DNA of 64,000 bases from an uncultured Bacteroidota bacterium (GTDB taxonomy: Bacteria > Bacteroidota > Bacteroidia > Chitinophagales > Saprospiraceae), in the NCBI GenBank assembly GCA_903933805.1, contig CAIZLM010000072.1:1-64000 (forward strand), in the 5' to 3' direction. The translations under genes were made by a program, and so were the position numbers. The number at the start of each line of letters is the position of its first letter. Position 1 is the first letter of the stretch. The notes beneath the pieces were generated by a model. It was not told where the DNA came from. It did no database searches and worked only from the letters and a program-made list of their open reading frames with translations. Positions 1-64,000 of the stretch are shown here, piece after piece.

Positions 1-1415
1 ATGAATCCCTGAAGGGTGTATTCTTTGTCCGCTGTCCACGTGGTGTTTGTGGTAATATCCGTGGACACTGACACCTGACCAGGCGTTGGCGCTGGCATAC
101 AACCTGCGTCAGCCCATTTTGACCACGGGCAAGACCAGTCGCCTGACGGACCAAACGCACCTGCATAACTTACGGGTGTAAAAAATGCATCCGAGATGCG
201 TGGGTCACTGGTAAAATTGGCGCCATTCAGCACCGGAGATCCGGGTGCAGGGCGTGGATTTGGCAAACTGATGTTGAATGGATCAACCAATTGTGCGTCG
301 CCGGCGTTGGTGCTGGCAGTAATCGCATTGGCACCAGCGTACGTGGTAATGTTGAAGCCTGTCGTAGCGTTCGTGCTAAGTGGCGTCGTCATCCCGTGAA
401 AGTAAGAGTTACGCACGATTTGACGGCCTGCCGCTGCATTGTTGGCGGTAGAGTCTCCGTCTATGAAAAGACCAACAGGATACGCTCCAACTTCTACAGA
501 GTTGAAAATCGCCAACTCTGTGTTCCTGCGCAGGTGTGCTGCGCGCTTGTAGTTTGCATTAACAGTGCCGGATGGGCCTACAACGGTTACGTTCGAGAAC
601 GTCGCCTTGGTTTTTGGTGTCGTGCCGTCACCAGCTGCATTGTTGTCTGATTCAAAACCATTCGAGCCACTCACGTCGGCAACCTGTGGGTCACGAACTG
701 AAAGGGCAAACTGTATTTTACCGGCATAACCGTTGTCGGTGTCAAAATCATCATCCAGTGCGCGATACGCGATCAAGTGCTTGGCGTTCACCGTGCCACC
801 GAACCATTCAAATGCATCGTCTCCAGCGTACGATACCTGTACGTTGTCCACGATTGTCTTGTTTCCAACAGCACCAAACGTGATACCATTGATCTCGTTG
901 TTGGGCTGGAAAGCGATACCGGGGTATTCAACACGCACATAGCGCAGGATACCGGAGTTGTCGTCGTTGACAGCACCGCCTGGCTGGTCGCCACCGCCGT
1001 AAAGGCCCTTCGCGGGGTCAAGACCACCTTCAATGAAACCCAGACCCGCTGTACCGCTGTACACTTGGTTGGTTTGGGCCTTACCCAAGAGAATCAAGCC
1101 GCCCCAGTCGCCGTAGCTTGGTGATGCTTCATTGCTGGTGAATACAATTGGCTCACTGGCTGTACCATCAGCAACGATTTTAGCGCCGCGGGTGACGATC
1201 AGTGCACCTTTAGAGCCTTTGTCGCCTTTGATAACCGTACCTGGCTGGATGGTCAACGTAGCGCCATCGGTCACGTACACGAAACCGGTGAGCAAATAGG
1301 TGTTATCTTTTGTCCAGGTGGTGTTCACAGACAGGTCTCCAGTGACCACTACTTGTGCGCTGATTCCAGCGCAAAAAGCCAAAAGAAGTGCAAAAAGTAC
1401 AATAGTTTGTTTCAT
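1..1415 (-). CDS. Secreted beta-helix-like surface protein, 3' part beyond window
   Basis: The reading frame runs without a stop from an ATG at 1415 off the left edge, at least 471 codons. The first 20 residues are a clear signal peptide (MKQTIVLFALLLAFCAGISA), so the product is exported. The body is rich in Gly, Asn, Asp, Val and Thr with short beta-strand-like segments (for example GATLTIQPGTVIKGDKG and GALIVTRGAKI), as in right-handed beta-helix surface proteins of Bacteroidota. A segment of the mature N-terminus (TGDLSVNTTWTKDNTYLLTG) recurs in related form at the left edge (STDITTNTTWTADKEYTLQG), so the protein seems built of at least two copies of one module. No enzyme motif is visible. 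A T9SS sorting domain would be expected in the missing C-terminus but cannot be seen. Two weak -7-like boxes lie upstream, TATCTTTA at 1466-1473 and GACCTTTG at 1452-1459 on the minus strand. Confidence 0.85.
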   Translation of the reverse strand, partial: MKQTIVLFALLLAFCAGISAQVVVTGDLSVNTTWTKDNTYLLTGFVYVTDGATLTIQPGTVIKGDKGSKGALIVTRGAKIVADGTASEPIVFTSNEASPSYGDWGGLILLGKAQTNQVYSGTAGLGFIEGGLDPAKGLYGGGDQPGGAVNDDNSGILRYVRVEYPGIAFQPNNEINGITFGAVGNKTIVDNVQVSYAGDDAFEWFGGTVNAKHLIAYRALDDDFDTDNGYAGKIQFALSVRDPQVADVSGSNGFESDNNAAGDGTTPKTKATFSNVTVVGPSGTVNANYKRAAHLRRNTELAIFNSVEVGAYPVGLFIDGDSTANNAAAGRQIVRNSYFHGMTTPLSTNATTGFNITTYAGANAITASTNAGDAQLVDPFNISLPNPRPAPGSPVLNGANFTSDPRISDAFFTPVSYAGAFGPSGDWSCPWSKWADAGCMPAPTPGQVSVSTDITTNTTWTADKEYTLQGF

Positions 1416-1725
1416 AAATTTTGGACGTATAAATTTGGATGAATTGCACCGCAAAGGTCGTCCTGTAAAGATAGCCGCTGGAAAGTGTAGGTTAAGTATA
1501 GATTAAGAAATTGTTACCTGCTATTGATGTAATCAGGCAAAAGCCTTTTCGACGGCAGAGGCAGAGGTATTATCGATTAAAATAACCTCAACTGCGATGC
1601 ACTGCGGGAATATGGAATTTTTTGAGCCAGACCGCGTTCCACCCAAGTTTTTACCAAAACAGCATACTTGCCCTCCTTGGAGAGAAAATTTAATCCATCG
1701 CCGTAACCACCCAAGAAGTGACCTT
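1416..1725. other. Intergenic stretch, no gene seen
   Basis: This 310-base gap separates the secreted protein from the DUF2141 gene. Its left part should hold the promoter of the gene starting at 1415. Overlapping frames on the plus strand from about 1597 are antisense to the DUF2141 gene and look non-coding. I see no repeat or RNA structure that I can name. Confidence 0.5.
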
Positions 1726-2136
1726 TCACCATTTGTTCAGTTGAATGGCAATGTGTTGGGATGTGGGTGTAACGAGTATTTTTGTTTCGTTCCAGGTGGG
1801 CGCCCTGAATTTTGGGCGTGCATTGTTCGAAAACCCGTAGGGCTCTGTGGGTATTCCGACGAGATTGGTGTCCAATTTTCCGTTTCCATTCAGGTCATGG
1901 AAACAACTGATGGCATACGAACCCACTGGAAGTTGTGGGATAGTTACGTCCAAAGAGCCTGTTTGATACACCGGAAGTATGCGGTGGGCCCGCATTTTGC
2001 CCACCTGTAAAAAAGCGTCCTCCTGGTCGTACACCGCGATGAGGATTTGGCCTGTGGTCTGTTGGACATTGCTGATGGTCAGGTGCACATCAACACCAGC
2101 CCCGGTGTTGAGAAACCAAAGAATAAGTGCGATCAT
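1726..2136 (-). CDS. DUF2141 family small exported protein
   Basis: This 136-residue protein matches the DUF2141 pattern: a beta-rich domain opening with LTISNVQQTTGQILIAVYDQ, followed by the diagnostic PVGSYAISCFHDLNGNGKLD stretch and an IPTEPYGFSNNAR tail motif. A short hydrophobic start (MIALILWFLNTGAG) probably acts as a signal sequence, which puts it in the periplasm or at the surface. The family has no established function. The gene stands between the secreted beta-helix protein and fbp, both also on the minus strand, and a short hairpin element separates it from fbp. Confidence 0.85.
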   Translation of the reverse strand: MIALILWFLNTGAGVDVHLTISNVQQTTGQILIAVYDQEDAFLQVGKMRAHRILPVYQTGSLDVTIPQLPVGSYAISCFHDLNGNGKLDTNLVGIPTEPYGFSNNARPKFRAPTWNETKILVTPTSQHIAIQLNKW

Positions 2137-2170
2137 AGTCAGTCAGGTCGTAAAATAATGGTGAATAAAG

Positions 2171-2244
2171 GTAACCCGTTGGGTGGCCGCGTCTGAGAAA
2201 AAAGTCGCTTTTTTCGCGCGTCAGCGTCCCATCCAAACAGTCAC
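2171..2244 (+). repeat. Two-armed hairpin element, short form (74 bp), copy 1
   Basis: Left arm GTAACCCGTTGGGTGG continues into CCGCGTCTGAGA. The right arm reads GTCAGCGTCCCATCCAAACAGTCAC, the degenerate complement of the standard arm. It lies between fbp and the DUF2141 gene. The 8-base flanks do not match each other, so any target duplication has decayed. Confidence 0.75.
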
Positions 2245-2300
2245 CTCTAAACAACAGATCATCTGATTCGTTGTTTAAGCATTATTGTTGAAGCAGATCA

Positions 2301-3377
2301 TTATAGCGGCAGGGCAGAATACCGTTCGATAAATGCTTTCAGTTCGTCCACCATAGTCGGCGAGCCGATGGCGATGGTGCAACGTTGGTGCAAATCGTGG
2401 GGCGTCACTTCGAGGATCCGTTTTAGCTGGGTGTTCATGGCTTTCCCGCCGGCTTGTTCGATCAGCATGGCGAGTGGGTTGCATTCGTATAGCAGGCGGA
2501 GTTTCCCCTTGGGATATTTGCGGGTACTTGGGTAGAGAAAAATACCTCCTTGAATGAGGATACGGTGGACATCACTCACCATGGAGCCTATGTACCGCAA
2601 TCCATAATTTTGGTCGGAGCAATTGTCGATATACCGGCGCATTTCCAGGTCAAACTTGGAATAGTAGCCTTGGTTCACAGAGTAGGTTTGGCTATTTTCG
2701 GGAATGCGCATGTTGCGGTGGCTGAGGCAAAACTCTCCAATACTTGGGTCGAGGGTAAAGCCATTGACGCCGCGTCCGGTGGTGTACACCAGCATGGTGG
2801 AAGTACCGTATAGCACATACCCTGCGGCGACTTGTTTGGTTCCTGTCTGTAGAAAGTCATCGATGGTGGCGGGACCGCTGGGGTCACTTTTGCGACGGTA
2901 AATGGCAAATATGGTTCCCACCGACATATTTACGTCGATATTGGAGGATCCGTCGAGCGGATCGAACATGACGACGTAGTGGCTTGGTTTGGAGGTGACG
3001 GGAGGCACATGGATGATATTGTCGTTTTCTTCAGACGCGATGGCGCAGCACTCGCCGGAATTTTGGAGGCACTCGATAAGCCTTTCATTGGCATAGACAT
3101 CAAGCTTTTGTTGGGTGTCACCGCTTTGGTTTTCGCCGCTATCGGCCATACCGAGGATGTTGACGAGACCGGCTTTATTGACTTCCCGGTTGATGATTTT
3201 AGCGGCAACGCCAATGTCGCGCAACAGTCCTGTGAGTTCGCCTGTGGCGTAATCGAAGTCTTTTTCAGAGCGCAGGATAAATTCATCGAGCGTAACGATG
3301 CGGTTGTTGGGGATATTGGCGGACGAAATTTGGGATACGCTGTTGAGCGCAGTTTTTTTAAGAGCGGCAGTGGCCAT
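2301..3377 (-). CDS. fbp: Fructose-1,6-bisphosphatase class 1
   Basis: Hydrolyses fructose-1,6-bisphosphate to fructose-6-phosphate in gluconeogenesis, in the cytoplasm. The 358-residue length fits the class 1 family. The metal/active-site signature FDPLDGSSNIDVN is at residues 138-150. Upstream acidic residues (SEEND near 115-119) and the substrate loop near YVLYGTSTMLVYTTG are present. The C-terminal part holds the conserved YPKGKLRLLYECNPLA segment. It is transcribed alone, divergent from the small lipoprotein gene at 3515. A perfect Bacteroidota -7 box, TATCTTTG, sits 41 bases upstream of the ATG. Confidence 0.97.
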   Translation of the reverse strand: MATAALKKTALNSVSQISSANIPNNRIVTLDEFILRSEKDFDYATGELTGLLRDIGVAAKIINREVNKAGLVNILGMADSGENQSGDTQQKLDVYANERLIECLQNSGECCAIASEENDNIIHVPPVTSKPSHYVVMFDPLDGSSNIDVNMSVGTIFAIYRRKSDPSGPATIDDFLQTGTKQVAAGYVLYGTSTMLVYTTGRGVNGFTLDPSIGEFCLSHRNMRIPENSQTYSVNQGYYSKFDLEMRRYIDNCSDQNYGLRYIGSMVSDVHRILIQGGIFLYPSTRKYPKGKLRLLYECNPLAMLIEQAGGKAMNTQLKRILEVTPHDLHQRCTIAIGSPTMVDELKAFIERYSALPL

Positions 3378-3417
3378 AGAGTGGTGGTGTGGGTGGTGGT
3401 GGATAGATTTGGCGTTT

Positions 3418-3425
3418 CAAAGATA
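3418..3425 (-). promoter_or_regulatory. -7 promoter box of fbp (TATCTTTG)
   Basis: On the minus strand TATCTTTG matches the Bacteroidota consensus TAnnTTTG exactly. It implies a start of transcription near 3411 and a leader of roughly 34 bases. I do not see a clear -33 TTG at the usual spacing. Confidence 0.55.
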
Positions 3426-3514
3426 GGTAAAAACCCTTTTGGTCATTGGTTTAAGAATAGAATATCAGCAATACCGTTATCTTTACCTATTGCGGCACGA
3501 AGCAAACTGGGAAT

Positions 3515-3904
3515 ATGCAAAAGAGATATTTTAAGATAATTTGGCTGTTGGTATTTTTGTGTGGCTGCCGGCCGTCGGCGCCGGAGGAAATACCGCTGCC
3601 CACAAGAATTTGTATACGCACCTCTCACCACGGCCAACCGATTCCCCATGCAACGGTGTGGGTAAAATACCGGGCGGATTCTTTCCCGGGATATGATCAG
3701 CCTGCGAGCTATTTTGATGCTTCGTTTGAAACGGGCGCGGATGCGAGGGGGTGTATTGAGCCTGTTCCGGAGGGGCGGCATTGGTTGATTGCGTTTGGGT
3801 ATGACAGTCTGCATTACCCAAACTACGTGTATGGAAGTATGTTGGTGGATGTTTACTTGGGCATCAAACCGGTGATCGACACCACGCTGTTCGTTTCGGA
3901 GTAG
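3515..3904 (+). CDS. Small lipoprotein of unknown function
   Basis: The 129-residue product starts with a basic N-terminus and a hydrophobic stretch ending in the lipobox-like FLCGC, so it is probably lipidated at Cys17 or nearby and anchored in a membrane. The mature part (roughly residues 25-125) looks like a single beta-sandwich: it contains ICIRTSHHGQPIPHATVWVKY, a pattern common in carboxypeptidase-regulatory or transthyretin-like domains, and a later WLIAFGYDSLHYPNY segment. No catalytic motif is seen. It is divergent from fbp with 137 bases between the two starts. A TATCTTTA box near 3478-3485 may be its promoter. The coding call rests on the signal sequence and the open frame; I do not recognise the family. 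Confidence 0.7.
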   Translation: MQKRYFKIIWLLVFLCGCRPSAPEEIPLPTRICIRTSHHGQPIPHATVWVKYRADSFPGYDQPASYFDASFETGADARGCIEPVPEGRHWLIAFGYDSLHYPNYVYGSMLVDVYLGIKPVIDTTLFVSE

Positions 3905-4023
3905 TGGGCGTGGCAGCAGTCGCCGCTACTTGATTTCTCGGCAGCAAAACTTGATTTAGGATTGTTGTCGGTTTGGGTGCCAGTGGGTGGGTGGATAATT
4001 TACCCGGAACACGTTGCCCGGAA

Positions 4024-4060
4024 CAAAAAAAGCCCGTTGCAACGACATTGCAACGGGCTT
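4024..4060 (-). terminator. Intrinsic terminator of the sorting-domain mini-gene
   Basis: A perfect 13-bp stem (AAGCCCGTTGCAA at 4030-4042 with its complement at 4048-4060) closes a 5-base loop. Read on the minus strand it is followed by a run of T (complement of 4024-4029). It lies 25 bases after the stop of the gene at 4085. Confidence 0.9.
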
Positions 4061-4084
4061 TGGCAGCAGCGAAAGGGTGCTTGC

Positions 4085-4396
4085 CTATCTTTTATCAATT
4101 TTTTGAGTCGTCAGGATATGCTTTCCCTTGTCGATCATTTGCACGAGGTAAACGCCTTTGGGGAGATCACCAACGTAGTGGTATTCGCCCTTGAGGTGTT
4201 CGAAAGATTTAACTTTTTTACCCACCAAGTTGAATACCAGTATCTGTAGAACGAGGTCATTGTTGTCGTGCACGGAGATGTTGTCGATGGCAGGGTTTGG
4301 GAACACAGAAAGCTCAGGTTTTAGTGGGCCGACGTGTTGGGCATGGAGTGAAATACCACCCAATAATAGTGCAAAGGCGAGTAAAAATTGTTTCAT
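4085..4396 (-). CDS. Stand-alone T9SS type-A sorting-domain mini-protein
   Basis: The 103-residue product consists almost entirely of a signal peptide (MKQFLLAFALLLGGISLHAQ) and a C-terminal sorting domain. The domain shows the usual landmarks: LSVFPNPAIDNISV at its start, a central LQILVFNLVGKKVKSFE, then LPKGVYLVQMIDKGK and a basic end. Such domains are recognised by the T9SS and removed or modified during export. Here there is no cargo domain between signal peptide and sorting domain. I chose the ATG at 4396 rather than the one 30 bases upstream because the signal peptide begins there. A strong terminator follows directly, so it is a single-gene unit. Confidence 0.85.
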   Translation of the reverse strand: MKQFLLAFALLLGGISLHAQHVGPLKPELSVFPNPAIDNISVHDNNDLVLQILVFNLVGKKVKSFEHLKGEYHYVGDLPKGVYLVQMIDKGKHILTTQKIDKR

Positions 4397-4599
4397 ATAC
4401 AAGTGATTAATTTGTTGATTGGGCAAAAAAGATTAGAAAAATCGGTTTGAGAAACTTGGTGGCAGGCATTTCCACCGAAACAAGGCCCAATTTAAGGATA
4501 ATAAATACGGGGATCAAAATTTTATTCGGAAGGTTCACCAAATTTTAACGTTTGACCGACAATAAACGCGGCCCCTTGTTTTCCGTTTTCCCTAAAATA

Positions 4600-5325
4600 T
4601 TACCTATCCCTTCCTGAAACCAACCGTTCGTCGCGATTTCCCTCCAGTAGATCAAAATAGCGCATACGCACATATTTTTTTCGTTGTACCACCTGGGTAA
4701 TGCTCACGGTTTGTACGCGGCCCTCCCGCTGCATGACAAAATCGTAATCGGGGTCACCAACGCTACCCGACCGATGGAGCTGAATGATGGCACTCGGATT
4801 GGGTGCCTTGCCGGGTGGTAGTGTGGCAAGCCATTGGTGAAAAACATTCGCTCTTTTGACCTGCATGTCGGGTGGATAAAGCGTAGCCGAACACCAGAAA
4901 TGCGGCTTGCTTGCCGGGAGTTCTTGGTAGAAACGGTGGGTGCCATCCCATCTAAATTCTACCACCGTGCCGGGTTGAAAAAACAAGAGGGTAAAGGGTT
5001 CTATGCCATCCAACGCGTATTGTTCAAAAAAAACCGCCGGTTGAGGCTCCTCAAAGAAGTCGAGCAACATGAGCCCGCGACTCCGGCGGTATGGGGGAAG
5101 GTGTTGGTGTTTGTCAAAAGCACCATTGAGCAAACACGCTGTTTTGCCATTTTCCCCGGCCACAATCCAGGTACCCCCGGCTTTGGCATCCCTGGGGAAC
5201 AGCACCTTAGAACCACCCTTCACCTCCGTCTCCTCAATCGAGAAAGTTGAACGGGCGGGTGCCTCGTCGCGGTTGTGGGTAATCGTAAAGCCACCGCGGG
5301 TTGGCAGATAGGTGACGGTACACAT
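4600..5325 (-). CDS. NRDE (TANGO2-like) family protein
   Basis: The 241-residue protein begins MCTVTYLP and carries HNRDE at residues 18-22, the signature of the NRDE/TANGO2 family. A Cys directly after the initiator Met is typical and resembles the nucleophile of Ntn hydrolases, but a reaction has not been established for the family. The central part has GGTWIVAGENGKTACLLNG, also typical. The ATG at 5325 is chosen so that Cys is residue 2; the frame is open 18 codons further upstream but those codons are not conserved-looking. It is the last gene of the frr / DUF5606 / GT2 run, 28 bases after the glycosyltransferase. Confidence 0.85.
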   Translation of the reverse strand: MCTVTYLPTRGGFTITHNRDEAPARSTFSIEETEVKGGSKVLFPRDAKAGGTWIVAGENGKTACLLNGAFDKHQHLPPYRRSRGLMLLDFFEEPQPAVFFEQYALDGIEPFTLLFFQPGTVVEFRWDGTHRFYQELPASKPHFWCSATLYPPDMQVKRANVFHQWLATLPPGKAPNPSAIIQLHRSGSVGDPDYDFVMQREGRVQTVSITQVVQRKKYVRMRYFDLLEGNRDERLVSGRDR

Positions 5326-5353
5326 GAATCTAGGGGTTAAAGGGTCCGAAGCA

Positions 5354-6103
5354 TTAAGCCGGCTTCCTGTACATGGCAAAATTTGCCAAGCCCAGTCGTT
5401 GTAAAAAATGGCCGACAGAAACCCTTAAAACGCCCAACCCATACGTCATACTGCGTCGAAAATTAATACTGGAAGCCTCTTCAAAGTACTTTGTTGGACA
5501 CGTTACCTCGCCAATATCAAAACCGGCGTAAACGATCTGGGACAGCATTTCATTGTCAAAAACAAAATCATCTGAGTTTTCATTGAAGTTGATGCCCTCC
5601 AAAACGGCTCGCCCGAATGCCCTGTATCCCGTGTGATATTCTGAAAGTTTGTAATTGATCAGGATATTTTGGAATAACGTGAGAAAACGATTGGCGATGT
5701 ATTTGTAGAGCGGCATACCACCTTTTCGGGCGCCAATGCCCAAAATTCGCGATCCAAGCACCACGGGATACAGCTCTTCCCCGATGATATTGACCATGCT
5801 TGGGATCAATTTGGGGGTGTACTGGTAATCTGGGTGCAGCATAATCACAATATCGCCGCCAATTTGCAAGGCTTTGTTGTACAGTGATTTCTGATTGCCC
5901 CCATACCCCTTATTTTTTTCGTGCACGATCACGTGTTGTATGCCCAAGCTATGGGCGAGTGCGGCGGTGTTGTCGCGGCTGTTGTCATCGCAGAGGATAA
6001 CCTCATCCACCAGATCGAAAGGAATCTCCCGATAGGTTTTTTCGAGGGTTTTAGCTGCATTGTAAGCAGGCAATACGACTACGACTTTTTTTCCTTTGTA
6101 CAT
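5354..6103 (-). CDS. Family 2 glycosyltransferase (DPM1-like)
   Basis: A 249-residue GT-A fold transferase without membrane segments. It opens with KVVVVLPAYNAAKTL (nucleotide-binding strand), has DDNSRDNT around residues 38-45, and MLHPDYQYTPK in the place of the acidic donor-binding motif, a form common among bacterial polyprenyl-phosphate sugar transferases. The acceptor part includes LSEYHTGYRAFGR. By family it would transfer a sugar from a nucleotide donor to a lipid carrier at the inner membrane; the exact substrate is unknown. The ATG at 6103 is preferred because the longer frame (to 6229) would run into the DUF5606 gene. It is in an operon, 31 bases after DUF5606. Confidence 0.88.
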   Translation of the reverse strand: MYKGKKVVVVLPAYNAAKTLEKTYREIPFDLVDEVILCDDNSRDNTAALAHSLGIQHVIVHEKNKGYGGNQKSLYNKALQIGGDIVIMLHPDYQYTPKLIPSMVNIIGEELYPVVLGSRILGIGARKGGMPLYKYIANRFLTLFQNILINYKLSEYHTGYRAFGRAVLEGINFNENSDDFVFDNEMLSQIVYAGFDIGEVTCPTKYFEEASSINFRRSMTYGLGVLRVSVGHFLQRLGLANFAMYRKPA

Positions 6104-6134
6104 TTGAAATGAAGGGTGGTAGTGATCAATGGTA

Positions 6135-6608
6135 TTACTGTTCTTTTTCAGCAACGTCCTCTGCTGTGGCCGGTTCTTCCGATGCTGCTGAGGCGTCCGC
6201 TTCCAATTTTGCTTCCTGTAAGATGCCATTTGCGTGCATAAAATTGTACCATTTTATACATTTTTTGATGTCGTTGATGTGCACCCTGTCACGGTCGTGG
6301 GTGGGCAGTATTTCGCTGAAATAATCGCGCAAGACGGCACCTGCTGCATTGATATCGGCTGGTGGCAAGGTTTCATGCACATCGAACATTTTTTCAAAAA
6401 CATCCACCAATGGCACCGTGTCTTCTCCTGCTTCGGAGTAGGTATAAATAGCCACGGTGGCGAGGGGCGTCACCTGCCCTTGACGAGCCGACACGAAACG
6501 TGTACGGCCCTCTTTTCGGTCTTCAATGATCACGCCATCGGCGCGGCTCGCGATGAGCTTGTGCACGCCGGGAATACCCGACACGACGAGAAATTTGTCT
6601 AAATTCAT
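6135..6608 (-). CDS. DUF5606 domain protein
   Basis: The 157-residue product begins MNLDKFLVVSGIPGVHKLIA and continues with ADGVIIEDRKEGRTRFVSAR, a conserved Bacteroidota family often found near translation genes. The first 70 or so residues look like a small SH3/Tudor-like beta domain; residues 75-130 look helical, and the last 25 residues are an acidic Ala/Glu tail. Function is unknown. An alternative ATG lies 12 bases upstream (6620). It follows frr by 81 bases and precedes the glycosyltransferase by 31, so it is most likely co-transcribed. Confidence 0.85.
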   Translation of the reverse strand: MNLDKFLVVSGIPGVHKLIASRADGVIIEDRKEGRTRFVSARQGQVTPLATVAIYTYSEAGEDTVPLVDVFEKMFDVHETLPPADINAAGAVLRDYFSEILPTHDRDRVHINDIKKCIKWYNFMHANGILQEAKLEADASAASEEPATAEDVAEKEQ

Positions 6609-6689
6609 TTTTTTATACATTAAAAGAGGCCCGGACCATCCCAGTACCTCAACATGATGATCAGAAATACCATCTGGCACCTCCAAGTG

Positions 6690-7250
6690 TTAAACGGTCA
6701 TGATTTCCTTATCTTTGGCAACGACCAACTTATCAACCTGCTCTACATATTTGTTGACAAGTTCTTGTAATTCTGCTTCTTTGCGCTTGCCCATATCTTC
6801 TGGCAGACCATCTTTGACGGATTTTTTAATCTGATCAAGGACTTTTGGTCGGGCGCTGCGCACACCAACTTTGGCTTCTTCACCGGCATGTTTGGCTTTT
6901 TTCACCAACTCCCGGCGGCGCTCTTCGGTGAGTGGTGGCACCGACAGACGGATCACTTCTCCATCGTTGGCGGGTGTGATGCCGAGGTTTCCATTGATGA
7001 TAGAGCGCTCAATGGTGCCCAGCATTTTACGCTCCCAGGGTTGGATCAAAATAGTTCTGGCATCAGACACCTGTACGTTTGCGATCTGAGAAATGGGGGT
7101 TGGTGTGCCATAATAATCCACCAAAAGGTCATTGACCAGGGATGTAGAAGCTTTGCCGGTGCGCAATTTGGCAAGTTCATGGTTTAGGTGGTCGAGGGCT
7201 TTTTCCATGTAGCCCTTCGCTTCAGCGATTGATTTTTGTACTTCTTCCAT
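6690..7250 (-). CDS. frr: Ribosome recycling factor
   Basis: At 186 residues this has the normal length. It releases mRNA and tRNA from the ribosome after termination, together with EF-G. Diagnostic parts are LAKLRTGKASTSLV, VDYYGTPTPISQIANV, the IQPWERKMLGTIERSI stretch, and the C-terminal helix VRSARPKVLDQIKK with the hinge before it. It is the first gene of a four-gene run with DUF5606, the glycosyltransferase and the NRDE protein, and is divergent from the SpoIIE phosphatase. A box GAACTTTG, one base off the -7 consensus, lies about 80 bases upstream. Confidence 0.98.
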   Translation of the reverse strand: MEEVQKSIAEAKGYMEKALDHLNHELAKLRTGKASTSLVNDLLVDYYGTPTPISQIANVQVSDARTILIQPWERKMLGTIERSIINGNLGITPANDGEVIRLSVPPLTEERRRELVKKAKHAGEEAKVGVRSARPKVLDQIKKSVKDGLPEDMGKRKEAELQELVNKYVEQVDKLVVAKDKEIMTV

Positions 7251-7392
7251 AGTTTTTTTTGTTCGTTACGTCGTTGATTGGGGTTGCTTGAGACTATTAA
7301 CCTCCAACGAGGAACTATTTCCGCACGCAAAGTTCATAAGTTTTATGAAAAACAATCTTTAAAAAGTGATGTGTTGTACCTTCGGCCTTGCC

Positions 7393-8637
7393 ATGCCAGA
7401 ATTGCAGGAAATAAAAACCACCCTTTCCAGGATAGATAAACTGGAACGAGAGATCGGTCTGAAGCAATTACAGATCAATAGTTTGCTGACCATCACGCAA
7501 GCCATCAATGAGAATGTGCCTGCAGATGACCTGTTTAAGATGTATGGGGCGTTCCTGCGTTTTGAAATGGCTATTCGCAAAATGGCGCTCTTTTTCCGCG
7601 AAGGTACGGCATGGGAATGCAAAGCGTCCTCTGGAGTTACCGAGGAATTGTTGAACAATGACATCAGCGATGATTTGGACCGTATTCGTACGACACAGGG
7701 GCTAGAAGACGCTGTTCAGCCGCTGTTTCGCGAATTTGACCTGGTGATTCCGGTGATGCACAAAAACACCGCCATTGCTTATGCCTTTCTGGGCGGCTTC
7801 CGCGACGAAGATGATGTGTACAGCAAGGTACAATTTGTCACCACCATCACCAATGTCATCACGGTAGCCATCGAAAACAAGCGCCTGTTTAAATCACAGG
7901 TACAGCAAAAGATTGTCAACCGAGAAGTAGAGCTCGCCGCTGAAATCCAGCAGGCGTTGGTGCCCAACCGCATGCCCTCCAGCGCCGCCTACCAACTTTC
8001 CAGCATTTATAAGCCCCACTTTGCTGTGGGCGGCGATTACTACGACGTGGTGGAATTCCCCGATGGAAAAATCGCTTTTTGCATCGCTGACATTACGGGA
8101 AAAGGGGTGTCTGCCGCCCTGCTGATGGCCAATTTTCAGGCTAATTTTAGAGCCCTCGTTTCGCGAAGGCCCGCTTTGGAAGAGTTGGTAACCGACATGA
8201 ATTCAGCCGTTTTCAACGTCACCAAAGGCGACAAGTTCATTACTTTTTTCGTCGCCAAATACGACTCCATTACCCGTACTTTGCACTATGTCAATGCCGG
8301 TCATACACCCCCCATTCTCGTCATCAACGGTGAAGCTATTCCGCTCAAAAATGGCTGTACCTCCCTTGGATGGCTACCCGAATTGCCTTTTCTTGAACTT
8401 GGTGGTGTCTGCCTGACCGGCGAAGCCATTATTTTTTCTTATACAGACGGCCTGACAGAAGTGCGCAACAGCAAGGGCGAAGAGTTTGGGGAAGACAACT
8501 TGATTGCGTTTTTGCTGGATCATGCCAACTTGGATGCAAAAAATATCAACGACGATCTTTTGGGCCACGTGGAAGCGTTTCGGGGCCGTGAGCCCTGGCC
8601 CGACGACATCACTGTATTGACCTGTAAGGTTTTTTGA
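7393..8637 (+). CDS. GAF-SpoIIE (PP2C-type) serine phosphatase
   Basis: A 414-residue soluble regulator. Residues 1-35 are a short coiled coil, about 40-160 a GAF-like sensor domain, then a linker helix EVELAAEIQQALVPNRMP, and about 200-414 a PP2C/SpoIIE domain with GGDYYDVVEFPDGKIAFCIAD, ITGKGVSAALLMANFQ, NAGHTPPILV, YTDGLTEVRN and a closing WPDDITVLTCK. The metal-binding Asp residues are present, so it should be active. Proteins of this type dephosphorylate anti-sigma-factor antagonists in partner switching, but no partner gene is in the window. I chose the ATG at 7393; a longer frame starts at 7366 but has no support. A TACCTTCG box just before the start (about 7377-7384) could give a very short leader. 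Confidence 0.9.
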   Translation: MPELQEIKTTLSRIDKLEREIGLKQLQINSLLTITQAINENVPADDLFKMYGAFLRFEMAIRKMALFFREGTAWECKASSGVTEELLNNDISDDLDRIRTTQGLEDAVQPLFREFDLVIPVMHKNTAIAYAFLGGFRDEDDVYSKVQFVTTITNVITVAIENKRLFKSQVQQKIVNREVELAAEIQQALVPNRMPSSAAYQLSSIYKPHFAVGGDYYDVVEFPDGKIAFCIADITGKGVSAALLMANFQANFRALVSRRPALEELVTDMNSAVFNVTKGDKFITFFVAKYDSITRTLHYVNAGHTPPILVINGEAIPLKNGCTSLGWLPELPFLELGGVCLTGEAIIFSYTDGLTEVRNSKGEEFGEDNLIAFLLDHANLDAKNINDDLLGHVEAFRGREPWPDDITVLTCKVF

Positions 8638-8683
8638 TCAGGGGCAATATCCGCTACCGACCCTCACCTGCTAAGCGTTCACC

Positions 8684-9175
8684 ATGAAGCACAACGAGCC
8701 ATTCAAAGTATCTGTCAACGGACAACACCACTTTGATCTCCACCCGACAGAAGCCCAAGAACTCGATATCGTACCAGACTCGGACGGTCGGTTTCATATA
8801 TTACACGACGGAAAATCGTACCAAGCTGAAATCGTAGAAATAGACCACACAGCAAGATTTATTGTTGCCAAGGTCAACGGAACACGGTTTTCCATCAGCA
8901 TCGCCGACCATTACGATCGATTGGTACTACAACTCGGCCTCAGCATGGGCGGCACCCAAAAAGCCAATATCGTGAAAGCTCCCATGCCCGGATTGGTGCT
9001 AAATCTGCTGGTGGAAGCAGGTCAATTGGTATCCAAAGGCGATCCCTTGCTCATTCTGGAAGCCATGAAAATGGAAAATGTACTCAAAGCAACCGGCGAT
9101 GGACGCGTGAAAAGTGTGCACGTACAAAAAAGCGCGGCTGTGGTGAAAGGGCAACTACTGCTTGAAATGGAGTAG
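8684..9175 (+). CDS. Biotin carboxyl carrier protein of an acyl-CoA carboxylase
   Basis: The 163-residue protein ends in a biotinyl domain with APMPGLVLNLLV and the attachment motif EAMKMEN, the biotinylated Lys being residue 129. The first 90 or so residues form the N-terminal domain common to stand-alone carriers of propionyl/acetyl-CoA carboxylases in Bacteroidota. It carries carboxybiotin between the biotin carboxylase and carboxyltransferase subunits, neither of which is in the window. It is 46 bases downstream of the SpoIIE phosphatase on the same strand. Its stop codon abuts, base to base, the stop of the convergent M20 hydrolase. Confidence 0.93.
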   Translation: MKHNEPFKVSVNGQHHFDLHPTEAQELDIVPDSDGRFHILHDGKSYQAEIVEIDHTARFIVAKVNGTRFSISIADHYDRLVLQLGLSMGGTQKANIVKAPMPGLVLNLLVEAGQLVSKGDPLLILEAMKMENVLKATGDGRVKSVHVQKSAAVVKGQLLLEME

Positions 9176-10363
9176 TTATTCTCCCAATTCTCGAATGGCC
9201 AGCCAACTCATCAATCCCACACCTGTTTCGAGTGCCGATTCATCAATGTCGAAGGTATCTGTGTGTATGGGCGATGTAATGCCGCGCGCAGGATTGCCGG
9301 TACCCAATCGGTAAAAACAGGCGGGCATCGCTTGTGAAAAATACGCAAAATCTTCGGCCGTCATGCGCATTGGCAAGTCAACAACCTTGTCTTTCCCCAG
9401 AAATTCAATGGCCCAGGTTTTAGCCCTCGCCGTCAATTCCTCGTGGTTGAACAACACCGGGTATCCTTTCATGACGTGAAATTCACAAGCGCCACCCATG
9501 CCTTTGGCGATACTTTCCGCTACTTTTTTCATCCTGCGGTGCGCCTCCTGACGCCAACTTTCATTCATGGTCCGGAATGTCCCCTCCAGTTTTACTTCAT
9601 TGGGTATAATATTGGTGGCCCCCCCCGTGCTATTTATTTTTCCAAACGTTAACACCGTTGGTATGCCGGGGTCGGCGTAACGACTCACAATTTGTTGCAG
9701 GGCGACCAGTATCTGGGCTGTCATCATCACAGGGTCAATACATTCCTGGGGCATGGCGCCATGGCCCCCGCGACCCTTGACCGTCATGTATATTTCATCG
9801 GTAGATGCCATATACACGCCTGACTTAAGTCCGATCATGCCTGCTCGGAGGGGAGGGTACACATGTTGGCCGAAAATACTCGCCGGTTTGGGGTGCTCCA
9901 GCACGCCTTGCTTGATCATAATACTCGCCCCACCGGGCAATTTCTCTTCTCCAGGCTGAAAAATACACTTGACAGTGCCCTCAAACTGGTTGCGCAGTTC
10001 GTGCAATACTTTGGCAGTACCCAACAGCGAGGCCGTATGGGCATCGTGGCCACAAGCGTGCATAACACCTTCTTTTTGAGACTTATACGAAACATCATTG
10101 GCTTCCTGGATGGGCAGCGCATCCATGTCTCCGCGTAGGGCGACGATGCGTTTTCGGGGATTTTTTCCTTTGATCAGGGCCACCACGCCGTGTTCGGCGA
10201 TACCATGTTGGTGTTCGATACCGAGCGCGGCCAGTTGCGCAGAGACGAACTGCCCGGTATTGATTTCTTGGAAGGAAAGCTCCGGGTTGGTGTGTAGGTG
10301 CCGGCGTATGGCCACCACTTCTTGGTGGTATTGATGGGCAAGTTGCTGGATTTTTTCTTTCAT
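9176..10363 (-). CDS. M20 family amidohydrolase
   Basis: A 395-residue zinc hydrolase of the M20D group (hippurate/IAA-amino acid hydrolase-like). Visible motifs are RRHLHTNPELSFQE, RGDMDALPIQE, MHACGHDAHTASLLG (metal ligands), QPGEEKLPGGASIMI, GRGGHGAMPQ in the dimerisation domain, and PMRMTAEDFAYF near the C-terminus. It probably deacylates N-acyl amino acids in the cytoplasm, as no signal peptide is seen. The ATG at 10363 is used; the longer frame runs into uvrC. It starts 13 bases after the uvrC stop, so both are probably one transcript. Confidence 0.93.
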   Translation of the reverse strand: MKEKIQQLAHQYHQEVVAIRRHLHTNPELSFQEINTGQFVSAQLAALGIEHQHGIAEHGVVALIKGKNPRKRIVALRGDMDALPIQEANDVSYKSQKEGVMHACGHDAHTASLLGTAKVLHELRNQFEGTVKCIFQPGEEKLPGGASIMIKQGVLEHPKPASIFGQHVYPPLRAGMIGLKSGVYMASTDEIYMTVKGRGGHGAMPQECIDPVMMTAQILVALQQIVSRYADPGIPTVLTFGKINSTGGATNIIPNEVKLEGTFRTMNESWRQEAHRRMKKVAESIAKGMGGACEFHVMKGYPVLFNHEELTARAKTWAIEFLGKDKVVDLPMRMTAEDFAYFSQAMPACFYRLGTGNPARGITSPIHTDTFDIDESALETGVGLMSWLAIRELGE

Positions 10364-10376
10364 GGTGGGATGGTGT

Positions 10377-12293
10377 TTATACTGGCTCGTCGTCAGACAG
10401 GTAGGCGTTATCGCTGTCGGTTGGCTCTGTTGGGGCAACTTCCGCCGCGAAATACGCAGCCAATTTACCGGCTGCTGCTTTTCCCACAAGGGTTTCTATG
10501 GCCAAGGGTGTTGCTTCACGCACACGCTTGAGCGAACCGAAGTGTGCCAGCAGTTTTTCTGCTGTTTTTGCGCCTATTCCGGGTATATCGGTGAGGGATG
10601 TTTTGATAAAATTACGGCTGCGCTGGTCGCGGTGGAATGTGATACCGAATCGGTGTGCCTCGTCACGGGCTTGTTGGATGAGTTTGAGCGATTCCGATTT
10701 TTTATTGATGTGGGCCGGAACAGAATCGTCAGGAAAGAAAATTTCTTCCAAGCGTTTGGCAATGCCCACCACGGTAATCTGTCCTTCCAGTCCCAATGCC
10801 CGGATACTCTTCATAGCGGCACTCAATTGCCCTTTACCGCCATCAATGATGACAAGTTGCGGTAATCCCGCTCCCTCTGCGAGCAATCGCTTGTAACGAC
10901 GGATCACAACCTCTTCCATGGAAGCAAAGTCATTGGGTCCCTCCACCGTTTTCACATTGAAATGGCGGTAATCGCGTTTGGACGGCTTGGCGTTTTTAAA
11001 AACCACACAACTTGAAACCGGGTTGGTGCCATGCAAATTTGAGTTGTCGAAGCACTCGATCCACAGCGGCGCGGCTTCCATGTGCAAGTCTGCCTGCAGG
11101 GTACGAAGAATACGCTCCGCACTGGTTTGTTTGCCTGTGGCGTTGATGGCCTGCTTCTTTTTTTGTAAGAGGTGGTACTGGACATTTTTCTCGGAGAGTT
11201 CGAGTAGTTTTTTTTTGTCGCCAATTTTTGGAACCGTGATGAGTATGGGTGTCTGCGGCGCAGGAGCTGCATCCGTGCGTCGAACGCCTTCCAACGGTTG
11301 AGCGGGGGGCAACACCACCTCAAAGGGCACTATAATTTCAGTAGTAATGTCTCCGAACCGTTCACGGAGGTGCTGAATAGCATATACCAGCAGCGTTTCG
11401 CGGTCTTCGTCGAGGTTTTTTGTGAGTGTCAGGGTGTACGTGTGGATAACGGCACCGTTGACCACTTTGAGGTAATTGACGAAAGCCTCCTTTTCATCGT
11501 CTGCAATGGAGAACACGTCAACATCACGGATGGCGGGATTGACCACCGTACTTTTCCCTTGATAGTCCTCAAAAAGCGCCAATTTTTCCTTCAACTGGTG
11601 CGCTTGTTCAAACTTCATCTCCTCGGCAGCGTGTTGCATTTCTGTTTTCAAGTGTGCCTTTACGGCCGAAAAATTTCCTTTCAGGATATTTTTAATCTGT
11701 TCAATTTTTCGGTTGTAGTCCTCTTCCGATTCATAGGCGATACAAGGTGCTGCGCAATTTTTTATGTGGTATTCGAGGCAAGGTTTGAATTTGTTTTTGG
11801 CAATATTTTCGGGAGAAAGGTGGAGTGTACAAGTCCGGAGTTGGAATAGTTTACGGATGAGTTCCGCAATTTGTTCTACGCGAAATTTTTGAAGGTAGGG
11901 TCCAAAATACGTAGATCCGTCTTTGATGGTTTTGCGGGTGAGAAATACCCTTGGGAATCGTTCGTACTTGATACAGATGTAAATGAGCGGCGACTTTTCA
12001 TCTTTCAGCATCACGTTGTAGCGTGGTTGATGCCTTTTGATCAAGGTGTTTTCCAGCAACAATGCATCGTGTTCCGTTTCTACAATGGTGAATTCGATGT
12101 GGTCTGCATTTCGGACCAGCACTTTTGTCTTGGCAAGTTGGTATTTTTTTTCGCCGAAATAGGACAAAAGGCGGTTGCGCAGGTTTTTGGCCTTGCCAAC
12201 ATAGAGGATAATACCCGCAGCATCCACAAATTTGTAGATACCCGGGTCGGTTGGGATGGTGGGAGAGAATACCTTGAAATGATCGTTGGTCAT
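10377..12293 (-). CDS. uvrC: UvrABC excinuclease subunit C
   Basis: A 638-residue nucleotide-excision-repair nuclease that makes the two cuts around a lesion bound by UvrAB. The GIY-YIG domain is at the N-terminus (DPGIYKFVDAAGIILYVGKA, residues about 17-36), with the Cys-rich hinge near SPENIAKNKFKPCLEYHIKN, a UVR motif around residues 205-240, the RNase H-like nuclease half (IECFDNSNLHGTNPVSSCVV and VIIDGGKGQLSAA), and a C-terminal helix-hairpin-helix (LTDIPGIGAKTAEKLLAHFG). The ATG at 12293 gives the normal N-terminus. It is upstream of and closely linked to the M20 hydrolase. Confidence 0.98.
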   Translation of the reverse strand: MTNDHFKVFSPTIPTDPGIYKFVDAAGIILYVGKAKNLRNRLLSYFGEKKYQLAKTKVLVRNADHIEFTIVETEHDALLLENTLIKRHQPRYNVMLKDEKSPLIYICIKYERFPRVFLTRKTIKDGSTYFGPYLQKFRVEQIAELIRKLFQLRTCTLHLSPENIAKNKFKPCLEYHIKNCAAPCIAYESEEDYNRKIEQIKNILKGNFSAVKAHLKTEMQHAAEEMKFEQAHQLKEKLALFEDYQGKSTVVNPAIRDVDVFSIADDEKEAFVNYLKVVNGAVIHTYTLTLTKNLDEDRETLLVYAIQHLRERFGDITTEIIVPFEVVLPPAQPLEGVRRTDAAPAPQTPILITVPKIGDKKKLLELSEKNVQYHLLQKKKQAINATGKQTSAERILRTLQADLHMEAAPLWIECFDNSNLHGTNPVSSCVVFKNAKPSKRDYRHFNVKTVEGPNDFASMEEVVIRRYKRLLAEGAGLPQLVIIDGGKGQLSAAMKSIRALGLEGQITVVGIAKRLEEIFFPDDSVPAHINKKSESLKLIQQARDEAHRFGITFHRDQRSRNFIKTSLTDIPGIGAKTAEKLLAHFGSLKRVREATPLAIETLVGKAAAGKLAAYFAAEVAPTEPTDSDNAYLSDDEPV

Positions 12294-12431
12294 GTTGTGG
12301 CGAAAATAGCGGGAAAAACCCTTACCGTGTCCGTGAAAAGCGAGACTTTGTGCCGCCTTACGCAAAACCCGTGTCGAACAATTAACCCGGCGCAATTGTT
12401 TGAGGAGTTATCTTTTTGATTTTTACTCAAA

Positions 12432-12508
12432 GTACCTGGTTAGATGATCGCGTCTGAAACAAAAAACGGGCCTTTTTGGGCCAAACAGCGCGCCAACCAA
12501 CCAACTAC
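12432..12508 (+). repeat. Two-armed hairpin element, short form (77 bp), copy 2
   Basis: Left arm GTACCTGGTTAGATGATCGC leads to GTCTGAAACAAAAAA. A short inner GC palindrome (GGGCCTTTTTGGGCC) follows, then the right arm CAAACAGCGCGCC ... CCAACTAC. Flanks TACTCAAA (12424-12431) and GAATCAAA (12509-12516) agree at 6 of 8 positions, perhaps a decayed target duplication. It lies between the divergent uvrC and desaturase genes. Confidence 0.8.
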
Positions 12509-12570
12509 GAATCAAAAAGTATTCCATCACCTTCCTCAATTCGGGGAAATAATTTGATCAAAATTTTCCA

Positions 12571-13620
12571 ATGGGCGACAAACTTCTTCCTTACGACCCT
12601 TCCATCTTGAACCAACTTCCGGCCATCGTCAAAGCGTATCAGCTACCGGACACCCGAAAAGCAATGGTGCAAATGCTGACCTCCTTTGGCCCTTTTGTGG
12701 CCATTTGGATTGCTATGTATTTGCTGTTAGACGTTTCTTTCTGGCTTGTATTACCGCTTGCCGCGCTGAACGCCTTCTTTTTGGTGCGTATTTTCATCAT
12801 TCAGCACGACTGTGGCCACCAATCGTTTACCCCTTTTAGAAAAACCAATGATATCATTGGTCAAGTATGTAGTTTTATGAGCTTTATCCCCTATCGCTAT
12901 TGGGCAAAAAGCCATAATTTTCACCACGGGCACAATGGTATTCTGTGGGAACACCGGGACATCGGCGACATCGAATTGTTGACGGTCAACGAGTTCAAGG
13001 TTCTGTCGAAGTGGGAAAAGATCAAATATGCTTTTTTCCGCAGCGCGCCAATTCTTTTCATCATCGGTCCGATCTGGTACATTTTTGTGAACAACCGTTT
13101 GCCTTTGATTCGCTTGAAAGGCTGGGAACACGCACACCGCTCCTTGCTGATGAACAACATCATGTTGGTGTTGGTACACGCTGGATTGGTATGGGCCCTC
13201 GGTTTTAAGGCACTACTGCTGGTTCACTTGCCCATCATTGTCCTTTTTGGTATCATTGCCATCTGGTTTTTTTATGTTCAACACCAGCATGAAACGGCCT
13301 ATAAGCAGTGGAAAGACAAATGGGACTACATTCGCGCTGCCGTACAGGGTAGCACCTACTACAAGTTGCCCCGTCTTTTTCACTGGCTAACCGGTAATAT
13401 TGGCTACCACCACATCCACCACCTCAATCCGCTGGTACCGAATTATCAGCTGGCGCGCTGCCACCATGAGAATCCGATTATGGACAAAGTGGCCAACAGC
13501 ATCACGTTTATCGAGAGCCTGAAATGTGTGGTCAACAAACTTTGGGATGAAGAACAGCAGCGTATGATCTCATTTCGGGAATACATGCGGCGCTACGGAC
13601 AGAAAAAGCAGTCCACATAA
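12571..13620 (+). CDS. Membrane fatty acid desaturase
   Basis: A 349-residue diiron desaturase of the omega-3/delta-12 type. The three histidine boxes are visible: HDCGH at 79-83, HNFHHGH at 115-121 and HHIHH at 280-284. Hydrophobic segments around residues 38-75 and 160-230 form the usual membrane hairpins. It would introduce a double bond into membrane fatty acids using ferredoxin or cytochrome b5-type electrons. It is monocistronic; the stop is followed after three bases by a one-armed hairpin element and then by a terminator. Confidence 0.95.
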   Translation: MGDKLLPYDPSILNQLPAIVKAYQLPDTRKAMVQMLTSFGPFVAIWIAMYLLLDVSFWLVLPLAALNAFFLVRIFIIQHDCGHQSFTPFRKTNDIIGQVCSFMSFIPYRYWAKSHNFHHGHNGILWEHRDIGDIELLTVNEFKVLSKWEKIKYAFFRSAPILFIIGPIWYIFVNNRLPLIRLKGWEHAHRSLLMNNIMLVLVHAGLVWALGFKALLLVHLPIIVLFGIIAIWFFYVQHQHETAYKQWKDKWDYIRAAVQGSTYYKLPRLFHWLTGNIGYHHIHHLNPLVPNYQLARCHHENPIMDKVANSITFIESLKCVVNKLWDEEQQRMISFREYMRRYGQKKQST

Positions 13621-13623
13621 TTT

Positions 13624-13651
13624 GCAACTGGTTCGGTGGTACGCTGTCTGG
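13624..13651 (-). repeat. One-armed remnant of the hairpin element, copy 3
   Basis: GCAACTGGTTCGGTGG followed by TACGCTGTCTGG is the 'CACGCTGTCTGG' type arm. No second arm is found before the terminator at 13695. It starts three bases after the desaturase stop codon. Confidence 0.65.
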
Positions 13652-13694
13652 TATTACGAGGCAACAACAAACATTTTTAGTGAAATTACCCATA

Positions 13695-13734
13695 AAAATG
13701 GGGCAGCGAGGATACAACCTTGCTGCCCCATTTT
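13695..13734. terminator. Bidirectional intrinsic terminator between desaturase and parE
   Basis: A 13-bp perfect stem, AAAATGGGGCAGC at 13695-13707 and its complement at 13722-13734, with a 14-base interior that pairs partly (AGG/CCT). It has A-rich and T-rich sides, so it can end transcription from both the desaturase and the convergent parE. A hairpin element is inserted immediately at its right end. Confidence 0.85.
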
Positions 13735-13813
13735 GTAACTGGTTAGATGGCACGCTGTCTGGCCCAAAAATGACCACTTTTTTGTCTCAGACGTGACCAC
13801 GCTAACCAGTTAC
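13735..13813 (-). mobile_element. Two-armed hairpin element, short form (79 bp), copy 4, with exact 8-bp target duplication
   Basis: It runs from GTAACTGGTTAGATGG to CTAACCAGTTAC and is inverted relative to most copies: the GCACGCTGTCTGGCC arm comes first and the GTCTCAGACGTGACC arm last. CCCATTTT stands on both sides (13727-13734 and 13814-13821). The left duplicate is the T-run of the terminator stem, so the element landed in the terminator tail and duplicated it. Confidence 0.85.
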
Positions 13814-13845
13814 CCCATTTTTTACCAGGCCCACCAATCATCAAG

Positions 13846-15753
13846 CTACAATACACCCTCCATTTCTGCCGCCGGAACCGGTTCAATCTGCGCTTCTTCT
13901 TCTGGCGTATCAATGATATCCAGTTCAATTCGCAGGTTTTCGATGATAAACTCCTGGCGTTCAGGGGTATTTTTGCCCATATAATAATTGAGTACGTGGT
14001 CGAGGTTGGTATCTTCGGGGAGGATCACCGGGTCTAGGCGGATGTGTTCACCGATGAAGGCGCCAAATTCACTGGGACTTATTTCCCCCAAACCTTTGAA
14101 TCGGGTAATTTCAGGTTTGCCCCGCAGTTTGTTGATGGCTTGTTGCTTTTCGGTTTGGGAATAGCAATAAAAAGTCTGTTGTTTGTCGCGGACACGAAAC
14201 AGGGGCGTATCGAGAATATAAAGGTGCCCGTTGCGCACCAGGTCGGGAAAAAATTGCAAGAAAAACGTCAGCATCAGCAGTCGAATGTGCATGCCATCCA
14301 CATCTGCATCGGTGGCAATCACGACGCGGTTGTAACGGAGGTCGTCCAGCGAGTCTTCGATGTTGAGCGCATGTTGAAGGAGGTTGAACTCCTCATTTTG
14401 GTACACAATTTTTTTGGTGAGGCCGTAGCAGTTGAGGGGTTTTCCACGCAGTGAAAATACCGCTTGACTGTCTACATTGCGTGCTTTGGTGATGGATCCG
14501 CTGGCAGAGTCCCCTTCCGTGATAAAAACGGTAGATGCCAGCTTGACTTCTTCTACTCCTTTTTCGTTGAGGTGATAGCGGCAATCACGGAGTTTTTTGT
14601 TGTGAACATTGGCGGCTTTAGCGCGTTGATTGGCTGTTTTTTTGATGTCCGCCAAGTCTTTTCTTTCACGTTCACTTTGAAGAATACGCGATTGGAGTGC
14701 TTTGGTGGTATCTGGGTTTTTGTGCAGATAATCATCCAGGGCCTTTCCGAGAAATTCTGTCATAAAAGTACGCACAGCAGGCCCATCCGGTCCCATGCGC
14801 TCTGATCCGAGGCGGGTTTTGGTTTGACTTTCAAAAACCGGTTCTTCCACCCGCACGCTGACGGCGGCGATGATACTCTCTCGGATATCTTTGGCGTCGT
14901 ATTCTTTTTTAAAGTGGCCGCGAATCACCTTGACCAACGCCTCTCGGAACGCTACCAGGTGGGTACCGCCTTGGGTGGTATTCTGCCCATTTACAAAAGA
15001 ATAGTACTGTTCGCCGTAGTGATTTCCGTGGGTAATGGCCACCTCAATGTCTTCCCCTCGCAGGTGGATAATGGGGTAGCGGGTTTCTTCTGAGCCCGTT
15101 TTTTTCACCAACAAATCGAGCAAGCCATTTTTAGAGACAAATGTTTTGCCGTTAAAATTGATGCGCAAACCTGCGTTGAGGTAAGCATAGTTCCAAAGCT
15201 GCTGCTCAACATACTCCGGCAGCCAGCGAAAGTTGCGAAAAAGACCGTTGTCGGGTTTAAAAGAGATCAGCGTGCCGTTCTCTTCTTTGCTTTGCTCCAA
15301 CTTGCCTTCATTTTTTAGAATTCCAAAGTTGAACTCGGCTGATTTCGACTGTCCCTCGCGAAATGCCGTAACCTTGAAATATTCGGAAAGTGCATTGACC
15401 GCTTTGGTACCCACTCCATTGAGGCCCACCGATTTTTTAAAAGCTTTGCTGTCGTATTTGGCGCCGGTGTTGATCTTCGACACCACATCCACCACTTTGC
15501 CAAGCGGTATCCCGCGCCCAAAGTCGCGCACGGTCACGCCAGCATCGTTGATCGCGATGTCTATATTTTTTCCATAGCCCATGGCAAACTCGTCTATGCA
15601 GTTGTCGAGGACTTCTTTCACCAAGACATATATTCCATCATCGGGAGAGGAGCCATCGCCAAGTTTGCCAATGTACATGCCCGGGCGCAGGCGAATGTGT
15701 TCGCGCCAGTCGAGGGTTTTTACCTCATCTTCGGTATATCTAATTTCTTGCAT
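13846..15753 (-). CDS. parE: Type IIA DNA topoisomerase subunit B (topoisomerase IV, ParE)
   Basis: A 635-residue ATPase subunit. The GHKL ATPase domain shows [27 protein letters not shown] and [14 protein letters not shown]. The transducer domain is next, and the TOPRIM domain carries EGDSASGSI and [12 protein letters not shown]. The length, without the gyrase-specific insert, fits ParE rather than GyrB. It decatenates sister chromosomes together with ParC. In this lineage parC often follows directly; here the next gene downstream is a convergent desaturase and no A subunit is in the window. The ATG at 15753 gives the expected N-terminus. Confidence 0.93.
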
Positions 15754-15930
15754 CTCAGGTTGCTGTTTTTGTGCTCGTTCTTACCGTTGGAACGGGCGTA
15801 AAGGTCGTAGGAAAGCAGGGGTCACATTCACGCAAAGTACGGGAAAATTGGGTGTTTGGGAAGGGCCCTCTGAACACGGCACAAATATAAACAAATAATT
15901 ACTATTAAAACAAAATGTTTTTAACGGGGA

Positions 15931-16431
15931 TCAAATGAGGAAAACGGCCATTTGTTCGACTGCCTGAATCTGCACGTCGATATTATCGCGCATGGTGGTG
16001 GCAAGGGAGAGGCCGACATAATCGGCTTTTACTGGAAAAGATTTATGCTTTCTGTCCACGAGCACCGCTACCTCCACTTTTTTCGGCATGGCTTTGAGCA
16101 GGGGTTGTACAGCGTAAAAAATAGTGCGACCGGTATTGGCAACATCATCGACGATGATCACAGGTTTGTCGCGCACCACTTCAACAGGCAAGTCAATTGT
16201 TGGATCGTACTCAACGGGATTGGCGGGGTTGAGTCGGATACTTGTCAGTAAAATGGTGGTTGATTTGGGGACGATGGGCCGTAATTCAGCCAACAGAAGC
16301 TGCGCGAATCCCAAACCGTTGTTGTTCAATCCGGCGAGGATAATGGCTGGTTCTCCAAAATTATGCTCCAAAATTTCGATGGCAATGCGCTTGATTTTTT
16401 GGCGAATCTGTCGGTCGTTGAGAATTTGCAT
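15931..16431 (-). CDS. PyrR-like phosphoribosyltransferase
   Basis: The 166-residue protein has the type I PRTase fold with the PRPP loop VIIVDDVANTGRTIF at about residues 91-105 and the family end GLSLATTMRDNIDVQ. It resembles PyrR/uracil or hypoxanthine phosphoribosyltransferases, so it either salvages a base to its nucleotide or regulates pyrimidine genes. A choice cannot be made from sequence. No pyrimidine gene is adjacent. It is transcribed alone, divergent from the haloperoxidase-like gene. Confidence 0.85.
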   Translation of the reverse strand: MQILNDRQIRQKIKRIAIEILEHNFGEPAIILAGLNNNGLGFAQLLLAELRPIVPKSTTILLTSIRLNPANPVEYDPTIDLPVEVVRDKPVIIVDDVANTGRTIFYAVQPLLKAMPKKVEVAVLVDRKHKSFPVKADYVGLSLATTMRDNIDVQIQAVEQMAVFLI

Positions 16432-16607
16432 GGTTCAAATAGATGAAGCTACGGAACGTGGTTGGGTACTATTTGCTGCAAAAGTCCACTTCTTGTTGCA
16501 TTTAATGTGGTTTATTTTGAATTTTAACCCTGTGTTAAGCGAATTGTTTATTGAGAACTTCACCTTTGCGTCTGATCTATTTCATTTTATTGGTAAAATT
16601 CGTTGAA

Positions 16608-19600
16608 ATGCACAAAACAATACTTCGACTACTCGTGCTTATACTGTTCACAACAGTAAGTTTTTTGCAGTCGGCCAACGCCCAGCAATCTGTTGCTAGG
16701 CGTTGGAATGAACTACTGTTACAAGCCATTCGAGAAGATTTTGCCCGACCTCCCATTCAGGCCCGTAACCTTTTTCACACTTCGATGGCGATGTACGATG
16801 CATGGACTGTTTACGACACCACCGCTGAGACGCTTTTATTGGGAAAAACATACGGTGGGTATTATTGTCCGTTTGAGGGTATTTCGGCGCCTGCCGATGT
16901 GGAGGCTGCCCGACGGGAAACGATCAGTTATGCAGTGTATCGGATACTTTACCGCCGTTTTCTGTATTCTCCCAATGCTTTTTCCAGTATATCCCGATTC
17001 AGCAGCTATATGTCAGAACTGGGCTACGACCCCAATTTTGTTTCCATCGATTACGGGTCAGGATCGCCGGCAGCCTTGGGCAACTACATTGGGTACTGTG
17101 TTCTGTCATTCGGTCAATCTGACGGATCCAATGAGCAGGGCAACTACGCCAACACCACTTACACACCGGTGAATCCACCCCTGGACATGGCCTCCTCCGG
17201 CAATCATACCATGGTGGACCCCAACCACTGGCAACCCCTAAACTTGCCAGGCGCCATAGATCAAAACGGCAATCCTGTACCGTCTATTCAAAGATTTCAA
17301 AGCCCGGAATGGGGGCGCGTGGTGCCCTTTGCCATGACGCCCTCCGACAAAGACACCTTTCAGCGCAACGGCGTTAACTGGTACGTGTACCACGACCCGG
17401 GACCACCGCCCATGTTGGATACGACAGCCAATGGCGATGCTTCCGAAACATTCAAATGGAACAATGCTTTGGTGGTGGCTTGGAACGCCCAACTCGATCC
17501 AACCGACAGTGTGCTCTGGGATATTTCTCCGCGCGGAATCGGCAACAACCAAATGCCTTTCCCCCAAACACTCGCCGAATACCAAGCGTTCTATGATTTT
17601 AACAACGGTGGCATGACGGGAGCAAACGGACATGCCCTCAACCCAAAAACAGGACAGCCATACGCAGCACAGGTGGTGCCCAGGGGCGACTACACCCGTG
17701 TTCTGGCGCAGTTTTGGGCCGATGGACCCAACTCAGAAACACCTCCGGGACACTGGTTTGCTATTTTTAACACCGTCATGGACCATCCAGACTTCGTGCG
17801 AAAATTCAATGGGAAAGGCGGCGTGCTGCCCCGCTTGGAATACGATGTAAAAGCTTATTTGGTATTGGGTGGCGCTGTCCACGATGCTGCCATTGCCGCT
17901 TGGGGCATAAAAGGCTGGTACGACAACGGTCGCCCCATTACCAACCTCCGCTACATGGCCGACAAGGGGCAAAGCAGCGACCCAGATCTACCCCATTACC
18001 ACCCTGCCGGTGTACCAATCGTACCCGGCGTTATTGAGCTGGTCCAAGCGGGTGATCCACTGGCTGGCGCAATTGGTGAAAATATTGGAAAAATAAAGTT
18101 CTACACTTGGCGCGGCCCTTCGTACATCAACGACCCAACGACAGATATCGCTGGAGTGGGCTGGATATTGGCTGAAAACTGGTGGCCCTTTCAGCGAAAA
18201 ACATTTGTAACCCCCCCATTTGGCGGTTATATTTCAGGTCACTCCACCTATTCCCGTTCAGCGGCAGAAGCCCTGACGCTCCTCACCGGAGATGCCTATT
18301 TCCCTGGAGGAATGAGCGAATTTCACGTGGCCGCCAACAGCGGCTTTTTGGGCTTGGAAAAAGGACCAAGCGTGGACGTAACCCTTCAGTGGGCTACCTA
18401 CCGAGATGCCTCCGACCAAACAAGCCTGTCACGTATTTGGGGCAGCATCCACCCCCCCGTTGACGACATCCCAGGAAGGATTGTCGGCGCACAATGCGGC
18501 ATTGGATCATACAACGCTGCAAAAGCACTGTTTTACAACGATGTGGACGGCGATGGTTTCTTCAGTTTTGAGGATTGTGACGACGCAAACCCCGCCATCT
18601 TCCCGGGCGCAACTGAAATGTGCGACGGCATTGACAACGACTGCGATGGACTCATAGACAACCACCTCATCACCACGACCTATTACGTTGATGCAGATGG
18701 CGATGGGTTTGGGGCTGATTTGGGGGTCATAGACACCTGTCTTGTCGCTGCCCCCGCAGGTTATGTTACCAACAATTTTGATTGCGACGACCAGAACCCG
18801 GCCATTTATCCCAATGCAACTGAAATTTGTGATGGCATCGACAACGACTGCAACAGCTTGGCAGACGATGGTTTAACCTTCTTTACCCATTACACCGATG
18901 GTGATGGCGATGGTTTTGGTGATGCCACTGCGCCCATTTCAACCTGTATCAACCAAGCTCCGGTCGGTTATGTGGACAATGGCCTTGACTGCGACGATGG
19001 CAACCCAGACATCAATCCGGGAGCAGCGGAAATGTGCGATGGGATCGACAACAATTGCAACGGCATGGCCGATGAAAACCTCGAGATCTTCACGTATTAC
19101 CGCGATCAAGACGGCGACCAATTTGGCGGACAGGATCTACTGATCACCTCTTGCCAAACCGGGATACCGGCAGGTTATGCCGGTAACAATGCCGACTGCG
19201 ACGACACGAATCCCGAAATATTTCCCGGTGCGCCTGAATTGTGCGACGACCTCGACAACAACTGCGATGGCGCCATTGACGAAAATTTGACCATTTATGC
19301 CTACTACACAGATGGCGATGGCGATGGGTATGGTAACCCGGCCAAAGGCTTTACCTCCTGCCTGTTCCCGGCACCCATCAGTTTTGTGGACAATGGGCTT
19401 GACTGCAACGACGATGACCCGGAAATACACCCAGGCGTAGCCGAGGTGGCAGGAGATGGCGTGGACAACAATTGTGATGGACTGGTGGATATATCAGCCA
19501 CCCGCAATCCGATGTCGGTGGCCAGGGTATTCCCCAATCCTGTTCAGGATATCCTGCGCATCGAAGCCGATGTGGAGGGTGTCCTGCACTATGAGGTTGT

Positions 19601-19757
19601 CAACGCCAGTGGGCAAAGGGTAGAAAGTGGTGACGCAACATTCCGCCGGGGCGTTACCACCCTTCCTTTTGACCGGGAAATACCGGGTGTTTACGTCCTC
19701 CGGTTGTTTGATACTGACAACAAGAACCTGGTTTTCTTCCGGGTTGTAAAAATGTGA
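16608..19757 (+). CDS. T9SS-exported vanadium-haloperoxidase-like protein with MopE repeats
   Basis: The 1049-residue product begins with a signal peptide (ending QSANAQ near residue 26). Residues about 30-640 form a PAP2/vanadium-haloperoxidase-like domain: the second phosphate/vanadate motif is FGGYISGHSTYSRSAAEAL and the third is SRIWGSIHPPVDDIPGR, each with its conserved His. Residues about 645-962 hold five copies of a roughly 60-residue Cys-containing MopE-type metal-binding repeat (DVDGDGF, then DCDDANP, then E-x-CDGIDNDC). The last 80 residues, starting VARVFPNPVQDILRIEAD, are a T9SS type-A sorting domain. The protein is thus secreted or surface-attached and probably binds calcium or copper. 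The ATG at 16608 is chosen to give the signal peptide. A CACCTTTG box lies just upstream. Confidence 0.9.
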   Translation: MHKTILRLLVLILFTTVSFLQSANAQQSVARRWNELLLQAIREDFARPPIQARNLFHTSMAMYDAWTVYDTTAETLLLGKTYGGYYCPFEGISAPADVEAARRETISYAVYRILYRRFLYSPNAFSSISRFSSYMSELGYDPNFVSIDYGSGSPAALGNYIGYCVLSFGQSDGSNEQGNYANTTYTPVNPPLDMASSGNHTMVDPNHWQPLNLPGAIDQNGNPVPSIQRFQSPEWGRVVPFAMTPSDKDTFQRNGVNWYVYHDPGPPPMLDTTANGDASETFKWNNALVVAWNAQLDPTDSVLWDISPRGIGNNQMPFPQTLAEYQAFYDFNNGGMTGANGHALNPKTGQPYAAQVVPRGDYTRVLAQFWADGPNSETPPGHWFAIFNTVMDHPDFVRKFNGKGGVLPRLEYDVKAYLVLGGAVHDAAIAAWGIKGWYDNGRPITNLRYMADKGQSSDPDLPHYHPAGVPIVPGVIELVQAGDPLAGAIGENIGKIKFYTWRGPSYINDPTTDIAGVGWILAENWWPFQRKTFVTPPFGGYISGHSTYSRSAAEALTLLTGDAYFPGGMSEFHVAANSGFLGLEKGPSVDVTLQWATYRDASDQTSLSRIWGSIHPPVDDIPGRIVGAQCGIGSYNAAKALFYNDVDGDGFFSFEDCDDANPAIFPGATEMCDGIDNDCDGLIDNHLITTTYYVDADGDGFGADLGVIDTCLVAAPAGYVTNNFDCDDQNPAIYPNATEICDGIDNDCNSLADDGLTFFTHYTDGDGDGFGDATAPISTCINQAPVGYVDNGLDCDDGNPDINPGAAEMCDGIDNNCNGMADENLEIFTYYRDQDGDQFGGQDLLITSCQTGIPAGYAGNNADCDDTNPEIFPGAPELCDDLDNNCDGAIDENLTIYAYYTDGDGDGYGNPAKGFTSCLFPAPISFVDNGLDCNDDDPEIHPGVAEVAGDGVDNNCDGLVDISATRNPMSVARVFPNPVQDILRIEADVEGVLHYEVVNASGQRVESGDATFRRGVTTLPFDREIPGVYVLRLFDTDNKNLVFFRVVKM

Positions 19758-19786
19758 GCGTACCCATATTAGGAAACCCGAAGAAT

Positions 19787-19833
19787 GACTTAATACAGCG
19801 GCGGAAGTGCTAACTTCGCCGCTGTATTAAGTC
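19787..19833. repeat. Long perfect inverted repeat before the Fe-S membrane protein gene
   Basis: GACTTAATACAGCGGCG at 19787-19803 pairs perfectly with 19817-19833, and AAGT/ACTT extends the stem inside after a single unpaired base. It begins 30 bases after the haloperoxidase stop and ends 9 bases before the next ATG. It is probably the terminator of the upstream gene, although the T-run after it is weak; it may also act as an attenuator. Confidence 0.75.
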
Positions 19834-19842
19834 GAATTTCTT

Positions 19843-21168
19843 ATGATACAATCCATCCTTTTTCTGATCTTTGCTTGTGCGAGCGGCTGGTTTGCCTTTC
19901 GAGGATTCCGCCGGGTGCGGCGCAACATCATGCTTGGCAAGGCCGAAACCACCCCCGAAACCACCCCCGGCGCCAGCGCACAGCGCTGGCGAAATGTGCT
20001 ACTCATCGCACTCGGCCAGCAAAAAATGTTTAAAAAGTGGTTGCCCGCCATCCTACACCTGTTTCTCTATGTTGCCTTTGTGGTCACACAAGTGGAACTG
20101 ATGGAGATTTTTGTGGACGGGTTGTTTGGCACTCACCGCTTTTTCGCGCCGTATTTGGGCGTTTTTTACACCTTTATTATCAGCTTCATCGAAATACTTT
20201 CGGTACTGGCCTTTGTTGCAACCCTCATTTTTCTGGCGAGAAGGAACATGCTGCGGGTGCCCAGATTTTGGAAACCCGAAATGAAAGGATTCCCTTCTCG
20301 CGACGCCAATCTGATACTATTGGGTGAAATTGTGTTAATTGTCGGTGTTTTTTGCATGAATGGTGGCGACAAAGTACTCCAAACCAGGGGCATGGAACAC
20401 TACCATCCAACAGGAAATTTTGCCGTGAGCACGTGGTTGGGACCGCTGCTTTTCGGCCAGTTCAGCGATACTACTGTAATGCTGATAGAGCGATTTGGCT
20501 GGTGGCTTCACATCTCAACCGTGTTTGCTTTCTTGTGCTACCTACCCTATTCCAAGCACCTGCACATCGTGCTGGCCTTCCCCAATACTTGGTATGCAAG
20601 CCTAGAGCCGAAAGGGCAAATGACCAATATGCCTGAAATCCAAGGTGAAGTTCGGGCCATGATGGGCTTAGAACCCTTGCCCGGTGCAACTGTTAGCGCT
20701 ACCGGGGCATTTGAGTTTGGCGCCAACGACGTGTTCACTCTCGGCTGGAAAAACCTCCTACAGGCTTACTCCTGCACCGAATGTGGCCGCTGTACAGACG
20801 CGTGCCCAGCCAACCAAACCGGAAAAAAACTGTCGCCACGCAAGGTCATGATGGACGTACGCGACCGGGCAGACGAAATCGGACGGGCAATAGACGATGG
20901 AAAACTGGATGTATCCACTTTCAACGATGGAAAATCCCTGTTTGACCGTATCACCCCGGAAGAAATTCACGCATGCACCACCTGTAATGCCTGTGTGGAG
21001 GCGTGCCCTATACTCATCAACCCGCTCGACATCATTCTGCAAATGCGCCGCCATGAAATACTCACCCAATCTGCCGGACCTGGCGACTGGCTGCCCATGT
21101 TCAATGCCATCGAAAATACCGGCGCCGCCTGGGCCATGAGCGAGTCCAGAGATGCTTGGCGTTCTTAA
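19843..21168 (+). CDS. Membrane-bound 4Fe-4S electron-transfer protein (HdrC/GlpC-like, NarI-type anchor)
   Basis: A 441-residue protein with an N-terminal anchor (about residues 1-25), four to five further membrane segments up to about residue 235, and a cytoplasmic ferredoxin domain with two clusters: CTECGRCTDACPANQTGKKL and CTTCNACVEACPILINP. This pattern fits the membrane subunit that passes electrons between the quinone pool and a soluble heterodisulfide-reductase-like CCG-domain protein. In related genomes a CCG-domain gene usually follows. Here the next gene is the FG-GAP lipoprotein, so the partner is elsewhere or absent. The long inverted repeat sits 9 bases before its ATG. Confidence 0.9.
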   Translation: MIQSILFLIFACASGWFAFRGFRRVRRNIMLGKAETTPETTPGASAQRWRNVLLIALGQQKMFKKWLPAILHLFLYVAFVVTQVELMEIFVDGLFGTHRFFAPYLGVFYTFIISFIEILSVLAFVATLIFLARRNMLRVPRFWKPEMKGFPSRDANLILLGEIVLIVGVFCMNGGDKVLQTRGMEHYHPTGNFAVSTWLGPLLFGQFSDTTVMLIERFGWWLHISTVFAFLCYLPYSKHLHIVLAFPNTWYASLEPKGQMTNMPEIQGEVRAMMGLEPLPGATVSATGAFEFGANDVFTLGWKNLLQAYSCTECGRCTDACPANQTGKKLSPRKVMMDVRDRADEIGRAIDDGKLDVSTFNDGKSLFDRITPEEIHACTTCNACVEACPILINPLDIILQMRRHEILTQSAGPGDWLPMFNAIENTGAAWAMSESRDAWRS

Positions 21169-21240
21169 TACCCCATAACACCCATGACAGGCTCGCTTAC
21201 CATTTGTAGCAATTAAGACGCTTCAACATTTTTCGTTTCC

Positions 21241-24200
21241 ATGATGCCGAACATCCAATATCTATCCTACACATTCTCCCTCCTGCTGCTCGCTGCTGCC
21301 TGTGGTAAAGATAAACCCGGGCAACCCGCCAGCGCTTTTCGGCCTGTACAAACAACAGCACCCGCCGATGCGCTGTTTCAAAAAATGACCAGCGCCGAAA
21401 CCGGTATTGCCTTTGTAAACGATATACAGGAAACCCACGAACTCAACATCGTCACCGACGCGTATTTGTACAATGGCGGAGGCGTCGGTGTGATCGATGT
21501 GAACAATGACGGTCTCCAAGATTTGTTTTTTACCAGCACCATGGGAAAATGCAAATTGTACCTCAACAAGGGAAAATTTGCCTTCGAAGACATCGCTCAA
21601 ACCGCCGGCACAGAAGCACCTTTGGGACAAAAAACCGGCGTGACCATTGTGGACATCAACGCTGACGGTTGGCAGGACATCTACCTGTGTCGAACTACCC
21701 TGAAACCCAATGAAAACAGCCGTAACCTCCTGTTTATCAACAACAAAAACAATACATTCACCGAAAGCGCCCGCGCCTTTGGCCTCGCAGATGACTCGCC
21801 TTCCAACCACGCCAACTTTTTCGATTGCGACAACGACGGCGACCTTGATTGCTACCTCATCAACCACCCGGTCGATTATAAAAACGTGAGCTCGGTGCGG
21901 GTCAGAGATGTGGGAAATGGCCGCACAGAACGGATGGTGGACCCGCAGTATCCCTTCGAATCCAATCGCCTGTACCTCAACAACGGCAACAATACCTTCA
22001 CCGATGTCACCAAAAAAGCCGGCCTTTACAACCGCGCCTTCTCCCTCAGCGTTACGGTATCCGACCTCAATGGTGATGGATACAAAGACGTCATGGTGGG
22101 TAATGACTACATAGACCCTGATTTCGTGTACCTCAACAACCCCCACCAACCGGGAAATTTTAGCGATAAAATCAATTCAGTATTTCGCCACCACTCCAAC
22201 CACACCATGGGTGTTGATTTCGGCGATATCAACAACGACGGACTCAACGACATCATGGCACTGGATATGCTCGCCGAGCCCGCCAAACGGCGCCAAGAAT
22301 TGATGAACACCATGACGGTGGACCGCCAAACTACCCTGACAAAATATGGCTACGGGAACCAACAAATGCGCAACGTTCTGCAACTGAACAATGGTAACGG
22401 CACCTACAGTGATGTCGGCTGCTTGGCGGGCGTGTTCCAAACAGACTGGAGTTGGTCTTCACTCATACAAGATTACGACAACGATGGATGGCGGGACATC
22501 TTCGTCGCCAATGGCTACCTGCGCGACATGAGCAACCTCGATTACATCAATTTTACCGTGGATTCCGTGATGCGCAACGGTGGACTAACCCCCAAAACCA
22601 TTCCCGATATTTACGAATTCCTCAACCTGATACCCAGTACCCCCATCCAAAACTATTGCTTCAGAAACCGCAAGGACCTTACTTTTGAAAACGTGAGCAC
22701 TGCCTGGGGATTCACAGACCTCAATTATTCCAATGGTGCCGCCTATTCAGACCTAGACAATGATGGCGATCTGGACATGGTCATCAACAACCTGAATTCA
22801 GAAGCCCTCCTGTACAAAAACAGCTGTGTTGAAAGCAATAAAGGCACCTGGTTGCAGCTAAAACTCGTCGGAGCAGCACCCAACACGTTCGCCATTGGTG
22901 CAAAAGTGCGCGTGAAAGTGGGCGAAAATGTGTATACTGACGAACTCACGCCCACCCGTGGATTCTTTTCATCCGTGGAACTCCTCTTACATGTCGGACT
23001 GGGCACTGCCCAAGAGGCCGATGTGGTGGAAGTCGAATTTCCGGGAAACAAACTGGTTACCCTCCAAAAAGTACATGCCAACCAGCGCATTACGGTGGAT
23101 ATTACCCAAGCAAAACCGGGTAGCCTATCTTCGTTGGGCAATGGCCTCACTTCGACCTTCAAAGAAATCACAGCGCCGGCATTCACCCATCAAGAAGACG
23201 ACATACAGGACTTTAACAACGAACGGCTGCTGCCTTGGAAACTTTCGTGTCCGGGGCCTTGCCTGGCCGTGGGCGATGTGAACGGTGACGGGTTGGATGA
23301 CTGCTACATTGGCAACGCTGCTGGTGCTACAGGAGGCTTATTTTTACAAAAAAACGGCAATTTTCAAGCGGCAACGCCAGCCGTTTGGGAAGCTGACAAA
23401 CAGTACGAAGATACTGGATGTGTGTTTTTTGACGCAGATGGCGACAAGGATCTCGACCTGCTGGTTGCTTCCGGCGGCAACAGTTTTCCTGCCAATACAC
23501 CCAACTATACCCCCCGGATTTACCTCAACGACGGAAAAGGCAATTTTTCACGCAAAACCTCCGGCGTGCCACCGTCAGGCAATTCCATCTATGCGGTCAG
23601 CGCCTGCGATTTTGATGGCGATGGCGATCAGGATCTTTTCTTTGGCGGATGGTGTGTGCCCGGAAAATACCCCGCCGCACCTGCCAGCATGGTGTGGCTA
23701 AACGACAAGGGCAACTTTACCGATGCGACCGATCGCGTAGCACCTTTTTTCAAAAATATAGGACTTGTACGCGCCATGACCTGGGCCGATTTTGACGGCG
23801 ACGGTAAATCCGAATTGCTGGTAGCAGGAGAATGGATGCCACTGCGCATATTTGGCGTGTCAAACGGAAAACTCGAAGACTTATCAGCGAAATTTGGCCT
23901 TAAAGGCACAGAGGGCTTTTGGCGAAGCCTTCAAGCTGCAGACTTGGATGGCGATGGCGACTTGGATTTTGTAGCAGGAAATATCGGACTCAACACCCGC
24001 TATACCGCCAGCGCTGATGCTCCACTGCGGATGTATGCAAAAGATTTTGATGGTAACGGCAGCATGGATCCCATCATGACTCAAATGGAAGGCACCCACG
24101 AATTTCCAGTGGCGACACGGGAAGTGTTGATCAAACAATTGCCGAGCTTACGGAAAAAATTTGTCCGAACCATCCACTATGCCCAGGCAAGTATCAAAGA

Positions 24201-24621
24201 TGTTTACCCGGAAAAAGAACTGCAATCCGCCCTTACATTGCGCTGTAATATCCTAGCTTCCACCATTTTTATGAACGAAAATGGAACCTTCGTGGCCAAA
24301 AAACTGCCCAATGAAGCCCAAATTTCGCCCACCAACGCCATCCAACTCTTTGATTGGCAAAACGATGGCGACCTCGACATCCTCCTCGTCGGCAACGACT
24401 ATGGCCAACAAGTGGAAAGTGGCCGACTGGATGCCGGCAACGGGCTGTTGCTGGAAAACAAAGGCAAAGGAAACTTCTTGCCTATTCCAGCAAGAAAAAA
24501 TGGCTTTTGGGCCTCCCGAGAAGCAAGAGACCTCAAAATGCTCCGCAGCGGCAATGGAAAAACCTTGTTCCTGGTCGCGAACAACAACACCGCACCTCAA
24601 CTCTTTCAACTCACTCGGTAA
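21241..24621 (+). CDS. FG-GAP/VCBS repeat lipoprotein with ASPIC/UnbV domain
   Basis: A 1126-residue surface lipoprotein: residues 1-21 end in the lipobox LLAAAC. The rest is an integrin-type beta-propeller with about 14 copies of the calcium-binding loop DxNxDGxxD (for example DVNNDGLQDLFFTS, DINADGWQDIYLC, DLNGDGYKDVMVG, DFDGDGDQDLFFGG). Between two propellers, at about residues 535-625, is the ASPIC/UnbV domain (GTWLQLKLVGAAPNTFAIGA, then RGFFSSVELLLHVGLG). Such CRTAC1-like proteins are abundant in Bacteroidota and thought to bind glycans or other surface ligands. The ATG at 21241 starts directly before the signal sequence. purE follows after 24 bases and may be co-transcribed. Confidence 0.9.
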   Translation: MMPNIQYLSYTFSLLLLAAACGKDKPGQPASAFRPVQTTAPADALFQKMTSAETGIAFVNDIQETHELNIVTDAYLYNGGGVGVIDVNNDGLQDLFFTSTMGKCKLYLNKGKFAFEDIAQTAGTEAPLGQKTGVTIVDINADGWQDIYLCRTTLKPNENSRNLLFINNKNNTFTESARAFGLADDSPSNHANFFDCDNDGDLDCYLINHPVDYKNVSSVRVRDVGNGRTERMVDPQYPFESNRLYLNNGNNTFTDVTKKAGLYNRAFSLSVTVSDLNGDGYKDVMVGNDYIDPDFVYLNNPHQPGNFSDKINSVFRHHSNHTMGVDFGDINNDGLNDIMALDMLAEPAKRRQELMNTMTVDRQTTLTKYGYGNQQMRNVLQLNNGNGTYSDVGCLAGVFQTDWSWSSLIQDYDNDGWRDIFVANGYLRDMSNLDYINFTVDSVMRNGGLTPKTIPDIYEFLNLIPSTPIQNYCFRNRKDLTFENVSTAWGFTDLNYSNGAAYSDLDNDGDLDMVINNLNSEALLYKNSCVESNKGTWLQLKLVGAAPNTFAIGAKVRVKVGENVYTDELTPTRGFFSSVELLLHVGLGTAQEADVVEVEFPGNKLVTLQKVHANQRITVDITQAKPGSLSSLGNGLTSTFKEITAPAFTHQEDDIQDFNNERLLPWKLSCPGPCLAVGDVNGDGLDDCYIGNAAGATGGLFLQKNGNFQAATPAVWEADKQYEDTGCVFFDADGDKDLDLLVASGGNSFPANTPNYTPRIYLNDGKGNFSRKTSGVPPSGNSIYAVSACDFDGDGDQDLFFGGWCVPGKYPAAPASMVWLNDKGNFTDATDRVAPFFKNIGLVRAMTWADFDGDGKSELLVAGEWMPLRIFGVSNGKLEDLSAKFGLKGTEGFWRSLQAADLDGDGDLDFVAGNIGLNTRYTASADAPLRMYAKDFDGNGSMDPIMTQMEGTHEFPVATREVLIKQLPSLRKKFVRTIHYAQASIKDVYPEKELQSALTLRCNILASTIFMNENGTFVAKKLPNEAQISPTNAIQLFDWQNDGDLDILLVGNDYGQQVESGRLDAGNGLLLENKGKGNFLPIPARKNGFWASREARDLKMLRSGNGKTLFLVANNNTAPQLFQLTR

Positions 24622-24645
24622 TTTCACCACAACACCCTCCGCGCT

Positions 24646-25128
24646 ATGGTATCCATCATCATGGGTTCTGATTCCGACCTTCCCGTCATGCAAAAAGCCG
24701 CAGACATCCTTTCAGAACTGCTCGTACCATTTGAAATAACCATCGTATCCGCACACCGAACCCCCGAGCGGATGTTTGAATTTGCCCGAACGGCTCACGG
24801 GCGCGGCATTCGGGTGGTCATTGCAGGGGCTGGCGGCGCAGCCCATTTACCCGGTATGGTGGCCGCCATTTCGCCTTTGCCCATCATCGGCGTTCCGGTA
24901 AAATCCTCCAACTCCATCGATGGATGGGACAGTATCCTGTCCATCCTCCAAATGCCTGAAGGCGTTCCGGTGGCCACCGTCGCACTCAATGCTGCCAAAA
25001 ATGCCGGTATCCTAGCGGCGCAGATCCTAGCCACCGCCGATCCTGACTTGTTGCTGCGCATCGTCGCCTTTAAAAAAGCGCAAGAGCAGCAGGTACTGGA
25101 AAAGGCGAGGTTAATGGTTAATGGTTAG
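24646..25128 (+). CDS. purE: 5-(carboxyamino)imidazole ribonucleotide mutase
   Basis: The 160-residue class I PurE converts N5-CAIR to CAIR in purine synthesis. [14 protein letters not shown] and [13 protein letters not shown] carry the substrate- and phosphate-binding residues and the catalytic His. [32 protein letters not shown] and [14 protein letters not shown] complete the signature. purK is not adjacent. The 3' end is odd: the last codons lie in a short tandem (GTTAATG repeated, 25110-25126), and a remnant of the hairpin element begins right after the TAG. Confidence 0.96.
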
Positions 25129-25172
25129 AAATGCCACTTTTTGTCTCAGACACGACCAATCAACTATTTGCA
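25129..25172 (-). repeat. One-armed remnant of the hairpin element, copy 5
   Basis: On the minus strand GCAAATAGTTGATTGG leads to TCGTGTCTGAGACAAAAAGTGGCA, that is one arm and the core. The other arm is missing or reduced to the purE end (GGTTAG). It directly follows purE. Confidence 0.65.
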
Positions 25173-25228
25173 ATGTTAAAATATGGTGTTTTGAAAATAG
25201 CTTACACTTTCCGCAGTATTGAAGTCGG

Positions 25229-25236
25229 TACCTTTG
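25229..25236 (+). promoter_or_regulatory. -7 promoter box of the serine hydrolase gene (TACCTTTG)
   Basis: TACCTTTG matches TAnnTTTG exactly and would give a start of transcription near 25242. That is downstream of the alternative TTG start at 25219, which argues for the ATG at 25258 as the true start. Confidence 0.5.
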
Positions 25237-25257
25237 GGCATTTCAATCCAAAGATTC

Positions 25258-26280
25258 ATGTACCACCTTCACCAACAAATCCTGCACTATAGGGGCCTTA
25301 TACTATTTGTAATAGGATTTATTTCATCCTTTGTTTTTTTTAAGTACTACACGAAGGGCGTGGGCGCTACCGGTTCAATGGTTGCACAATCTCCCCTAGC
25401 AGCTGAATGTGAAGTGACCTCTTTTAGAAGGGGTGGATTTGACTTTACCAAACCACTGCTTTATGTCGAAAAAAGTTGTGAGTCGCCAGATTTCCTTCCT
25501 GTTAAAAATGCGGTTCAGTCACTGATATCTGCCTTAAAAGCAACAAAAGATATTACAGCTGCCTCCGTTTATATCCGAGACTTCGAGCACAGCAGGTGGA
25601 CAGGCGTTAATGAAAACGAGGGGTACCACCCTGGCTCTCTGTCTAAAGTACCACTTTTGATGTCGTACTTGTACCAATCAGAATCTGACCCCAGTTTATT
25701 GGACAAACAATATGAGTTTCAGCCCCCAGCGGAGGGTACGCTTCCGTTTCAGAATTACTACACCAATACGATAGTAGCTGGAAAAAAATATACTGTACGC
25801 GAACTACTTCGCTACATGATCCAGTATTCCGACAACAATGCCACATGGTTGTTGAGCGAAAAAATAGGGTTAAAAGCGTACGAAAAAACGTTTTTAGACC
25901 TTGGCGTGAACATTCCATTGCCGGATGGAAAAGACAGCTTGGTACTTATTTCACCCCGGGATTATTCCGTTTTTTTTAGGGCGCTCTATAATTCATCTTA
26001 TTTATTGCCGGAATTGTCGGAATACGCTTTGTCGCTATTGGGCAAAAGCACCTTTTCAGAAGGATTTGTGAAGGGGTTGCCGGAAGGAATCAGGGTGGTG
26101 CACAAATTTGCAGAATGGGACAATGGCGATGACTATGAGCTCCATGAATCCGGCATTTTTTACGTGAAAGGAAAGGCATATCTTATAACCATCATGACAA
26201 AGGGGAAAAATCGCTCGAAGCTTCCAAACGTCATCGCGTCCCTCACCCGTACCATCTACGGCCATATAACAGTGCCATAG
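25258..26280 (+). CDS. Class A beta-lactamase-fold serine hydrolase, membrane-anchored
   Basis: The 340-residue protein has one N-terminal membrane segment (about residues 9-30, GLILFVIGFISSFVFFKYY), which places the rest in the periplasm. The penicillin-binding fold motifs are partly kept: the nucleophile motif SxxK as GSLSKVPLL, and SDN as QYSDNNATWLL. The third motif, normally KTG, reads HKFAEWDNGDD. This resembles the PRK15442/'Beta-lactamase2' family, whose members are often not antibiotic-degrading. No resistance role should be assumed. Codon use looks more AT-rich than in the neighbours (frequent TTA, AGG and ATA), which could mean transfer, but I did not compute it. The start is supported by the promoter box at 25229. 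Confidence 0.82.
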   Translation: MYHLHQQILHYRGLILFVIGFISSFVFFKYYTKGVGATGSMVAQSPLAAECEVTSFRRGGFDFTKPLLYVEKSCESPDFLPVKNAVQSLISALKATKDITAASVYIRDFEHSRWTGVNENEGYHPGSLSKVPLLMSYLYQSESDPSLLDKQYEFQPPAEGTLPFQNYYTNTIVAGKKYTVRELLRYMIQYSDNNATWLLSEKIGLKAYEKTFLDLGVNIPLPDGKDSLVLISPRDYSVFFRALYNSSYLLPELSEYALSLLGKSTFSEGFVKGLPEGIRVVHKFAEWDNGDDYELHESGIFYVKGKAYLITIMTKGKNRSKLPNVIASLTRTIYGHITVP

Positions 26281-26491
26281 TCCCAGCGGACTGCGTATCT
26301 TTCCCACACCTATGCCGCATTTATTTGCGCAGATTTCAAGGCTCTTTTCAGTAATTGCACGCGAACATATATTTTCGCCTGTCGTTTCTGCGTTTGAGTG
26401 GCGTACGACCCACTTTAGCAGATAATAACGCCATGCAACCGTAGTTCTTGTGCCATTACCCATCAACAATCCACCATCAACTCAATAAATT

Positions 26492-29400
26492 ATGAAACTT
26501 CGGAAAGGTATTTATTCCTTGCTCCTGTTGCTGTCTATCACACCCCTGTGTGCCCAACAGACAACCATTTTTACCGAAGCCACACTTTCACACAAACGTG
26601 GGGTGGACTTTTTCAATCAAAATCTATACGGACTAGCCCAAAAAGAGTTCCGAGAGGCAACTGATTTCCTCCGACAGGTGAACGAGCCGGATTGGAAGCC
26701 CCTGAAGAATGAAGCTGAATTGTATTATGCCAAATGCGCCGTGCGACTTGGCCAGCCAGAAGCGGAAAAACTGGTACTCGACTTCTTGCGGGAAAATGCA
26801 CCCTCCCCTTTGGCAAGCCAAGCTGCACTGGAAATTGGAGATTACTACTTCAATAAAAAAGAGTACGACAAAGCGCTACTATACTACGACTTGGCACCAG
26901 ACGTATCCGGGGCGATCCGCGATGAAATACGGTTTAAAAAAGGTTATAGCTACTTCGTATCGAAACAATTTTCCCTCGCTAAAACCCAATTTACGCCGCT
27001 AAAAGAGAATGGTCGCGGAGAATGGTACCATCCCGCCAATTATTACTACGGCTGTTGCGCTTTTTTTGACGGTAAATACGACGATGCCGCCAAGGCTTTC
27101 GTGCGCTGCGAGCAATCAGACAAATACAAAGCCGCTGTGCCTTACTACCTGACGCAGATTTATGCCGCACAAAAAAATTACGACAAAACCATCTCCTACG
27201 GCGCTGCAAAAGCCAAAGATTCCAACATTAAAAACCGGGCAGAAATCAATCAAATTGTCGGACAAGCGTATTACGAAAAAGGTGATTTCAAAAATGCCAT
27301 GCCCTACTTGGAGTTCGCCGCTAAAAATGGCGCACAACTCCGCCCAGCCGATTATTACCAACTCGGCTATGCTCAATACCAAAATGGCTACTACAAACCA
27401 GCCATCGAAAATTTCGAACAACTGACCAAACAAGACAGCGTCTTGGGACAAAACGGCCTTTATCACCTAGGTGACTGCTACATACGCACCAAAAATAAGT
27501 TCAATGCACGCAATGCCTTCGGACAAGCAGCCAGTATGAACTACAATATGCAGGTGAAAGAAGACGCGCTCTTCAACTACGCAAAATTGAGCTATGAGCT
27601 CAAATTTGACCGCGATGCCATCGAGGCGTTGCAACGCGTGCCACTCTCGTCAAAATATTACGAAGATGCTCAGGCGCTGATGAGTGAGGTGTTTCTCAAT
27701 ACCCGCGATTATGACCGCGCCCTAGCCTCGCTCGAATCTGTCAAAAACCGCTCCGCACGACTCAATGGAACCTACCAAATGGTAGCCTACTACCGCGGTT
27801 TACAACTGTTCCAAAATGGACAAAAAGACGAAGCACGCCGCTATTTTAACAAGTCTCAAGATTTCCCAATTGACAAAAGAACGTCGGCGTTGTGCTCCTT
27901 CTGGCTCGGGACCATCGCACATGAAAAAGGCGAATATGGGACCAGTAAAACGAATATGAGCGCGTTTTTTTCCAATGCAAAATCCTTCAATGATCTGCCG
28001 GAAGAAAGCAGTCTGGCCATGTGCAACTACGTACAAGGCTACAATAACATGAAATTGAAAGATTACAAGGCTGCATTGGCCAACTTTAAAGCCGCCGTCG
28101 ATGGTTTCAAAAAAAGCAATACCTCCAACGAGCAAATCCGATCCGCCGTGCTCGGAGATGCCGTTTTGCGCGCAGGTGATTGCTACTTCAAAAACAATCA
28201 GTACAACGAGGCCATTACCCAGTACGATGAAGCCGTCAAGAAAAAATATGAAGGCTTCGAATATGCCCTGTACCAAAAAGCCATCATTCTCGGCCTGAAA
28301 AGCAACCGTATTGATAAAATTGTGGTCCTGGAAGGCCTGATAAAAGATTATCCCTACAGCCGTTATACCGATGAAGCCCTCTTCCAACTCGGTGACACCT
28401 ACTTTGACATGGAAAAATACGACATGGCCATTCCGCCATTCCGCCGTATCGTGTCTGATTTTAAAGGCAAAAGCACCCTCCTCAATGCTGCGTTACTCAA
28501 ATTGGGCCTTATCTCTGTCAACCAAGGCAACCCCTCAACCGCCATCAACTACTACAAACAGGTATTCGCCAACAATCCCGAAAGCGACGAGTCCAAACAG
28601 GCCATTGACGCCCTCCGCGAAATTTATGTGAAAGACCTCAATAGACCAGACGAATACTACGCTTTCCTAGAATCTGTGCCCGGATATGGCAATGTAAGCA
28701 ACTCCAGCAAAGACAGCACTTTCTTTGAATCCGCTGAATCTCAATACAACAATGCCCGTTACCAACAAGCCATTGACGGGTTCTCCAATTACCTCACCAA
28801 GTACCCCAACGGACGCAATACGCTCAACGCCTACTTCTTGCGCGCTGAAAGTTTGGCCGCCCTCAAACAGTACGAAAAAGCACTCAAGGATTATGTAACT
28901 GTGCTCGGGAAAGGAAACAGTAAAGTGTTTGCCAAAGCCGCTGAAAGAGCGGCACTTATTTCACTCAACACAACGGCAGACTATGGCATGGCTTTCGAAT
29001 ATGCCCGGAAATGGGAAGAGGCTGCCGTAACCGAACAATCGCGTTTCGATGCACGCCTCGTCGCCCTAAAAGCCGCGTACCAAACCAACAACTCGGTGGC
29101 CGTGAGCGAGTACGCTCAAAAAGTAAACGCCGCTCCCCTTGCCTCTCAAGACCAACGCGCGGTCGCCAACTTCTACGCAGGTAAAATGGCCTACGACAAA
29201 GGTGACTACACCCGCGCTTATCCCGCCCTGCAATCGGTAACAGAAAATATCAACTCCGAAATAATGGCAGAAGCATACCACTATCTCTGCCAAATACTTT
29301 ACCACCAAAAAAAGTATGCCGAAGCAGAAGAACTGATCAGCGAAGCCAATAAAGCAAGCGCAGGTTATGACGACTGGATCGCCCGGGACCTAATCCTATT

Positions 29401-29608
29401 GTCTGATGTTTATGCCAGTCAAGATGATACCAACAGCGCATTGGCAGCGTTGGAAGCCGTCATCGAAAACTACACTGGTAGCAACAAGGAGATTGTCCAA
29501 TTGGCAAAACAGAAGTACGACAAACTTCTCGAAAGCAACCCCACAAAAAACAATGCTTCAGATAAAAAAGGCAACAAAACCCTGCTGGAATTGGATGAGG
29601 GCAATTAA
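26492..29608 (+). CDS. Large periplasmic TPR-repeat protein
   Basis: A 1038-residue protein with a signal peptide (MKLRKGIYSLLLLLSITPLCAQ). Essentially all the remainder is built of tetratricopeptide repeats: motifs such as ALEIGDYYFNKKEYDKALLYY, AYYEKGDFKNAMPYLEFA, LFQLGDTYFDMEKYDMAIPPF and LKLGLISVNQGNPSTAINYY recur along the chain. Parts resemble the YbgF/outer-membrane-assembly lipoprotein class. It probably scaffolds an envelope complex. The next gene, 81 bases downstream, encodes an outer-membrane barrel, a pairing often seen in this phylum, which suggests that the two work together. Confidence 0.9.
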   Translation: MKLRKGIYSLLLLLSITPLCAQQTTIFTEATLSHKRGVDFFNQNLYGLAQKEFREATDFLRQVNEPDWKPLKNEAELYYAKCAVRLGQPEAEKLVLDFLRENAPSPLASQAALEIGDYYFNKKEYDKALLYYDLAPDVSGAIRDEIRFKKGYSYFVSKQFSLAKTQFTPLKENGRGEWYHPANYYYGCCAFFDGKYDDAAKAFVRCEQSDKYKAAVPYYLTQIYAAQKNYDKTISYGAAKAKDSNIKNRAEINQIVGQAYYEKGDFKNAMPYLEFAAKNGAQLRPADYYQLGYAQYQNGYYKPAIENFEQLTKQDSVLGQNGLYHLGDCYIRTKNKFNARNAFGQAASMNYNMQVKEDALFNYAKLSYELKFDRDAIEALQRVPLSSKYYEDAQALMSEVFLNTRDYDRALASLESVKNRSARLNGTYQMVAYYRGLQLFQNGQKDEARRYFNKSQDFPIDKRTSALCSFWLGTIAHEKGEYGTSKTNMSAFFSNAKSFNDLPEESSLAMCNYVQGYNNMKLKDYKAALANFKAAVDGFKKSNTSNEQIRSAVLGDAVLRAGDCYFKNNQYNEAITQYDEAVKKKYEGFEYALYQKAIILGLKSNRIDKIVVLEGLIKDYPYSRYTDEALFQLGDTYFDMEKYDMAIPPFRRIVSDFKGKSTLLNAALLKLGLISVNQGNPSTAINYYKQVFANNPESDESKQAIDALREIYVKDLNRPDEYYAFLESVPGYGNVSNSSKDSTFFESAESQYNNARYQQAIDGFSNYLTKYPNGRNTLNAYFLRAESLAALKQYEKALKDYVTVLGKGNSKVFAKAAERAALISLNTTADYGMAFEYARKWEEAAVTEQSRFDARLVALKAAYQTNNSVAVSEYAQKVNAAPLASQDQRAVANFYAGKMAYDKGDYTRAYPALQSVTENINSEIMAEAYHYLCQILYHQKKYAEAEELISEANKASAGYDDWIARDLILLSDVYASQDDTNSALAALEAVIENYTGSNKEIVQLAKQKYDKLLESNPTKNNASDKKGNKTLLELDEGN

Positions 29609-29689
29609 AAATTGTCCGTGCTCAACAACATCCAACGAAAAAATCCACGCATTTTCAAATTTTAGTTTTTACCATTCAATCTTTGAACA

Positions 29690-31351
29690 ATGATTTTCCA
29701 ACATAAATATATGCTGATTGCCGCTCTGAGCACGCTTGCTTTCGCGCCTATGGCCTCGGCACAAAAAGAACTTGAAGGCGACAACGTAACCGTGGTGAAA
29801 GACTTCGATGCACGTTTGCTCGATGCCAATAAGGTGAATGTATCGCCCACGCTCCCACCCCTGGATACAACCACCAAACGACAAACCTACTCCGTACCGC
29901 CACATCCATCAAATGTGAAATACGACGCGCCAAAGCTCCGCCCCATCGGCATCAAAGCAGGCCCGAAAGAACAGTCCTACAACGGGTATGCAAAACTCGG
30001 CGCAGGTGTTCCAACCTCCCTGTACGGTGAAGGCGGGTATTATTTTGGCGCAGCAGACAAATTTGACGGCAAAATATGGCTCAAACACCATTCCTTGAGC
30101 GCCAATAAGGCCGTCGAAAATCAAAAATTCAGCACCACGGAAGGGCAAATAAACGCCAATGTTTTTTTGAAAAACAACCTCGCCGTGGAAGGAAAAGTGG
30201 GCTATATCTACAAAAAAGTACACTTCTACGGCTACGACCACGATACATTCTCATTCGCCGATTCACGGATTCAGCAGCAATTTAAAATTCTCGACGTCGG
30301 GGGGCGCTTGTACAACAGCAAGCGCAACGACTTTGACTTGAATTTTTCCATTGCCCCAAATCTCTACCACCTCAACGATTTTTATTCCAACAAGGAAACT
30401 GGCTTCGACCTAGGTTTTTCCGCCACCAAATGGTTCGCCGAAAAACACGCCCTGCGCATCACCATCAGGCCTGATTTTACCTCCTTTACCGATACCGTCA
30501 CCCAAAAAATCAACAACATCTACCTGCAACCCTCATTCACCCTGCACACAGACTTCCTTCAGCTGAAAATCGGGGGCAATTTTGTGAACAACCGCGATGC
30601 ATTCAGTATTTTCCCAGACGCGACACTGACGCTCCGCGTGTGGGGAGATGGTATTCAGGTGTTTGCTGGCGCTACCGGCGATCTGCGAAAAAATACCTAC
30701 CGGAGTATTTCAAGCTATAATCCGTTTGTTGAAATCCGCCAAACAAAACTCAAAAATACCCGCTACGACAATTACTTTGGCGGATTAAAAGGTAAAATTG
30801 ATTGGCTCGACTACAACGGCCAAATTGGCTACGCCAAGGCATCTGACCTGGCGCTGTACCAAACCCTGTTTCAAACGGGTGGTGATGGTCAACAGCTCAC
30901 CCGCTTTTATGTGCTGTATGATACGGTCCGGATTTTTAACCTTCAAGCAACGGTTAAACTATCCCCAATCAAAAACCTGGCAATCACCGCGACCCTCAGC
31001 CAAAACGTTTACGATACCAAAACAACCGATACGAGTGAAGACCAAGTTGCAGCCTGGGGGCTGCCTGAAATGGAAGGTAATTTCAGTGCCGTGTACACTT
31101 TGCTGGAGGGAAAAGCCAACCTGAAAGCCAACCTTTATACCGCTGATAAAATTTCTTTCCGAGATGAATTCGGTGCAGCCGGCAAAAGTGGCCTGCTGTA
31201 CGACCTGAACTTGGGCGGGGCTTACTATTTTACCAAAAATATCGGTGCTTTCCTCGATATTAACAACCTGCTGAACAACAAGCGCGAACGCTGGTATCGT
31301 TATCCAACCGTTGGTGTTAATTTTTTGGCCGGTATCACCGCACGATTCTAA
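29690..31351 (+). CDS. Outer-membrane beta-barrel protein (TonB-dependent-receptor-like)
   Basis: The 553-residue protein has a signal peptide (to about residue 24, MASAQ). After a polar linker of about 75 residues (PSNVKYDAPKLRPIGIKAG) comes a barrel of alternating strands with aromatic ends (for example YNGYAKLGAGVPTSLYGEGG, FDLGFSATKWFAEKHALRITI and the last strand VGVNFLAGITARF, which ends in Phe as outer-membrane barrels do). There is no plug domain, so it is not a full TonB receptor. It follows the TPR gene. An AATCTTTG box four bases before the ATG could give a near-leaderless transcript of its own. A strong terminator follows. Confidence 0.85.
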   Translation: MIFQHKYMLIAALSTLAFAPMASAQKELEGDNVTVVKDFDARLLDANKVNVSPTLPPLDTTTKRQTYSVPPHPSNVKYDAPKLRPIGIKAGPKEQSYNGYAKLGAGVPTSLYGEGGYYFGAADKFDGKIWLKHHSLSANKAVENQKFSTTEGQINANVFLKNNLAVEGKVGYIYKKVHFYGYDHDTFSFADSRIQQQFKILDVGGRLYNSKRNDFDLNFSIAPNLYHLNDFYSNKETGFDLGFSATKWFAEKHALRITIRPDFTSFTDTVTQKINNIYLQPSFTLHTDFLQLKIGGNFVNNRDAFSIFPDATLTLRVWGDGIQVFAGATGDLRKNTYRSISSYNPFVEIRQTKLKNTRYDNYFGGLKGKIDWLDYNGQIGYAKASDLALYQTLFQTGGDGQQLTRFYVLYDTVRIFNLQATVKLSPIKNLAITATLSQNVYDTKTTDTSEDQVAAWGLPEMEGNFSAVYTLLEGKANLKANLYTADKISFRDEFGAAGKSGLLYDLNLGGAYYFTKNIGAFLDINNLLNNKRERWYRYPTVGVNFLAGITARF

Positions 31352-31372
31352 TTGTCTATTTCCTTCTTCCTG

Positions 31373-31411
31373 AACCGACCTGCGACTATTGCGTTGCAGG
31401 TCGGTTTTTTT
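31373..31411 (+). terminator. Intrinsic terminator after the barrel gene
   Basis: An 11-bp stem (AACCGACCTGC at 31373-31383, complement at 31396-31406) is followed by a T-run to 31411. It starts 22 bases after the stop codon. Confidence 0.92.
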
Positions 31412-31430
31412 GTCTCCGGCAGCACACCGC

Positions 31431-32765
31431 CTAATCTGTTACCGATTGACGAAAAAACACCCACACCTCCCAGCCAATAAAACACCACAATACCGTGTAT
31501 TCCGTTGCTATCAAGGCAAAATGCTCTTCCCGACCACCCATATCGAAATGACTGTACGACAGCGCTACCAAGCCAGTCCATACCACCGGAAATCGCCATC
31601 TGGTCAGCAGTGACAGGGCAAAGGGCACGCATACGTACCAGGGCTGTACCACAGCAGACAAACTCAGGTATAAGAACAATGCGAACAACAGCGCAGAGAC
31701 CAGTCGGGTTTCCCGAGATTCAAATGATCGTTTCGTTGCAAGGGCGATGAGCAATGTGCCACCCAAGGTTATCAACCCCAGCAATGGCCCCGAACGCTCC
31801 CCTATATCCCACCCAATGACGGAATACCCCACCGCGCGTATGAGGTAATAAAAACTGGCATTGAACTGAAATTCGCGGAAATACAAGTCTAAACTCTCGG
31901 CGATATTGGGCAATACCGCCAACAAAGGCAGCAATAGAAGGATGGTGGCTGCCGCAAAAACACCACAAAAAACCAAGCCCTTGCGCCAACCCAACCAACG
32001 CCAAACAATGGGTAAAAAAAGCACGGGCAACATCTTAGTAGCCGTCGCCAACGCCCAATATACAGCAGACGCAGCTGTTTTACCGCGACGCATCGCCACA
32101 ATGCCACACATCAGGAAAAAAATCATGGCTCCCTCGAAATGCGCATTTCCCATTATTTCTAGGAGCACGAGCGGATTGAGCGCATACAGTACCGCTGGCG
32201 ACACACTTCGGTGGGGCGTTCGCTCCAACATCAACAGCCTGATGGTCCCAAGCTCACAAAACAATAGAAAAAGTTTCATGACCACGACACCCAGCCAATT
32301 GTTTTCCGGAGACAACCAGCCCGATATGGCAAATACACCCTGACAAATCGTGGGATATACCGTAAAATAGTGGGGAGAATTCAGTTGATGGTATACCTCC
32401 GGTGTAATGCCCGGCAATACGATATTGTTTTCAATAAAATAACTCGGCGTATGCAAAAAAGGATGGAAACCCGCGACGGCCAACCGACCATCCCACAGAA
32501 AACGCCAACAATCGTCGGATAGGTTGGGGAAACTGAACAGCAAGAGTACTCGGAGGGCTACACCAAACACCAAGAGGTGTCTTGTTTGCAATTGATGCTG
32601 GAAAAAACAAACCCAAATATACAGCCCGAAAAAGACCCCGTATGCCGCAATGAAAAACAGAAAATCATTGCGATCCGCAAAATAGGCAAGCCAAAATGCC
32701 ATCCCTCCAAAAAACAGCGTGAAAAACGGCAACCGAACAGACATAGCGTGAAAAAAAGTACCCAT
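31431..32765 (-). CDS. GT-C fold membrane glycosyltransferase (polyprenyl-phosphate mannosyltransferase-like)
   Basis: A 444-residue integral membrane protein with about 11-12 hydrophobic segments. Between the first ones lies PNLSDDCWRFLWDGRLAVAG, the acidic loop motif typical of GT-C enzymes that use polyprenyl-phosphate sugars. Family resemblance is to DUF2029/GT87-type mannosyltransferases. It would add a sugar to a glycan or lipid on the periplasmic face; the acceptor is unknown. The ATG at 32765 shares its A with the TGA stop of the LytTR regulator (TGATG), so translation is coupled and the start is firm. It is the last gene of the kinase / regulator / transferase run. Confidence 0.85.
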   Translation of the reverse strand: MGTFFHAMSVRLPFFTLFFGGMAFWLAYFADRNDFLFFIAAYGVFFGLYIWVCFFQHQLQTRHLLVFGVALRVLLLFSFPNLSDDCWRFLWDGRLAVAGFHPFLHTPSYFIENNIVLPGITPEVYHQLNSPHYFTVYPTICQGVFAISGWLSPENNWLGVVVMKLFLLFCELGTIRLLMLERTPHRSVSPAVLYALNPLVLLEIMGNAHFEGAMIFFLMCGIVAMRRGKTAASAVYWALATATKMLPVLFLPIVWRWLGWRKGLVFCGVFAAATILLLLPLLAVLPNIAESLDLYFREFQFNASFYYLIRAVGYSVIGWDIGERSGPLLGLITLGGTLLIALATKRSFESRETRLVSALLFALFLYLSLSAVVQPWYVCVPFALSLLTRWRFPVVWTGLVALSYSHFDMGGREEHFALIATEYTVLWCFIGWEVWVFFRQSVTD

Positions 32766-33544
32766 CAGCCAAACAATCCCCGAAAAAATTCCACCAATTG
32801 CTGCCCGCCACGACGGGAAGTTGCAATCGTGGTGCCGTCTGTCAGGTACACAAGCCCTTCCATCGGCTCATAACGGGCTATATAACGGCTGTTGACCAAA
32901 CTTCTTTTGGATACTTGTACAAATGCGCCCCGATTTTTGAGCACGTCCTTGTAGTAGCCAAGGTGCCTGATAGACACAATATCTTTTTCTACCGTCGTAT
33001 GTACAAGACAAACATTTTCATCTCCCTCCAAACAAATAATGTCCGTCAAGTTGAGGTAGAGAACCGCGCCCCTGCCCAACAACACCGGCAACTTATCGAG
33101 TGATATTTGAGAAGCGCTCTGCGTCGACAACAAACGCCGCAGCTCATCCAGCCGGTGGCGCAAACTCCGTTGATGAATCTCCACCCGAACTTTTTCTATG
33201 GCTTCCGTTAAGAGTTCCGGATCAACGGGCTTGAGTAAATAATCAACGGCCGATTTGTGCATGGCCCGAATGACGTATTCAAAATTGCTAAAGGCCGTAA
33301 GAAAAATAATTCCTACGTTGTCAAACAAAGAATAATCGAGTCGGTCTAGGAGATCAAACACGTTGCCATCTTTCAATTCAACATCCAATAGCCATAAGTC
33401 AGCAGGTATGTCTGTCAGCAAATCATACCCATCAGCAATGCAATCTGCCTCACCAATCACCGATACGTCGGGGCAATGGTTTGCCAGCAAACTCTTTACC
33501 AATTCACTCACCTGCGGATTATCTTCAATCAGGAGGACACGCAT
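32765..33544 (-). CDS. LytTR-type response regulator
   Basis: A 259-residue transcription regulator. Receiver domain: acidic pair in LLIEDNP, phospho-acceptor Asp54 in LLDVEL, T/F in FLTAFSNFEY and K in LLKPVDPELL. The LytTR DNA-binding domain covers about residues 155-259, with INLTDI-like LNLTDIICLEGDENVCLVH and VSKRSLVNSRYIARYEP. It overlaps the kinase gene by 16 bases and the GT-C gene by one, so all three are one operon. It is presumably phosphorylated by the kinase encoded at 33529-36393. LytTR proteins bind paired 9-bp direct repeats; none has been assigned here. Confidence 0.95.
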   Translation of the reverse strand: MRVLLIEDNPQVSELVKSLLANHCPDVSVIGEADCIADGYDLLTDIPADLWLLDVELKDGNVFDLLDRLDYSLFDNVGIIFLTAFSNFEYVIRAMHKSAVDYLLKPVDPELLTEAIEKVRVEIHQRSLRHRLDELRRLLSTQSASQISLDKLPVLLGRGAVLYLNLTDIICLEGDENVCLVHTTVEKDIVSIRHLGYYKDVLKNRGAFVQVSKRSLVNSRYIARYEPMEGLVYLTDGTTIATSRRGGQQLVEFFRGLFG

Positions 33545-36393
33545 ATCATTTTTTTAATCCGAATTTCAGCAAGGGTGCCACCGCCCAAAACTGGTTTGAC
33601 AGACCAAGTAGCGGGATAGCCCAAATTTCCCATCAAAAGTAATCTTTTTTGCAATAATTCTCCTCCTCGTGACCTATAATGAAACAATTTTTCGTGATTT
33701 ACATGCTGTAGTGCCTTGTCCAAAACATCATCTTGCACCGTGATGACAAGGTTGCTACCCTCTTCGCAAAAACGAATACGTATAAACCCTACGTTACCTT
33801 TATGGGCTTGAATACCATGGATTACTGCATTCTCAGCCAAGGGTTGCACGAGTAGAGGCGGAATAGCAATGCTCTCCGGACGCGTCACCACCTCATTGAT
33901 GATCTCATATTGAAACGGGGGGCTGTGCTGCATAGACTCCAGTTTCAGATAATTGTCTAGAAAACTAATTTCTTTGTCGAGGGTGATGGTGGGAAACTTG
34001 TACGGTCCACTTTTTTCTGGCGGCATGGAAAGTTCCAATATTTCACGGATGAGTCGGGCAATACGCAACAAATGACCAGCAGCATCAGCTTTGCCGCGGT
34101 TGACAATGGAGTTCTGCAACGAACTCAACAAATTAAAAAAAACATGGGGATTCAATTGAGCCTGTACCGTGTTCAATTGTGTTTGATGCAATTGTTCGAG
34201 CAGTATCTTTCCTTTTTTTGCTTTCCGCCACCATAGGGTGGCAAAAGCCACCATTATGAGGGCACCACCATAGAAAAACCACTGAATAAAACTCCGCTGC
34301 ATGAGCGGCAGTATTACCCGCAAATCCCCCTGCGTATAAAGCCAAGTTGTGCCCGCCGTTCCAGGTGTTTTCACCCGAAACTGCAAGGTGTTTTTTCCGT
34401 GCTCCAGCCCGGCAAGGTGTATATCTGTCAATTGATGGGCCTCCCTCCATCGGCTACCATTCACCGAATATTCCAAAACAAGGTTTACAACATCTTGGTT
34501 GATAAGGCTTAGATCAACGACAACATCATTGCCATACAAGATATTTTCTGCCCAGGTTTGGTGGAAGGCCATTCTTTCTGCATTTATCCGATCCAACCGC
34601 AACAAAGGTCTTCCCAGCTTAGTCTGTGGGTTCAGCACGTTCAAGCGCTGCATGCCATTGCCTGCCGTGACCCACAAATACGTGCCGTCAAAACTGGCTC
34701 CATTCTTCGTCGCTTCAAGCAGTTGAAATCCATTTTTTTCCGACCAGTACCCTTCAATATTCGGCTTTTCAGCAACGGCGATGTTCAACAAAATGATCGC
34801 TGTCTCCGTTACCACTGCAAGTCTATGATTGGGCAGTAACACGATGTTGCTCACCGCTGAGGTGATTAGGTCTGTAGCCACTGGCACCAACCGGGTACTC
34901 GCTCCGCGCAGGTTATACAAACCAAGGCTCCCGCCTGTCCACAAAACGCCAGATGAGTCAAACAATAGCGCTGCGCAGCGGCCGACTGTTGTGAATATTT
35001 TTTTTGCCTGACCATGGGGATTGAGTTGCGCTATACCACCACGTCCTGCAATCCAAATGGTCCCATCAGGCCCTTCCTGAACAGCTGAAATCCCCTCCCC
35101 GAGTGTAACAGCTTGCGGCAAAGAAACTACCCTCGGTTGGCCCAGCAGTGATTTATTGATGCCGTACAACTTAATGCCAGCTGCATAATAACACCGTTGG
35201 AGAGGCGCCCAAGCCAAGGCTTCAATGGGTTCTCCCAACTTGAATAGTACCGGATTCCCATTTTTAAGGTGATAAAAACCTGTGTAACCACCAAAAAGAA
35301 GGTCGCCATCGGGGCCCCGCAGTTTTCCAGGGGACAAGTGTTGCCCATCCTCTTCCGTGGGCAAAGGATGCCGCACGGCCTTGGATACGCCCGGCGCAAA
35401 ACTGATAATGCCATCATAGCCAGAAGCAACCCATATCGTCCCATCTATATCGGGCAGTACCGACCACGGACGCTTGGCCTGCGGTACTTCTACCCGTTCA
35501 GGTCCGTCCGGATACATCACCGCATATCCCTCCTCTGTGGCGATGTGTAAACGCCGCTGACGATCAAAGAATACATGGTCAACACTGTTATAATGGTGTG
35601 GATCAATATATCTATAGACAGCACCTTCCCGATACCAGTACTTATTCTGATGACCACCGCTGTATTCAAATACCGCAGGGCCAAGTGGGTGAAGCAAGAC
35701 AATAGAATCAACTTGGGGTAAATATCGGGCAACACACTGAAGACCTCTGCCTGTCCAAGTGTAATAAGCACTGTGATGTAGGAGAAAATGCGCCGTGTTG
35801 TCCGGCAAGGAATAGTCAGTGAGTTCCTGCGGCAACACGGTGGTGGTGCAATTGCCAAGGAATCGATGACAAAGCCGCTTTTGCCAATCGATGACGATCG
35901 CAGCACCAGCTTCGTCTGAAAAAACAGTGTAATGCTCACTTAACACCCCAATTTCCGGAAAATTTCCGCCCAAAATCTTGCGTATATTGGGGGTGATCAG
36001 CGACCAATAGCGGGGTGGCTGCGCGGCCCAAAAAGTAGGGGTCATCGGAAGCGCAGCATCTGTGCGCCCATCAAAACGATATACCGTATCGGCAGAACTG
36101 TACCAAATGGAACCGTCAGGCCCCTCCATGATGGCGTTAACCGCCCTTGTCTCATAACCTTGCAGTTGTGTGTACGGCTGAAGTCTGCGCCCATCGAAGC
36201 GCGTAAGGCCGTTTTTGCTGCCAAGCCAGATATAACCGCGCGAATCTTCAAAAAAACAGCTGACCTGCTGCTGCGCAAGGCCATCACGTATCGTAAACAA
36301 ATAATTGGGCTTATAATACGCCTGTGACTGTGCTTGTGGGGACGCAAACAACACGGTTAACAATACAACAAACGGCACTGAAAAGCACTTCAT
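33529..36393 (-). CDS. Sensor histidine kinase with two-component propeller (LytS/YehU type)
   Basis: A 954-residue sensor. Signal peptide to about residue 23, then Reg_prop beta-propeller repeats (GLAQQQVSCFFEDSRGYIWLGSK-like units of the form DxxGxIWxG, recurring to about residue 600). A Y_Y_Y-like Ig domain is at about 640-700, a single membrane segment (FFYGGALIMVAFATLWW), then the His_kinase domain with LNPHVFFNLLSSLQNS, the phospho-His in the NPH motif, and an ATPase domain with QPLAENAVIHGI. It should sense a periplasmic ligand, perhaps a glycan as in related hybrid systems, and phosphorylate the overlapping LytTR regulator. The ATG at 36393 fits the signal peptide. Confidence 0.92.
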   Translation of the reverse strand: MKCFSVPFVVLLTVLFASPQAQSQAYYKPNYLFTIRDGLAQQQVSCFFEDSRGYIWLGSKNGLTRFDGRRLQPYTQLQGYETRAVNAIMEGPDGSIWYSSADTVYRFDGRTDAALPMTPTFWAAQPPRYWSLITPNIRKILGGNFPEIGVLSEHYTVFSDEAGAAIVIDWQKRLCHRFLGNCTTTVLPQELTDYSLPDNTAHFLLHHSAYYTWTGRGLQCVARYLPQVDSIVLLHPLGPAVFEYSGGHQNKYWYREGAVYRYIDPHHYNSVDHVFFDRQRRLHIATEEGYAVMYPDGPERVEVPQAKRPWSVLPDIDGTIWVASGYDGIISFAPGVSKAVRHPLPTEEDGQHLSPGKLRGPDGDLLFGGYTGFYHLKNGNPVLFKLGEPIEALAWAPLQRCYYAAGIKLYGINKSLLGQPRVVSLPQAVTLGEGISAVQEGPDGTIWIAGRGGIAQLNPHGQAKKIFTTVGRCAALLFDSSGVLWTGGSLGLYNLRGASTRLVPVATDLITSAVSNIVLLPNHRLAVVTETAIILLNIAVAEKPNIEGYWSEKNGFQLLEATKNGASFDGTYLWVTAGNGMQRLNVLNPQTKLGRPLLRLDRINAERMAFHQTWAENILYGNDVVVDLSLINQDVVNLVLEYSVNGSRWREAHQLTDIHLAGLEHGKNTLQFRVKTPGTAGTTWLYTQGDLRVILPLMQRSFIQWFFYGGALIMVAFATLWWRKAKKGKILLEQLHQTQLNTVQAQLNPHVFFNLLSSLQNSIVNRGKADAAGHLLRIARLIREILELSMPPEKSGPYKFPTITLDKEISFLDNYLKLESMQHSPPFQYEIINEVVTRPESIAIPPLLVQPLAENAVIHGIQAHKGNVGFIRIRFCEEGSNLVITVQDDVLDKALQHVNHEKLFHYRSRGGELLQKRLLLMGNLGYPATWSVKPVLGGGTLAEIRIKKMICVSS

Positions 36394-36557
36394 GTCTGGA
36401 ACTTGGCGTGTAATGCTCAAAGATAATTTGTGTTTTCTGTATTTGTCTCAGACAACACAGAAGAATGGCGAAAAATGGTCTGATTAACAAAAAAACAAGC
36501 GCTTTGGTGCTGTACAGGGCCCTTTAACGACAATCAAAAGTGGGCTAAATTGCCCGT

Positions 36558-36601
36558 AAAAAAGAAACGACCTACGCGGAATGTTCCGTGTAAGTCGTTT
36601 C
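36558..36601 (-). terminator. Terminator of the tRNA gene
   Basis: Stem GAAACGAC (36564-36571) with GTCGTTTC (36594-36601), extended inwards by TAC/GTA and CGGAA/TTCCG with two mismatches. On the minus strand it is followed by a T-run (36558-36563). It starts 8 bases after the tRNA. Confidence 0.85.
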
Positions 36602-36609
36602 TTTGAATG

Positions 36610-36683
36610 TGGGCCCGGCAGGAATTGAACCCGCGACCGTCTGATTATGAGTCAGCTGCTCTAACCAACTGAGCTACGGGCCC
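36610..36683 (-). tRNA. tRNA with CAU anticodon (elongator Met or Ile2)
   Basis: A 74-nt cloverleaf: acceptor GGGCCCG/CGGGCCC, D-arm GCTCAGTTGGTTAGAGC, anticodon arm CTGA-CTCATAA-TCAG with anticodon CAU, T-arm GCGGG-TTCAATT-CCTGC, discriminator A. CCA is not encoded. The initiator-type 3G-C anticodon stem is absent, so it is either elongator tRNA-Met or the tRNA-Ile whose C34 is modified to lysidine; these cannot be separated with certainty by eye. Confidence 0.95.
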
Positions 36684-36806
36684 TACAATTAATTGGGTCG
36701 CAAAGGTATTTTTTTCTACCAATACTTTCAGAATCAGGTGCTAAAATCTATCTGACAATCTTATATTCTGTTGATTGGGAAACGGAATAGAGGCAACAGC
36801 CCTTTT

Positions 36807-36955
36807 CGTTAACTGGTTAGGTGGTCGCGTCTGAGACAAAAAATAGCCATTTTGTGCCCTATGAAGCTGGATTTTGGAAGCAGTAGCAGCGATAAGGTCA
36901 AAAAAATCTGCGAAAAATAAAGCGTGGGGGCATACAGGACGCCACCTTACTCATT
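36807..36955 (+). mobile_element. Two-armed hairpin element, long form (149 bp), copy 6, with exact 8-bp target duplication
   Basis: The left arm TTAACTGGTTAGGTGG runs into TCGCGTCTGAGACAAAAAA. The right arm is degenerate (CATACAGGACGCCACCTTAC). The inside contains GTCAAAAAAATCTGCGAAAA, shared with copy 12. GCCCTTTT flanks both ends (36799-36806 and 36956-36963). Confidence 0.8.
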
Positions 36956-37031
36956 GCCCTTTTAGATCCATGGCACATGCTTTTTCCCTATTCTGTAAGA
37001 CTTTTTGCCCTCGCTCTATGATAGCATAGTA

Positions 37032-37066
37032 CCGCGTCCAGTTAATGGCCCATGAATTGGACGCGG
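37032..37066. repeat. 35-bp near-perfect palindrome, unit 1
   Basis: CCGCGTCC at 37032-37039 and GGACGCGG at 37059-37066 enclose AGTTAATGGCCCATGAATT; only a few inner positions fail to pair. A related sequence in opposite orientation is at 37149-37182. Confidence 0.75.
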
Positions 37067-37148
37067 CAAATTTTTCCTTCATCAAGGCGTTAGGAGGGCT
37101 CAATACGGGATATTGTAACCGACCAAAAACGCAGTAGAAGGGAAAATT

Positions 37149-37182
37149 GGACCGCCACATGCATGGGCCATTGACTGGACAC
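37149..37182. repeat. Inverted diverged copy of the 35-bp palindrome, unit 2
   Basis: On the minus strand GTGTCCAGTCAATGGCCCAT matches GCGTCCAGTTAATGGCCCAT of unit 1 at 18 of 20 positions, and both are followed by a pyrimidine-rich AATTTT-CCTTC stretch. It ends 12 bases from the arsM stop codon. Confidence 0.6.
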
Positions 37183-37194
37183 AGCACTAGTGTA

Positions 37195-38109
37195 TTAGTC
37201 GCAACAGCCGGGGGCACTGCAAGCAGGAGACTCCCCAATTTTCACCTTCGGTTTCCCGGACATGGCAATAGAGTATTTCTTAACCCCAGGTTTTTTGGCA
37301 AAAACAGTAACACTGAAAAGACCCGTCTTGGCCGTCTTAAAATCATTCAAAGTATCCTGCGTCAAATACTGCAGCAAGATATGGTCTGGAATGAGGATCG
37401 GTTTTTGCTTCTGAATGCTGACATTTTCAAAACCGGCCTGACGGATAATGTCGAGGTATTCGTCCATTTGAATGGCCCCGGAAACACAACCTGCATACAT
37501 CTCCGCTGATGCAACCAGTTGATCGGGCAGTGTACCGACCAATACCACATCCGAGATACTGAAATGCCCCCCGGGACGAAGGGTACGAAGGATTTCAGCA
37601 AAAACTTTTGGCTTATCAGGCACCAAATTCAAGACACAATTGCTGACAACTACATCCACTGAGCCATCCCCAACAGGCAATTCTTCAATATCACCCTGCC
37701 GGAACTCCACATTGTTGAAGCCCAACTTGTCTGCGTTTTGCCGCGCCAATTGAATCATGGCGGGGGTAAAATCAATGCCGATTACCTTGCCGGTATCACC
37801 CGCCTCCGCACGCGCCACAAAACAATCGTTGCCAGCACCTGAACCCAAGTCAAGGACCGTATCTCCGGGTCGTATCTGCGCGAATTCCGTGGGCAAACCA
37901 CATCCCAAGCCGAGGTCGGCGTCCGGATTATAGCCCGGTAAAGCCGCGTATGAATCCGACATGATGTTGTAGGTCCCTGTTGCAGCAGCAGGATCCGCAC
38001 AACCGCCCACACCACAACAAGACGTTTCATTGGTAAGTTTGTCTTGTAGGGCGATAACCGAATATTTTTCCCGAACAATAGATTTGATAGACTCAGCCTT
38101 GGTGTTCAT
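37195..38109 (-). CDS. arsM: Arsenite S-adenosylmethionine methyltransferase
   Basis: The 304-residue enzyme has a Rossmann SAM domain (VLDLGSGAGNDCFVARAEAG, residues about 85-104; VIGIDFTPAMIQLAR) and Cys residues in the places used to hold As(III): YNPDADLGLGCGLP, VVSNCVLNLV and EMYAGCVSGAI. The CxxG-type Cys cluster SCCGVGGC (residues 30-37) and a C-terminal CSAPGCCD add further thiols. It methylates arsenite to volatile or less toxic species. No arsR, arsB or arsC is adjacent, which is unusual for a resistance cluster. rlmN is 72 bases upstream on the same strand and may share the transcript. Confidence 0.93.
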   Translation of the reverse strand: MNTKAESIKSIVREKYSVIALQDKLTNETSCCGVGGCADPAAATGTYNIMSDSYAALPGYNPDADLGLGCGLPTEFAQIRPGDTVLDLGSGAGNDCFVARAEAGDTGKVIGIDFTPAMIQLARQNADKLGFNNVEFRQGDIEELPVGDGSVDVVVSNCVLNLVPDKPKVFAEILRTLRPGGHFSISDVVLVGTLPDQLVASAEMYAGCVSGAIQMDEYLDIIRQAGFENVSIQKQKPILIPDHILLQYLTQDTLNDFKTAKTGLFSVTVFAKKPGVKKYSIAMSGKPKVKIGESPACSAPGCCD

Positions 38110-38181
38110 GATAAAGGATTTAATACTGTTAACTGTTTGGCAACAACGCCGCGTGTTGCTATTATTAAACGTATTATTTTG

Positions 38182-39231
38182 CTATTTGTTGGCCAATTGT
38201 CCGCAGGCTGCATCAATATCTTTTCCCCGGCTGCGGCGCACGGTAACCGTGACACCCTCGCGGGCGAGATAGGCTGCAAAGGTATTGAGGCGATTTTCGT
38301 CCGACTTTTCAAAGGCCAGTCCTTCTATGGGGTTGTATTCTATAATGTTAACCCTAACAGGGAATTTTCGGCGGCAAAGTTGCACCAATTTGGCGGCATC
38401 GTCCAGTGAGTCGTTGAAACCATCGAACGCGATGTACTCGTATGAAATTCGGTTTTTTGTTTTCCAGTACAAGTATTCGAGGGATTCCATGAGGGATTCC
38501 AAGTTATTAGACGCATTGATTGGCATAATTTCATTGCGCTTGGCGTCGTCGGCTGCATGGAGGCTAAGCGCGAGGTTGGATCGGTACCCGTCGTCGGCAA
38601 GTTTTCGGATCATTTTGGCAATGCCGGCGGTACTGACCGTGATGCGCCGCGCGCCCATACCGAGTCCTCTGGGAGTCGGCGCCGTAATGCGCTCGATACT
38701 TTCCATGGTATTGGCATAGGTGAGGAGGGGCTCTCCCATCCCCATGTACACCACGTTGGTGAGGGGCCGACCGAAACTTTCGATGCTTTGACGGTTAACA
38801 CCCACCACTTGATCGAATATTTCGGAGGCTGCCAGGTTGCGTTTCCGGCCCATGCGGCCGGTGGCGCAGAATGCGCAGGTAAGGCTACAGCCAACCTGGG
38901 TGCTCACACAAACGGTAAAACGCTCGTCGTCAGGTACCGGAATGAGCACACTTTCTATTCGGTGTCCATCATGGGTAAGCCAGCGCGACTTGATGGTGCC
39001 ATCTCCACTGTGTTGGGTTTTGTCTTCGTACAGGGTATTGAACGCAAAGTGGTCTTTCAGCTTGGTCCGGAGCTCTTTTGACAAATTGCTCATGGTATCA
39101 AAATCAGTGGCACACTTACTCCACAGCCATTCATAGAGTTGTTTGGCCCGAAATCGAGGTTCCCCCCAAGCAGAAAAAAGGGTTTCAATTTCGGGAAGCG
39201 ATAAGGCGCGAATATCTTGACGGTCAGGCAT
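38182..39231 (-). CDS. rlmN: 23S rRNA (A2503-C2) / tRNA (A37-C2) methyltransferase
   Basis: A 349-residue radical SAM enzyme. The cluster motif CSLTCAFC gives Cys115, Cys119 and Cys122. MGMGEPLLTYANTMESIE and ITVSTAGIAKMIRKLAD belong to the SAM barrel. The catalytic C-terminal Cys lies in the late ACGQ. It methylates C2 of A2503 in 23S rRNA. The ATG at 39231 gives the usual MPDRQDIRALSLPE start, nine codons inside the longest frame. It is followed by arsM and preceded by mnmA on the same strand. Confidence 0.97.
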   Translation of the reverse strand: MPDRQDIRALSLPEIETLFSAWGEPRFRAKQLYEWLWSKCATDFDTMSNLSKELRTKLKDHFAFNTLYEDKTQHSGDGTIKSRWLTHDGHRIESVLIPVPDDERFTVCVSTQVGCSLTCAFCATGRMGRKRNLAASEIFDQVVGVNRQSIESFGRPLTNVVYMGMGEPLLTYANTMESIERITAPTPRGLGMGARRITVSTAGIAKMIRKLADDGYRSNLALSLHAADDAKRNEIMPINASNNLESLMESLEYLYWKTKNRISYEYIAFDGFNDSLDDAAKLVQLCRRKFPVRVNIIEYNPIEGLAFEKSDENRLNTFAAYLAREGVTVTVRRSRGKDIDAACGQLANK

Positions 39232-39325
39232 GTTCGAAGCAGAAAAATATAGGGACACCGTGGTAGAAGCTGTCTTTTACCAGCCAGTGTATGGATGAAA
39301 AAAATGGCGGAAAAAGGATGTTTTA

Positions 39326-39355
39326 GGTCAGACAGCGTGCCACCCAACTAGTTGC
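39326..39355 (+). repeat. One-armed hairpin element at the 3' end of mnmA, copy 7
   Basis: GTCAGACAGCGTGCCACCCAACTAGTTGC is the full 'CAGACAGCGTGCC' arm. Read on the minus strand, its outer part GCAACTAGTTGG contains the TAG stop of mnmA. The opposite arm is not recognisable to the left, although AATGGCGGAAAAAGGATG there resembles the inside of copy 11. Confidence 0.75.
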
Positions 39356-40469
39356 TTTCCAACACCCCAAACGGGCTACTGCCCTGGATAATACCGCCAC
39401 CTACCACGTCGTCTCCTTCATAGAAAACAGCACTTTGGCCGGGAGCAATACCTTTAACATTGGCATGAAACACCACTTCAAGGTTGTTGCCCACTGGATG
39501 GAGGGTGCTCAGGGTGCCCGCATCCCGATAGCGGACTTTGGTCACTGTTTCCAAGCCATTTTCTGGCAATTGATCGTATTTCATCAAGTTTATCTTGCCC
39601 ACCATCATCTGGTTGCGGATAAGTTCCGCTTCACGACCCAGTACCACCGTGTTGGTTTCAGGCTGAATTTCGGTAACAAACATGGGCTCGCCCAATGCGA
39701 TTCCCAACCCTTTGCGCTGCCCGACCGTATAGAAAGGATACCCTTCATGCTTACCCAACACTTTGCCGGAAGCATCCACAAAATGTCCGCCGGAAACCTG
39801 CTCATCCAATCCGTCAATGCGGCGGCGGAGAAAGCCGCGGTAGTCGTTGTCGGGCACAAAACAAATTTCGAAACTCTCGGCCTTCTTGCTGAGTTCATCC
39901 CAGCCGCGTTCAGCAGCCATGGCGCGCACCTCCGGCTTGGTAAAAACACCCAGTGGCATCCGGGTGCGTTGCAGACATTCCTGGCTCAGCCCCCACAATA
40001 CGTAACTTTGGTCCTTTTGTTGATCTTTGGCTCGGCTGACGTACTTACGGCCTTCCAATTCGTTGATGATACCATAATGGCCCGTCGCAATGAATTGGCA
40101 ATCCAACATGTCTGCACGACGCAACAAGGAATTCCACTTGATGTGGGTATTGCACAAAACACAGGGGTTCGGCGTGCGGCCAGCCATATATTCATCCACA
40201 AAATTGTCAATCACATAATCACCAAATTCCGTTCGAATATCAACGATAAAATGGTGGAAGCCCAAGTGCACCGCCACTGCACGGGCATCATTGATGGAAT
40301 CTAGCGAACAACATCCTGTCTCTTTTTGAGAGCCGCCCGATGTGGCATAATCCCAGGTTTTCATGGTGACGCCCACCACTTCCCAACCCTCCTCATGGAG
40401 CAGTACGGCGGTGATGGTGCTGTCAATGCCGCCTGACATGGCGACGAGTGCTTTTCCGTGTTTAGACAT
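39348..40469 (-). CDS. mnmA: tRNA-specific 2-thiouridylase
   Basis: A 373-residue enzyme that thiolates U34 of tRNAs for Lys, Glu and Gln. P-loop MSGGIDSTITAVLLHEEG (about residues 11-28), catalytic Cys pair in PNPCVLCNTHIKW and FEICFVPDNDY, tRNA-recognition parts TGHYGIINE and KDQSYVLWGLSQE, and the C-terminal beta-barrel (ITKVRYRDAG-like VTKVRYRDAG). The ATG at 40469 gives the standard short N-terminus. Its stop codon lies inside a transposon-like arm: the arm base change CTGG to CTAG creates the TAG. Confidence 0.97.
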   Translation of the reverse strand: MSKHGKALVAMSGGIDSTITAVLLHEEGWEVVGVTMKTWDYATSGGSQKETGCCSLDSINDARAVAVHLGFHHFIVDIRTEFGDYVIDNFVDEYMAGRTPNPCVLCNTHIKWNSLLRRADMLDCQFIATGHYGIINELEGRKYVSRAKDQQKDQSYVLWGLSQECLQRTRMPLGVFTKPEVRAMAAERGWDELSKKAESFEICFVPDNDYRGFLRRRIDGLDEQVSGGHFVDASGKVLGKHEGYPFYTVGQRKGLGIALGEPMFVTEIQPETNTVVLGREAELIRNQMMVGKINLMKYDQLPENGLETVTKVRYRDAGTLSTLHPVGNNLEVVFHANVKGIAPGQSAVFYEGDDVVGGGIIQGSSPFGVLESN

Positions 40470-40619
40470 AACAACAGTTTGATACGGTTCAAAGCCGTAG
40501 GTGACTGAAAAAATGGGCAACGCAACCAAAAAGCCCTAGTAAACTATATTAGCAGCGCTGTTCCTGCGTACAAAATGAACACCGCTGAAGAGTCGGGCAG
40601 ATCTACCCCGCAGGAAGTA

Positions 40620-42242
40620 CTACTGCTCTACCACAAAACGGCCACTTGACTCCCGTTTGTTGTTGATCTGCACCTCGTAGAAGTAAACACCCGGTCGCAG
40701 TGCGTTGTTCCAAGTCAACTCATTTTTACCATTGAGCTCAGGATTGTACTCGAGGGTGGTGATGTATTGGCCCATCGCGGTGAAAACACGCACCTGCACG
40801 AGATCAGAATGATGCAGATACAGGTTGAAATGGATCTCACCGGCAGAAGGGTTGGGCGTCAACGTGGTGACAAACCGGTCTTTTTCTACGTAATACCCTA
40901 CATAAAGCGTTTTTGCAACACCATCCATCCATTTCATCCTCGCTAAAATCCACGTACGCAGGTAGGCGACATGGGCGCCGTAGGTGCCGCAGCAGTATGC
41001 GTTCGGCCAAAGGTATTCATTTAGTACCGGCCACCGCTGAAAATTGCGGTATTGGCTCTCCTGAAGCAAAGAAGTAAGCGAATCCAACACGTGCAACACT
41101 GCTTCATCACTCAATTGATTGGAGCGCAAGGCCGCCCAACGCTCCTTTAAATGACGGCGGTACTGTTGATCTTGCCACATTTTAGGCCACCAAAATGCAT
41201 TAACCCAGCCATCGCCCGGACAAACATTGTTAAAATCTATGGCCCATCCACCGGTGCTTTCGCCCCCACAATAGTTGGCATTGCCGAGCGATATGTTGAA
41301 ATCCCAGACTGGCCCGGCGTGCAGGCGTGGATCTTTATCGTCGCGGTCTTTCCAAAAAAAGGTACTGATACGGTAGCTGTCCACATTTTTCGCGAGTTCG
41401 TTGAGCAAGGTCAAATCCGCGAACGAGCCAACATCAAGATATTTTGGATAGCCTGTGGCGGTATCCGCAAACTGCTGGGTATTCATCACCGCCTCAAAAT
41501 TATTGATCCAAGAACTGATATACTGGACCTGTTGGGGCTGAATATCTTCTAATTTTGGGTAGTGCACCTGCCACAGGGTGCGCTGCCAGGCGCCTGCGTA
41601 TGGTGGATAGGGCGACTGCCACTGCGCCGATGGAGCACCCGTGGTTTTATCAATTTTCAGGATATAACCACCTGTAAGCGAATCACCGGCGAGGTCGGTA
41701 GGCTTCAATTTGCTGATGTCCACCCGGTCTTTGCCACGCTTGATTTTTTCCGCGGCGAGGTAGATGCCTTCGTACTTGCCGTTGAGCACCATTTCGACGA
41801 ACCGCGTGCGCGGCGCCCAAGGCATGATGCGGCGTGCCAGTTCGAGTATAAGGGCATCTCGTACCAGACTTTTATCATTGTACGGTGCGAGAAACGCCCA
41901 ATCTGATTCCTCCGGCATGCCCAACAAGGGGAAATCAGTGTCATTGCCATCGATGTCGCGCAACTCAATAGCGTATGGTTTTTTTTCAGAAAAAAAATCG
42001 GAAGCACTGCCCCGGCGTTCAATCCCAACCAAGCCATTGTAGTCCGCAGGCTGATCGGTGAGATCATTGCGCACATTCGGGCCATTGTACAGCACCTGCA
42101 TTTGCGCCGTTATTTTTGGCTCCAATGGTATCTCTTGTCCGTTCGTATTGATGAGAACAATGGGTAAATTGGAAGAAACAAAATTTACCTGGGCCACAGC
42201 AAAAGCAGGCAAACAGGCAAACAGGAGTCGAAATGCTTTCAT
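40620..42242 (-). CDS. CotH-kinase-like secreted protein with T9SS sorting domain
   Basis: A 540-residue exported protein. Signal peptide MKAFRLLFACLPAFAVA, then a CotH domain from about residue 60 to 420, with GIERRGSASDFFSEKKPYAI, the nucleotide-site-like LAPYNDKSLVRDALILELAR, YEGIYLAAEKIKRGKDRVDI and AGPVWDFNISLGNANYC (the DFN/DxD metal region). CotH proteins in other bacteria are atypical protein kinases; the substrate here is unknown. The last 80 residues, with LTPNPSAGEIHFNL and LRPGVYFYEV, are a T9SS type-A sorting domain, so SprA-dependent export is likely. The ATG at 42242 is chosen for the signal peptide; 57 upstream codons of open frame lie across a hairpin element. Confidence 0.9.
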   Translation of the reverse strand: MKAFRLLFACLPAFAVAQVNFVSSNLPIVLINTNGQEIPLEPKITAQMQVLYNGPNVRNDLTDQPADYNGLVGIERRGSASDFFSEKKPYAIELRDIDGNDTDFPLLGMPEESDWAFLAPYNDKSLVRDALILELARRIMPWAPRTRFVEMVLNGKYEGIYLAAEKIKRGKDRVDISKLKPTDLAGDSLTGGYILKIDKTTGAPSAQWQSPYPPYAGAWQRTLWQVHYPKLEDIQPQQVQYISSWINNFEAVMNTQQFADTATGYPKYLDVGSFADLTLLNELAKNVDSYRISTFFWKDRDDKDPRLHAGPVWDFNISLGNANYCGGESTGGWAIDFNNVCPGDGWVNAFWWPKMWQDQQYRRHLKERWAALRSNQLSDEAVLHVLDSLTSLLQESQYRNFQRWPVLNEYLWPNAYCCGTYGAHVAYLRTWILARMKWMDGVAKTLYVGYYVEKDRFVTTLTPNPSAGEIHFNLYLHHSDLVQVRVFTAMGQYITTLEYNPELNGKNELTWNNALRPGVYFYEVQINNKRESSGRFVVEQ

Positions 42243-42266
42243 ACGCTTTGGAGTGTATTTCACACT

Positions 42267-42343
42267 GTAACTGGTTAGTTGGTCGCGTTTGAGACAACAA
42301 AGTGGCCTTTTATGGCCATGTAGCCTGCAAACTAGCCAGTTCC
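42267..42343 (+). repeat. Two-armed hairpin element, short form, copy 8a
   Basis: GTAACTGGTTAGTTGG then TCGCGTTTGAGACAACAAAGTGGCC; the right end ACTAGCCAGTTCC is degenerate. It is immediately followed by copy 8b. Together they occupy the gap upstream of the CotH gene. Confidence 0.75.
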
Positions 42344-42351
42344 ACTCAAAT

Positions 42352-42397
42352 ATAACTACTTGGGTGGTCTCATACAGCGAGCCACCTAAGTAGGTAC
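42352..42397 (+). repeat. Minimal hairpin element (46 bp), copy 8b
   Basis: Left arm ATAACTACTTGGGTGG joins almost directly to the right arm CATACAGCGAGCC and then CACCTAAGTAGGTAC, with no core between. The outer 16 bases of the two arms are complementary over nearly all positions (TACTT/AAGTA pairs are compensating). Confidence 0.7.
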
Positions 42398-42456
42398 GAG
42401 AAAAGGACAACAACTACCACAAAATCGTGGTATTCACAGGATAAGTATTGAGCAGA

Positions 42457-43341
42457 TTACTTGATCACCACCATTTTCATCTTCACGTCTTTCTTTGGAC
42501 GGTCGCCGGGGCCCGTTTCCGTTGCCGCGATTTTATCAATAACCTCCATTCCTTTGATGACACGTCCGAATACGGTATATTCCTGATCGAGCTGCGGCGT
42601 TCCGCCCACTGTGAGGTAAGCTGCGCGTTGTTCCGGCGTATAATGGAAACCACGCATGGTCTCCATCTGATTGAGCATCGTCTCCGTGACAGGACTGCCC
42701 TGAACGATGTAGAACTGCGAGCCGGAAGATTTTTTCTCTGGATTGCCGGTACGAGCGGCACAAATGGCACCTTTCAGGTGACACAGGGTATCCACAAATT
42801 CGGCAGGAACTTGATAGCTGGGTCCGCCCATACCCAATGCTTTTCCTGCGGGAGCATTGCGAGAATCAGGGTCGCCACCTTGAATCATAAAACTACCGAT
42901 CACCCGGTGAAAGAGCAGGTCGTTGTAGTAGCCCTCATCGGCCAGCTTAATGAAATTGTCGCGGTGTTTTGGCGTTGCATTGTAAAACTCGGCGGTCATC
43001 GTTCCGAAATCCGTTTCGATTTCCACGAGGCAACGCTCGGGTGCAGTTACTTGAATCATTTGTTTGGTAATGACTGTTTTGGCGCCTTTTGTGGCTTTGA
43101 GTACGACGGCATGATTGCCGGATTGTGTATAGCGGTGCTTAGGATTGGCTTCTTGAGACGTGCTGCCATCGCCAAAATCCCAACTGTAGGTCTCCGCTTT
43201 AAATTTCGTGGTGTTGACAAACGAAACTTCCACCGGTGCTACCAACTTTTGGGTTGGAATGGTAAAGCTCGCTGTTGGCTTAACCGCACAAGAAGTGAGC
43301 AAAAAGGCAGAAAAAACACTGAAAAAGAATGCTTTATTCAT
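42457..43341 (-). CDS. PKD-cyclophilin fusion lipoprotein (peptidyl-prolyl isomerase)
   Basis: The 294-residue protein has a lipobox LLTSC at Cys18, so it is an envelope lipoprotein. Residues about 30-100 are a PKD domain (YSWDFGDGSTSQEANPKHRY, the hallmark WDFGDG). Residues about 105-294 are a cyclophilin: VEIETDFGTMTAEFYNATPKH, FHRVIGSFMIQGGDPD, GSQFYIVQG and YTVFGRVIKGMEVIDKIA. The key Arg of the FHRV motif and the QGGD motif are kept, so isomerase activity is expected. It may assist folding of exported proteins. A -7-like CATCTTTG lies at 43395-43402. The next gene downstream is the CotH protein, 214 bases away with elements between. Confidence 0.92.
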   Translation of the reverse strand: MNKAFFFSVFSAFLLTSCAVKPTASFTIPTQKLVAPVEVSFVNTTKFKAETYSWDFGDGSTSQEANPKHRYTQSGNHAVVLKATKGAKTVITKQMIQVTAPERCLVEIETDFGTMTAEFYNATPKHRDNFIKLADEGYYNDLLFHRVIGSFMIQGGDPDSRNAPAGKALGMGGPSYQVPAEFVDTLCHLKGAICAARTGNPEKKSSGSQFYIVQGSPVTETMLNQMETMRGFHYTPEQRAAYLTVGGTPQLDQEYTVFGRVIKGMEVIDKIAATETGPGDRPKKDVKMKMVVIK

Positions 43342-43449
43342 GGAATAATGATGTTGAAAGTGACTATTACCGTTGATTTATACCAATAAAGGCACAAAGA
43401 TGCAGTAATTATGGTATATTGATGCGCGGCAAAACAAGCCATTTACTGC

Positions 43450-43494
43450 GTAACAGGTCTTTTTTGTCTCCAACGCGACCACCTAAGATATTAC
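43450..43494 (-). repeat. Minimal hairpin element (45 bp) at the 3' end of the permease gene, copy 9
   Basis: On the minus strand it starts GTAATATCTTAGGTGG, continues TCGCGTTGGAGACAAAAAAG and ends CCTGTTAC. The permease's last codons GTA-ATA-TCT and its TAG stop are the first 12 bases of the arm. Confidence 0.75.
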
Positions 43495-44811
43495 CTTCTT
43501 AAAATAAAAGCGGTAAGCCAGCCAGCCCATGGCCACCACAAAAAGACCAGCTGCCGCTTTCTCCCAACTCCCTACCACGGTAAAGCCAACGAACCAAGCA
43601 CAAATAGCGATGAAAACAAGGGGGGTAAACGGATAACCCAAGGCGCGGTAACTGCGCTCCGCATCCGGTCTTTTTTTGCGAAAAACAAAGATCGTAGTAC
43701 CCACCAGCATCAACCCCAACCAGTCCATAAAGGTCACATATTCAATGAGGTCTTCAAAGGTGCCCCAAAAACCCAAGAGAAACAACGCCCACGTGCTTTG
43801 GGTGAGAATGGCCCAAACGGGGGTACGCCATTTGGGGTGTACTTCGGCCAGTTTTGGGAAAAAAATGCCGTCTTTTGCCATAGCGTAATACATCCGCGGC
43901 GCCGTCATACAATAGATGCCTGTGGTGCCAAAGGTGCTGAGGGCTATCAGAAATGCCATCAAAGTGCCGCCAGCAGGAAATACCGTGTTCATCGCATCTG
44001 CCGCAACCGTTTTGGAATGGGCAATTTGCTCCATCGGCAACAAACGCATGTACGCAAGATTGGCCAACACATACACAATGGTGACAATGGCCGCACCAAG
44101 TATCATGGCCCTGGGAACAGTTCGCTGCGGATTTTTGGCCTCCCCAGCCATGTAGGAAACGTGCTGCCAACCACCATAACTCCACAATACACCGATAAAA
44201 GCCACCGCAAACGCACTGACCAAGTTGGATGGAGCACTCCGGGAAAAATCACTCGCCATATTGGTTGCTTGTACCTGCGGATGTGCAAAAAACCAACCGG
44301 CAGCAATGATCAATACCAATCCCAACAACTTAGCCCCAGTGAATATATTGGCAATCCAAGCCCCTACCCTTACGCCAAACAGGTTTACAATGGTCAAAAA
44401 AACAATGAGCGCCGCCGCCAATGGCATACCCCACGATGCCGTATGCGCCCCACCATAGAGGTAGAGCAAATGCTCAGAACATACCACTGCCAGGGCCGCA
44501 ATACTGCCCGACGTGCTGATAAATAAAATAAACCACCCATACAAAAAACCCATGCCGTCCCCATACGCCTCCCGCAGGTAAACATACAGTCCGCCTGCTC
44601 CCGGAAACATACTGCCCATCTCCGCAAACGTAAGGGCGCCTGCCAGCGCCACAATCCCGCCCAATACCCACAACATGACAACGTACTCAGGCAAGTGCAC
44701 CTCTAGGGCAATTTTACCGGGCGTACGGAAGATCCCACTGCCAATGGTGCTGCCAATGGCAATCATGGTGAGCCCGTATAGGGTAAGCGTACGTCGTAGT
44801 TCTGCAGACAT
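43483..44811 (-). CDS. APC family amino acid permease
   Basis: A 442-residue transporter with 12 predicted membrane segments. The N-terminus shows the APC-type broken first helix TMIAIGSTIGSGIFRTPGKI with the substrate-binding GSG. ALAGALTFAEMGSMFPGAGGLYVYLREAYG and SYGGWQHVSYMAGEAKNP (helix 6 region) are typical. It resembles the LAT/YkfD-type exchangers; the substrate is not predictable. Transcribed after fabH on the same strand with 164 bases between, which hold an element, so probably from its own promoter. The C-terminal VIS and stop are encoded by the arm of the downstream element. Confidence 0.93.
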   Translation of the reverse strand: MSAELRRTLTLYGLTMIAIGSTIGSGIFRTPGKIALEVHLPEYVVMLWVLGGIVALAGALTFAEMGSMFPGAGGLYVYLREAYGDGMGFLYGWFILFISTSGSIAALAVVCSEHLLYLYGGAHTASWGMPLAAALIVFLTIVNLFGVRVGAWIANIFTGAKLLGLVLIIAAGWFFAHPQVQATNMASDFSRSAPSNLVSAFAVAFIGVLWSYGGWQHVSYMAGEAKNPQRTVPRAMILGAAIVTIVYVLANLAYMRLLPMEQIAHSKTVAADAMNTVFPAGGTLMAFLIALSTFGTTGIYCMTAPRMYYAMAKDGIFFPKLAEVHPKWRTPVWAILTQSTWALFLLGFWGTFEDLIEYVTFMDWLGLMLVGTTIFVFRKKRPDAERSYRALGYPFTPLVFIAICAWFVGFTVVGSWEKAAAGLFVVAMGWLAYRFYFKKVIS

Positions 44812-44825
44812 TTTTTTGTTTTTTT

Positions 44826-44837
44826 GTAACTGGTTAC
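44826..44837. repeat. Solo 12-bp arm tip next to copy 10
   Basis: GTAACTGGTTAC, an arm tip folded into a short imperfect palindrome, stands alone eight bases before copy 10. The same 12-mer in reverse complement is found at 47967-47978. Confidence 0.55.
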
Positions 44838-44845
44838 GTTTTATT

Positions 44846-44923
44846 GTAACTGGTTAGCGTGGTCGCGTCTGAGACAAAAAAGTGGACATTTTTTGCCAGA
44901 CAGCGTTCCACCGAACCAGTTAC
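44846..44923 (+). mobile_element. Two-armed hairpin element, short form (78 bp), copy 10, with exact 8-bp target duplication
   Basis: The best-preserved copy: GTAACTGGTTAGCGTGG, then TCGCGTCTGAGACAAAAAA, a GTGGAC core, TTTTTTGCCAGACAGCGTT and CCACCGAACCAGTTAC. The A6 and T6 runs also pair, so the whole unit folds into one hairpin. GTTTTATT flanks both ends (44838-44845 and 44924-44931). Confidence 0.88.
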
Positions 44924-44975
44924 GTTTTATTAATATTGGGAAACTCCTTTCACAAAGAGCATCCAACCCCCTACC

Positions 44976-46046
44976 CTACCAACGCATCAGTGCGCTGGCC
45001 CAGGTAAAACCGCTGCCAAATGCTGCCAGACAAACCAAATCCCCCTCCTTTATTTTACCGGCTTCCCACGCTTCGCACAAGGCAATTGGAACAGACGCCG
45101 CCGTGGTGTTGCCGTATTTCTGTATGTTGTTCCATACTTGGTCATCCCGCAGGCCCAAGAGACGCTGTACCATCTGGCTGATCCGCAAGTTGGCTTGGTG
45201 CGGAATGAACATCGAAATGTCTGTGGTCTGAAGCCCAACTTCTTTCAAGGCCTCCTGGATAACTTCCGGAAACTTCTGAATGGCCATTTTAAAGACAAAT
45301 TGACCTTCCATATTGGGATAAATCAATCCCTCGGCTATCATTTTTGGCGTAATAAAGATTTCGCCATACGTGTCCGCCGGCGGATAGCCGTAATCAACAG
45401 CCTCTTCCACCTTCGCTGCGTGGTAGCCTCCATGCGCACCTGGATTGATAAATGCCAATTTTTCGGCGTATGTACCATTCGAGTGCAATTTCGTGGTAAG
45501 AATTCCACGAGCGGGATCTTCAGAACGTTGAATGACCGCAGCACCGGCTCCATCTCCAAAAATCACGGTCACATTGCGGCCACGGGTACTAAAATCTAGG
45601 CCCATCGAGTGCATCTCGGAGCCAACCACGAGCACATTTTTATACATGCCCGTCTTCACAAATTGATCCGCAATGCTGAGGCCATACAGAAAGCCACTGC
45701 ACTGATTCCGAACATCCAACGCACCGGCCTCATGACCAGTAATGCCCAGTTCACGTTGCAACAACACCCCGCAACCAGGAAAATAGTAATCGGGACTAAG
45801 CGTCGCAAACACGATGAAATCAACCTCATCGGGGCGGATACCGGCACGCTCACAGGCGATACGTGCAGCGGCAGCACCCATAGAAGTGGTTGTTTCCGCA
45901 TGTTTTTTTCCGTATCGGCGCTCCTGAATGCCGGTGCGCTCCTGAATCCACGCATCTGTGGTCTCCATAACATTGGAGAGCTCGTCATTGGTGACGATGC
46001 GCTCCGGGACGTAGTAGCCGATACCGGCAATCTTGCTGCGAAACAT
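44976..46046 (-). CDS. fabH: 3-oxoacyl-[ACP] synthase III
   Basis: A 356-residue condensing enzyme starting fatty acid chains from acyl-CoA and malonyl-ACP. Catalytic Cys116 in ALDVRNQCSGFLYGL, His in MFIPHQANLRI and Asn in YGNTTAASVPIAL complete the triad. The N-terminus (IAGIGYYVPERIVTNDEL) is standard. It is about 20-30 residues longer than E. coli FabH, as in other Bacteroidota paralogues. It is divergent from the TolC gene with 92 bases between starts, and the shared region holds a striking inverted repeat carrying -7 boxes for both directions. Confidence 0.95.
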   Translation of the reverse strand: MFRSKIAGIGYYVPERIVTNDELSNVMETTDAWIQERTGIQERRYGKKHAETTTSMGAAAARIACERAGIRPDEVDFIVFATLSPDYYFPGCGVLLQRELGITGHEAGALDVRNQCSGFLYGLSIADQFVKTGMYKNVLVVGSEMHSMGLDFSTRGRNVTVIFGDGAGAAVIQRSEDPARGILTTKLHSNGTYAEKLAFINPGAHGGYHAAKVEEAVDYGYPPADTYGEIFITPKMIAEGLIYPNMEGQFVFKMAIQKFPEVIQEALKEVGLQTTDISMFIPHQANLRISQMVQRLLGLRDDQVWNNIQKYGNTTAASVPIALCEAWEAGKIKEGDLVCLAAFGSGFTWASALMRW

Positions 46047-46083
46047 TCTGATGGGTTGTTTAAATGGTTAATAGCTCTGCTTG

Positions 46084-46135
46084 GCAAAGTTAATTGATCG
46101 AAGGCATTTTTTAGCCACCGATCAATTAACTTTGC
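46084..46135. promoter_or_regulatory. Symmetric divergent promoter/operator between fabH and tolC
   Basis: A perfect 17-bp inverted repeat (GCAAAGTTAATTGATCG at 46084-46100 and its complement at 46119-46135) with an 18-base spacer. Each arm contains TAACTTTG, an exact Bacteroidota -7 box: at 46127-46134 facing tolC and at 46085-46092 facing fabH. The tolC box lies four bases before its ATG, so its mRNA would be leaderless or nearly so; the fabH leader would be about 30 bases. The repeat may be both promoter pair and a dimeric operator. Confidence 0.65.
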
Positions 46136-46138
46136 AAA

Positions 46139-47491
46139 ATGAAATGTCAGGCTACCATTTTTCTTGCCCTTATCATCTTAACAAATGTCGCAGTTGCTCA
46201 GTCGGGCATACGCGCAATTCATTTGGAAGAAGGTCTTCAACTCGCGCTGGCCAACAACGCTCAGGTGCGCAAAAATAAACTTGACCGCCAATTGCTGGAA
46301 CGCAAATTCAAAGAAGCGCGCAGTGCAGTGCTACCAGATGTGAATGCCGGGATTAACTTGGACTGGTACCCACTCTTACCGACCCAGTTGCTGCCGGGTC
46401 AACTGTTCGGCATGGCCGATGGCACCTTTGTGTCCACCCAATTCGGCAGACCATGGCAACTATCTGGTACCATCACCATGGAGCAGCCAGTCCTGAATGA
46501 ATCCGCACGCAGAAGTATCCCAGCACTCAATGTGACGCGCGGTATCAGCGACATGTTGCTCGAAAAATCAAACGAAGACGTTATCTTCAACACCGCAACG
46601 GTGTTTTACCAAACCCTACAGATGGAACAACTGCTGCGGGGGGTAAAAGCCAATGTTGGCAAACTGGAGGCACTCCAAGGTATGGCAGAACTGCAACTGG
46701 CCAATGGGTACGCCATTCCAACCGATGTAAAACGTATCCGGGTGGCTCGGACCAACCTCGAAACCCAACGACAAAACCTGCTCACCGCCATCAGTAGCCT
46801 GCGACAAACACTGCAGTTCCTCTGCGGATTGCCCTACGAAGATCCACTAGAATTGTTGGAAGAAGTAGGCACCCCTGCCGCTGACTCGCTGCGCTGGCAA
46901 TCCTTAAACCTCGTTACGGAAACCACCACCGAGCACCGTCTCCTCATGTATCAACTTGAAATGACCCGTATCCAGGGCCGCAGCGTCCTGGCAGAAGCAT
47001 TCCCGACCTTGGATTTTTATGCCGCAGTTTCTGCACAGGCTTTCCGCCCAGACATCAATTTCTTTGAGCCCGACCGACGCTGGTATGGCATGGCCGCTGT
47101 TGGTTTTAAACTCAAAGCCCCGCTTTTTGATGGCTTCCGGGTGCACAACAAATCGTGGGTTTTCAAACTGGAAGAAAAAAAACTGGAAGAAGATCACCGA
47201 CAGTTTGTTGCCGCTAAAACCCTCGACTTCCGAATGGCACATGAGCAATTCCAAAATGCGCTCCGCGCCTTACAAACCCAGAACGACAACGTCGCCCTAG
47301 CCCAGGAAATAACCGATAAACTACTGTTACAATACAAAGAAGGTATCGCCTCTCTAACTGACTTACTCAACGCACAAACCGCCCTCTCCGAGGCTGAAAC
47401 AAACTACTGGCAACAGGTTTTTGGATATAAACTGGCCGTTTTGAAACTACTCAAATCCGCTGGGCGACTGGAAGATTTAAAAGTAAAATAG
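46139..47491 (+). CDS. TolC-family outer-membrane efflux protein
   Basis: A 450-residue protein with a signal peptide (ending TNVAVAQ, about residue 21) and two OEP repeats of long coiled coils (LEEGLQLALANNAQVRKNKLD in the first and ALQTQNDNVALAQEITDKLL with YKEGIASLTDLLNAQTALSEAE in the second). The second is the hallmark end of TolC channels. It would form the outer-membrane exit of the efflux pump whose adaptor, permease and ATPase follow at 47993-51015. A 501-base element-filled gap separates it from the adaptor, so the set may be two transcripts. The ATG at 46139 immediately follows the inverted repeat. Confidence 0.93.
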   Translation: MKCQATIFLALIILTNVAVAQSGIRAIHLEEGLQLALANNAQVRKNKLDRQLLERKFKEARSAVLPDVNAGINLDWYPLLPTQLLPGQLFGMADGTFVSTQFGRPWQLSGTITMEQPVLNESARRSIPALNVTRGISDMLLEKSNEDVIFNTATVFYQTLQMEQLLRGVKANVGKLEALQGMAELQLANGYAIPTDVKRIRVARTNLETQRQNLLTAISSLRQTLQFLCGLPYEDPLELLEEVGTPAADSLRWQSLNLVTETTTEHRLLMYQLEMTRIQGRSVLAEAFPTLDFYAAVSAQAFRPDINFFEPDRRWYGMAAVGFKLKAPLFDGFRVHNKSWVFKLEEKKLEEDHRQFVAAKTLDFRMAHEQFQNALRALQTQNDNVALAQEITDKLLLQYKEGIASLTDLLNAQTALSEAETNYWQQVFGYKLAVLKLLKSAGRLEDLKVK

Positions 47492-47500
47492 TGCCGTTTT

Positions 47501-47661
47501 GTAAGTGATTAGGTGGTCGTGTCTCAAATAAAAAGTGGTCATTTTTACCATGCGAAGCGGGGGGTGTGTAGCCCGCGTAATAGCCAACACGGTAAAAAAT
47601 GGACGCAGTATGGCGGAAAGTGGCCTTTTTGGGCCAGACAGCGTGCTCCTTAAGCCGTTAC
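47501..47661 (+). repeat. Two-armed hairpin element, long form (161 bp), copy 11
   Basis: Left arm GTAAGTGATTAGGTGG then TCGTGTCTCAAATAAAAAGTGG. Right arm GGGCCAGACAGCGTG then CTCCTTAAGCCGTTAC. The inside includes TATGGCGGAAAGTGGCC. Flanks do not match. It begins nine bases after the tolC stop. Confidence 0.78.
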
Positions 47662-47700
47662 CTTTAAAAAAATAGATGATCTCCATCACCTCCATTAATG

Positions 47701-47744
47701 CCGGAAATTTGCAAAAAAAAACCAATAAATTCCGGAAATTTGCA
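47701..47744. promoter_or_regulatory. Paired 13-bp direct repeats (possible operator)
   Basis: CCGGAAATTTGCA occurs at 47701-47713 and again at 47732-47744. The start-to-start distance is 31 bases, close to three helical turns, which suits cooperative binding of a regulator. It is upstream of the adaptor-permease-ATPase operon, with copy 12 inserted in between. Confidence 0.45.
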
Positions 47745-47789
47745 GTCTTTATAACATACGAGTTTTCTGGAGTTTTTTCGAAAATTTTG

Positions 47790-47942
47790 GTGGCAACTTT
47801 GGTGGTCGTATCTGAAACAAAATAAGTGGCCTTTTTAGGCCTGACGAATCGAGTTTTTGCAGGCATTGGCTGCACTTCAGTCAAAATAATCTGCGAAAAT
47901 GGGCCTTTTTGAGTCAGACAATGCGCCATCTACCTTGATTAC
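47790..47942 (+). mobile_element. Two-armed hairpin element, long form (153 bp), copy 12, with exact 8-bp target duplication
   Basis: Left arm GTGGCAACTTTGGTGG then TCGTATCTGAAACAAAA. Right arm GAGTCAGACAATGCGCC then ATCTACCTTGATTAC. The inside carries GTCAAAATAATCTGCGAAAA, matching the inside of copy 6. AAATTTTG flanks both ends (47782-47789 and 47943-47950). Confidence 0.82.
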
Positions 47943-47966
47943 AAATTTTGTCATATAAAAAAAGTT

Positions 47967-47978
47967 GTAACCAGTTAC
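47967..47978. repeat. Solo 12-bp arm tip before the adaptor gene
   Basis: GTAACCAGTTAC, the reverse complement of the 12-mer at 44826-44837. It ends 14 bases before the TTG start of the adaptor and forms part of its leader. Confidence 0.5.
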
Positions 47979-47992
47979 AAAAACAAACTGAT

Positions 47993-49075
47993 TTGAAACG
48001 CCTAATCTCTGTAGTATTGTCCATCATACTCCTCTATTCCTGCCAAAAGCAAGTAGAGCAAACCAAGCCAACGGTCGGTAAAATTTCCGAATCCGTTTAT
48101 GCGTCGGGTATCATTAAAAGCAAAAACCAATACCAGGTTTTTGCATCGGTCGGTGGGCTGATTCAAAAAATGTTGGTCAAAAAAGGCGATCTGGTCAAAA
48201 AAGGCGATCCGCTCTTCGTCATCCAACATGAACCCTCCATCCTGAATGCCGAAAATGCCAGACTAGCCGCTGATTTTGCCATCGCCAATACCCGTGGCGA
48301 ACGATTGGACGAACTGAAAAGCAACATCGAAACTGTCAGAAGCCGGATGGCCAACGACTCGCTGCTCCTCTTGCGTCAACGCGGACTCTGGGCCCAACAA
48401 ATTGGCTCAAAAGTGGAATTGGAACAGCGTGAATTGGCTTATACCAGTGCTGCCGCCAACTATCAGGCGGCCATTTACCGATACAATGACCTAAAAAAAC
48501 AACTTGCGTTCGCTGCTGCGCAATCCAACAAACAACTTTCTATCAGCAAAACAATCTCGGAAGATTATGTCGTTCGTAGTCGAATGGATGGACGAGTGTA
48601 CAGTATTGCCAAAGAAGCCGGCGAAATTGTCAATACACAAAGCCCCGTAGCGGTAATTGGAGATGCCAATCAATACATCGCCGAACTTCAGGTGGACGAA
48701 TCAGATATTGTCCGTATTAAAATTGGGCTTCAAACACTGATCACCCTAGAAGCCTTTAAAGGTCAGGTTTTTAACGCACAGGTGGCAAAAATTGACCCCA
48801 TCATGAACGAGCGCTCTAGAACATTTACCATTGAAGCCACTTTCACAGAACTGCCTCCGGTTTTATACCCCTATTTATCAACAGAAGCCAATATCATCAT
48901 TCAGGCCAAAGAGCATGTTATGACCATCCCAAGATCCTATTTGATCGGAGACTCTCTTGTAACCCTGCGCAACAGGCTTACACAAAAAGTAACCGTCGGC
49001 TTGAAAGATTACCAGTTGGCGGAAATAATCAGTGGCCTTGACGCAGGTGAAACCATCCTGAAACCAGCAAAATGA
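47993..49075 (+). CDS. Efflux periplasmic adaptor lipoprotein (HlyD/MacA-like)
   Basis: The 360-residue protein begins at a TTG: MKRLISVVLSIILLYSCQKQ is a lipoprotein signal with the lipobox LLYSC at Cys17. No in-frame ATG occurs before residue 57, so a TTG start is needed. Adaptor features are the biotinyl-like half-motifs (GLIQKMLVKKGDLVKKGDPL and VRSRMDGRVYSIAKEAGEIV), a coiled-coil hairpin between them (about residues 85-180) and a beta-barrel domain (LQVDESDIVRIKIGLQTLI). It links the inner-membrane ABC permease to the TolC protein. Its stop overlaps the permease start (ATGA), so the two are translationally coupled. Confidence 0.9.
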   Translation: MKRLISVVLSIILLYSCQKQVEQTKPTVGKISESVYASGIIKSKNQYQVFASVGGLIQKMLVKKGDLVKKGDPLFVIQHEPSILNAENARLAADFAIANTRGERLDELKSNIETVRSRMANDSLLLLRQRGLWAQQIGSKVELEQRELAYTSAAANYQAAIYRYNDLKKQLAFAAAQSNKQLSISKTISEDYVVRSRMDGRVYSIAKEAGEIVNTQSPVAVIGDANQYIAELQVDESDIVRIKIGLQTLITLEAFKGQVFNAQVAKIDPIMNERSRTFTIEATFTELPPVLYPYLSTEANIIIQAKEHVMTIPRSYLIGDSLVTLRNRLTQKVTVGLKDYQLAEIISGLDAGETILKPAK

Positions 49076-50331
49076 ACTTAATACTCCTTGCAGATATCGC
49101 AAAATCGCTGCTGCTGGCGCGTTGGCGACAATCACTCGTAGCTGCCATCGGCGTCACGTTCAGTATCACCATGTTCATCGCCCTCCTGGGTTTTATGAAT
49201 GGCCTTAACGACCTGCTGGATGGGCTGATCTTGAATCGTACAGCGCATGTACGCCTTTACAACGACGTCAAGCCCAACCAAAACCAACCGGTTAATCTTG
49301 CTGCCAACTTTAAAGACGGTCACAACTTCATCCAATCCGTCCAATCAAACGGCGCAAAAATTGAAATATACAACAACGCAGCCATCATAAATACCCTGAA
49401 AGCAGATACACGCGTTTTGGGGATAGCGCCCAAAATCACGGCACCTGTCTTGTACAACGCAGCCACCATCGACATCAATGGCACGGTAAGCGGTATTGAT
49501 GTTATCGAAGAAAATACCCTCTTCTTTTTCAGCGACTACGTCACCATGGGCAATGCACTTGATCTGAAAAATGTCAACAACAGCATCATTCTAGGACTTG
49601 GCGTCGCAGAAAAATTAATGGCCAACATCGGGGATGTAATTCAAGTCACTACCTCCAAAGGAGATCGACTACCCCTGAAAGTGGTCGGTATTTTTCAATC
49701 AGGGCTGAAAGACCTCGACAAGGTGCAAAGCTACGCCTCTATTGCAACCACGCAAAAAATGCTGGGCGTTTCCAATAGTTACATCACCGAGATTCAAATC
49801 AAACTCAAAGACCTCAAAATGGCGCCGGCGGCTGCCAAAGAATATGCCCATCTGTTTCAAATAGATGCTGAAGACATACAGACTGCCAATTCGCAATTCG
49901 AAACAGGAAGTTTTGTGCGAACGCTCATCTCTTACGTGGTGGGTATCACCTTGCTGATTGTGGCCGGATTTGGTATTTACAACATCCTTAATATGATGAT
50001 CTATGAAAAAATGGATACCATCGCCATTCTGAAAGCTACCGGCTTCTCAGGAAGCGACGTCCGGAAAATATTCCTCGGCATCGCGCTGACAATCGGATTC
50101 CTGGGTGGTTTGCTGGGCCTCATAACTGGTTTTGTTTTATCCCTCATCATTGACCAAATCCCCTTCAACACAGCAGCCTTACCCACCATCAAAACATATC
50201 CCATCAACTACAACCCTGTATTTTATATCATTGGAATCGTTTTTTCCATTATCACCACCTACTTGGCTGGTTTTTTCCCTGCAAGAAAAGCAAGTGCCAT
50301 TGATCCTGTCATCATCATCCGGGGTAAATAA
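49072..50331 (+). CDS. FtsX-like ABC transporter permease (MacB type)
   Basis: A 419-residue permease with one membrane helix near the N-terminus (about residues 20-42), a large periplasmic domain (about 45-280) and three helices at the C-terminus (LISYVVGITLLIVAGFGIYN, the region LTIGFLGGLLGLITGFVLS, and FYIIGIVFSIITTYLAGFFP). The segment IYNILNMMIYEKMDTIAILKATGFSG is typical FtsX. The end AIDPVIIIRGK is the family's standard C-terminus. Such systems couple cytoplasmic ATP use to periplasmic conformational work, exporting peptides, lipids or drugs through TolC. It is in an operon with the adaptor upstream (overlap 4 bases) and the ATPase downstream (3 bases). Confidence 0.93.
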   Translation: MNLILLADIAKSLLLARWRQSLVAAIGVTFSITMFIALLGFMNGLNDLLDGLILNRTAHVRLYNDVKPNQNQPVNLAANFKDGHNFIQSVQSNGAKIEIYNNAAIINTLKADTRVLGIAPKITAPVLYNAATIDINGTVSGIDVIEENTLFFFSDYVTMGNALDLKNVNNSIILGLGVAEKLMANIGDVIQVTTSKGDRLPLKVVGIFQSGLKDLDKVQSYASIATTQKMLGVSNSYITEIQIKLKDLKMAPAAAKEYAHLFQIDAEDIQTANSQFETGSFVRTLISYVVGITLLIVAGFGIYNILNMMIYEKMDTIAILKATGFSGSDVRKIFLGIALTIGFLGGLLGLITGFVLSLIIDQIPFNTAALPTIKTYPINYNPVFYIIGIVFSIITTYLAGFFPARKASAIDPVIIIRGK

Positions 50332-50334
50332 CGC

Positions 50335-51015
50335 ATGGCACAAATTGTCCTACAATCCAATAACATCAACAAGCGCTTCAACGATCCAGTCACCGTTGAA
50401 GTCCTAAAAAATATTTCCTTCTCCATCAATAAAGGGGAATTCGTCTCCATCACCGGGAAATCAGGGTGCGGAAAATCCACACTCCTATACATCCTTTCTA
50501 CCATGGACACCGATTACCAAGGCGACCTGTGGATAGACCGCGACCTCATGCGCGGCAAAAGCGAGGCGCAACTCGCCCGCATTCGAAATGAAAAAATAGG
50601 CTTTGTCTTTCAGTTTCACTACCTGCTGAATGAATTCTCAGTGCTGAAGAATGTGATGCTCCCCGGACTAAAACTCAAAAAATACTCGGAAGCAGAAGTG
50701 GAACACCGTGCCCTGGAACGACTGAAAATGCTCGGTATCGAAACGCTGGCGCTGAAAAGCGCCAACCAACTATCAGGCGGTGAAAAACAGCGCGTCGCCA
50801 TCGCACGGGCACTCATCAACGACCCCATCATCATCATGGGTGACGAACCAACAGGGAACCTCGACAATAAAAACAGCGATGTTGTCTTTGATATTTTTAA
50901 AGAACTCTGCGACGAGTACCAACAAACCCTCCTAATCGTAACACACGACCAATCCTTCGCCGCCCGCACCCACAGAACCATTGAAATGGCGGACGGCAGG
51001 ATTATTACCGCATAA
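50335..51015 (+). CDS. ABC transporter ATP-binding protein (MacB/LolD-like)
   Basis: A 226-residue ATPase with Walker A GKSGCGKST, Q-loop FVFQFHYLLNEFSVLKN, signature LSGGEKQRVAIARAL, Walker B IIIMGDEPTGNLD and switch His in VTHDQ. It powers the FtsX-like permease encoded directly upstream. Its last codons and stop (GCA-TAA) form the left copy of the 8-base direct repeat around hairpin element copy 13, so the insertion took place exactly at the end of this gene. Confidence 0.96.
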   Translation: MAQIVLQSNNINKRFNDPVTVEVLKNISFSINKGEFVSITGKSGCGKSTLLYILSTMDTDYQGDLWIDRDLMRGKSEAQLARIRNEKIGFVFQFHYLLNEFSVLKNVMLPGLKLKKYSEAEVEHRALERLKMLGIETLALKSANQLSGGEKQRVAIARALINDPIIIMGDEPTGNLDNKNSDVVFDIFKELCDEYQQTLLIVTHDQSFAARTHRTIEMADGRIITA

Positions 51016-51094
51016 ACAATTGGTTGTTGGTCGCGTTTGAGACAAAAAAACGGCCACTTTTTGTCTCAAACAGCGGGCCACCTAAACAGTTAAC
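51016..51094 (+). mobile_element. Two-armed hairpin element, short form (79 bp), copy 13, with 7/8 target duplication
   Basis: ACAATTGGTTGTTGG then TCGCGTTTGAGACAAAAA, and a second GTCTCAAACAGCG side with CCACCTAAACAGTTAAC. The inner GAGACAAAAA/TTTTTGTCTC stem is perfect. Flanks CCGCATAA (51008-51015) and CCGCAAAA (51095-51102) differ at one base; the left one contains the ATPase stop codon. Confidence 0.82.
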
Positions 51095-51106
51095 CCGCAA
51101 AACGCT

Positions 51107-51565
51107 TTACTTTTCGTGCTCTTGGCCGAATTTTGACAACCTCCTTGGAGCCGAACGGTCATAAAAAACGCGTACCCAAGCCGTCATTTGATGCTGCGTC
51201 ATTTTGTCGGCAGTCACAACCCCCATAATTTTTGGCGTATGGTGCTGAGCTTCCAACAAATTTTCTAAACCATACTTCCCCTCTGAAGGTCCAAAAACAA
51301 CCAACTCCTCTGTCGATGGATCTATATGCTCCAATATCTTGTTGAAAAAACGCTTCTCCTCCAAGTGACGCCGCTCTTCTATACTGCGCTGATTTGAGAA
51401 TCCCTGCGGCCCCCATGGCGTTTTACTCCTGCTCCCACCCAAAGGAGTACTCTCCTCAATGTGGGATGGAACATGCTCTACTACAACCTCACCATCTTGC
51501 TCCACCGGAAGCGTGATTACCCACGCATCGCGCAGGTCAAGCCATATACCTGTTTGCTTTTTCAT
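51107..51565 (-). CDS. Small eRF1/host-attachment-like protein of Bacteroidota
   Basis: The 152-residue protein begins MKKQTGIWLDLRDAWVITL and contains ELVVFGPSEGKYGLENLLEAQ and a late VVTADKMTQHQMTAWVRVFY. This pattern is that of a small family related to the middle domain of eukaryotic release factor 1 and bacterial 'host attachment' proteins, often found near stress genes. Function is unknown; no nuclease or release-factor GGQ motif is seen. A Glu/Arg-rich helix (EERRHLEEKRFFNKILEHI) lies in the middle. It is convergent with the ABC operon and divergent from sprA. Transcribed alone. Confidence 0.8.
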   Translation of the reverse strand: MKKQTGIWLDLRDAWVITLPVEQDGEVVVEHVPSHIEESTPLGGSRSKTPWGPQGFSNQRSIEERRHLEEKRFFNKILEHIDPSTEELVVFGPSEGKYGLENLLEAQHHTPKIMGVVTADKMTQHQMTAWVRVFYDRSAPRRLSKFGQEHEK

Positions 51566-51744
51566 ATTGCTGTGTTTTTAGAACACAAAAATGAAGGCTG
51601 TTTTTCAGTATTTACTTGACAGACGTCATCGACCAGAATGATATACCACTTGTTCGACTTTCAGGCAACCTCATAGCCCCCTGTCGCGTCATTCGACCAC
51701 TCCATTAGTACCTTCTTTTAAAACTTACTCCTGCTTTTTTGAAA

Positions 51745-54700
51745 ATGACGAAGAAGAACAGCCTTCTTGCAGCGATCGCCTTGATTTCGATTTGCGCCAT
51801 GTACGCTTTTTCCTACCCGGAAAAATTGCGCGATAACGTGCTCACCATCTTGTTCCCAGATGAAATACTGCCCATTGCCGAAGTGCACACCGACCAAAAA
51901 AATGAGGCTGTCAAGTATCCTACAGCCACCCTTGACACTTTCCCTCCCCTGAGTGAACGGTACAATGACTTTCTCCACGCCGGCAACAACAATCCCTTCG
52001 ACCTACGCGATCCAAAAGCCATTGACCAAGTAGTGGAATACGACCCCACCACCGATCGCTACATCCTAACGGAAAAAATCGGGGAAGACTTCTACCGCGC
52101 ACCTACCTACATGACCTTTGATGAATACGTGCGCTGGCGCGATCAAAAACAACAGGCCGCTTATTTCGACCGATTGCAGGGAGCTGTTACACCCGGCGCC
52201 AAAAACGCCGACGGAAACGGTGACCCCGTTGCCAAATTTGATATAAAAAATTCGCTCATCGACCGACTGTTTGGTGGCACCAATGTGGACATCAAGCCCC
52301 AAGGCAATATCAACCTAACCTTCGGCTTCGATTACCAAAATATTCAAAATCCAATCCTGACCCGACGCCAACAGCGAAATGGTAATTTCGATTTTGATAT
52401 GGACATCAACATGAGCGCCGCAGGAAAAATAGGGGAAAAACTCAACCTCAATTTCAATTACAATACCCAGGCTACATTTGACTTCGACAACCAAATGAAG
52501 ATAAAATACGATACCAAAAACTTCTCGGAAGACGAAATTCTCCAAAATATTGAAGCCGGTAACGTGTCCCTGCCCCTGCGATCAAACCTGATCAAAGGCG
52601 TTCAAAACCTATTTGGTGTCAAAACTGAAATGAAATTCGGCCACCTGCGCACCACCCTTGTTGCCAGCCAACAACGCTCCAAACAGCAGACCCTCAAGGT
52701 GCAAGGCGGCTCTCAGGTACAGGAATTCTCAAAACCCATCGACGAATACGACGAAAACCGACACTTCTTCATCAGCCAGTGGAACCGCAATGAGTTCGAA
52801 CCGGCTATGAAATGCCTCCCCGTCCCTCAATCGCTCTTCAACATCACCCGCATGGAGGTGTGGATCACCAACGACAAACAGGAAAGTGTCAATACCCGCG
52901 ATATTGTAGGCCTTACCGACCTGGCTGAACCTGACTCCTGCGCAACAGCATGGAAGCTTTCCGCCCCTCCAGGCCAAGATATCAAAGGAAAAGGGCTGCC
53001 CGCCAACCAAAACAACGGTCTGTACGGAAAAGTATTGGAAGAACTAACCGTGGACTCCTCGCTCCGCTTCAGCGACCGCGTTGTGAGCAAACTCACAGGC
53101 CCCGTCTTCAACCTCAAACAAATCAAAGACTTCGAAAAAGTCAACGCCCGCCAGCTGAACCCCTCTGAGTTCTCCTACAACCAGCAGTTGGGCTTTATCA
53201 GCGTCAACCTTAACGTACAACCCGACCAAGTGGTGGGCGTGGCAATGGAGTACACCTACAATGGTGTACCCTATAAAATTGGTGAGTTCTCCAGCGATAT
53301 CGCCAAGAAAAACTCCATTGACACACTGAAAACCAACGTACTTTTTGTTAAAATGCTGAAAAGTACCACGGCCAATATTCAGTACCCCATCTGGGACTTG
53401 ATGATGAAAAACGTCTATGCCGTGGGTACCGCCAACGTGGACCCCCAAGAATTCCGCTTCGACATCTATTACGAAGATCCGGGTAAAGGACAGAAGCGTT
53501 TTCTTTCCGGCGACGATATTCCAATGGACCTCAAAGGGCACCCGCTGCTCCAAGTATTCAACCTCGACAAACTCAACCTGCAAAACGACCCCGGTCCCGA
53601 TGGTATCTTTGACTTTGTACCGGATCTGACCATCAACCTGCGGTCGGGTCGTATCATGTTTCCTGTATTGGAGCCCTTTGGCAGCTATATCTCAAACAAG
53701 ATCATTGAAGCCGGCGCAACCCAAGCCGTGGCAGAAAAATACGCGTATCCACAACTCTACAACCTAACGCCTTTCAAAGCCCGGGAGTTCCAACAATTCA
53801 ACCGGTTTACCTTGAAAGGTACCTACAAGTCCAGTACGTCGGCGGAAATATCCCTCGGTACGTTCAACTTGCCCCAAGGCTCGGTGCGGGTTACTGCCGG
53901 TGGACAACAACTGCGCGAAGGAGTCGATTATCAGGTTGATTACAACATCGGAAAAGTGAAAATTCTCAACGATGCCATCCTGCAATCGGGTCAAAATGTA
54001 AATGTAAGTTTCGAAGACAACAGCTTCTTTGGCTTTCAAAGCCGCTCCATGATCGGCGCCCGTTTTGATTATGAAGTCAGCAAAGACCTGACCGTGGGTG
54101 GTACTTTCCTCAACCTTTTTGAACGCCCCCTCACCCAAAAGGTAAACTTCGGCGACGACCCCATCAACAACAAGGTTTACGGCCTCGATTTTAGTTTGTC
54201 AAAAGACGCTCCCTGGCTCACCAAGTTGGTGGACAAGCTTCCACTGATTGAAACCAAAGCGCCTTCCACGATTACCGCTCAAGCGGAAGTAGCAGCACTT
54301 CAACCTGGCCACAACCGAGCCATCAACCAAGGTGCAGACAATGGCGGGGTGGTGTACCTCGACGACTTTGAAGGCAGCACCGCCAATTTGCCCCTCACCA
54401 CGCAATTCAACCAATGGGTCATTTCCTCCACCCCTCAAGGTGTTCCAACCCTGTTCCCAGAGTCTGATCCAACCAACACCAGTCTTTCTCTGGGTGCAAA
54501 CCGCGCCGGATTATCTTGGTACGTGTCAGACCCAAGTGCCAGAGATGCCGTGGACGGATCTGACCCCTATACCCGACTCATTCAATACCAAGATATATTC
54601 CCCAACCGACAGCTTACACCTTTCGAACAATCGAGCTTAAGACCCCTGGACGTAACCTTTTATCCCCGTGACCGCGGACCATACAACTTTGAATTACCCG

Positions 54701-57700
54701 ATGGCTACCCCGGAATTTCCAAGGGCCTAAACATCAGTGGGGAACTCAACGAGCCTGGTACCCGGTGGGCAGGTTTTATGCGTGAATTGACCACCAATGA
54801 TTTTGAAGCCGCCAACATCGAATTCGTAGAATTCTGGATGCTCAATCCATACATGGAAAAAGTAGATGGTTCGCCCGTGTCTGATGATGGCACCATGTAC
54901 ATTGACCTTGGATCTGTCTCCGAAGACGTAATGCGCGACTCCCGTCAGTTTTTTGAAAATGGACTACCCACCGGGACCACCACCATTGCCACTGACAACT
55001 CAACTTGGGGCCGAGTGCCCATCGAAGCGCCCGTGGTGAATGCCTTTGACAACCAAGAATCAAACCGCGTACTGCAAGATCTGGGCCTCGATGGCTTGAA
55101 CGATGCCGATGAAAAGACGTTTTTCAGCGACTGGTACAATCAGATTGTCAGCTCTCCCCTCTCCCAAAATGCCATAGCTGCCATCACCGCAGACCCATCC
55201 AATGACAATTTCGTGTATTTCCGGGATGAACGCTTCAGCAGCAACCCTCCCGGTTTGCTCGAACGGTACCGCAATTTCAACAAACAACAGGGCAACTCAC
55301 CCGTCAACCAAAGCAACAACCTCAACCCCTCCGCCACCAACTACCCCGACCAAGAAGACTTGAACCGCGACCGGTCACTCAATGAAACCGAAGCCTATTT
55401 CCGCTACAAAATTCACCTAGCAAAAACAACAGTCGGTGGCCAAGAGGTGATCGACGAAAATACCCCCGAATTGAAGGATCTCATCACCAATACGGTAACC
55501 TTCAACAAAGACGGCCGCGATTACGTGTGGTACCGATTTAAAGTGCCACTCGATTTGCTCGCCCGCGAACAAGTCGGCGGTATTCAGGATTTCCGCTCCG
55601 TGCGCTTCGTCCGGATGTTCTGGAAAGGCTTCACCGAACGCACCACCTTTCGCTTCGCAACCCTCGAACTCGGCCGCAACCAGTGGCGCCGATTCACCCA
55701 AGCCCTGCCCAATGTAGATCCAGGCTCTACCAGTATCTGTGATGTAGGCTTCAATCAGATCCCCTTCGATGTCAATGCGGTCAGTATTGAAGAAAATTCG
55801 GCACGCGAACCTTTCAATTACACCATCCCATACGGCATCCAACGCGAACAATCGGTGGGCGCTTTCCCCGATATCCTGCAAAACGAACAGTCACTCGCCA
55901 TGAGTGTCTGTAACCTGGCGCCCTGTGATGCCCGCGCGGTTTTCAAAAGCCTCAACATGGACTTGCGCCAGTACAAACGCATCAAAATGTTCGCACATGC
56001 AGAGGCCCTCGACCAAGCCAATTTCCCACTCGACTCCACCAATATGAAAATTTTTATCCGCATGGGGTCGGACTTTATCAACAATTACTACGAATACGAA
56101 CTGCCTCTTTACCCTTCCGATGCCCTAAAACTCAATGGAAATCCCGATAGCCGGGATTACAAAGAAGAAGTGTGGCGACCAGAAAACGCATTCGACTTCC
56201 CTTTGGAACTTTTTACCGACGTGAAAAAGGAACGAAACGCCAATACTTCCTGGCAAATCAGCAACCCCTTTATCACCGCAGATCCTGAAAAGTCCGGCGC
56301 TAAAGTGAAAGTTGTGGGCAACCCCAACCTTGGATATGTCAAGGGAATCATGATCGGGGTGCGCAACATTGACCCGGAAAAACAAGACCAGTGTGTAGAA
56401 GTGTGGCTCAACGAATTGCGACTCAACGGATTCAATGAAAAAGGCGGCTACGCCGGACAAGCACGCATGGACATCAAATTGGCAGATTTTGGCAACGTAT
56501 CTTTCGCCGGTAACTACTCCAGCATCGGTTGGGGTAGTATCGAGGAAAAACTCGCACAACGCCAACGCGAAGAGGTGATTCAATACGACGTGTCCACCAA
56601 CCTAGAATTGGGGAAATTGTTGCCTGAAAAATCTGGCCTCAAATTGCCATTCTATGCCCAATATTCGAATATCACCCGAAACCCGGAATACGACCCCTAC
56701 GACCTAGACATCAAACTGAAAGATAAAGTACGCGATGAAGCCGACCCTGTCGTTAAACAGGAAATAAAAGATATGGCCCAAGATGTAACCATCGTGCGCG
56801 GATACAACTTCACCAACGTCAGAAAAGAACGCAAAGGAAAAGCTCGCAAAGTACCCCTACCTTGGAATGTAGAAAATTTCAGCGTTACTTATGCCTACAA
56901 CCAACAAAAAATCCGCACCCCATTCATCCAAAACGGCGAACAAAACCAATACAAAGGCGCCTTAGATTGGCAGTATTCTACCGGCATGAAACCACTCAAG
57001 CCGTTCAAAAAAATGATCAAAAATGACAAATACCTGAAATTTGTCTCTGACTTCAACTTCAATCCATTGCCGGAAAATTACGGGTTCAGCTCTAACTTGG
57101 AACGACTCGCCGCCATTACAACGTACCGATTCGCTGGAGAGGATGCATCGCTGAATACCTACTATAACCGCCGTTTTACCTGGGACAGAAACTATGACCT
57201 TGGCTGGACCATCGCACAATCCCTCCGCTTTAACTTAGACGCCACCGCACGCAGTATCATCGATGAACCCCTGCAGTTTGAAGGGGGACAAGAGGTGACA
57301 ACTGCCGAGCGCCGCAACGTTCTGTGGAATAATTTTAAAACGCTGGGACGCCCCAAATCCTATACACACAGCGCAAGCCTCAACTGGACGTTGCCCTTCA
57401 AATCAATCCCTTTCATGGACTGGGTGAGTATGAAGGCGTCTTATACCGCAGGTTATACTTGGACGGCCCAGTCGCTCAAATTGCAAAACCTCGATGCCGG
57501 CACTTTCCAAGATCGTGTGAATGAACGAAGCCTGGGCAATGTTATCCAAAACAACAATACCCGCCAAATAAACGGTGATTACAACCTGGAACAACTCTAT
57601 AACAAGAGCAAATACCTACAAAAAATCAATAAACCGAGCAAAGGCGGCAAAGGAGACAAAGGGAAAAATGAGAAAAATGACGACCTGAATGCCGGTGATG

Positions 57701-59541
57701 AAGAGGGTGGAGAAGACAAAGGCGCCCCCGCTGGCGGTGGCGGTAAAAACCCTGACGGTGGCGGCAAGGGAAAAAATGGCAGCAAGGTGCCGACCAGCAA
57801 AGGGAAAGAATCGCTGAGCGGCAACAGTGCCGACAAAAACGCCGCAAACCCGCGCAATAAAGACAACAACGATCCAAATGCTGGCGGCGCCGTGGGTGGC
57901 GGAAGTGTAGGCGGTGCTGTGGGCGCACCAAATGGCGGCGCCGGTCCCACAGGCGGCCCGGGCGGAAAAGATGCTGCTAATCCAGGCGGCGGCGCAGACA
58001 ACCCTGCCGGAAACGGTAGTATCACGGACCGAAAAGGAAAAGACGGCAAACAAGTGAAGGATAAGAAAGAAAGACAGCCCTCTATGGCAGAACGCATCGC
58101 ACTGCGCCCGCTCATGCTCGTGCGAAAAGCTCGATTCAATTACACCGAAAACTTCAGCACGATTGTCCCAGGCTTTACACCCGATACCAAACTCATGGGT
58201 TTGAGCGAAAGCTTTGACGCCCCAGGTTGGGAATTCGTCGCCGGTATGCAACCGGGCGACTCCTGGCTCGATGAGGCCGGACGAAATGGCTGGATTACCC
58301 ACCGCCCGGAACTCAACCAACAGGTCATGCGAAATTATACGCAAAACTTCGATGCCGGATTGACCATAGAACCGTTTCCTGATTTCCGCGTCGAAGTGAC
58401 CGCCAATAAACAGTATGCACGCAACAGTACCGAGTTGTTTAAAGATCAAATATTCAATGTCAACCCCGACTCCGTCGGATACGAACACCGCGCTCAACGC
58501 GATTTGGGTAGTTATACCATCTCTTATTTCTCCCTGCAAACGCTGTTTGACAACGATATAAATCGTATTTTCAGCCGTTATGAGGAATACAGACCCATCG
58601 TGTCTAAACGGTTGGGGATTGAAGCCAATGACTTGGCTGAACACGAAACAGACAAAGGATATGTGAAAGGATTCGGTAAAATTCAACAACAGGTGCTCAT
58701 CCCGGCTTTTGTGGCCGCATACACCGATGCCAATCCCAATACCGTCGGATTGGATATTTTCAAAACTCTGCCCTCGGTAAACTGGAAATTGAACTACAAC
58801 GGACTGAACAAAATCGGCAACCTGAAAGACATCTTCTCAAGTGTCCAAATTTCTCATGGGTACAAAAATACCCTGACGGTCAATTCCTACAACACCGACT
58901 TGTTCTATGATGCCGCCAAACCTTATACCATTGACGCCCTGAACTACAACTACGTGGCACGGTATGAAATTCCACAAGTCGTCATCAATGAGCAATTTCA
59001 ACCGCTGTTTGGTGTAGATGTGAAATTTAAAAATGAGATGACCCTCAAGGCCGATTTCAAAAAGACCCGGGCGCTGGCCATGTCTTTCATCGACTATCAA
59101 CTGGCAGAAAGTAGGTCCACCAGCTATTCCGTGGGCTTTGGCTATCGAATGAAAAACGTCAACATCCCTTTCCTCACCGGCAAGAAAAAAGGCCAGACAG
59201 CCAAGAAAAAGAACGCCAAGTCGAAACAAGCAGCCCCGGCAACGGGTGTGCCCGGCTCAACAGGCGGTAGCGGAAATGCCGGTAACGACCTTACCTTCAA
59301 ATTTGACTTCGAAGTGCGCGACGATATCACCACCAACCACTTGCTCGACAGCCCCAACCAAGCCATCCCAACCAGGGGTTCCCGGACGGTCAGCATCAAC
59401 CCAGCGGTGGAATACGCGCTCAACAAACGCCTGAAACTCCGCTTGTTCACAGATTACCGCAAAACAGTGCCGAAAACCTCACAGTCATTCCCGATTACAA
59501 CACTCAACTCGGGTATTACCGTGCAGTTTTCGCTCAATTGA
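51745..59541 (+). CDS. sprA: SprA, T9SS outer-membrane translocon channel
   Basis: A 2598-residue protein matching SprA/Sov, the very large beta-barrel through which T9SS cargo crosses the outer membrane. A signal/anchor sequence covers about residues 1-25 (LLAAIALISICAMYAFS). Landmarks are INLTFGFDYQNIQNPILTRR, KGVQNLFGVKTEMKFGHLRT, YDENRHFFISQWNRNEFEP, GGVVYLDDFEGSTANLPL and a C-terminal last strand ending in VQFSLN. The family is normally about 2400-2500 residues. The extra length comes mostly from a Gly/Lys/Asn/Pro low-complexity insert at about residues 1965-2113, and a second Lys/Gly stretch lies at about 2481-2516. I use the ATG at 51745; a TTG two codons earlier is possible. In this window it can serve the sorting-domain proteins at 4085, 16608 and 40620. 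Confidence 0.95.
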   Translation: MTKKNSLLAAIALISICAMYAFSYPEKLRDNVLTILFPDEILPIAEVHTDQKNEAVKYPTATLDTFPPLSERYNDFLHAGNNNPFDLRDPKAIDQVVEYDPTTDRYILTEKIGEDFYRAPTYMTFDEYVRWRDQKQQAAYFDRLQGAVTPGAKNADGNGDPVAKFDIKNSLIDRLFGGTNVDIKPQGNINLTFGFDYQNIQNPILTRRQQRNGNFDFDMDINMSAAGKIGEKLNLNFNYNTQATFDFDNQMKIKYDTKNFSEDEILQNIEAGNVSLPLRSNLIKGVQNLFGVKTEMKFGHLRTTLVASQQRSKQQTLKVQGGSQVQEFSKPIDEYDENRHFFISQWNRNEFEPAMKCLPVPQSLFNITRMEVWITNDKQESVNTRDIVGLTDLAEPDSCATAWKLSAPPGQDIKGKGLPANQNNGLYGKVLEELTVDSSLRFSDRVVSKLTGPVFNLKQIKDFEKVNARQLNPSEFSYNQQLGFISVNLNVQPDQVVGVAMEYTYNGVPYKIGEFSSDIAKKNSIDTLKTNVLFVKMLKSTTANIQYPIWDLMMKNVYAVGTANVDPQEFRFDIYYEDPGKGQKRFLSGDDIPMDLKGHPLLQVFNLDKLNLQNDPGPDGIFDFVPDLTINLRSGRIMFPVLEPFGSYISNKIIEAGATQAVAEKYAYPQLYNLTPFKAREFQQFNRFTLKGTYKSSTSAEISLGTFNLPQGSVRVTAGGQQLREGVDYQVDYNIGKVKILNDAILQSGQNVNVSFEDNSFFGFQSRSMIGARFDYEVSKDLTVGGTFLNLFERPLTQKVNFGDDPINNKVYGLDFSLSKDAPWLTKLVDKLPLIETKAPSTITAQAEVAALQPGHNRAINQGADNGGVVYLDDFEGSTANLPLTTQFNQWVISSTPQGVPTLFPESDPTNTSLSLGANRAGLSWYVSDPSARDAVDGSDPYTRLIQYQDIFPNRQLTPFEQSSLRPLDVTFYPRDRGPYNFELPDGYPGISKGLNISGELNEPGTRWAGFMRELTTNDFEAANIEFVEFWMLNPYMEKVDGSPVSDDGTMYIDLGSVSEDVMRDSRQFFENGLPTGTTTIATDNSTWGRVPIEAPVVNAFDNQESNRVLQDLGLDGLNDADEKTFFSDWYNQIVSSPLSQNAIAAITADPSNDNFVYFRDERFSSNPPGLLERYRNFNKQQGNSPVNQSNNLNPSATNYPDQEDLNRDRSLNETEAYFRYKIHLAKTTVGGQEVIDENTPELKDLITNTVTFNKDGRDYVWYRFKVPLDLLAREQVGGIQDFRSVRFVRMFWKGFTERTTFRFATLELGRNQWRRFTQALPNVDPGSTSICDVGFNQIPFDVNAVSIEENSAREPFNYTIPYGIQREQSVGAFPDILQNEQSLAMSVCNLAPCDARAVFKSLNMDLRQYKRIKMFAHAEALDQANFPLDSTNMKIFIRMGSDFINNYYEYELPLYPSDALKLNGNPDSRDYKEEVWRPENAFDFPLELFTDVKKERNANTSWQISNPFITADPEKSGAKVKVVGNPNLGYVKGIMIGVRNIDPEKQDQCVEVWLNELRLNGFNEKGGYAGQARMDIKLADFGNVSFAGNYSSIGWGSIEEKLAQRQREEVIQYDVSTNLELGKLLPEKSGLKLPFYAQYSNITRNPEYDPYDLDIKLKDKVRDEADPVVKQEIKDMAQDVTIVRGYNFTNVRKERKGKARKVPLPWNVENFSVTYAYNQQKIRTPFIQNGEQNQYKGALDWQYSTGMKPLKPFKKMIKNDKYLKFVSDFNFNPLPENYGFSSNLERLAAITTYRFAGEDASLNTYYNRRFTWDRNYDLGWTIAQSLRFNLDATARSIIDEPLQFEGGQEVTTAERRNVLWNNFKTLGRPKSYTHSASLNWTLPFKSIPFMDWVSMKASYTAGYTWTAQSLKLQNLDAGTFQDRVNERSLGNVIQNNNTRQINGDYNLEQLYNKSKYLQKINKPSKGGKGDKGKNEKNDDLNAGDEEGGEDKGAPAGGGGKNPDGGGKGKNGSKVPTSKGKESLSGNSADKNAANPRNKDNNDPNAGGAVGGGSVGGAVGAPNGGAGPTGGPGGKDAANPGGGADNPAGNGSITDRKGKDGKQVKDKKERQPSMAERIALRPLMLVRKARFNYTENFSTIVPGFTPDTKLMGLSESFDAPGWEFVAGMQPGDSWLDEAGRNGWITHRPELNQQVMRNYTQNFDAGLTIEPFPDFRVEVTANKQYARNSTELFKDQIFNVNPDSVGYEHRAQRDLGSYTISYFSLQTLFDNDINRIFSRYEEYRPIVSKRLGIEANDLAEHETDKGYVKGFGKIQQQVLIPAFVAAYTDANPNTVGLDIFKTLPSVNWKLNYNGLNKIGNLKDIFSSVQISHGYKNTLTVNSYNTDLFYDAAKPYTIDALNYNYVARYEIPQVVINEQFQPLFGVDVKFKNEMTLKADFKKTRALAMSFIDYQLAESRSTSYSVGFGYRMKNVNIPFLTGKKKGQTAKKKNAKSKQAAPATGVPGSTGGSGNAGNDLTFKFDFEVRDDITTNHLLDSPNQAIPTRGSRTVSINPAVEYALNKRLKLRLFTDYRKTVPKTSQSFPITTLNSGITVQFSLN

Positions 59542-59609
59542 TGCCCACCAAAAACCACCACATCATCCAAAATTGACCTGTAATTATTTCACTTGCCTTT
59601 TCTTACACC

Positions 59610-61052
59610 ATGTCTGAACAAATCCGTCAACTTGAACCCACTGCACCTTGGAGTTTTTTTGCTGACCTCAATGCCATTCCCCGTGCATCTAAAAAAGAAA
59701 CCCGCATTGCACAATGGGTGCAGGAATTTGGTCGAAGTCACGGACTGGAAGTCCTTACAGATGATTTCGGCAATATTATCATCAAAAAAAAGGCATTCCC
59801 AGGTCGTGAAAAAAGCCCGGTCGTTATCTTACAGGGACACCTGGACATGGTCCACTCCAAAAATGATACCGTGGATTTTAACTTCGATGAACAGGGTATT
59901 GATATGTATGTGGATGGCGACTGGGTGCGTGCCCGCGGCACCACACTCGGCGCCGACAACGGTTTGGGCGTTGCCGCTATACTCGCTGTGCTGGCTTCCC
60001 ACGACATCGTCCACCCGCCCTTGGAAGCCCTTTTCACCCTCGATGAAGAGCAAGGTCTGAGCGGCGCTAAAAATCTGGGACGCGGAATGCTGTCCGGAAC
60101 TATACTGCTCAACCTCGACACGGAAGAAGACCACGTGTTGACCATCGGATGCGCAGGCGGTATAGACACACTGGTAGATTGGCCATATACGGAAGTACCA
60201 GTACCCGCAAACGTAGCGCCTTTTCTGTTGAAAGTCAGCAGCCTACAGGGCGGACACAGCGGCATGGACATCAACCTCGGCCGTGGAAATGCCAATAAAA
60301 TACTCGCAAGGGTCATGATGGGTTGTTTGCCAGCTGGTTTGCACCTGTCTTCTTTTGATGGTGGCAACCTGCGCAATGAAATTCCACGTGAAGCGAGTGC
60401 CGTGGTGGTAGTGGAAGATGCAAAACATTTTTTATCCCTGCTGGAAACGGTAAACCAGGAAATCACAACCGAATACCGAACCGCAGAACCAAACCTGAAA
60501 ATAACCGCAACCGCAACACCCCTTCCTGCCAACATGATGGGCATCGGCGACCAAAGCAACTACATGAACGCCATCCGGGCCGTACAAAACGGCGTTTTTC
60601 GAATGAGCCCGGAAATACCCGGACTGGTGGAAGCTTCCACCAATTTGGCAAAAATCACCCTGGGCAGCGGGAAGGTCACCATCGGATCCCTGCAAAGAAG
60701 CGCTGTTGAATCAAGCAAAACGGACGTAGCGGCAGCTTTTCGAGCGCCTTTTGACCTCCTAGGCGCACACGTGGAAAATGCCAACGAATACCCAGGCTGG
60801 AAACCTGACCCAAGCTCTACAATCGTGCAAAAAATGGCGGATATCTATGCGCATTTATTTGGACAGGCGCCCACCATTGAAGCCTGTCATGCAGGCTTGG
60901 AATGTGGTATCATCGGCCAAGCCTATCCAGGCCTCGACATGGTATCTTTCGGACCACTCATCCAAGGAGCCCACAGCCCCGACGAACGGGCGTCTATTTC
61001 CAGTTTCAAAAAATTCTGGAAATTTTACCTGGCTGTCTTAGAAGCTATTTAA
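59610..61052 (+). CDS. pepD: Aminoacyl-histidine dipeptidase / M20C peptidase
   Basis: A 480-residue cytosolic dipeptidase of the PepD group. Metal and catalytic motifs are LQGHLDMVHSKND, TTLGADNGLGVAA, LDEEQGLSGAKNLG and LLNLDTEEDHVLTIGCAGG. The lid domain has GGHSGMDINLGRGNAN, and a late HAGLECGII supplies another ligand. It hydrolyses Xaa-His and related dipeptides. It is 68 bases after sprA on the same strand, without a clear terminator between, so it could be read with sprA. A strong hairpin follows it. Confidence 0.96.
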   Translation: MSEQIRQLEPTAPWSFFADLNAIPRASKKETRIAQWVQEFGRSHGLEVLTDDFGNIIIKKKAFPGREKSPVVILQGHLDMVHSKNDTVDFNFDEQGIDMYVDGDWVRARGTTLGADNGLGVAAILAVLASHDIVHPPLEALFTLDEEQGLSGAKNLGRGMLSGTILLNLDTEEDHVLTIGCAGGIDTLVDWPYTEVPVPANVAPFLLKVSSLQGGHSGMDINLGRGNANKILARVMMGCLPAGLHLSSFDGGNLRNEIPREASAVVVVEDAKHFLSLLETVNQEITTEYRTAEPNLKITATATPLPANMMGIGDQSNYMNAIRAVQNGVFRMSPEIPGLVEASTNLAKITLGSGKVTIGSLQRSAVESSKTDVAAAFRAPFDLLGAHVENANEYPGWKPDPSSTIVQKMADIYAHLFGQAPTIEACHAGLECGIIGQAYPGLDMVSFGPLIQGAHSPDERASISSFKKFWKFYLAVLEAI

Positions 61053-61056
61053 TACC

Positions 61057-61093
61057 GGAGGCCGGAACTTGCAGGTTGCAAATTCCGGCCTCC
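61057..61093. terminator. Hairpin between convergent pepD and DUF3109 genes
   Basis: GGAGGCCGGAA at 61057-61067 pairs with 61083-61093, and TTGCA/TGCAA extends the stem inside, about 16 bp in all. There is no clear T-run on either side, so it may end transcription only weakly or act through another route. Confidence 0.65.
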
Positions 61094-61130
61094 ATTGTAC
61101 GGTGATTTGTTAACGCCCAACACCGCTCCG

Positions 61131-61724
61131 TCAAGCGATCTCGCTTCTTTCTTGTTTCATAAATTCAGCAGCACCATCGAGTTCTTCATAAAAATCCTCC
61201 CCGAATTTACGGACAATAGCCTCTTTTAAAAACTTGTAAACAGGCACTTTCTCCCGATCACCCAATTCACAGGCCGCCGAACAAATCTCCCAGCGATCAT
61301 AATTGAGCGCTTCCGTACCCGTAGCATCAAAATGGGCAATGCGGATGGGATATAGATGACAAGAAATGGGCTTCTTAAAGTCGGTCGCACCAGCGTAAAA
61401 GGCGCGCTCAATTCCACAGGACGCAATTCCCAGCGCATCAAATGTTAAGTATGCGCATGGCCCCCCGTCAATCAGAGGTGTACCGTGGCCCATGCCGTTG
61501 TACCATGCATGTTTTCCTTGGGCCTCAATAGCGGCAATCCCCGCCGGACTTAAAAACGGTTTCACATCTTCATAAATGGCATCTAGGATTGCCAATTCAG
61601 ATTCTTCTACCGGCGCACCGTAGTCCCCTTCCCAGCAACAAGCACCCTTACACGCAGCGAGATTGCAAATGAAATTTGCCTCTACCACATCATCACTCAC
61701 CAATTTGTCTTGAACAATAATCAT
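61131..61724 (-). CDS. DUF3109 family protein with Cys cluster
   Basis: The 197-residue protein carries CNLAACKGACCWEGDYGAP near the N-terminus and further Cys in GGPCAYL, GIASCGIERAF, KKPISCHLYPIRI and WEICSAACELG. The set resembles the YkgJ/DUF3109 class, thought to bind zinc or an iron-sulfur cluster; no reaction is known. Nearly every conserved Cys is present. It is 72 bases upstream of nothing on its own strand except glgC's 3' end, so it has its own promoter or reads through from glgC. A one-armed hairpin element lies in that gap. Confidence 0.9.
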   Translation of the reverse strand: MIIVQDKLVSDDVVEANFICNLAACKGACCWEGDYGAPVEESELAILDAIYEDVKPFLSPAGIAAIEAQGKHAWYNGMGHGTPLIDGGPCAYLTFDALGIASCGIERAFYAGATDFKKPISCHLYPIRIAHFDATGTEALNYDRWEICSAACELGDREKVPVYKFLKEAIVRKFGEDFYEELDGAAEFMKQERSEIA

Positions 61725-61768
61725 CTTTTATACACTTTTTGTTGTTGAGATTTCCTTTGTTGTTGCAC

Positions 61769-61796
61769 CCAGACAGCGTGCCGCCCAGCCAGTTAC
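61769..61796 (+). repeat. One-armed remnant of the hairpin element, copy 14
   Basis: CCAGACAGCGTGCC then GCCCAGCCAGTTAC is the intact 'CAGACAGCGTGCC' arm. The other arm cannot be found upstream. Its end is one base from the TAA stop of glgC. Confidence 0.7.
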
Positions 61797-61797
61797 T

Positions 61798-63069
61798 TTA
61801 CATAATTCTCGTTCCCTCCGGGATCAAAGCCCCCTTTTTTACCACCACCACCCCATCTCGGATCACATAACCTGCGGCATCAACATCTGACAGGTGCGCA
61901 CCACCCTTGATCACTACGTTGTTGCCGATGCGGCAATCTTTGTCAAGTATGGCGTGCTCAATATGGCAATAATTCCCTACTCCGAGTGGTATGTTGTCGG
62001 TAATAACGGCCATTTCCTGCAGAGACTGGTATATATCATTGCCCATTACAATCGAATCCTTGATGACCGTGTTTTCCCCAATTCTCGAGCGAAGTCCAAT
62101 AATAGACGCTTCCACCACCCGGGCATGAATGATAGATCCTTCCGCAATCAGTGCGCGGTTGAGTTGTGTGCCGCCGTAAAACTTTGCCGGTGGCAACATG
62201 CGACCGCGGGTATAAATCACGTGGCGGTTGTCAAAGAGGTTGAACGCAGGGATATGGTCTGTCAGGTCAATATTGGCTTCAAAGAAGGAGCTGATGGTCC
62301 CAATGTCGGTCCAGTAGCCTTCATATTGGTATGCAGCTACTTTTCGGCCTTCGCCTATGGCTGCAGGTATAATTTCTTTGCCAAAATCCGTGGCATTGGG
62401 ATGCTGATCAAACAAATCGCTGATGGCTTTCCGGTTGAAAATATAGATACCCATAGAGGCCAGATACTGATGTCCACGCTTCTTATTGGCCGGACTAACC
62501 TCACTGACCCAGTCGGGGAGTACGTCTGCATTGGGTTTTTCAATGAAGCGGGGAATATAGCCTTCGCTGTTCACCTTCATTATGCCAAAGCTGGTAGCAT
62601 CTTGGGCATCAACCGGCAGACAAGCGATCGTAACATCCGCATGCTGTGCGATGTGGTGCTTTACCATGGCTTCAAAATCCATTTGATACAACTGGTCACC
62701 CGACAAAATCAAGATATAATCAAAATCATGGCGCTCATAATGCTGGCGACTCTGCCGAACAGCATCCGCCGTACCCTGAAACCACCCTGCGTTACCAGGC
62801 GTTTGCTCTGCTGCCAAAATATCAACGAACCCTTGGGTAAAATGATCAAAATTATAGGCATTTTTAATGTGCGCATTGAGCGATGCAGAGTTGTACTGGG
62901 TCAGTACAAACATTCTTTTTACGCCGGAATTGATGCAGTTGGAGATCGGAATATCGATCAACCGATACTTACCACCAATGGGTACTGCTGGCTTGGAGCG
63001 CTTCTCGGTAAGTGGGAAAAGCCGGCTTCCGGCACCCCCGCCGAGGATCAGAGAGATCATTTTTATCAT
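61798..63069 (-). CDS. glgC: Glucose-1-phosphate adenylyltransferase
   Basis: A 423-residue enzyme making ADP-glucose for glycogen. Nucleotide-binding LILGGGAGSRLFPLTEKRSKPAVPIGGKYRLID is at the N-terminus (the GGxGxRL and the KPAVP lysine are present). ILSGDQLYQMDFE is the sugar-phosphate region, followed by IEKPNADVLPDW, and the C-terminal left-handed beta-helix starts at about residue 300 (repeated hexapeptide-like VVEASIIGLRSRIGENTVIKDSIV). A second ATG lies three codons inside (63060). It follows glgA by 26 bases, so the two are one operon. Confidence 0.97.
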   Translation of the reverse strand: MIKMISLILGGGAGSRLFPLTEKRSKPAVPIGGKYRLIDIPISNCINSGVKRMFVLTQYNSASLNAHIKNAYNFDHFTQGFVDILAAEQTPGNAGWFQGTADAVRQSRQHYERHDFDYILILSGDQLYQMDFEAMVKHHIAQHADVTIACLPVDAQDATSFGIMKVNSEGYIPRFIEKPNADVLPDWVSEVSPANKKRGHQYLASMGIYIFNRKAISDLFDQHPNATDFGKEIIPAAIGEGRKVAAYQYEGYWTDIGTISSFFEANIDLTDHIPAFNLFDNRHVIYTRGRMLPPAKFYGGTQLNRALIAEGSIIHARVVEASIIGLRSRIGENTVIKDSIVMGNDIYQSLQEMAVITDNIPLGVGNYCHIEHAILDKDCRIGNNVVIKGGAHLSDVDAAGYVIRDGVVVVKKGALIPEGTRIM

Positions 63070-63095
63070 GGTGCTGTTTTCTTTTTATCGTGGGA

Positions 63096-64000
63096 CTATT
63101 TTGCTTGTTTCGACTTGCTTTTTCTTGTCTTGTGCTGGATGTCAGGCGTCTCTTCCTTCTCCTCCTGTACGTTATCCTGTTCTTTTCGCCCTGAAAACAC
63201 TTCGATAGGAGCTCCTATTCGCTGATAAACGCTAAAGTACTGCTGTACAGCGTGTTCCCAAGAAAAATCAATGGACATGATGCGCCGACGCAACATCGCC
63301 ACGATACCAGGCTCGTACTGCCACATGGATACTGCCCGGTGGATAGCATAGCCTATGTCGTCGAAACTGACCTGATCAAAACGAATACCCCGGCCACTGC
63401 CATAAGGCGCTGCGATGTCGGGCACGGTATCTTTCAGTCCGCCGATGCTCCGCACGATTGGGATGGTGCCGTAACGCATGGAGTATAGTTGGTTCAGACC
63501 ACAAGGCTCCACCCGAGAGGGCATGATCAGAAAATCTGACCCTGCATAAATCTGGTGTGCCAACGCTTCGTTGTAGTCAATCACGGCGTTCACACGTCCC
63601 TTGTAGTAGTATGACATTTGGCGAAACTGATCCTGTGTCCAGGTATCCCCCGTTCCCAACACCAAAAAACTGCCGGAACCTCCCGAATGAATGTAATTTT
63701 TGATCGCGTCCGGCAGTAAATCGCTGCCCTTTTCGCCCACCATGCGCCCGATATAACTGATGATGGGCTGATCCTCCGGAAAACCAAACCATGCACACAA
63801 CGCCGATTTATTCTGTTGTTTAAATGCACTGATTTGATCCCCCTCCAACCTGTACTGCAATGCGGCATCCGTAACAGGATCCCACACTTCGGCATCAATA
63901 CCGTTGATGATACCGTATTCTTTGTGCCATTCAGCGCGGAAAAGAGGCTCAAGCCCCATGCTGTTGTGGTGGAGTTCCTGCAGATAACTTTCTGAAACAG
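63096..64000 (-). CDS. glgA: Glycogen synthase, C-terminal part only
   Basis: The frame stays open to the right edge; about 300 C-terminal residues are in the window. ISYIGRMVGEKGSDLLPDAI, the ADP-glucose-binding PSRVEPCGLNQLYSMRYGTI and VRSIGGLKDTV identify a GT5 starch/glycogen synthase. Upstream of GLEPLFRAEWHKEYGIINGI the residues VSESYLQELHHNS continue the same protein, so the Met at 63959 is internal. The C-terminus carries a Lys/Glu-rich tail after the catalytic domain (about the last 30 residues), which is unusual. It lies in an operon with glgC. Confidence 0.95.
   Translation of the reverse strand, partial: VSESYLQELHHNSMGLEPLFRAEWHKEYGIINGIDAEVWDPVTDAALQYRLEGDQISAFKQQNKSALCAWFGFPEDQPIISYIGRMVGEKGSDLLPDAIKNYIHSGGSGSFLVLGTGDTWTQDQFRQMSYYYKGRVNAVIDYNEALAHQIYAGSDFLIMPSRVEPCGLNQLYSMRYGTIPIVRSIGGLKDTVPDIAAPYGSGRGIRFDQVSFDDIGYAIHRAVSMWQYEPGIVAMLRRRIMSIDFSWEHAVQQYFSVYQRIGAPIEVFSGRKEQDNVQEEKEETPDIQHKTRKSKSKQAK

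Follow-up and report, generated by a model that had tools for sequence, protein, structure and literature searches.

A perfect inverted repeat carrying outward-facing -7 boxes between fabH and a probably leaderless tolC in a Saprospiraceae genome

The window, by which we mean the whole 64,000-nucleotide stretch of DNA that was analyzed, lies on one of the 336 contigs of a draft genome of 4.2 Mb (4,206,178 bp). Two divergent genes in the window flank an inverted repeat. On the minus strand, fabH (44976–46046, ATG at 46046) encodes a beta-ketoacyl-ACP synthase III of 356 aa. On the plus strand, tolC (46139–47491, ATG at 46139) encodes an outer membrane efflux protein of the TolC type, 450 aa long and with OEP domains. 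Both protein assignments were upheld. Genes for an adaptor, a MacB/FtsX-like permease and an ABC ATPase follow 3′ of tolC. The adaptor gene contains an exact 18-nt tandem duplication (TGGTCAAAAAAGGCGATC) at 48174–48209, by which six residues are repeated.

The left arm of the repeat, GCAAAGTTAATTGATCG on the minus strand, occupies 46084–46100, and the right arm, CGATCAATTAACTTTGC on the plus strand, occupies 46119–46135. The arms are perfectly complementary over 17 bp and enclose a loop of 18 nt, in which the stem resumes past a 2-by-2 mismatch as GGC/GCC and leaves an inner loop of 8 nt. Folded as DNA, the repeat gave -20.5 kcal/mol (z -7.65), and 0 of 200 shuffles folded equally well. Each arm carries the exact -7 box TAACTTTG facing outward, at 46092–46085 on the minus strand toward fabH and at 46127–46134 on the plus strand toward tolC. 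This part of the initial annotation was confirmed by the sequence. A ATTTTTTA tract (46106–46113, no strand assigned) is centred on the dyad at 46109.5.

Perfect repeats were counted in 723,324 of the 4,206,178 bp of the genome, a non-random sample made up of the window and of contigs taken by numerical order or named by an earlier match. With loops of up to 40 nt, 36 repeats had arms of at least 14 bp and 10 had arms of at least 17 bp. Three first-order Markov sequences of equal length gave a single arm-14 repeat in total and none longer. The 17-bp repeat is not a product of chance, and because long perfect repeats are far above the Markov control, their frequency in the source genome has biological reasons. 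We placed 35 repeats (arm of at least 14 bp) against the reading frames; a T/A-only palindrome in contig L124 was excluded, and two L072 rows belong to a single nested hairpin. Fifteen were in convergent gaps, 13 in co-directional gaps and 2 inside frames; for 3 one flank was unknown, and the remaining 2 were labelled divergent. Divergent gaps made up 73 of the 411 gaps between frames overall in the sample. The divergent setting is what sets the fabH/tolC repeat apart among the long repeats of this genome. The second repeat labelled divergent, L122:1658, was rejected as a parallel, since by our reading of the sequence, rather than by a gene call, it seems to lie behind a frame on the plus strand.

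On the tolC side we looked for a -7 box of the sigma-ABfr type, TAnnTTTG, and the box at 46127–46134 matches it. The box is followed by CAAA and then by the ATG, a spacing of 4 nt. Its first three letters, TAA (46127–46129), form an in-frame stop, so the tolC frame is unable to begin upstream of the box. An AUG start with no usable start further upstream, which is one mark of a leaderless gene, is thus present. In the data reported for Flavobacterium johnsoniae, promoters read TAHHTTTG, often lie 4 or 5 nt from the transcription start and are A/T-rich at -18 and -28 (PMC6847099). With the 4-nt spacing and the mapped Flavobacterium spacing of that report, the +1 of tolC would fall on the A of the ATG, at 46139. 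The plus strand of the fabH–tolC gap holds no further TAnnTT[T/C]G, either in the window or in the relatives L001, L038 and L039.

The tolC relatives used were L001–L025 and L038–L060, made distinct by sequence. The named tolC relatives come from Saprospiraceae and other Bacteroidota metagenome assemblies, apart from one contig labelled Thermoanaerobaculia. L026 (a fragment), L037 (the genome's own copy) and L061–L066 (six loci outside the genus, 23–25% identity) were excluded, and L060 was dropped from the spacing test because it has no ATG; there was no box there either. Start codons were chosen by alignment to the TolC protein of the window alone, blind to the box. TAnnTTTG with at least five of its six letters was present 4 or 5 nt 5′ of the ATG in 26 of 34 distinct relatives, which are not independent and include several near-duplicates; all six letters were present in 15. 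At the remaining 29 offsets between 0 and 30 (29 × 34 cells), only 7 cells had at least five box letters. The box was missing at 4–5 nt in the remaining 8 of 34, of which L042 recovers it if its start is moved upstream by a few codons. When such a shift was allowed, the box was found at 4–5 nt in 27 of 35 relatives and in the window. Conserved spacing from promoter to ATG in orthologues, another mark of a leaderless gene, is therefore also seen. The upstream neighbour gene varies among these relatives despite the conserved box, which argues that the conservation is not mere inheritance of neighbouring sequence.

The contig titled Thermoanaerobaculia (L017, JAKLJF010000154.1) carries a tolC 57% identical to that of the window, with TACCTTTG 4 nt 5′ of its ATG. 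Possibly it is Bacteroidota sequence placed in the wrong bin.

In the 28 box-bearing tolC promoters, window included, positions that had played no part in the selection could be compared with mapped promoters. G at -10 or -9 occurred in 0 of 28, and C directly followed the box in 24 of 28. The A/T content at -19 to -17 was 71–79%, and the single positions -53, -47, -42 and -33 were equally A/T-rich. These unselected positions behave like the mapped Flavobacterium promoters, in agreement with the boxes being true promoters. The likeness to the sigma-ABfr promoters described in PMC6847099 thus covers the exact box, the lack of G at the two free positions, the spacing of 4–5 nt and the A/T richness near -18. 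Unlike the sigma-ABfr type, neither the fabH nor the tolC promoter has a -33 TTTG element in its sequence. However, this element is also weak or unidentified, and much less evident, in F. johnsoniae, so its lack here is compatible with membership.

Judging from the box, its spacing and its conservation, the tolC mRNA is probably leaderless, with its 5′ end at the start codon, and this layout would be common to most of the genus relatives examined. A leaderless tolC had been proposed in the initial annotation, and the box at 4–5 nt in 26 of 34 relatives and the lack of a rival plus-strand box in the intergenic region support it. Alternatively, tolC could be leadered, if the conserved TAnnTTTG-N4-ATG is not its main promoter and transcription starts further upstream or from a promoter of another sigma factor. 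Most mapped Bacteroidota mRNAs do have leaders in the reports we consulted: 87% of the predicted leaders exceed 10 nt in F. johnsoniae (PMC6847099), 5.5% are given as leaderless in F. psychrophilum (PMC9723704), and about 3.7% of the leaders are shorter than 10 nt in B. thetaiotaomicron (PMC7366714). At this locus, however, the gap offers no other box on the plus strand, and both the position and the letters of the box are conserved though the upstream genes differ. Moreover, a start upstream of the repeat would place a 17-bp hairpin (as folded in DNA) just 5′ of the ATG. We regard a leadered tolC as unlikely.

We counted TAnnTT[T/C]G before the ATGs of ORFs of at least 100 aa in the 723-kb sample. 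Sixteen boxes were found at 4–5 nt and 2 at 0–3 nt, against a background of 3.0 per offset at offsets 6 to 59 (Poisson 5e-4 for the peak and for the dip). Before ATGs without a long frame the dip at 0–3 nt was absent, with 61 boxes there. A peak at 4–5 nt together with a dip at 0–3 nt is what one expects if the genome avoids starts inside the gene but tolerates one at the ATG itself. The strict box TA[ACT][ACT]TTTG gave a weak peak, with 8 at 4–5 nt where single farther offsets reach 5–7, and some of the 16 boxes fall within longer genes. The tolC gene is thus one of a small set, and a clean leaderless share is not derivable from these counts.

Other candidate leaderless genes with a box 4–5 nt 5′ of the ATG are L105:13820, L107:15521, L108:922, L092:1991 and L072:19647. 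From the N-termini we take them to resemble a TetR-type regulator, pyrF, aroB, a SixA-like phosphatase and a CDP-alcohol phosphatidyltransferase, respectively.

On the other side of the repeat, the fabH ATG begins 38 nt beyond the fabH-facing box. The +1 is predicted near 46080, which would give a leader of about 34 nt. The fabH set comprised 30 loci from 42 genomes plus L001, with three further rows whose aligned start is not ATG. A full TAnnTT[T/C]G was present within 65 nt of the start in 5 of 30 distinct upstream regions, namely those of the source genome, of L132, L138 and L001 (all three with tolC as divergent neighbour) and of L152. Since the box lies anywhere from 31 to 63 nt in these five, its position is not fixed, and a conserved fabH-side box was rejected. 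The word CAACTTTGC(C) recurs about 65–85 nt 5′ of fabH in L130, L131, L139, L141, L142, L145 and L151, where it may mark either a promoter that has shifted or the end of an upstream gene.

The repeat itself had been suggested to be an operator tying membrane lipid synthesis to efflux. A dimeric or tetrameric regulator would then bind both arms and switch fabH and tolC off or on together. The symmetry is perfect, both -7 boxes are covered, and the divergent setting is unusual for a long repeat in this genome, all of which would suit an operator. Conservation upstream of tolC homologues had been named as a check, and in this the suggestion failed. A search with the 92-base intergenic region found the repeat in 1 of 42 genus genomes, the source genome alone. 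An exact search with GCAAAGTTA-N10..40-TAACTTTGC likewise matched in the source genome alone and in 0 of the 41 other genus genomes, some of which are merely 76–90% complete. Three relatives (L001, L038 and L039) share the divergent fabH/tolC order without the repeat, and they retain TACCTTAG 4 nt 5′ of the tolC ATG. Absence of the repeat from close relatives with the same gene order had been given as evidence that would tell against the earlier reading. The absence holds for these three, but they are not close, with 67–71% identity in TolC and 83–86% in FabH. Within the flanks examined, fabH divergently adjoins tolC in just 3 of 35 distinct tolC relatives. The two genes are therefore unlikely to be functionally tied.

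No copy of the arm, exact or with one mismatch, was found elsewhere in the genome. Eight further genome sites have 2–3 mismatches to the arm, where the reversed-pattern control gave 2, and the best of them, with 2 mismatches, immediately precedes L092:1991, another gene with the box-N4-ATG layout, which is a point in favour of an operator. However, composition-shuffled arms gave 1.65 matches per 723 kb, about 10 per genome, so the 8 near sites are no excess. Only the shuffled expectation was used in this comparison, as the arm's own count in the 723-kb sample is biased by contigs chosen by earlier matches. Among the 10 neighbouring proteins scanned, no regulator domain was recognized; one of the 10 had no match of any kind. 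In addition, outward -7 boxes read CAAAnnTA...TAnnTTTG, so every pair of them forms an imperfect inverted repeat from the outset, and symmetry is to be expected from the two boxes alone. With the repeat not conserved, the near sites at chance level and no regulator among the neighbours, we consider an operator that couples fabH to tolC improbable. To us the repeat resembles an accident of evolution more than a control switch common to the two genes.

The symmetry could also act in another way. If the starts at 46139 and 46080 are right, about 59 bp apart, the two promoters share the ATTTTTTA tract as their -33 to -26 region (positions taken from the 4-nt spacing in the data of PMC6847099). The promoters might compete through this tract, with a polymerase bound at one keeping a second off the other, or a cruciform might hide both boxes; the tract is centred on the dyad and the single-strand fold is strong. 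Competition has been reported at E. coli bidirectional promoters once one direction is activated (PMC12825309), and there, too, symmetric DNA lies between divergent genes. The promoters in that report share one -10 element, with starts mostly 18, also 10 or 23, bp apart, whereas fabH and tolC have two separate boxes 34 bp apart and are not of the shared -10 type. As described there, direct clashes spare separate divergent promoters, and basal competition is too low to matter. The fabH/tolC arrangement is also not conserved. Competition or a cruciform is therefore a long shot in our view. We find it harder still to credit a private symmetric switch without a regulator, in which the shared tract or a cruciform would make fabH and the leaderless tolC respond together, equally or oppositely, to supercoiling or growth state.

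We find it scarcely credible that the repeat serves as a terminator, marks the end of a mobile element or is one copy of a dispersed repeat: 28 of the 35 placed long repeats do lie in convergent or co-directional gaps, but fabH and tolC both point away from this one, it has no second copy in the genome, and neither a terminator-like site (a G+C-rich stem with a T run behind a gene) nor an Rfam match, by which a known RNA family would be recognized, was found at it.

Dispersed words do occur in this genome. GGTCG[CT]GTCTGAGAC was found at 53 places, spread over 31 of 61 stretches, and TTTTT[GT]GGCCAGAC at 44 places in 28 stretches, and the reversed-sequence control was 0 for each. Their sites include 47509–47930 and 51023–51072 of the window and many other contigs, and several are hairpins between frames. 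This family may consist of mobile or terminator-like repeats.

The reading that we prefer, at a probability of about 70%, is that two ordinary promoters lie back to back in the fabH/tolC gap, with tolC leaderless, and that their arms were homogenised into a perfect repeat. It builds on what can be read directly in the sequences, namely the boxes, the repeat, the conserved box position and the absence of the repeat from the other genomes searched. From these we infer promoter activity, the start sites and leaderlessness. Both promoters would be of the sigma-ABfr type. With the tolC box 4 nt 5′ of the ATG, RNA polymerase would begin with the first letter of the start codon, leaving the mRNA without a leader, and the fabH promoter would be a normal, leadered one.

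Twenty outward box pairs within 80 bp were found in the genome sample. The complementary run inside the boxes was longest at fabH/tolC, with 8 pairs; the next outward pair had 5 and the remainder at most 2, as did the 10 inward control pairs. The simplest route from such a pair to the present repeat would be a quasi-palindrome template switch, by which one arm was copied onto the other, so that the two became identical over 17 bp while the box held its distance to the ATG. In yeast, short inverted repeats have been reported to have their arms made alike by template switching (PMC8604942), and quasi-palindrome template-switch mutations have been reported in E. coli (PMC7202029). Such a mutation would likewise perfect an imperfect repeat. 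At fabH/tolC, both the template switch and its direction are speculative. In genome G052, TTCGATCAATTAAC upstream of fabH (L140) shares 14 letters with the fabH-side arm, which hints that the fabH arm may be the older of the two. With 31 loci compared, this single match could have arisen by chance, and L134 likewise beat all 200 shuffled patterns; with the 12-letter core CGATCAATTAAC present in 15 of 42 genomes, it is a hint and not proof. The four intergenic regions, when aligned, were too divergent to fix the ancestral state or to date the repeat.

Leaderless genes are already known as a minority in Bacteroidota. A survey found them in 1 of 37 Bacteroidetes/Chlorobi genomes, at 2.4%, and its authors allow for underestimation there (PMC3160421); by contrast, PMC5397173 states that a high leaderless fraction had been reported for Bacteroidetes. 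As in the minor leaderless class of F. johnsoniae, F. psychrophilum and B. thetaiotaomicron, the predicted promoter of tolC abuts the ATG, which would make a ribosome-binding leader impossible. In the reports cited, these genes are known as genome-wide shares, whereas here a single orthologue retains the layout in much of the genus. No leaderless tolC in Bacteroidota was found among the literature matches listed, whose coverage is without most subscription journals. The layout conserved across much of the genus is a new datum, if a modest one.

Bacteroidetes are described as naturally without Shine-Dalgarno sequences (PMC6847099), and mRNA initiation in them is an open topic. With a promoter that abuts its ATG, tolC would be a good test case for leaderless translation. 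The repeat also calls for caution: in Bacteroidota, a pair of facing -7 boxes is palindromic by nature, and symmetry between divergent genes, when it is not conserved, is no proof of an operator.
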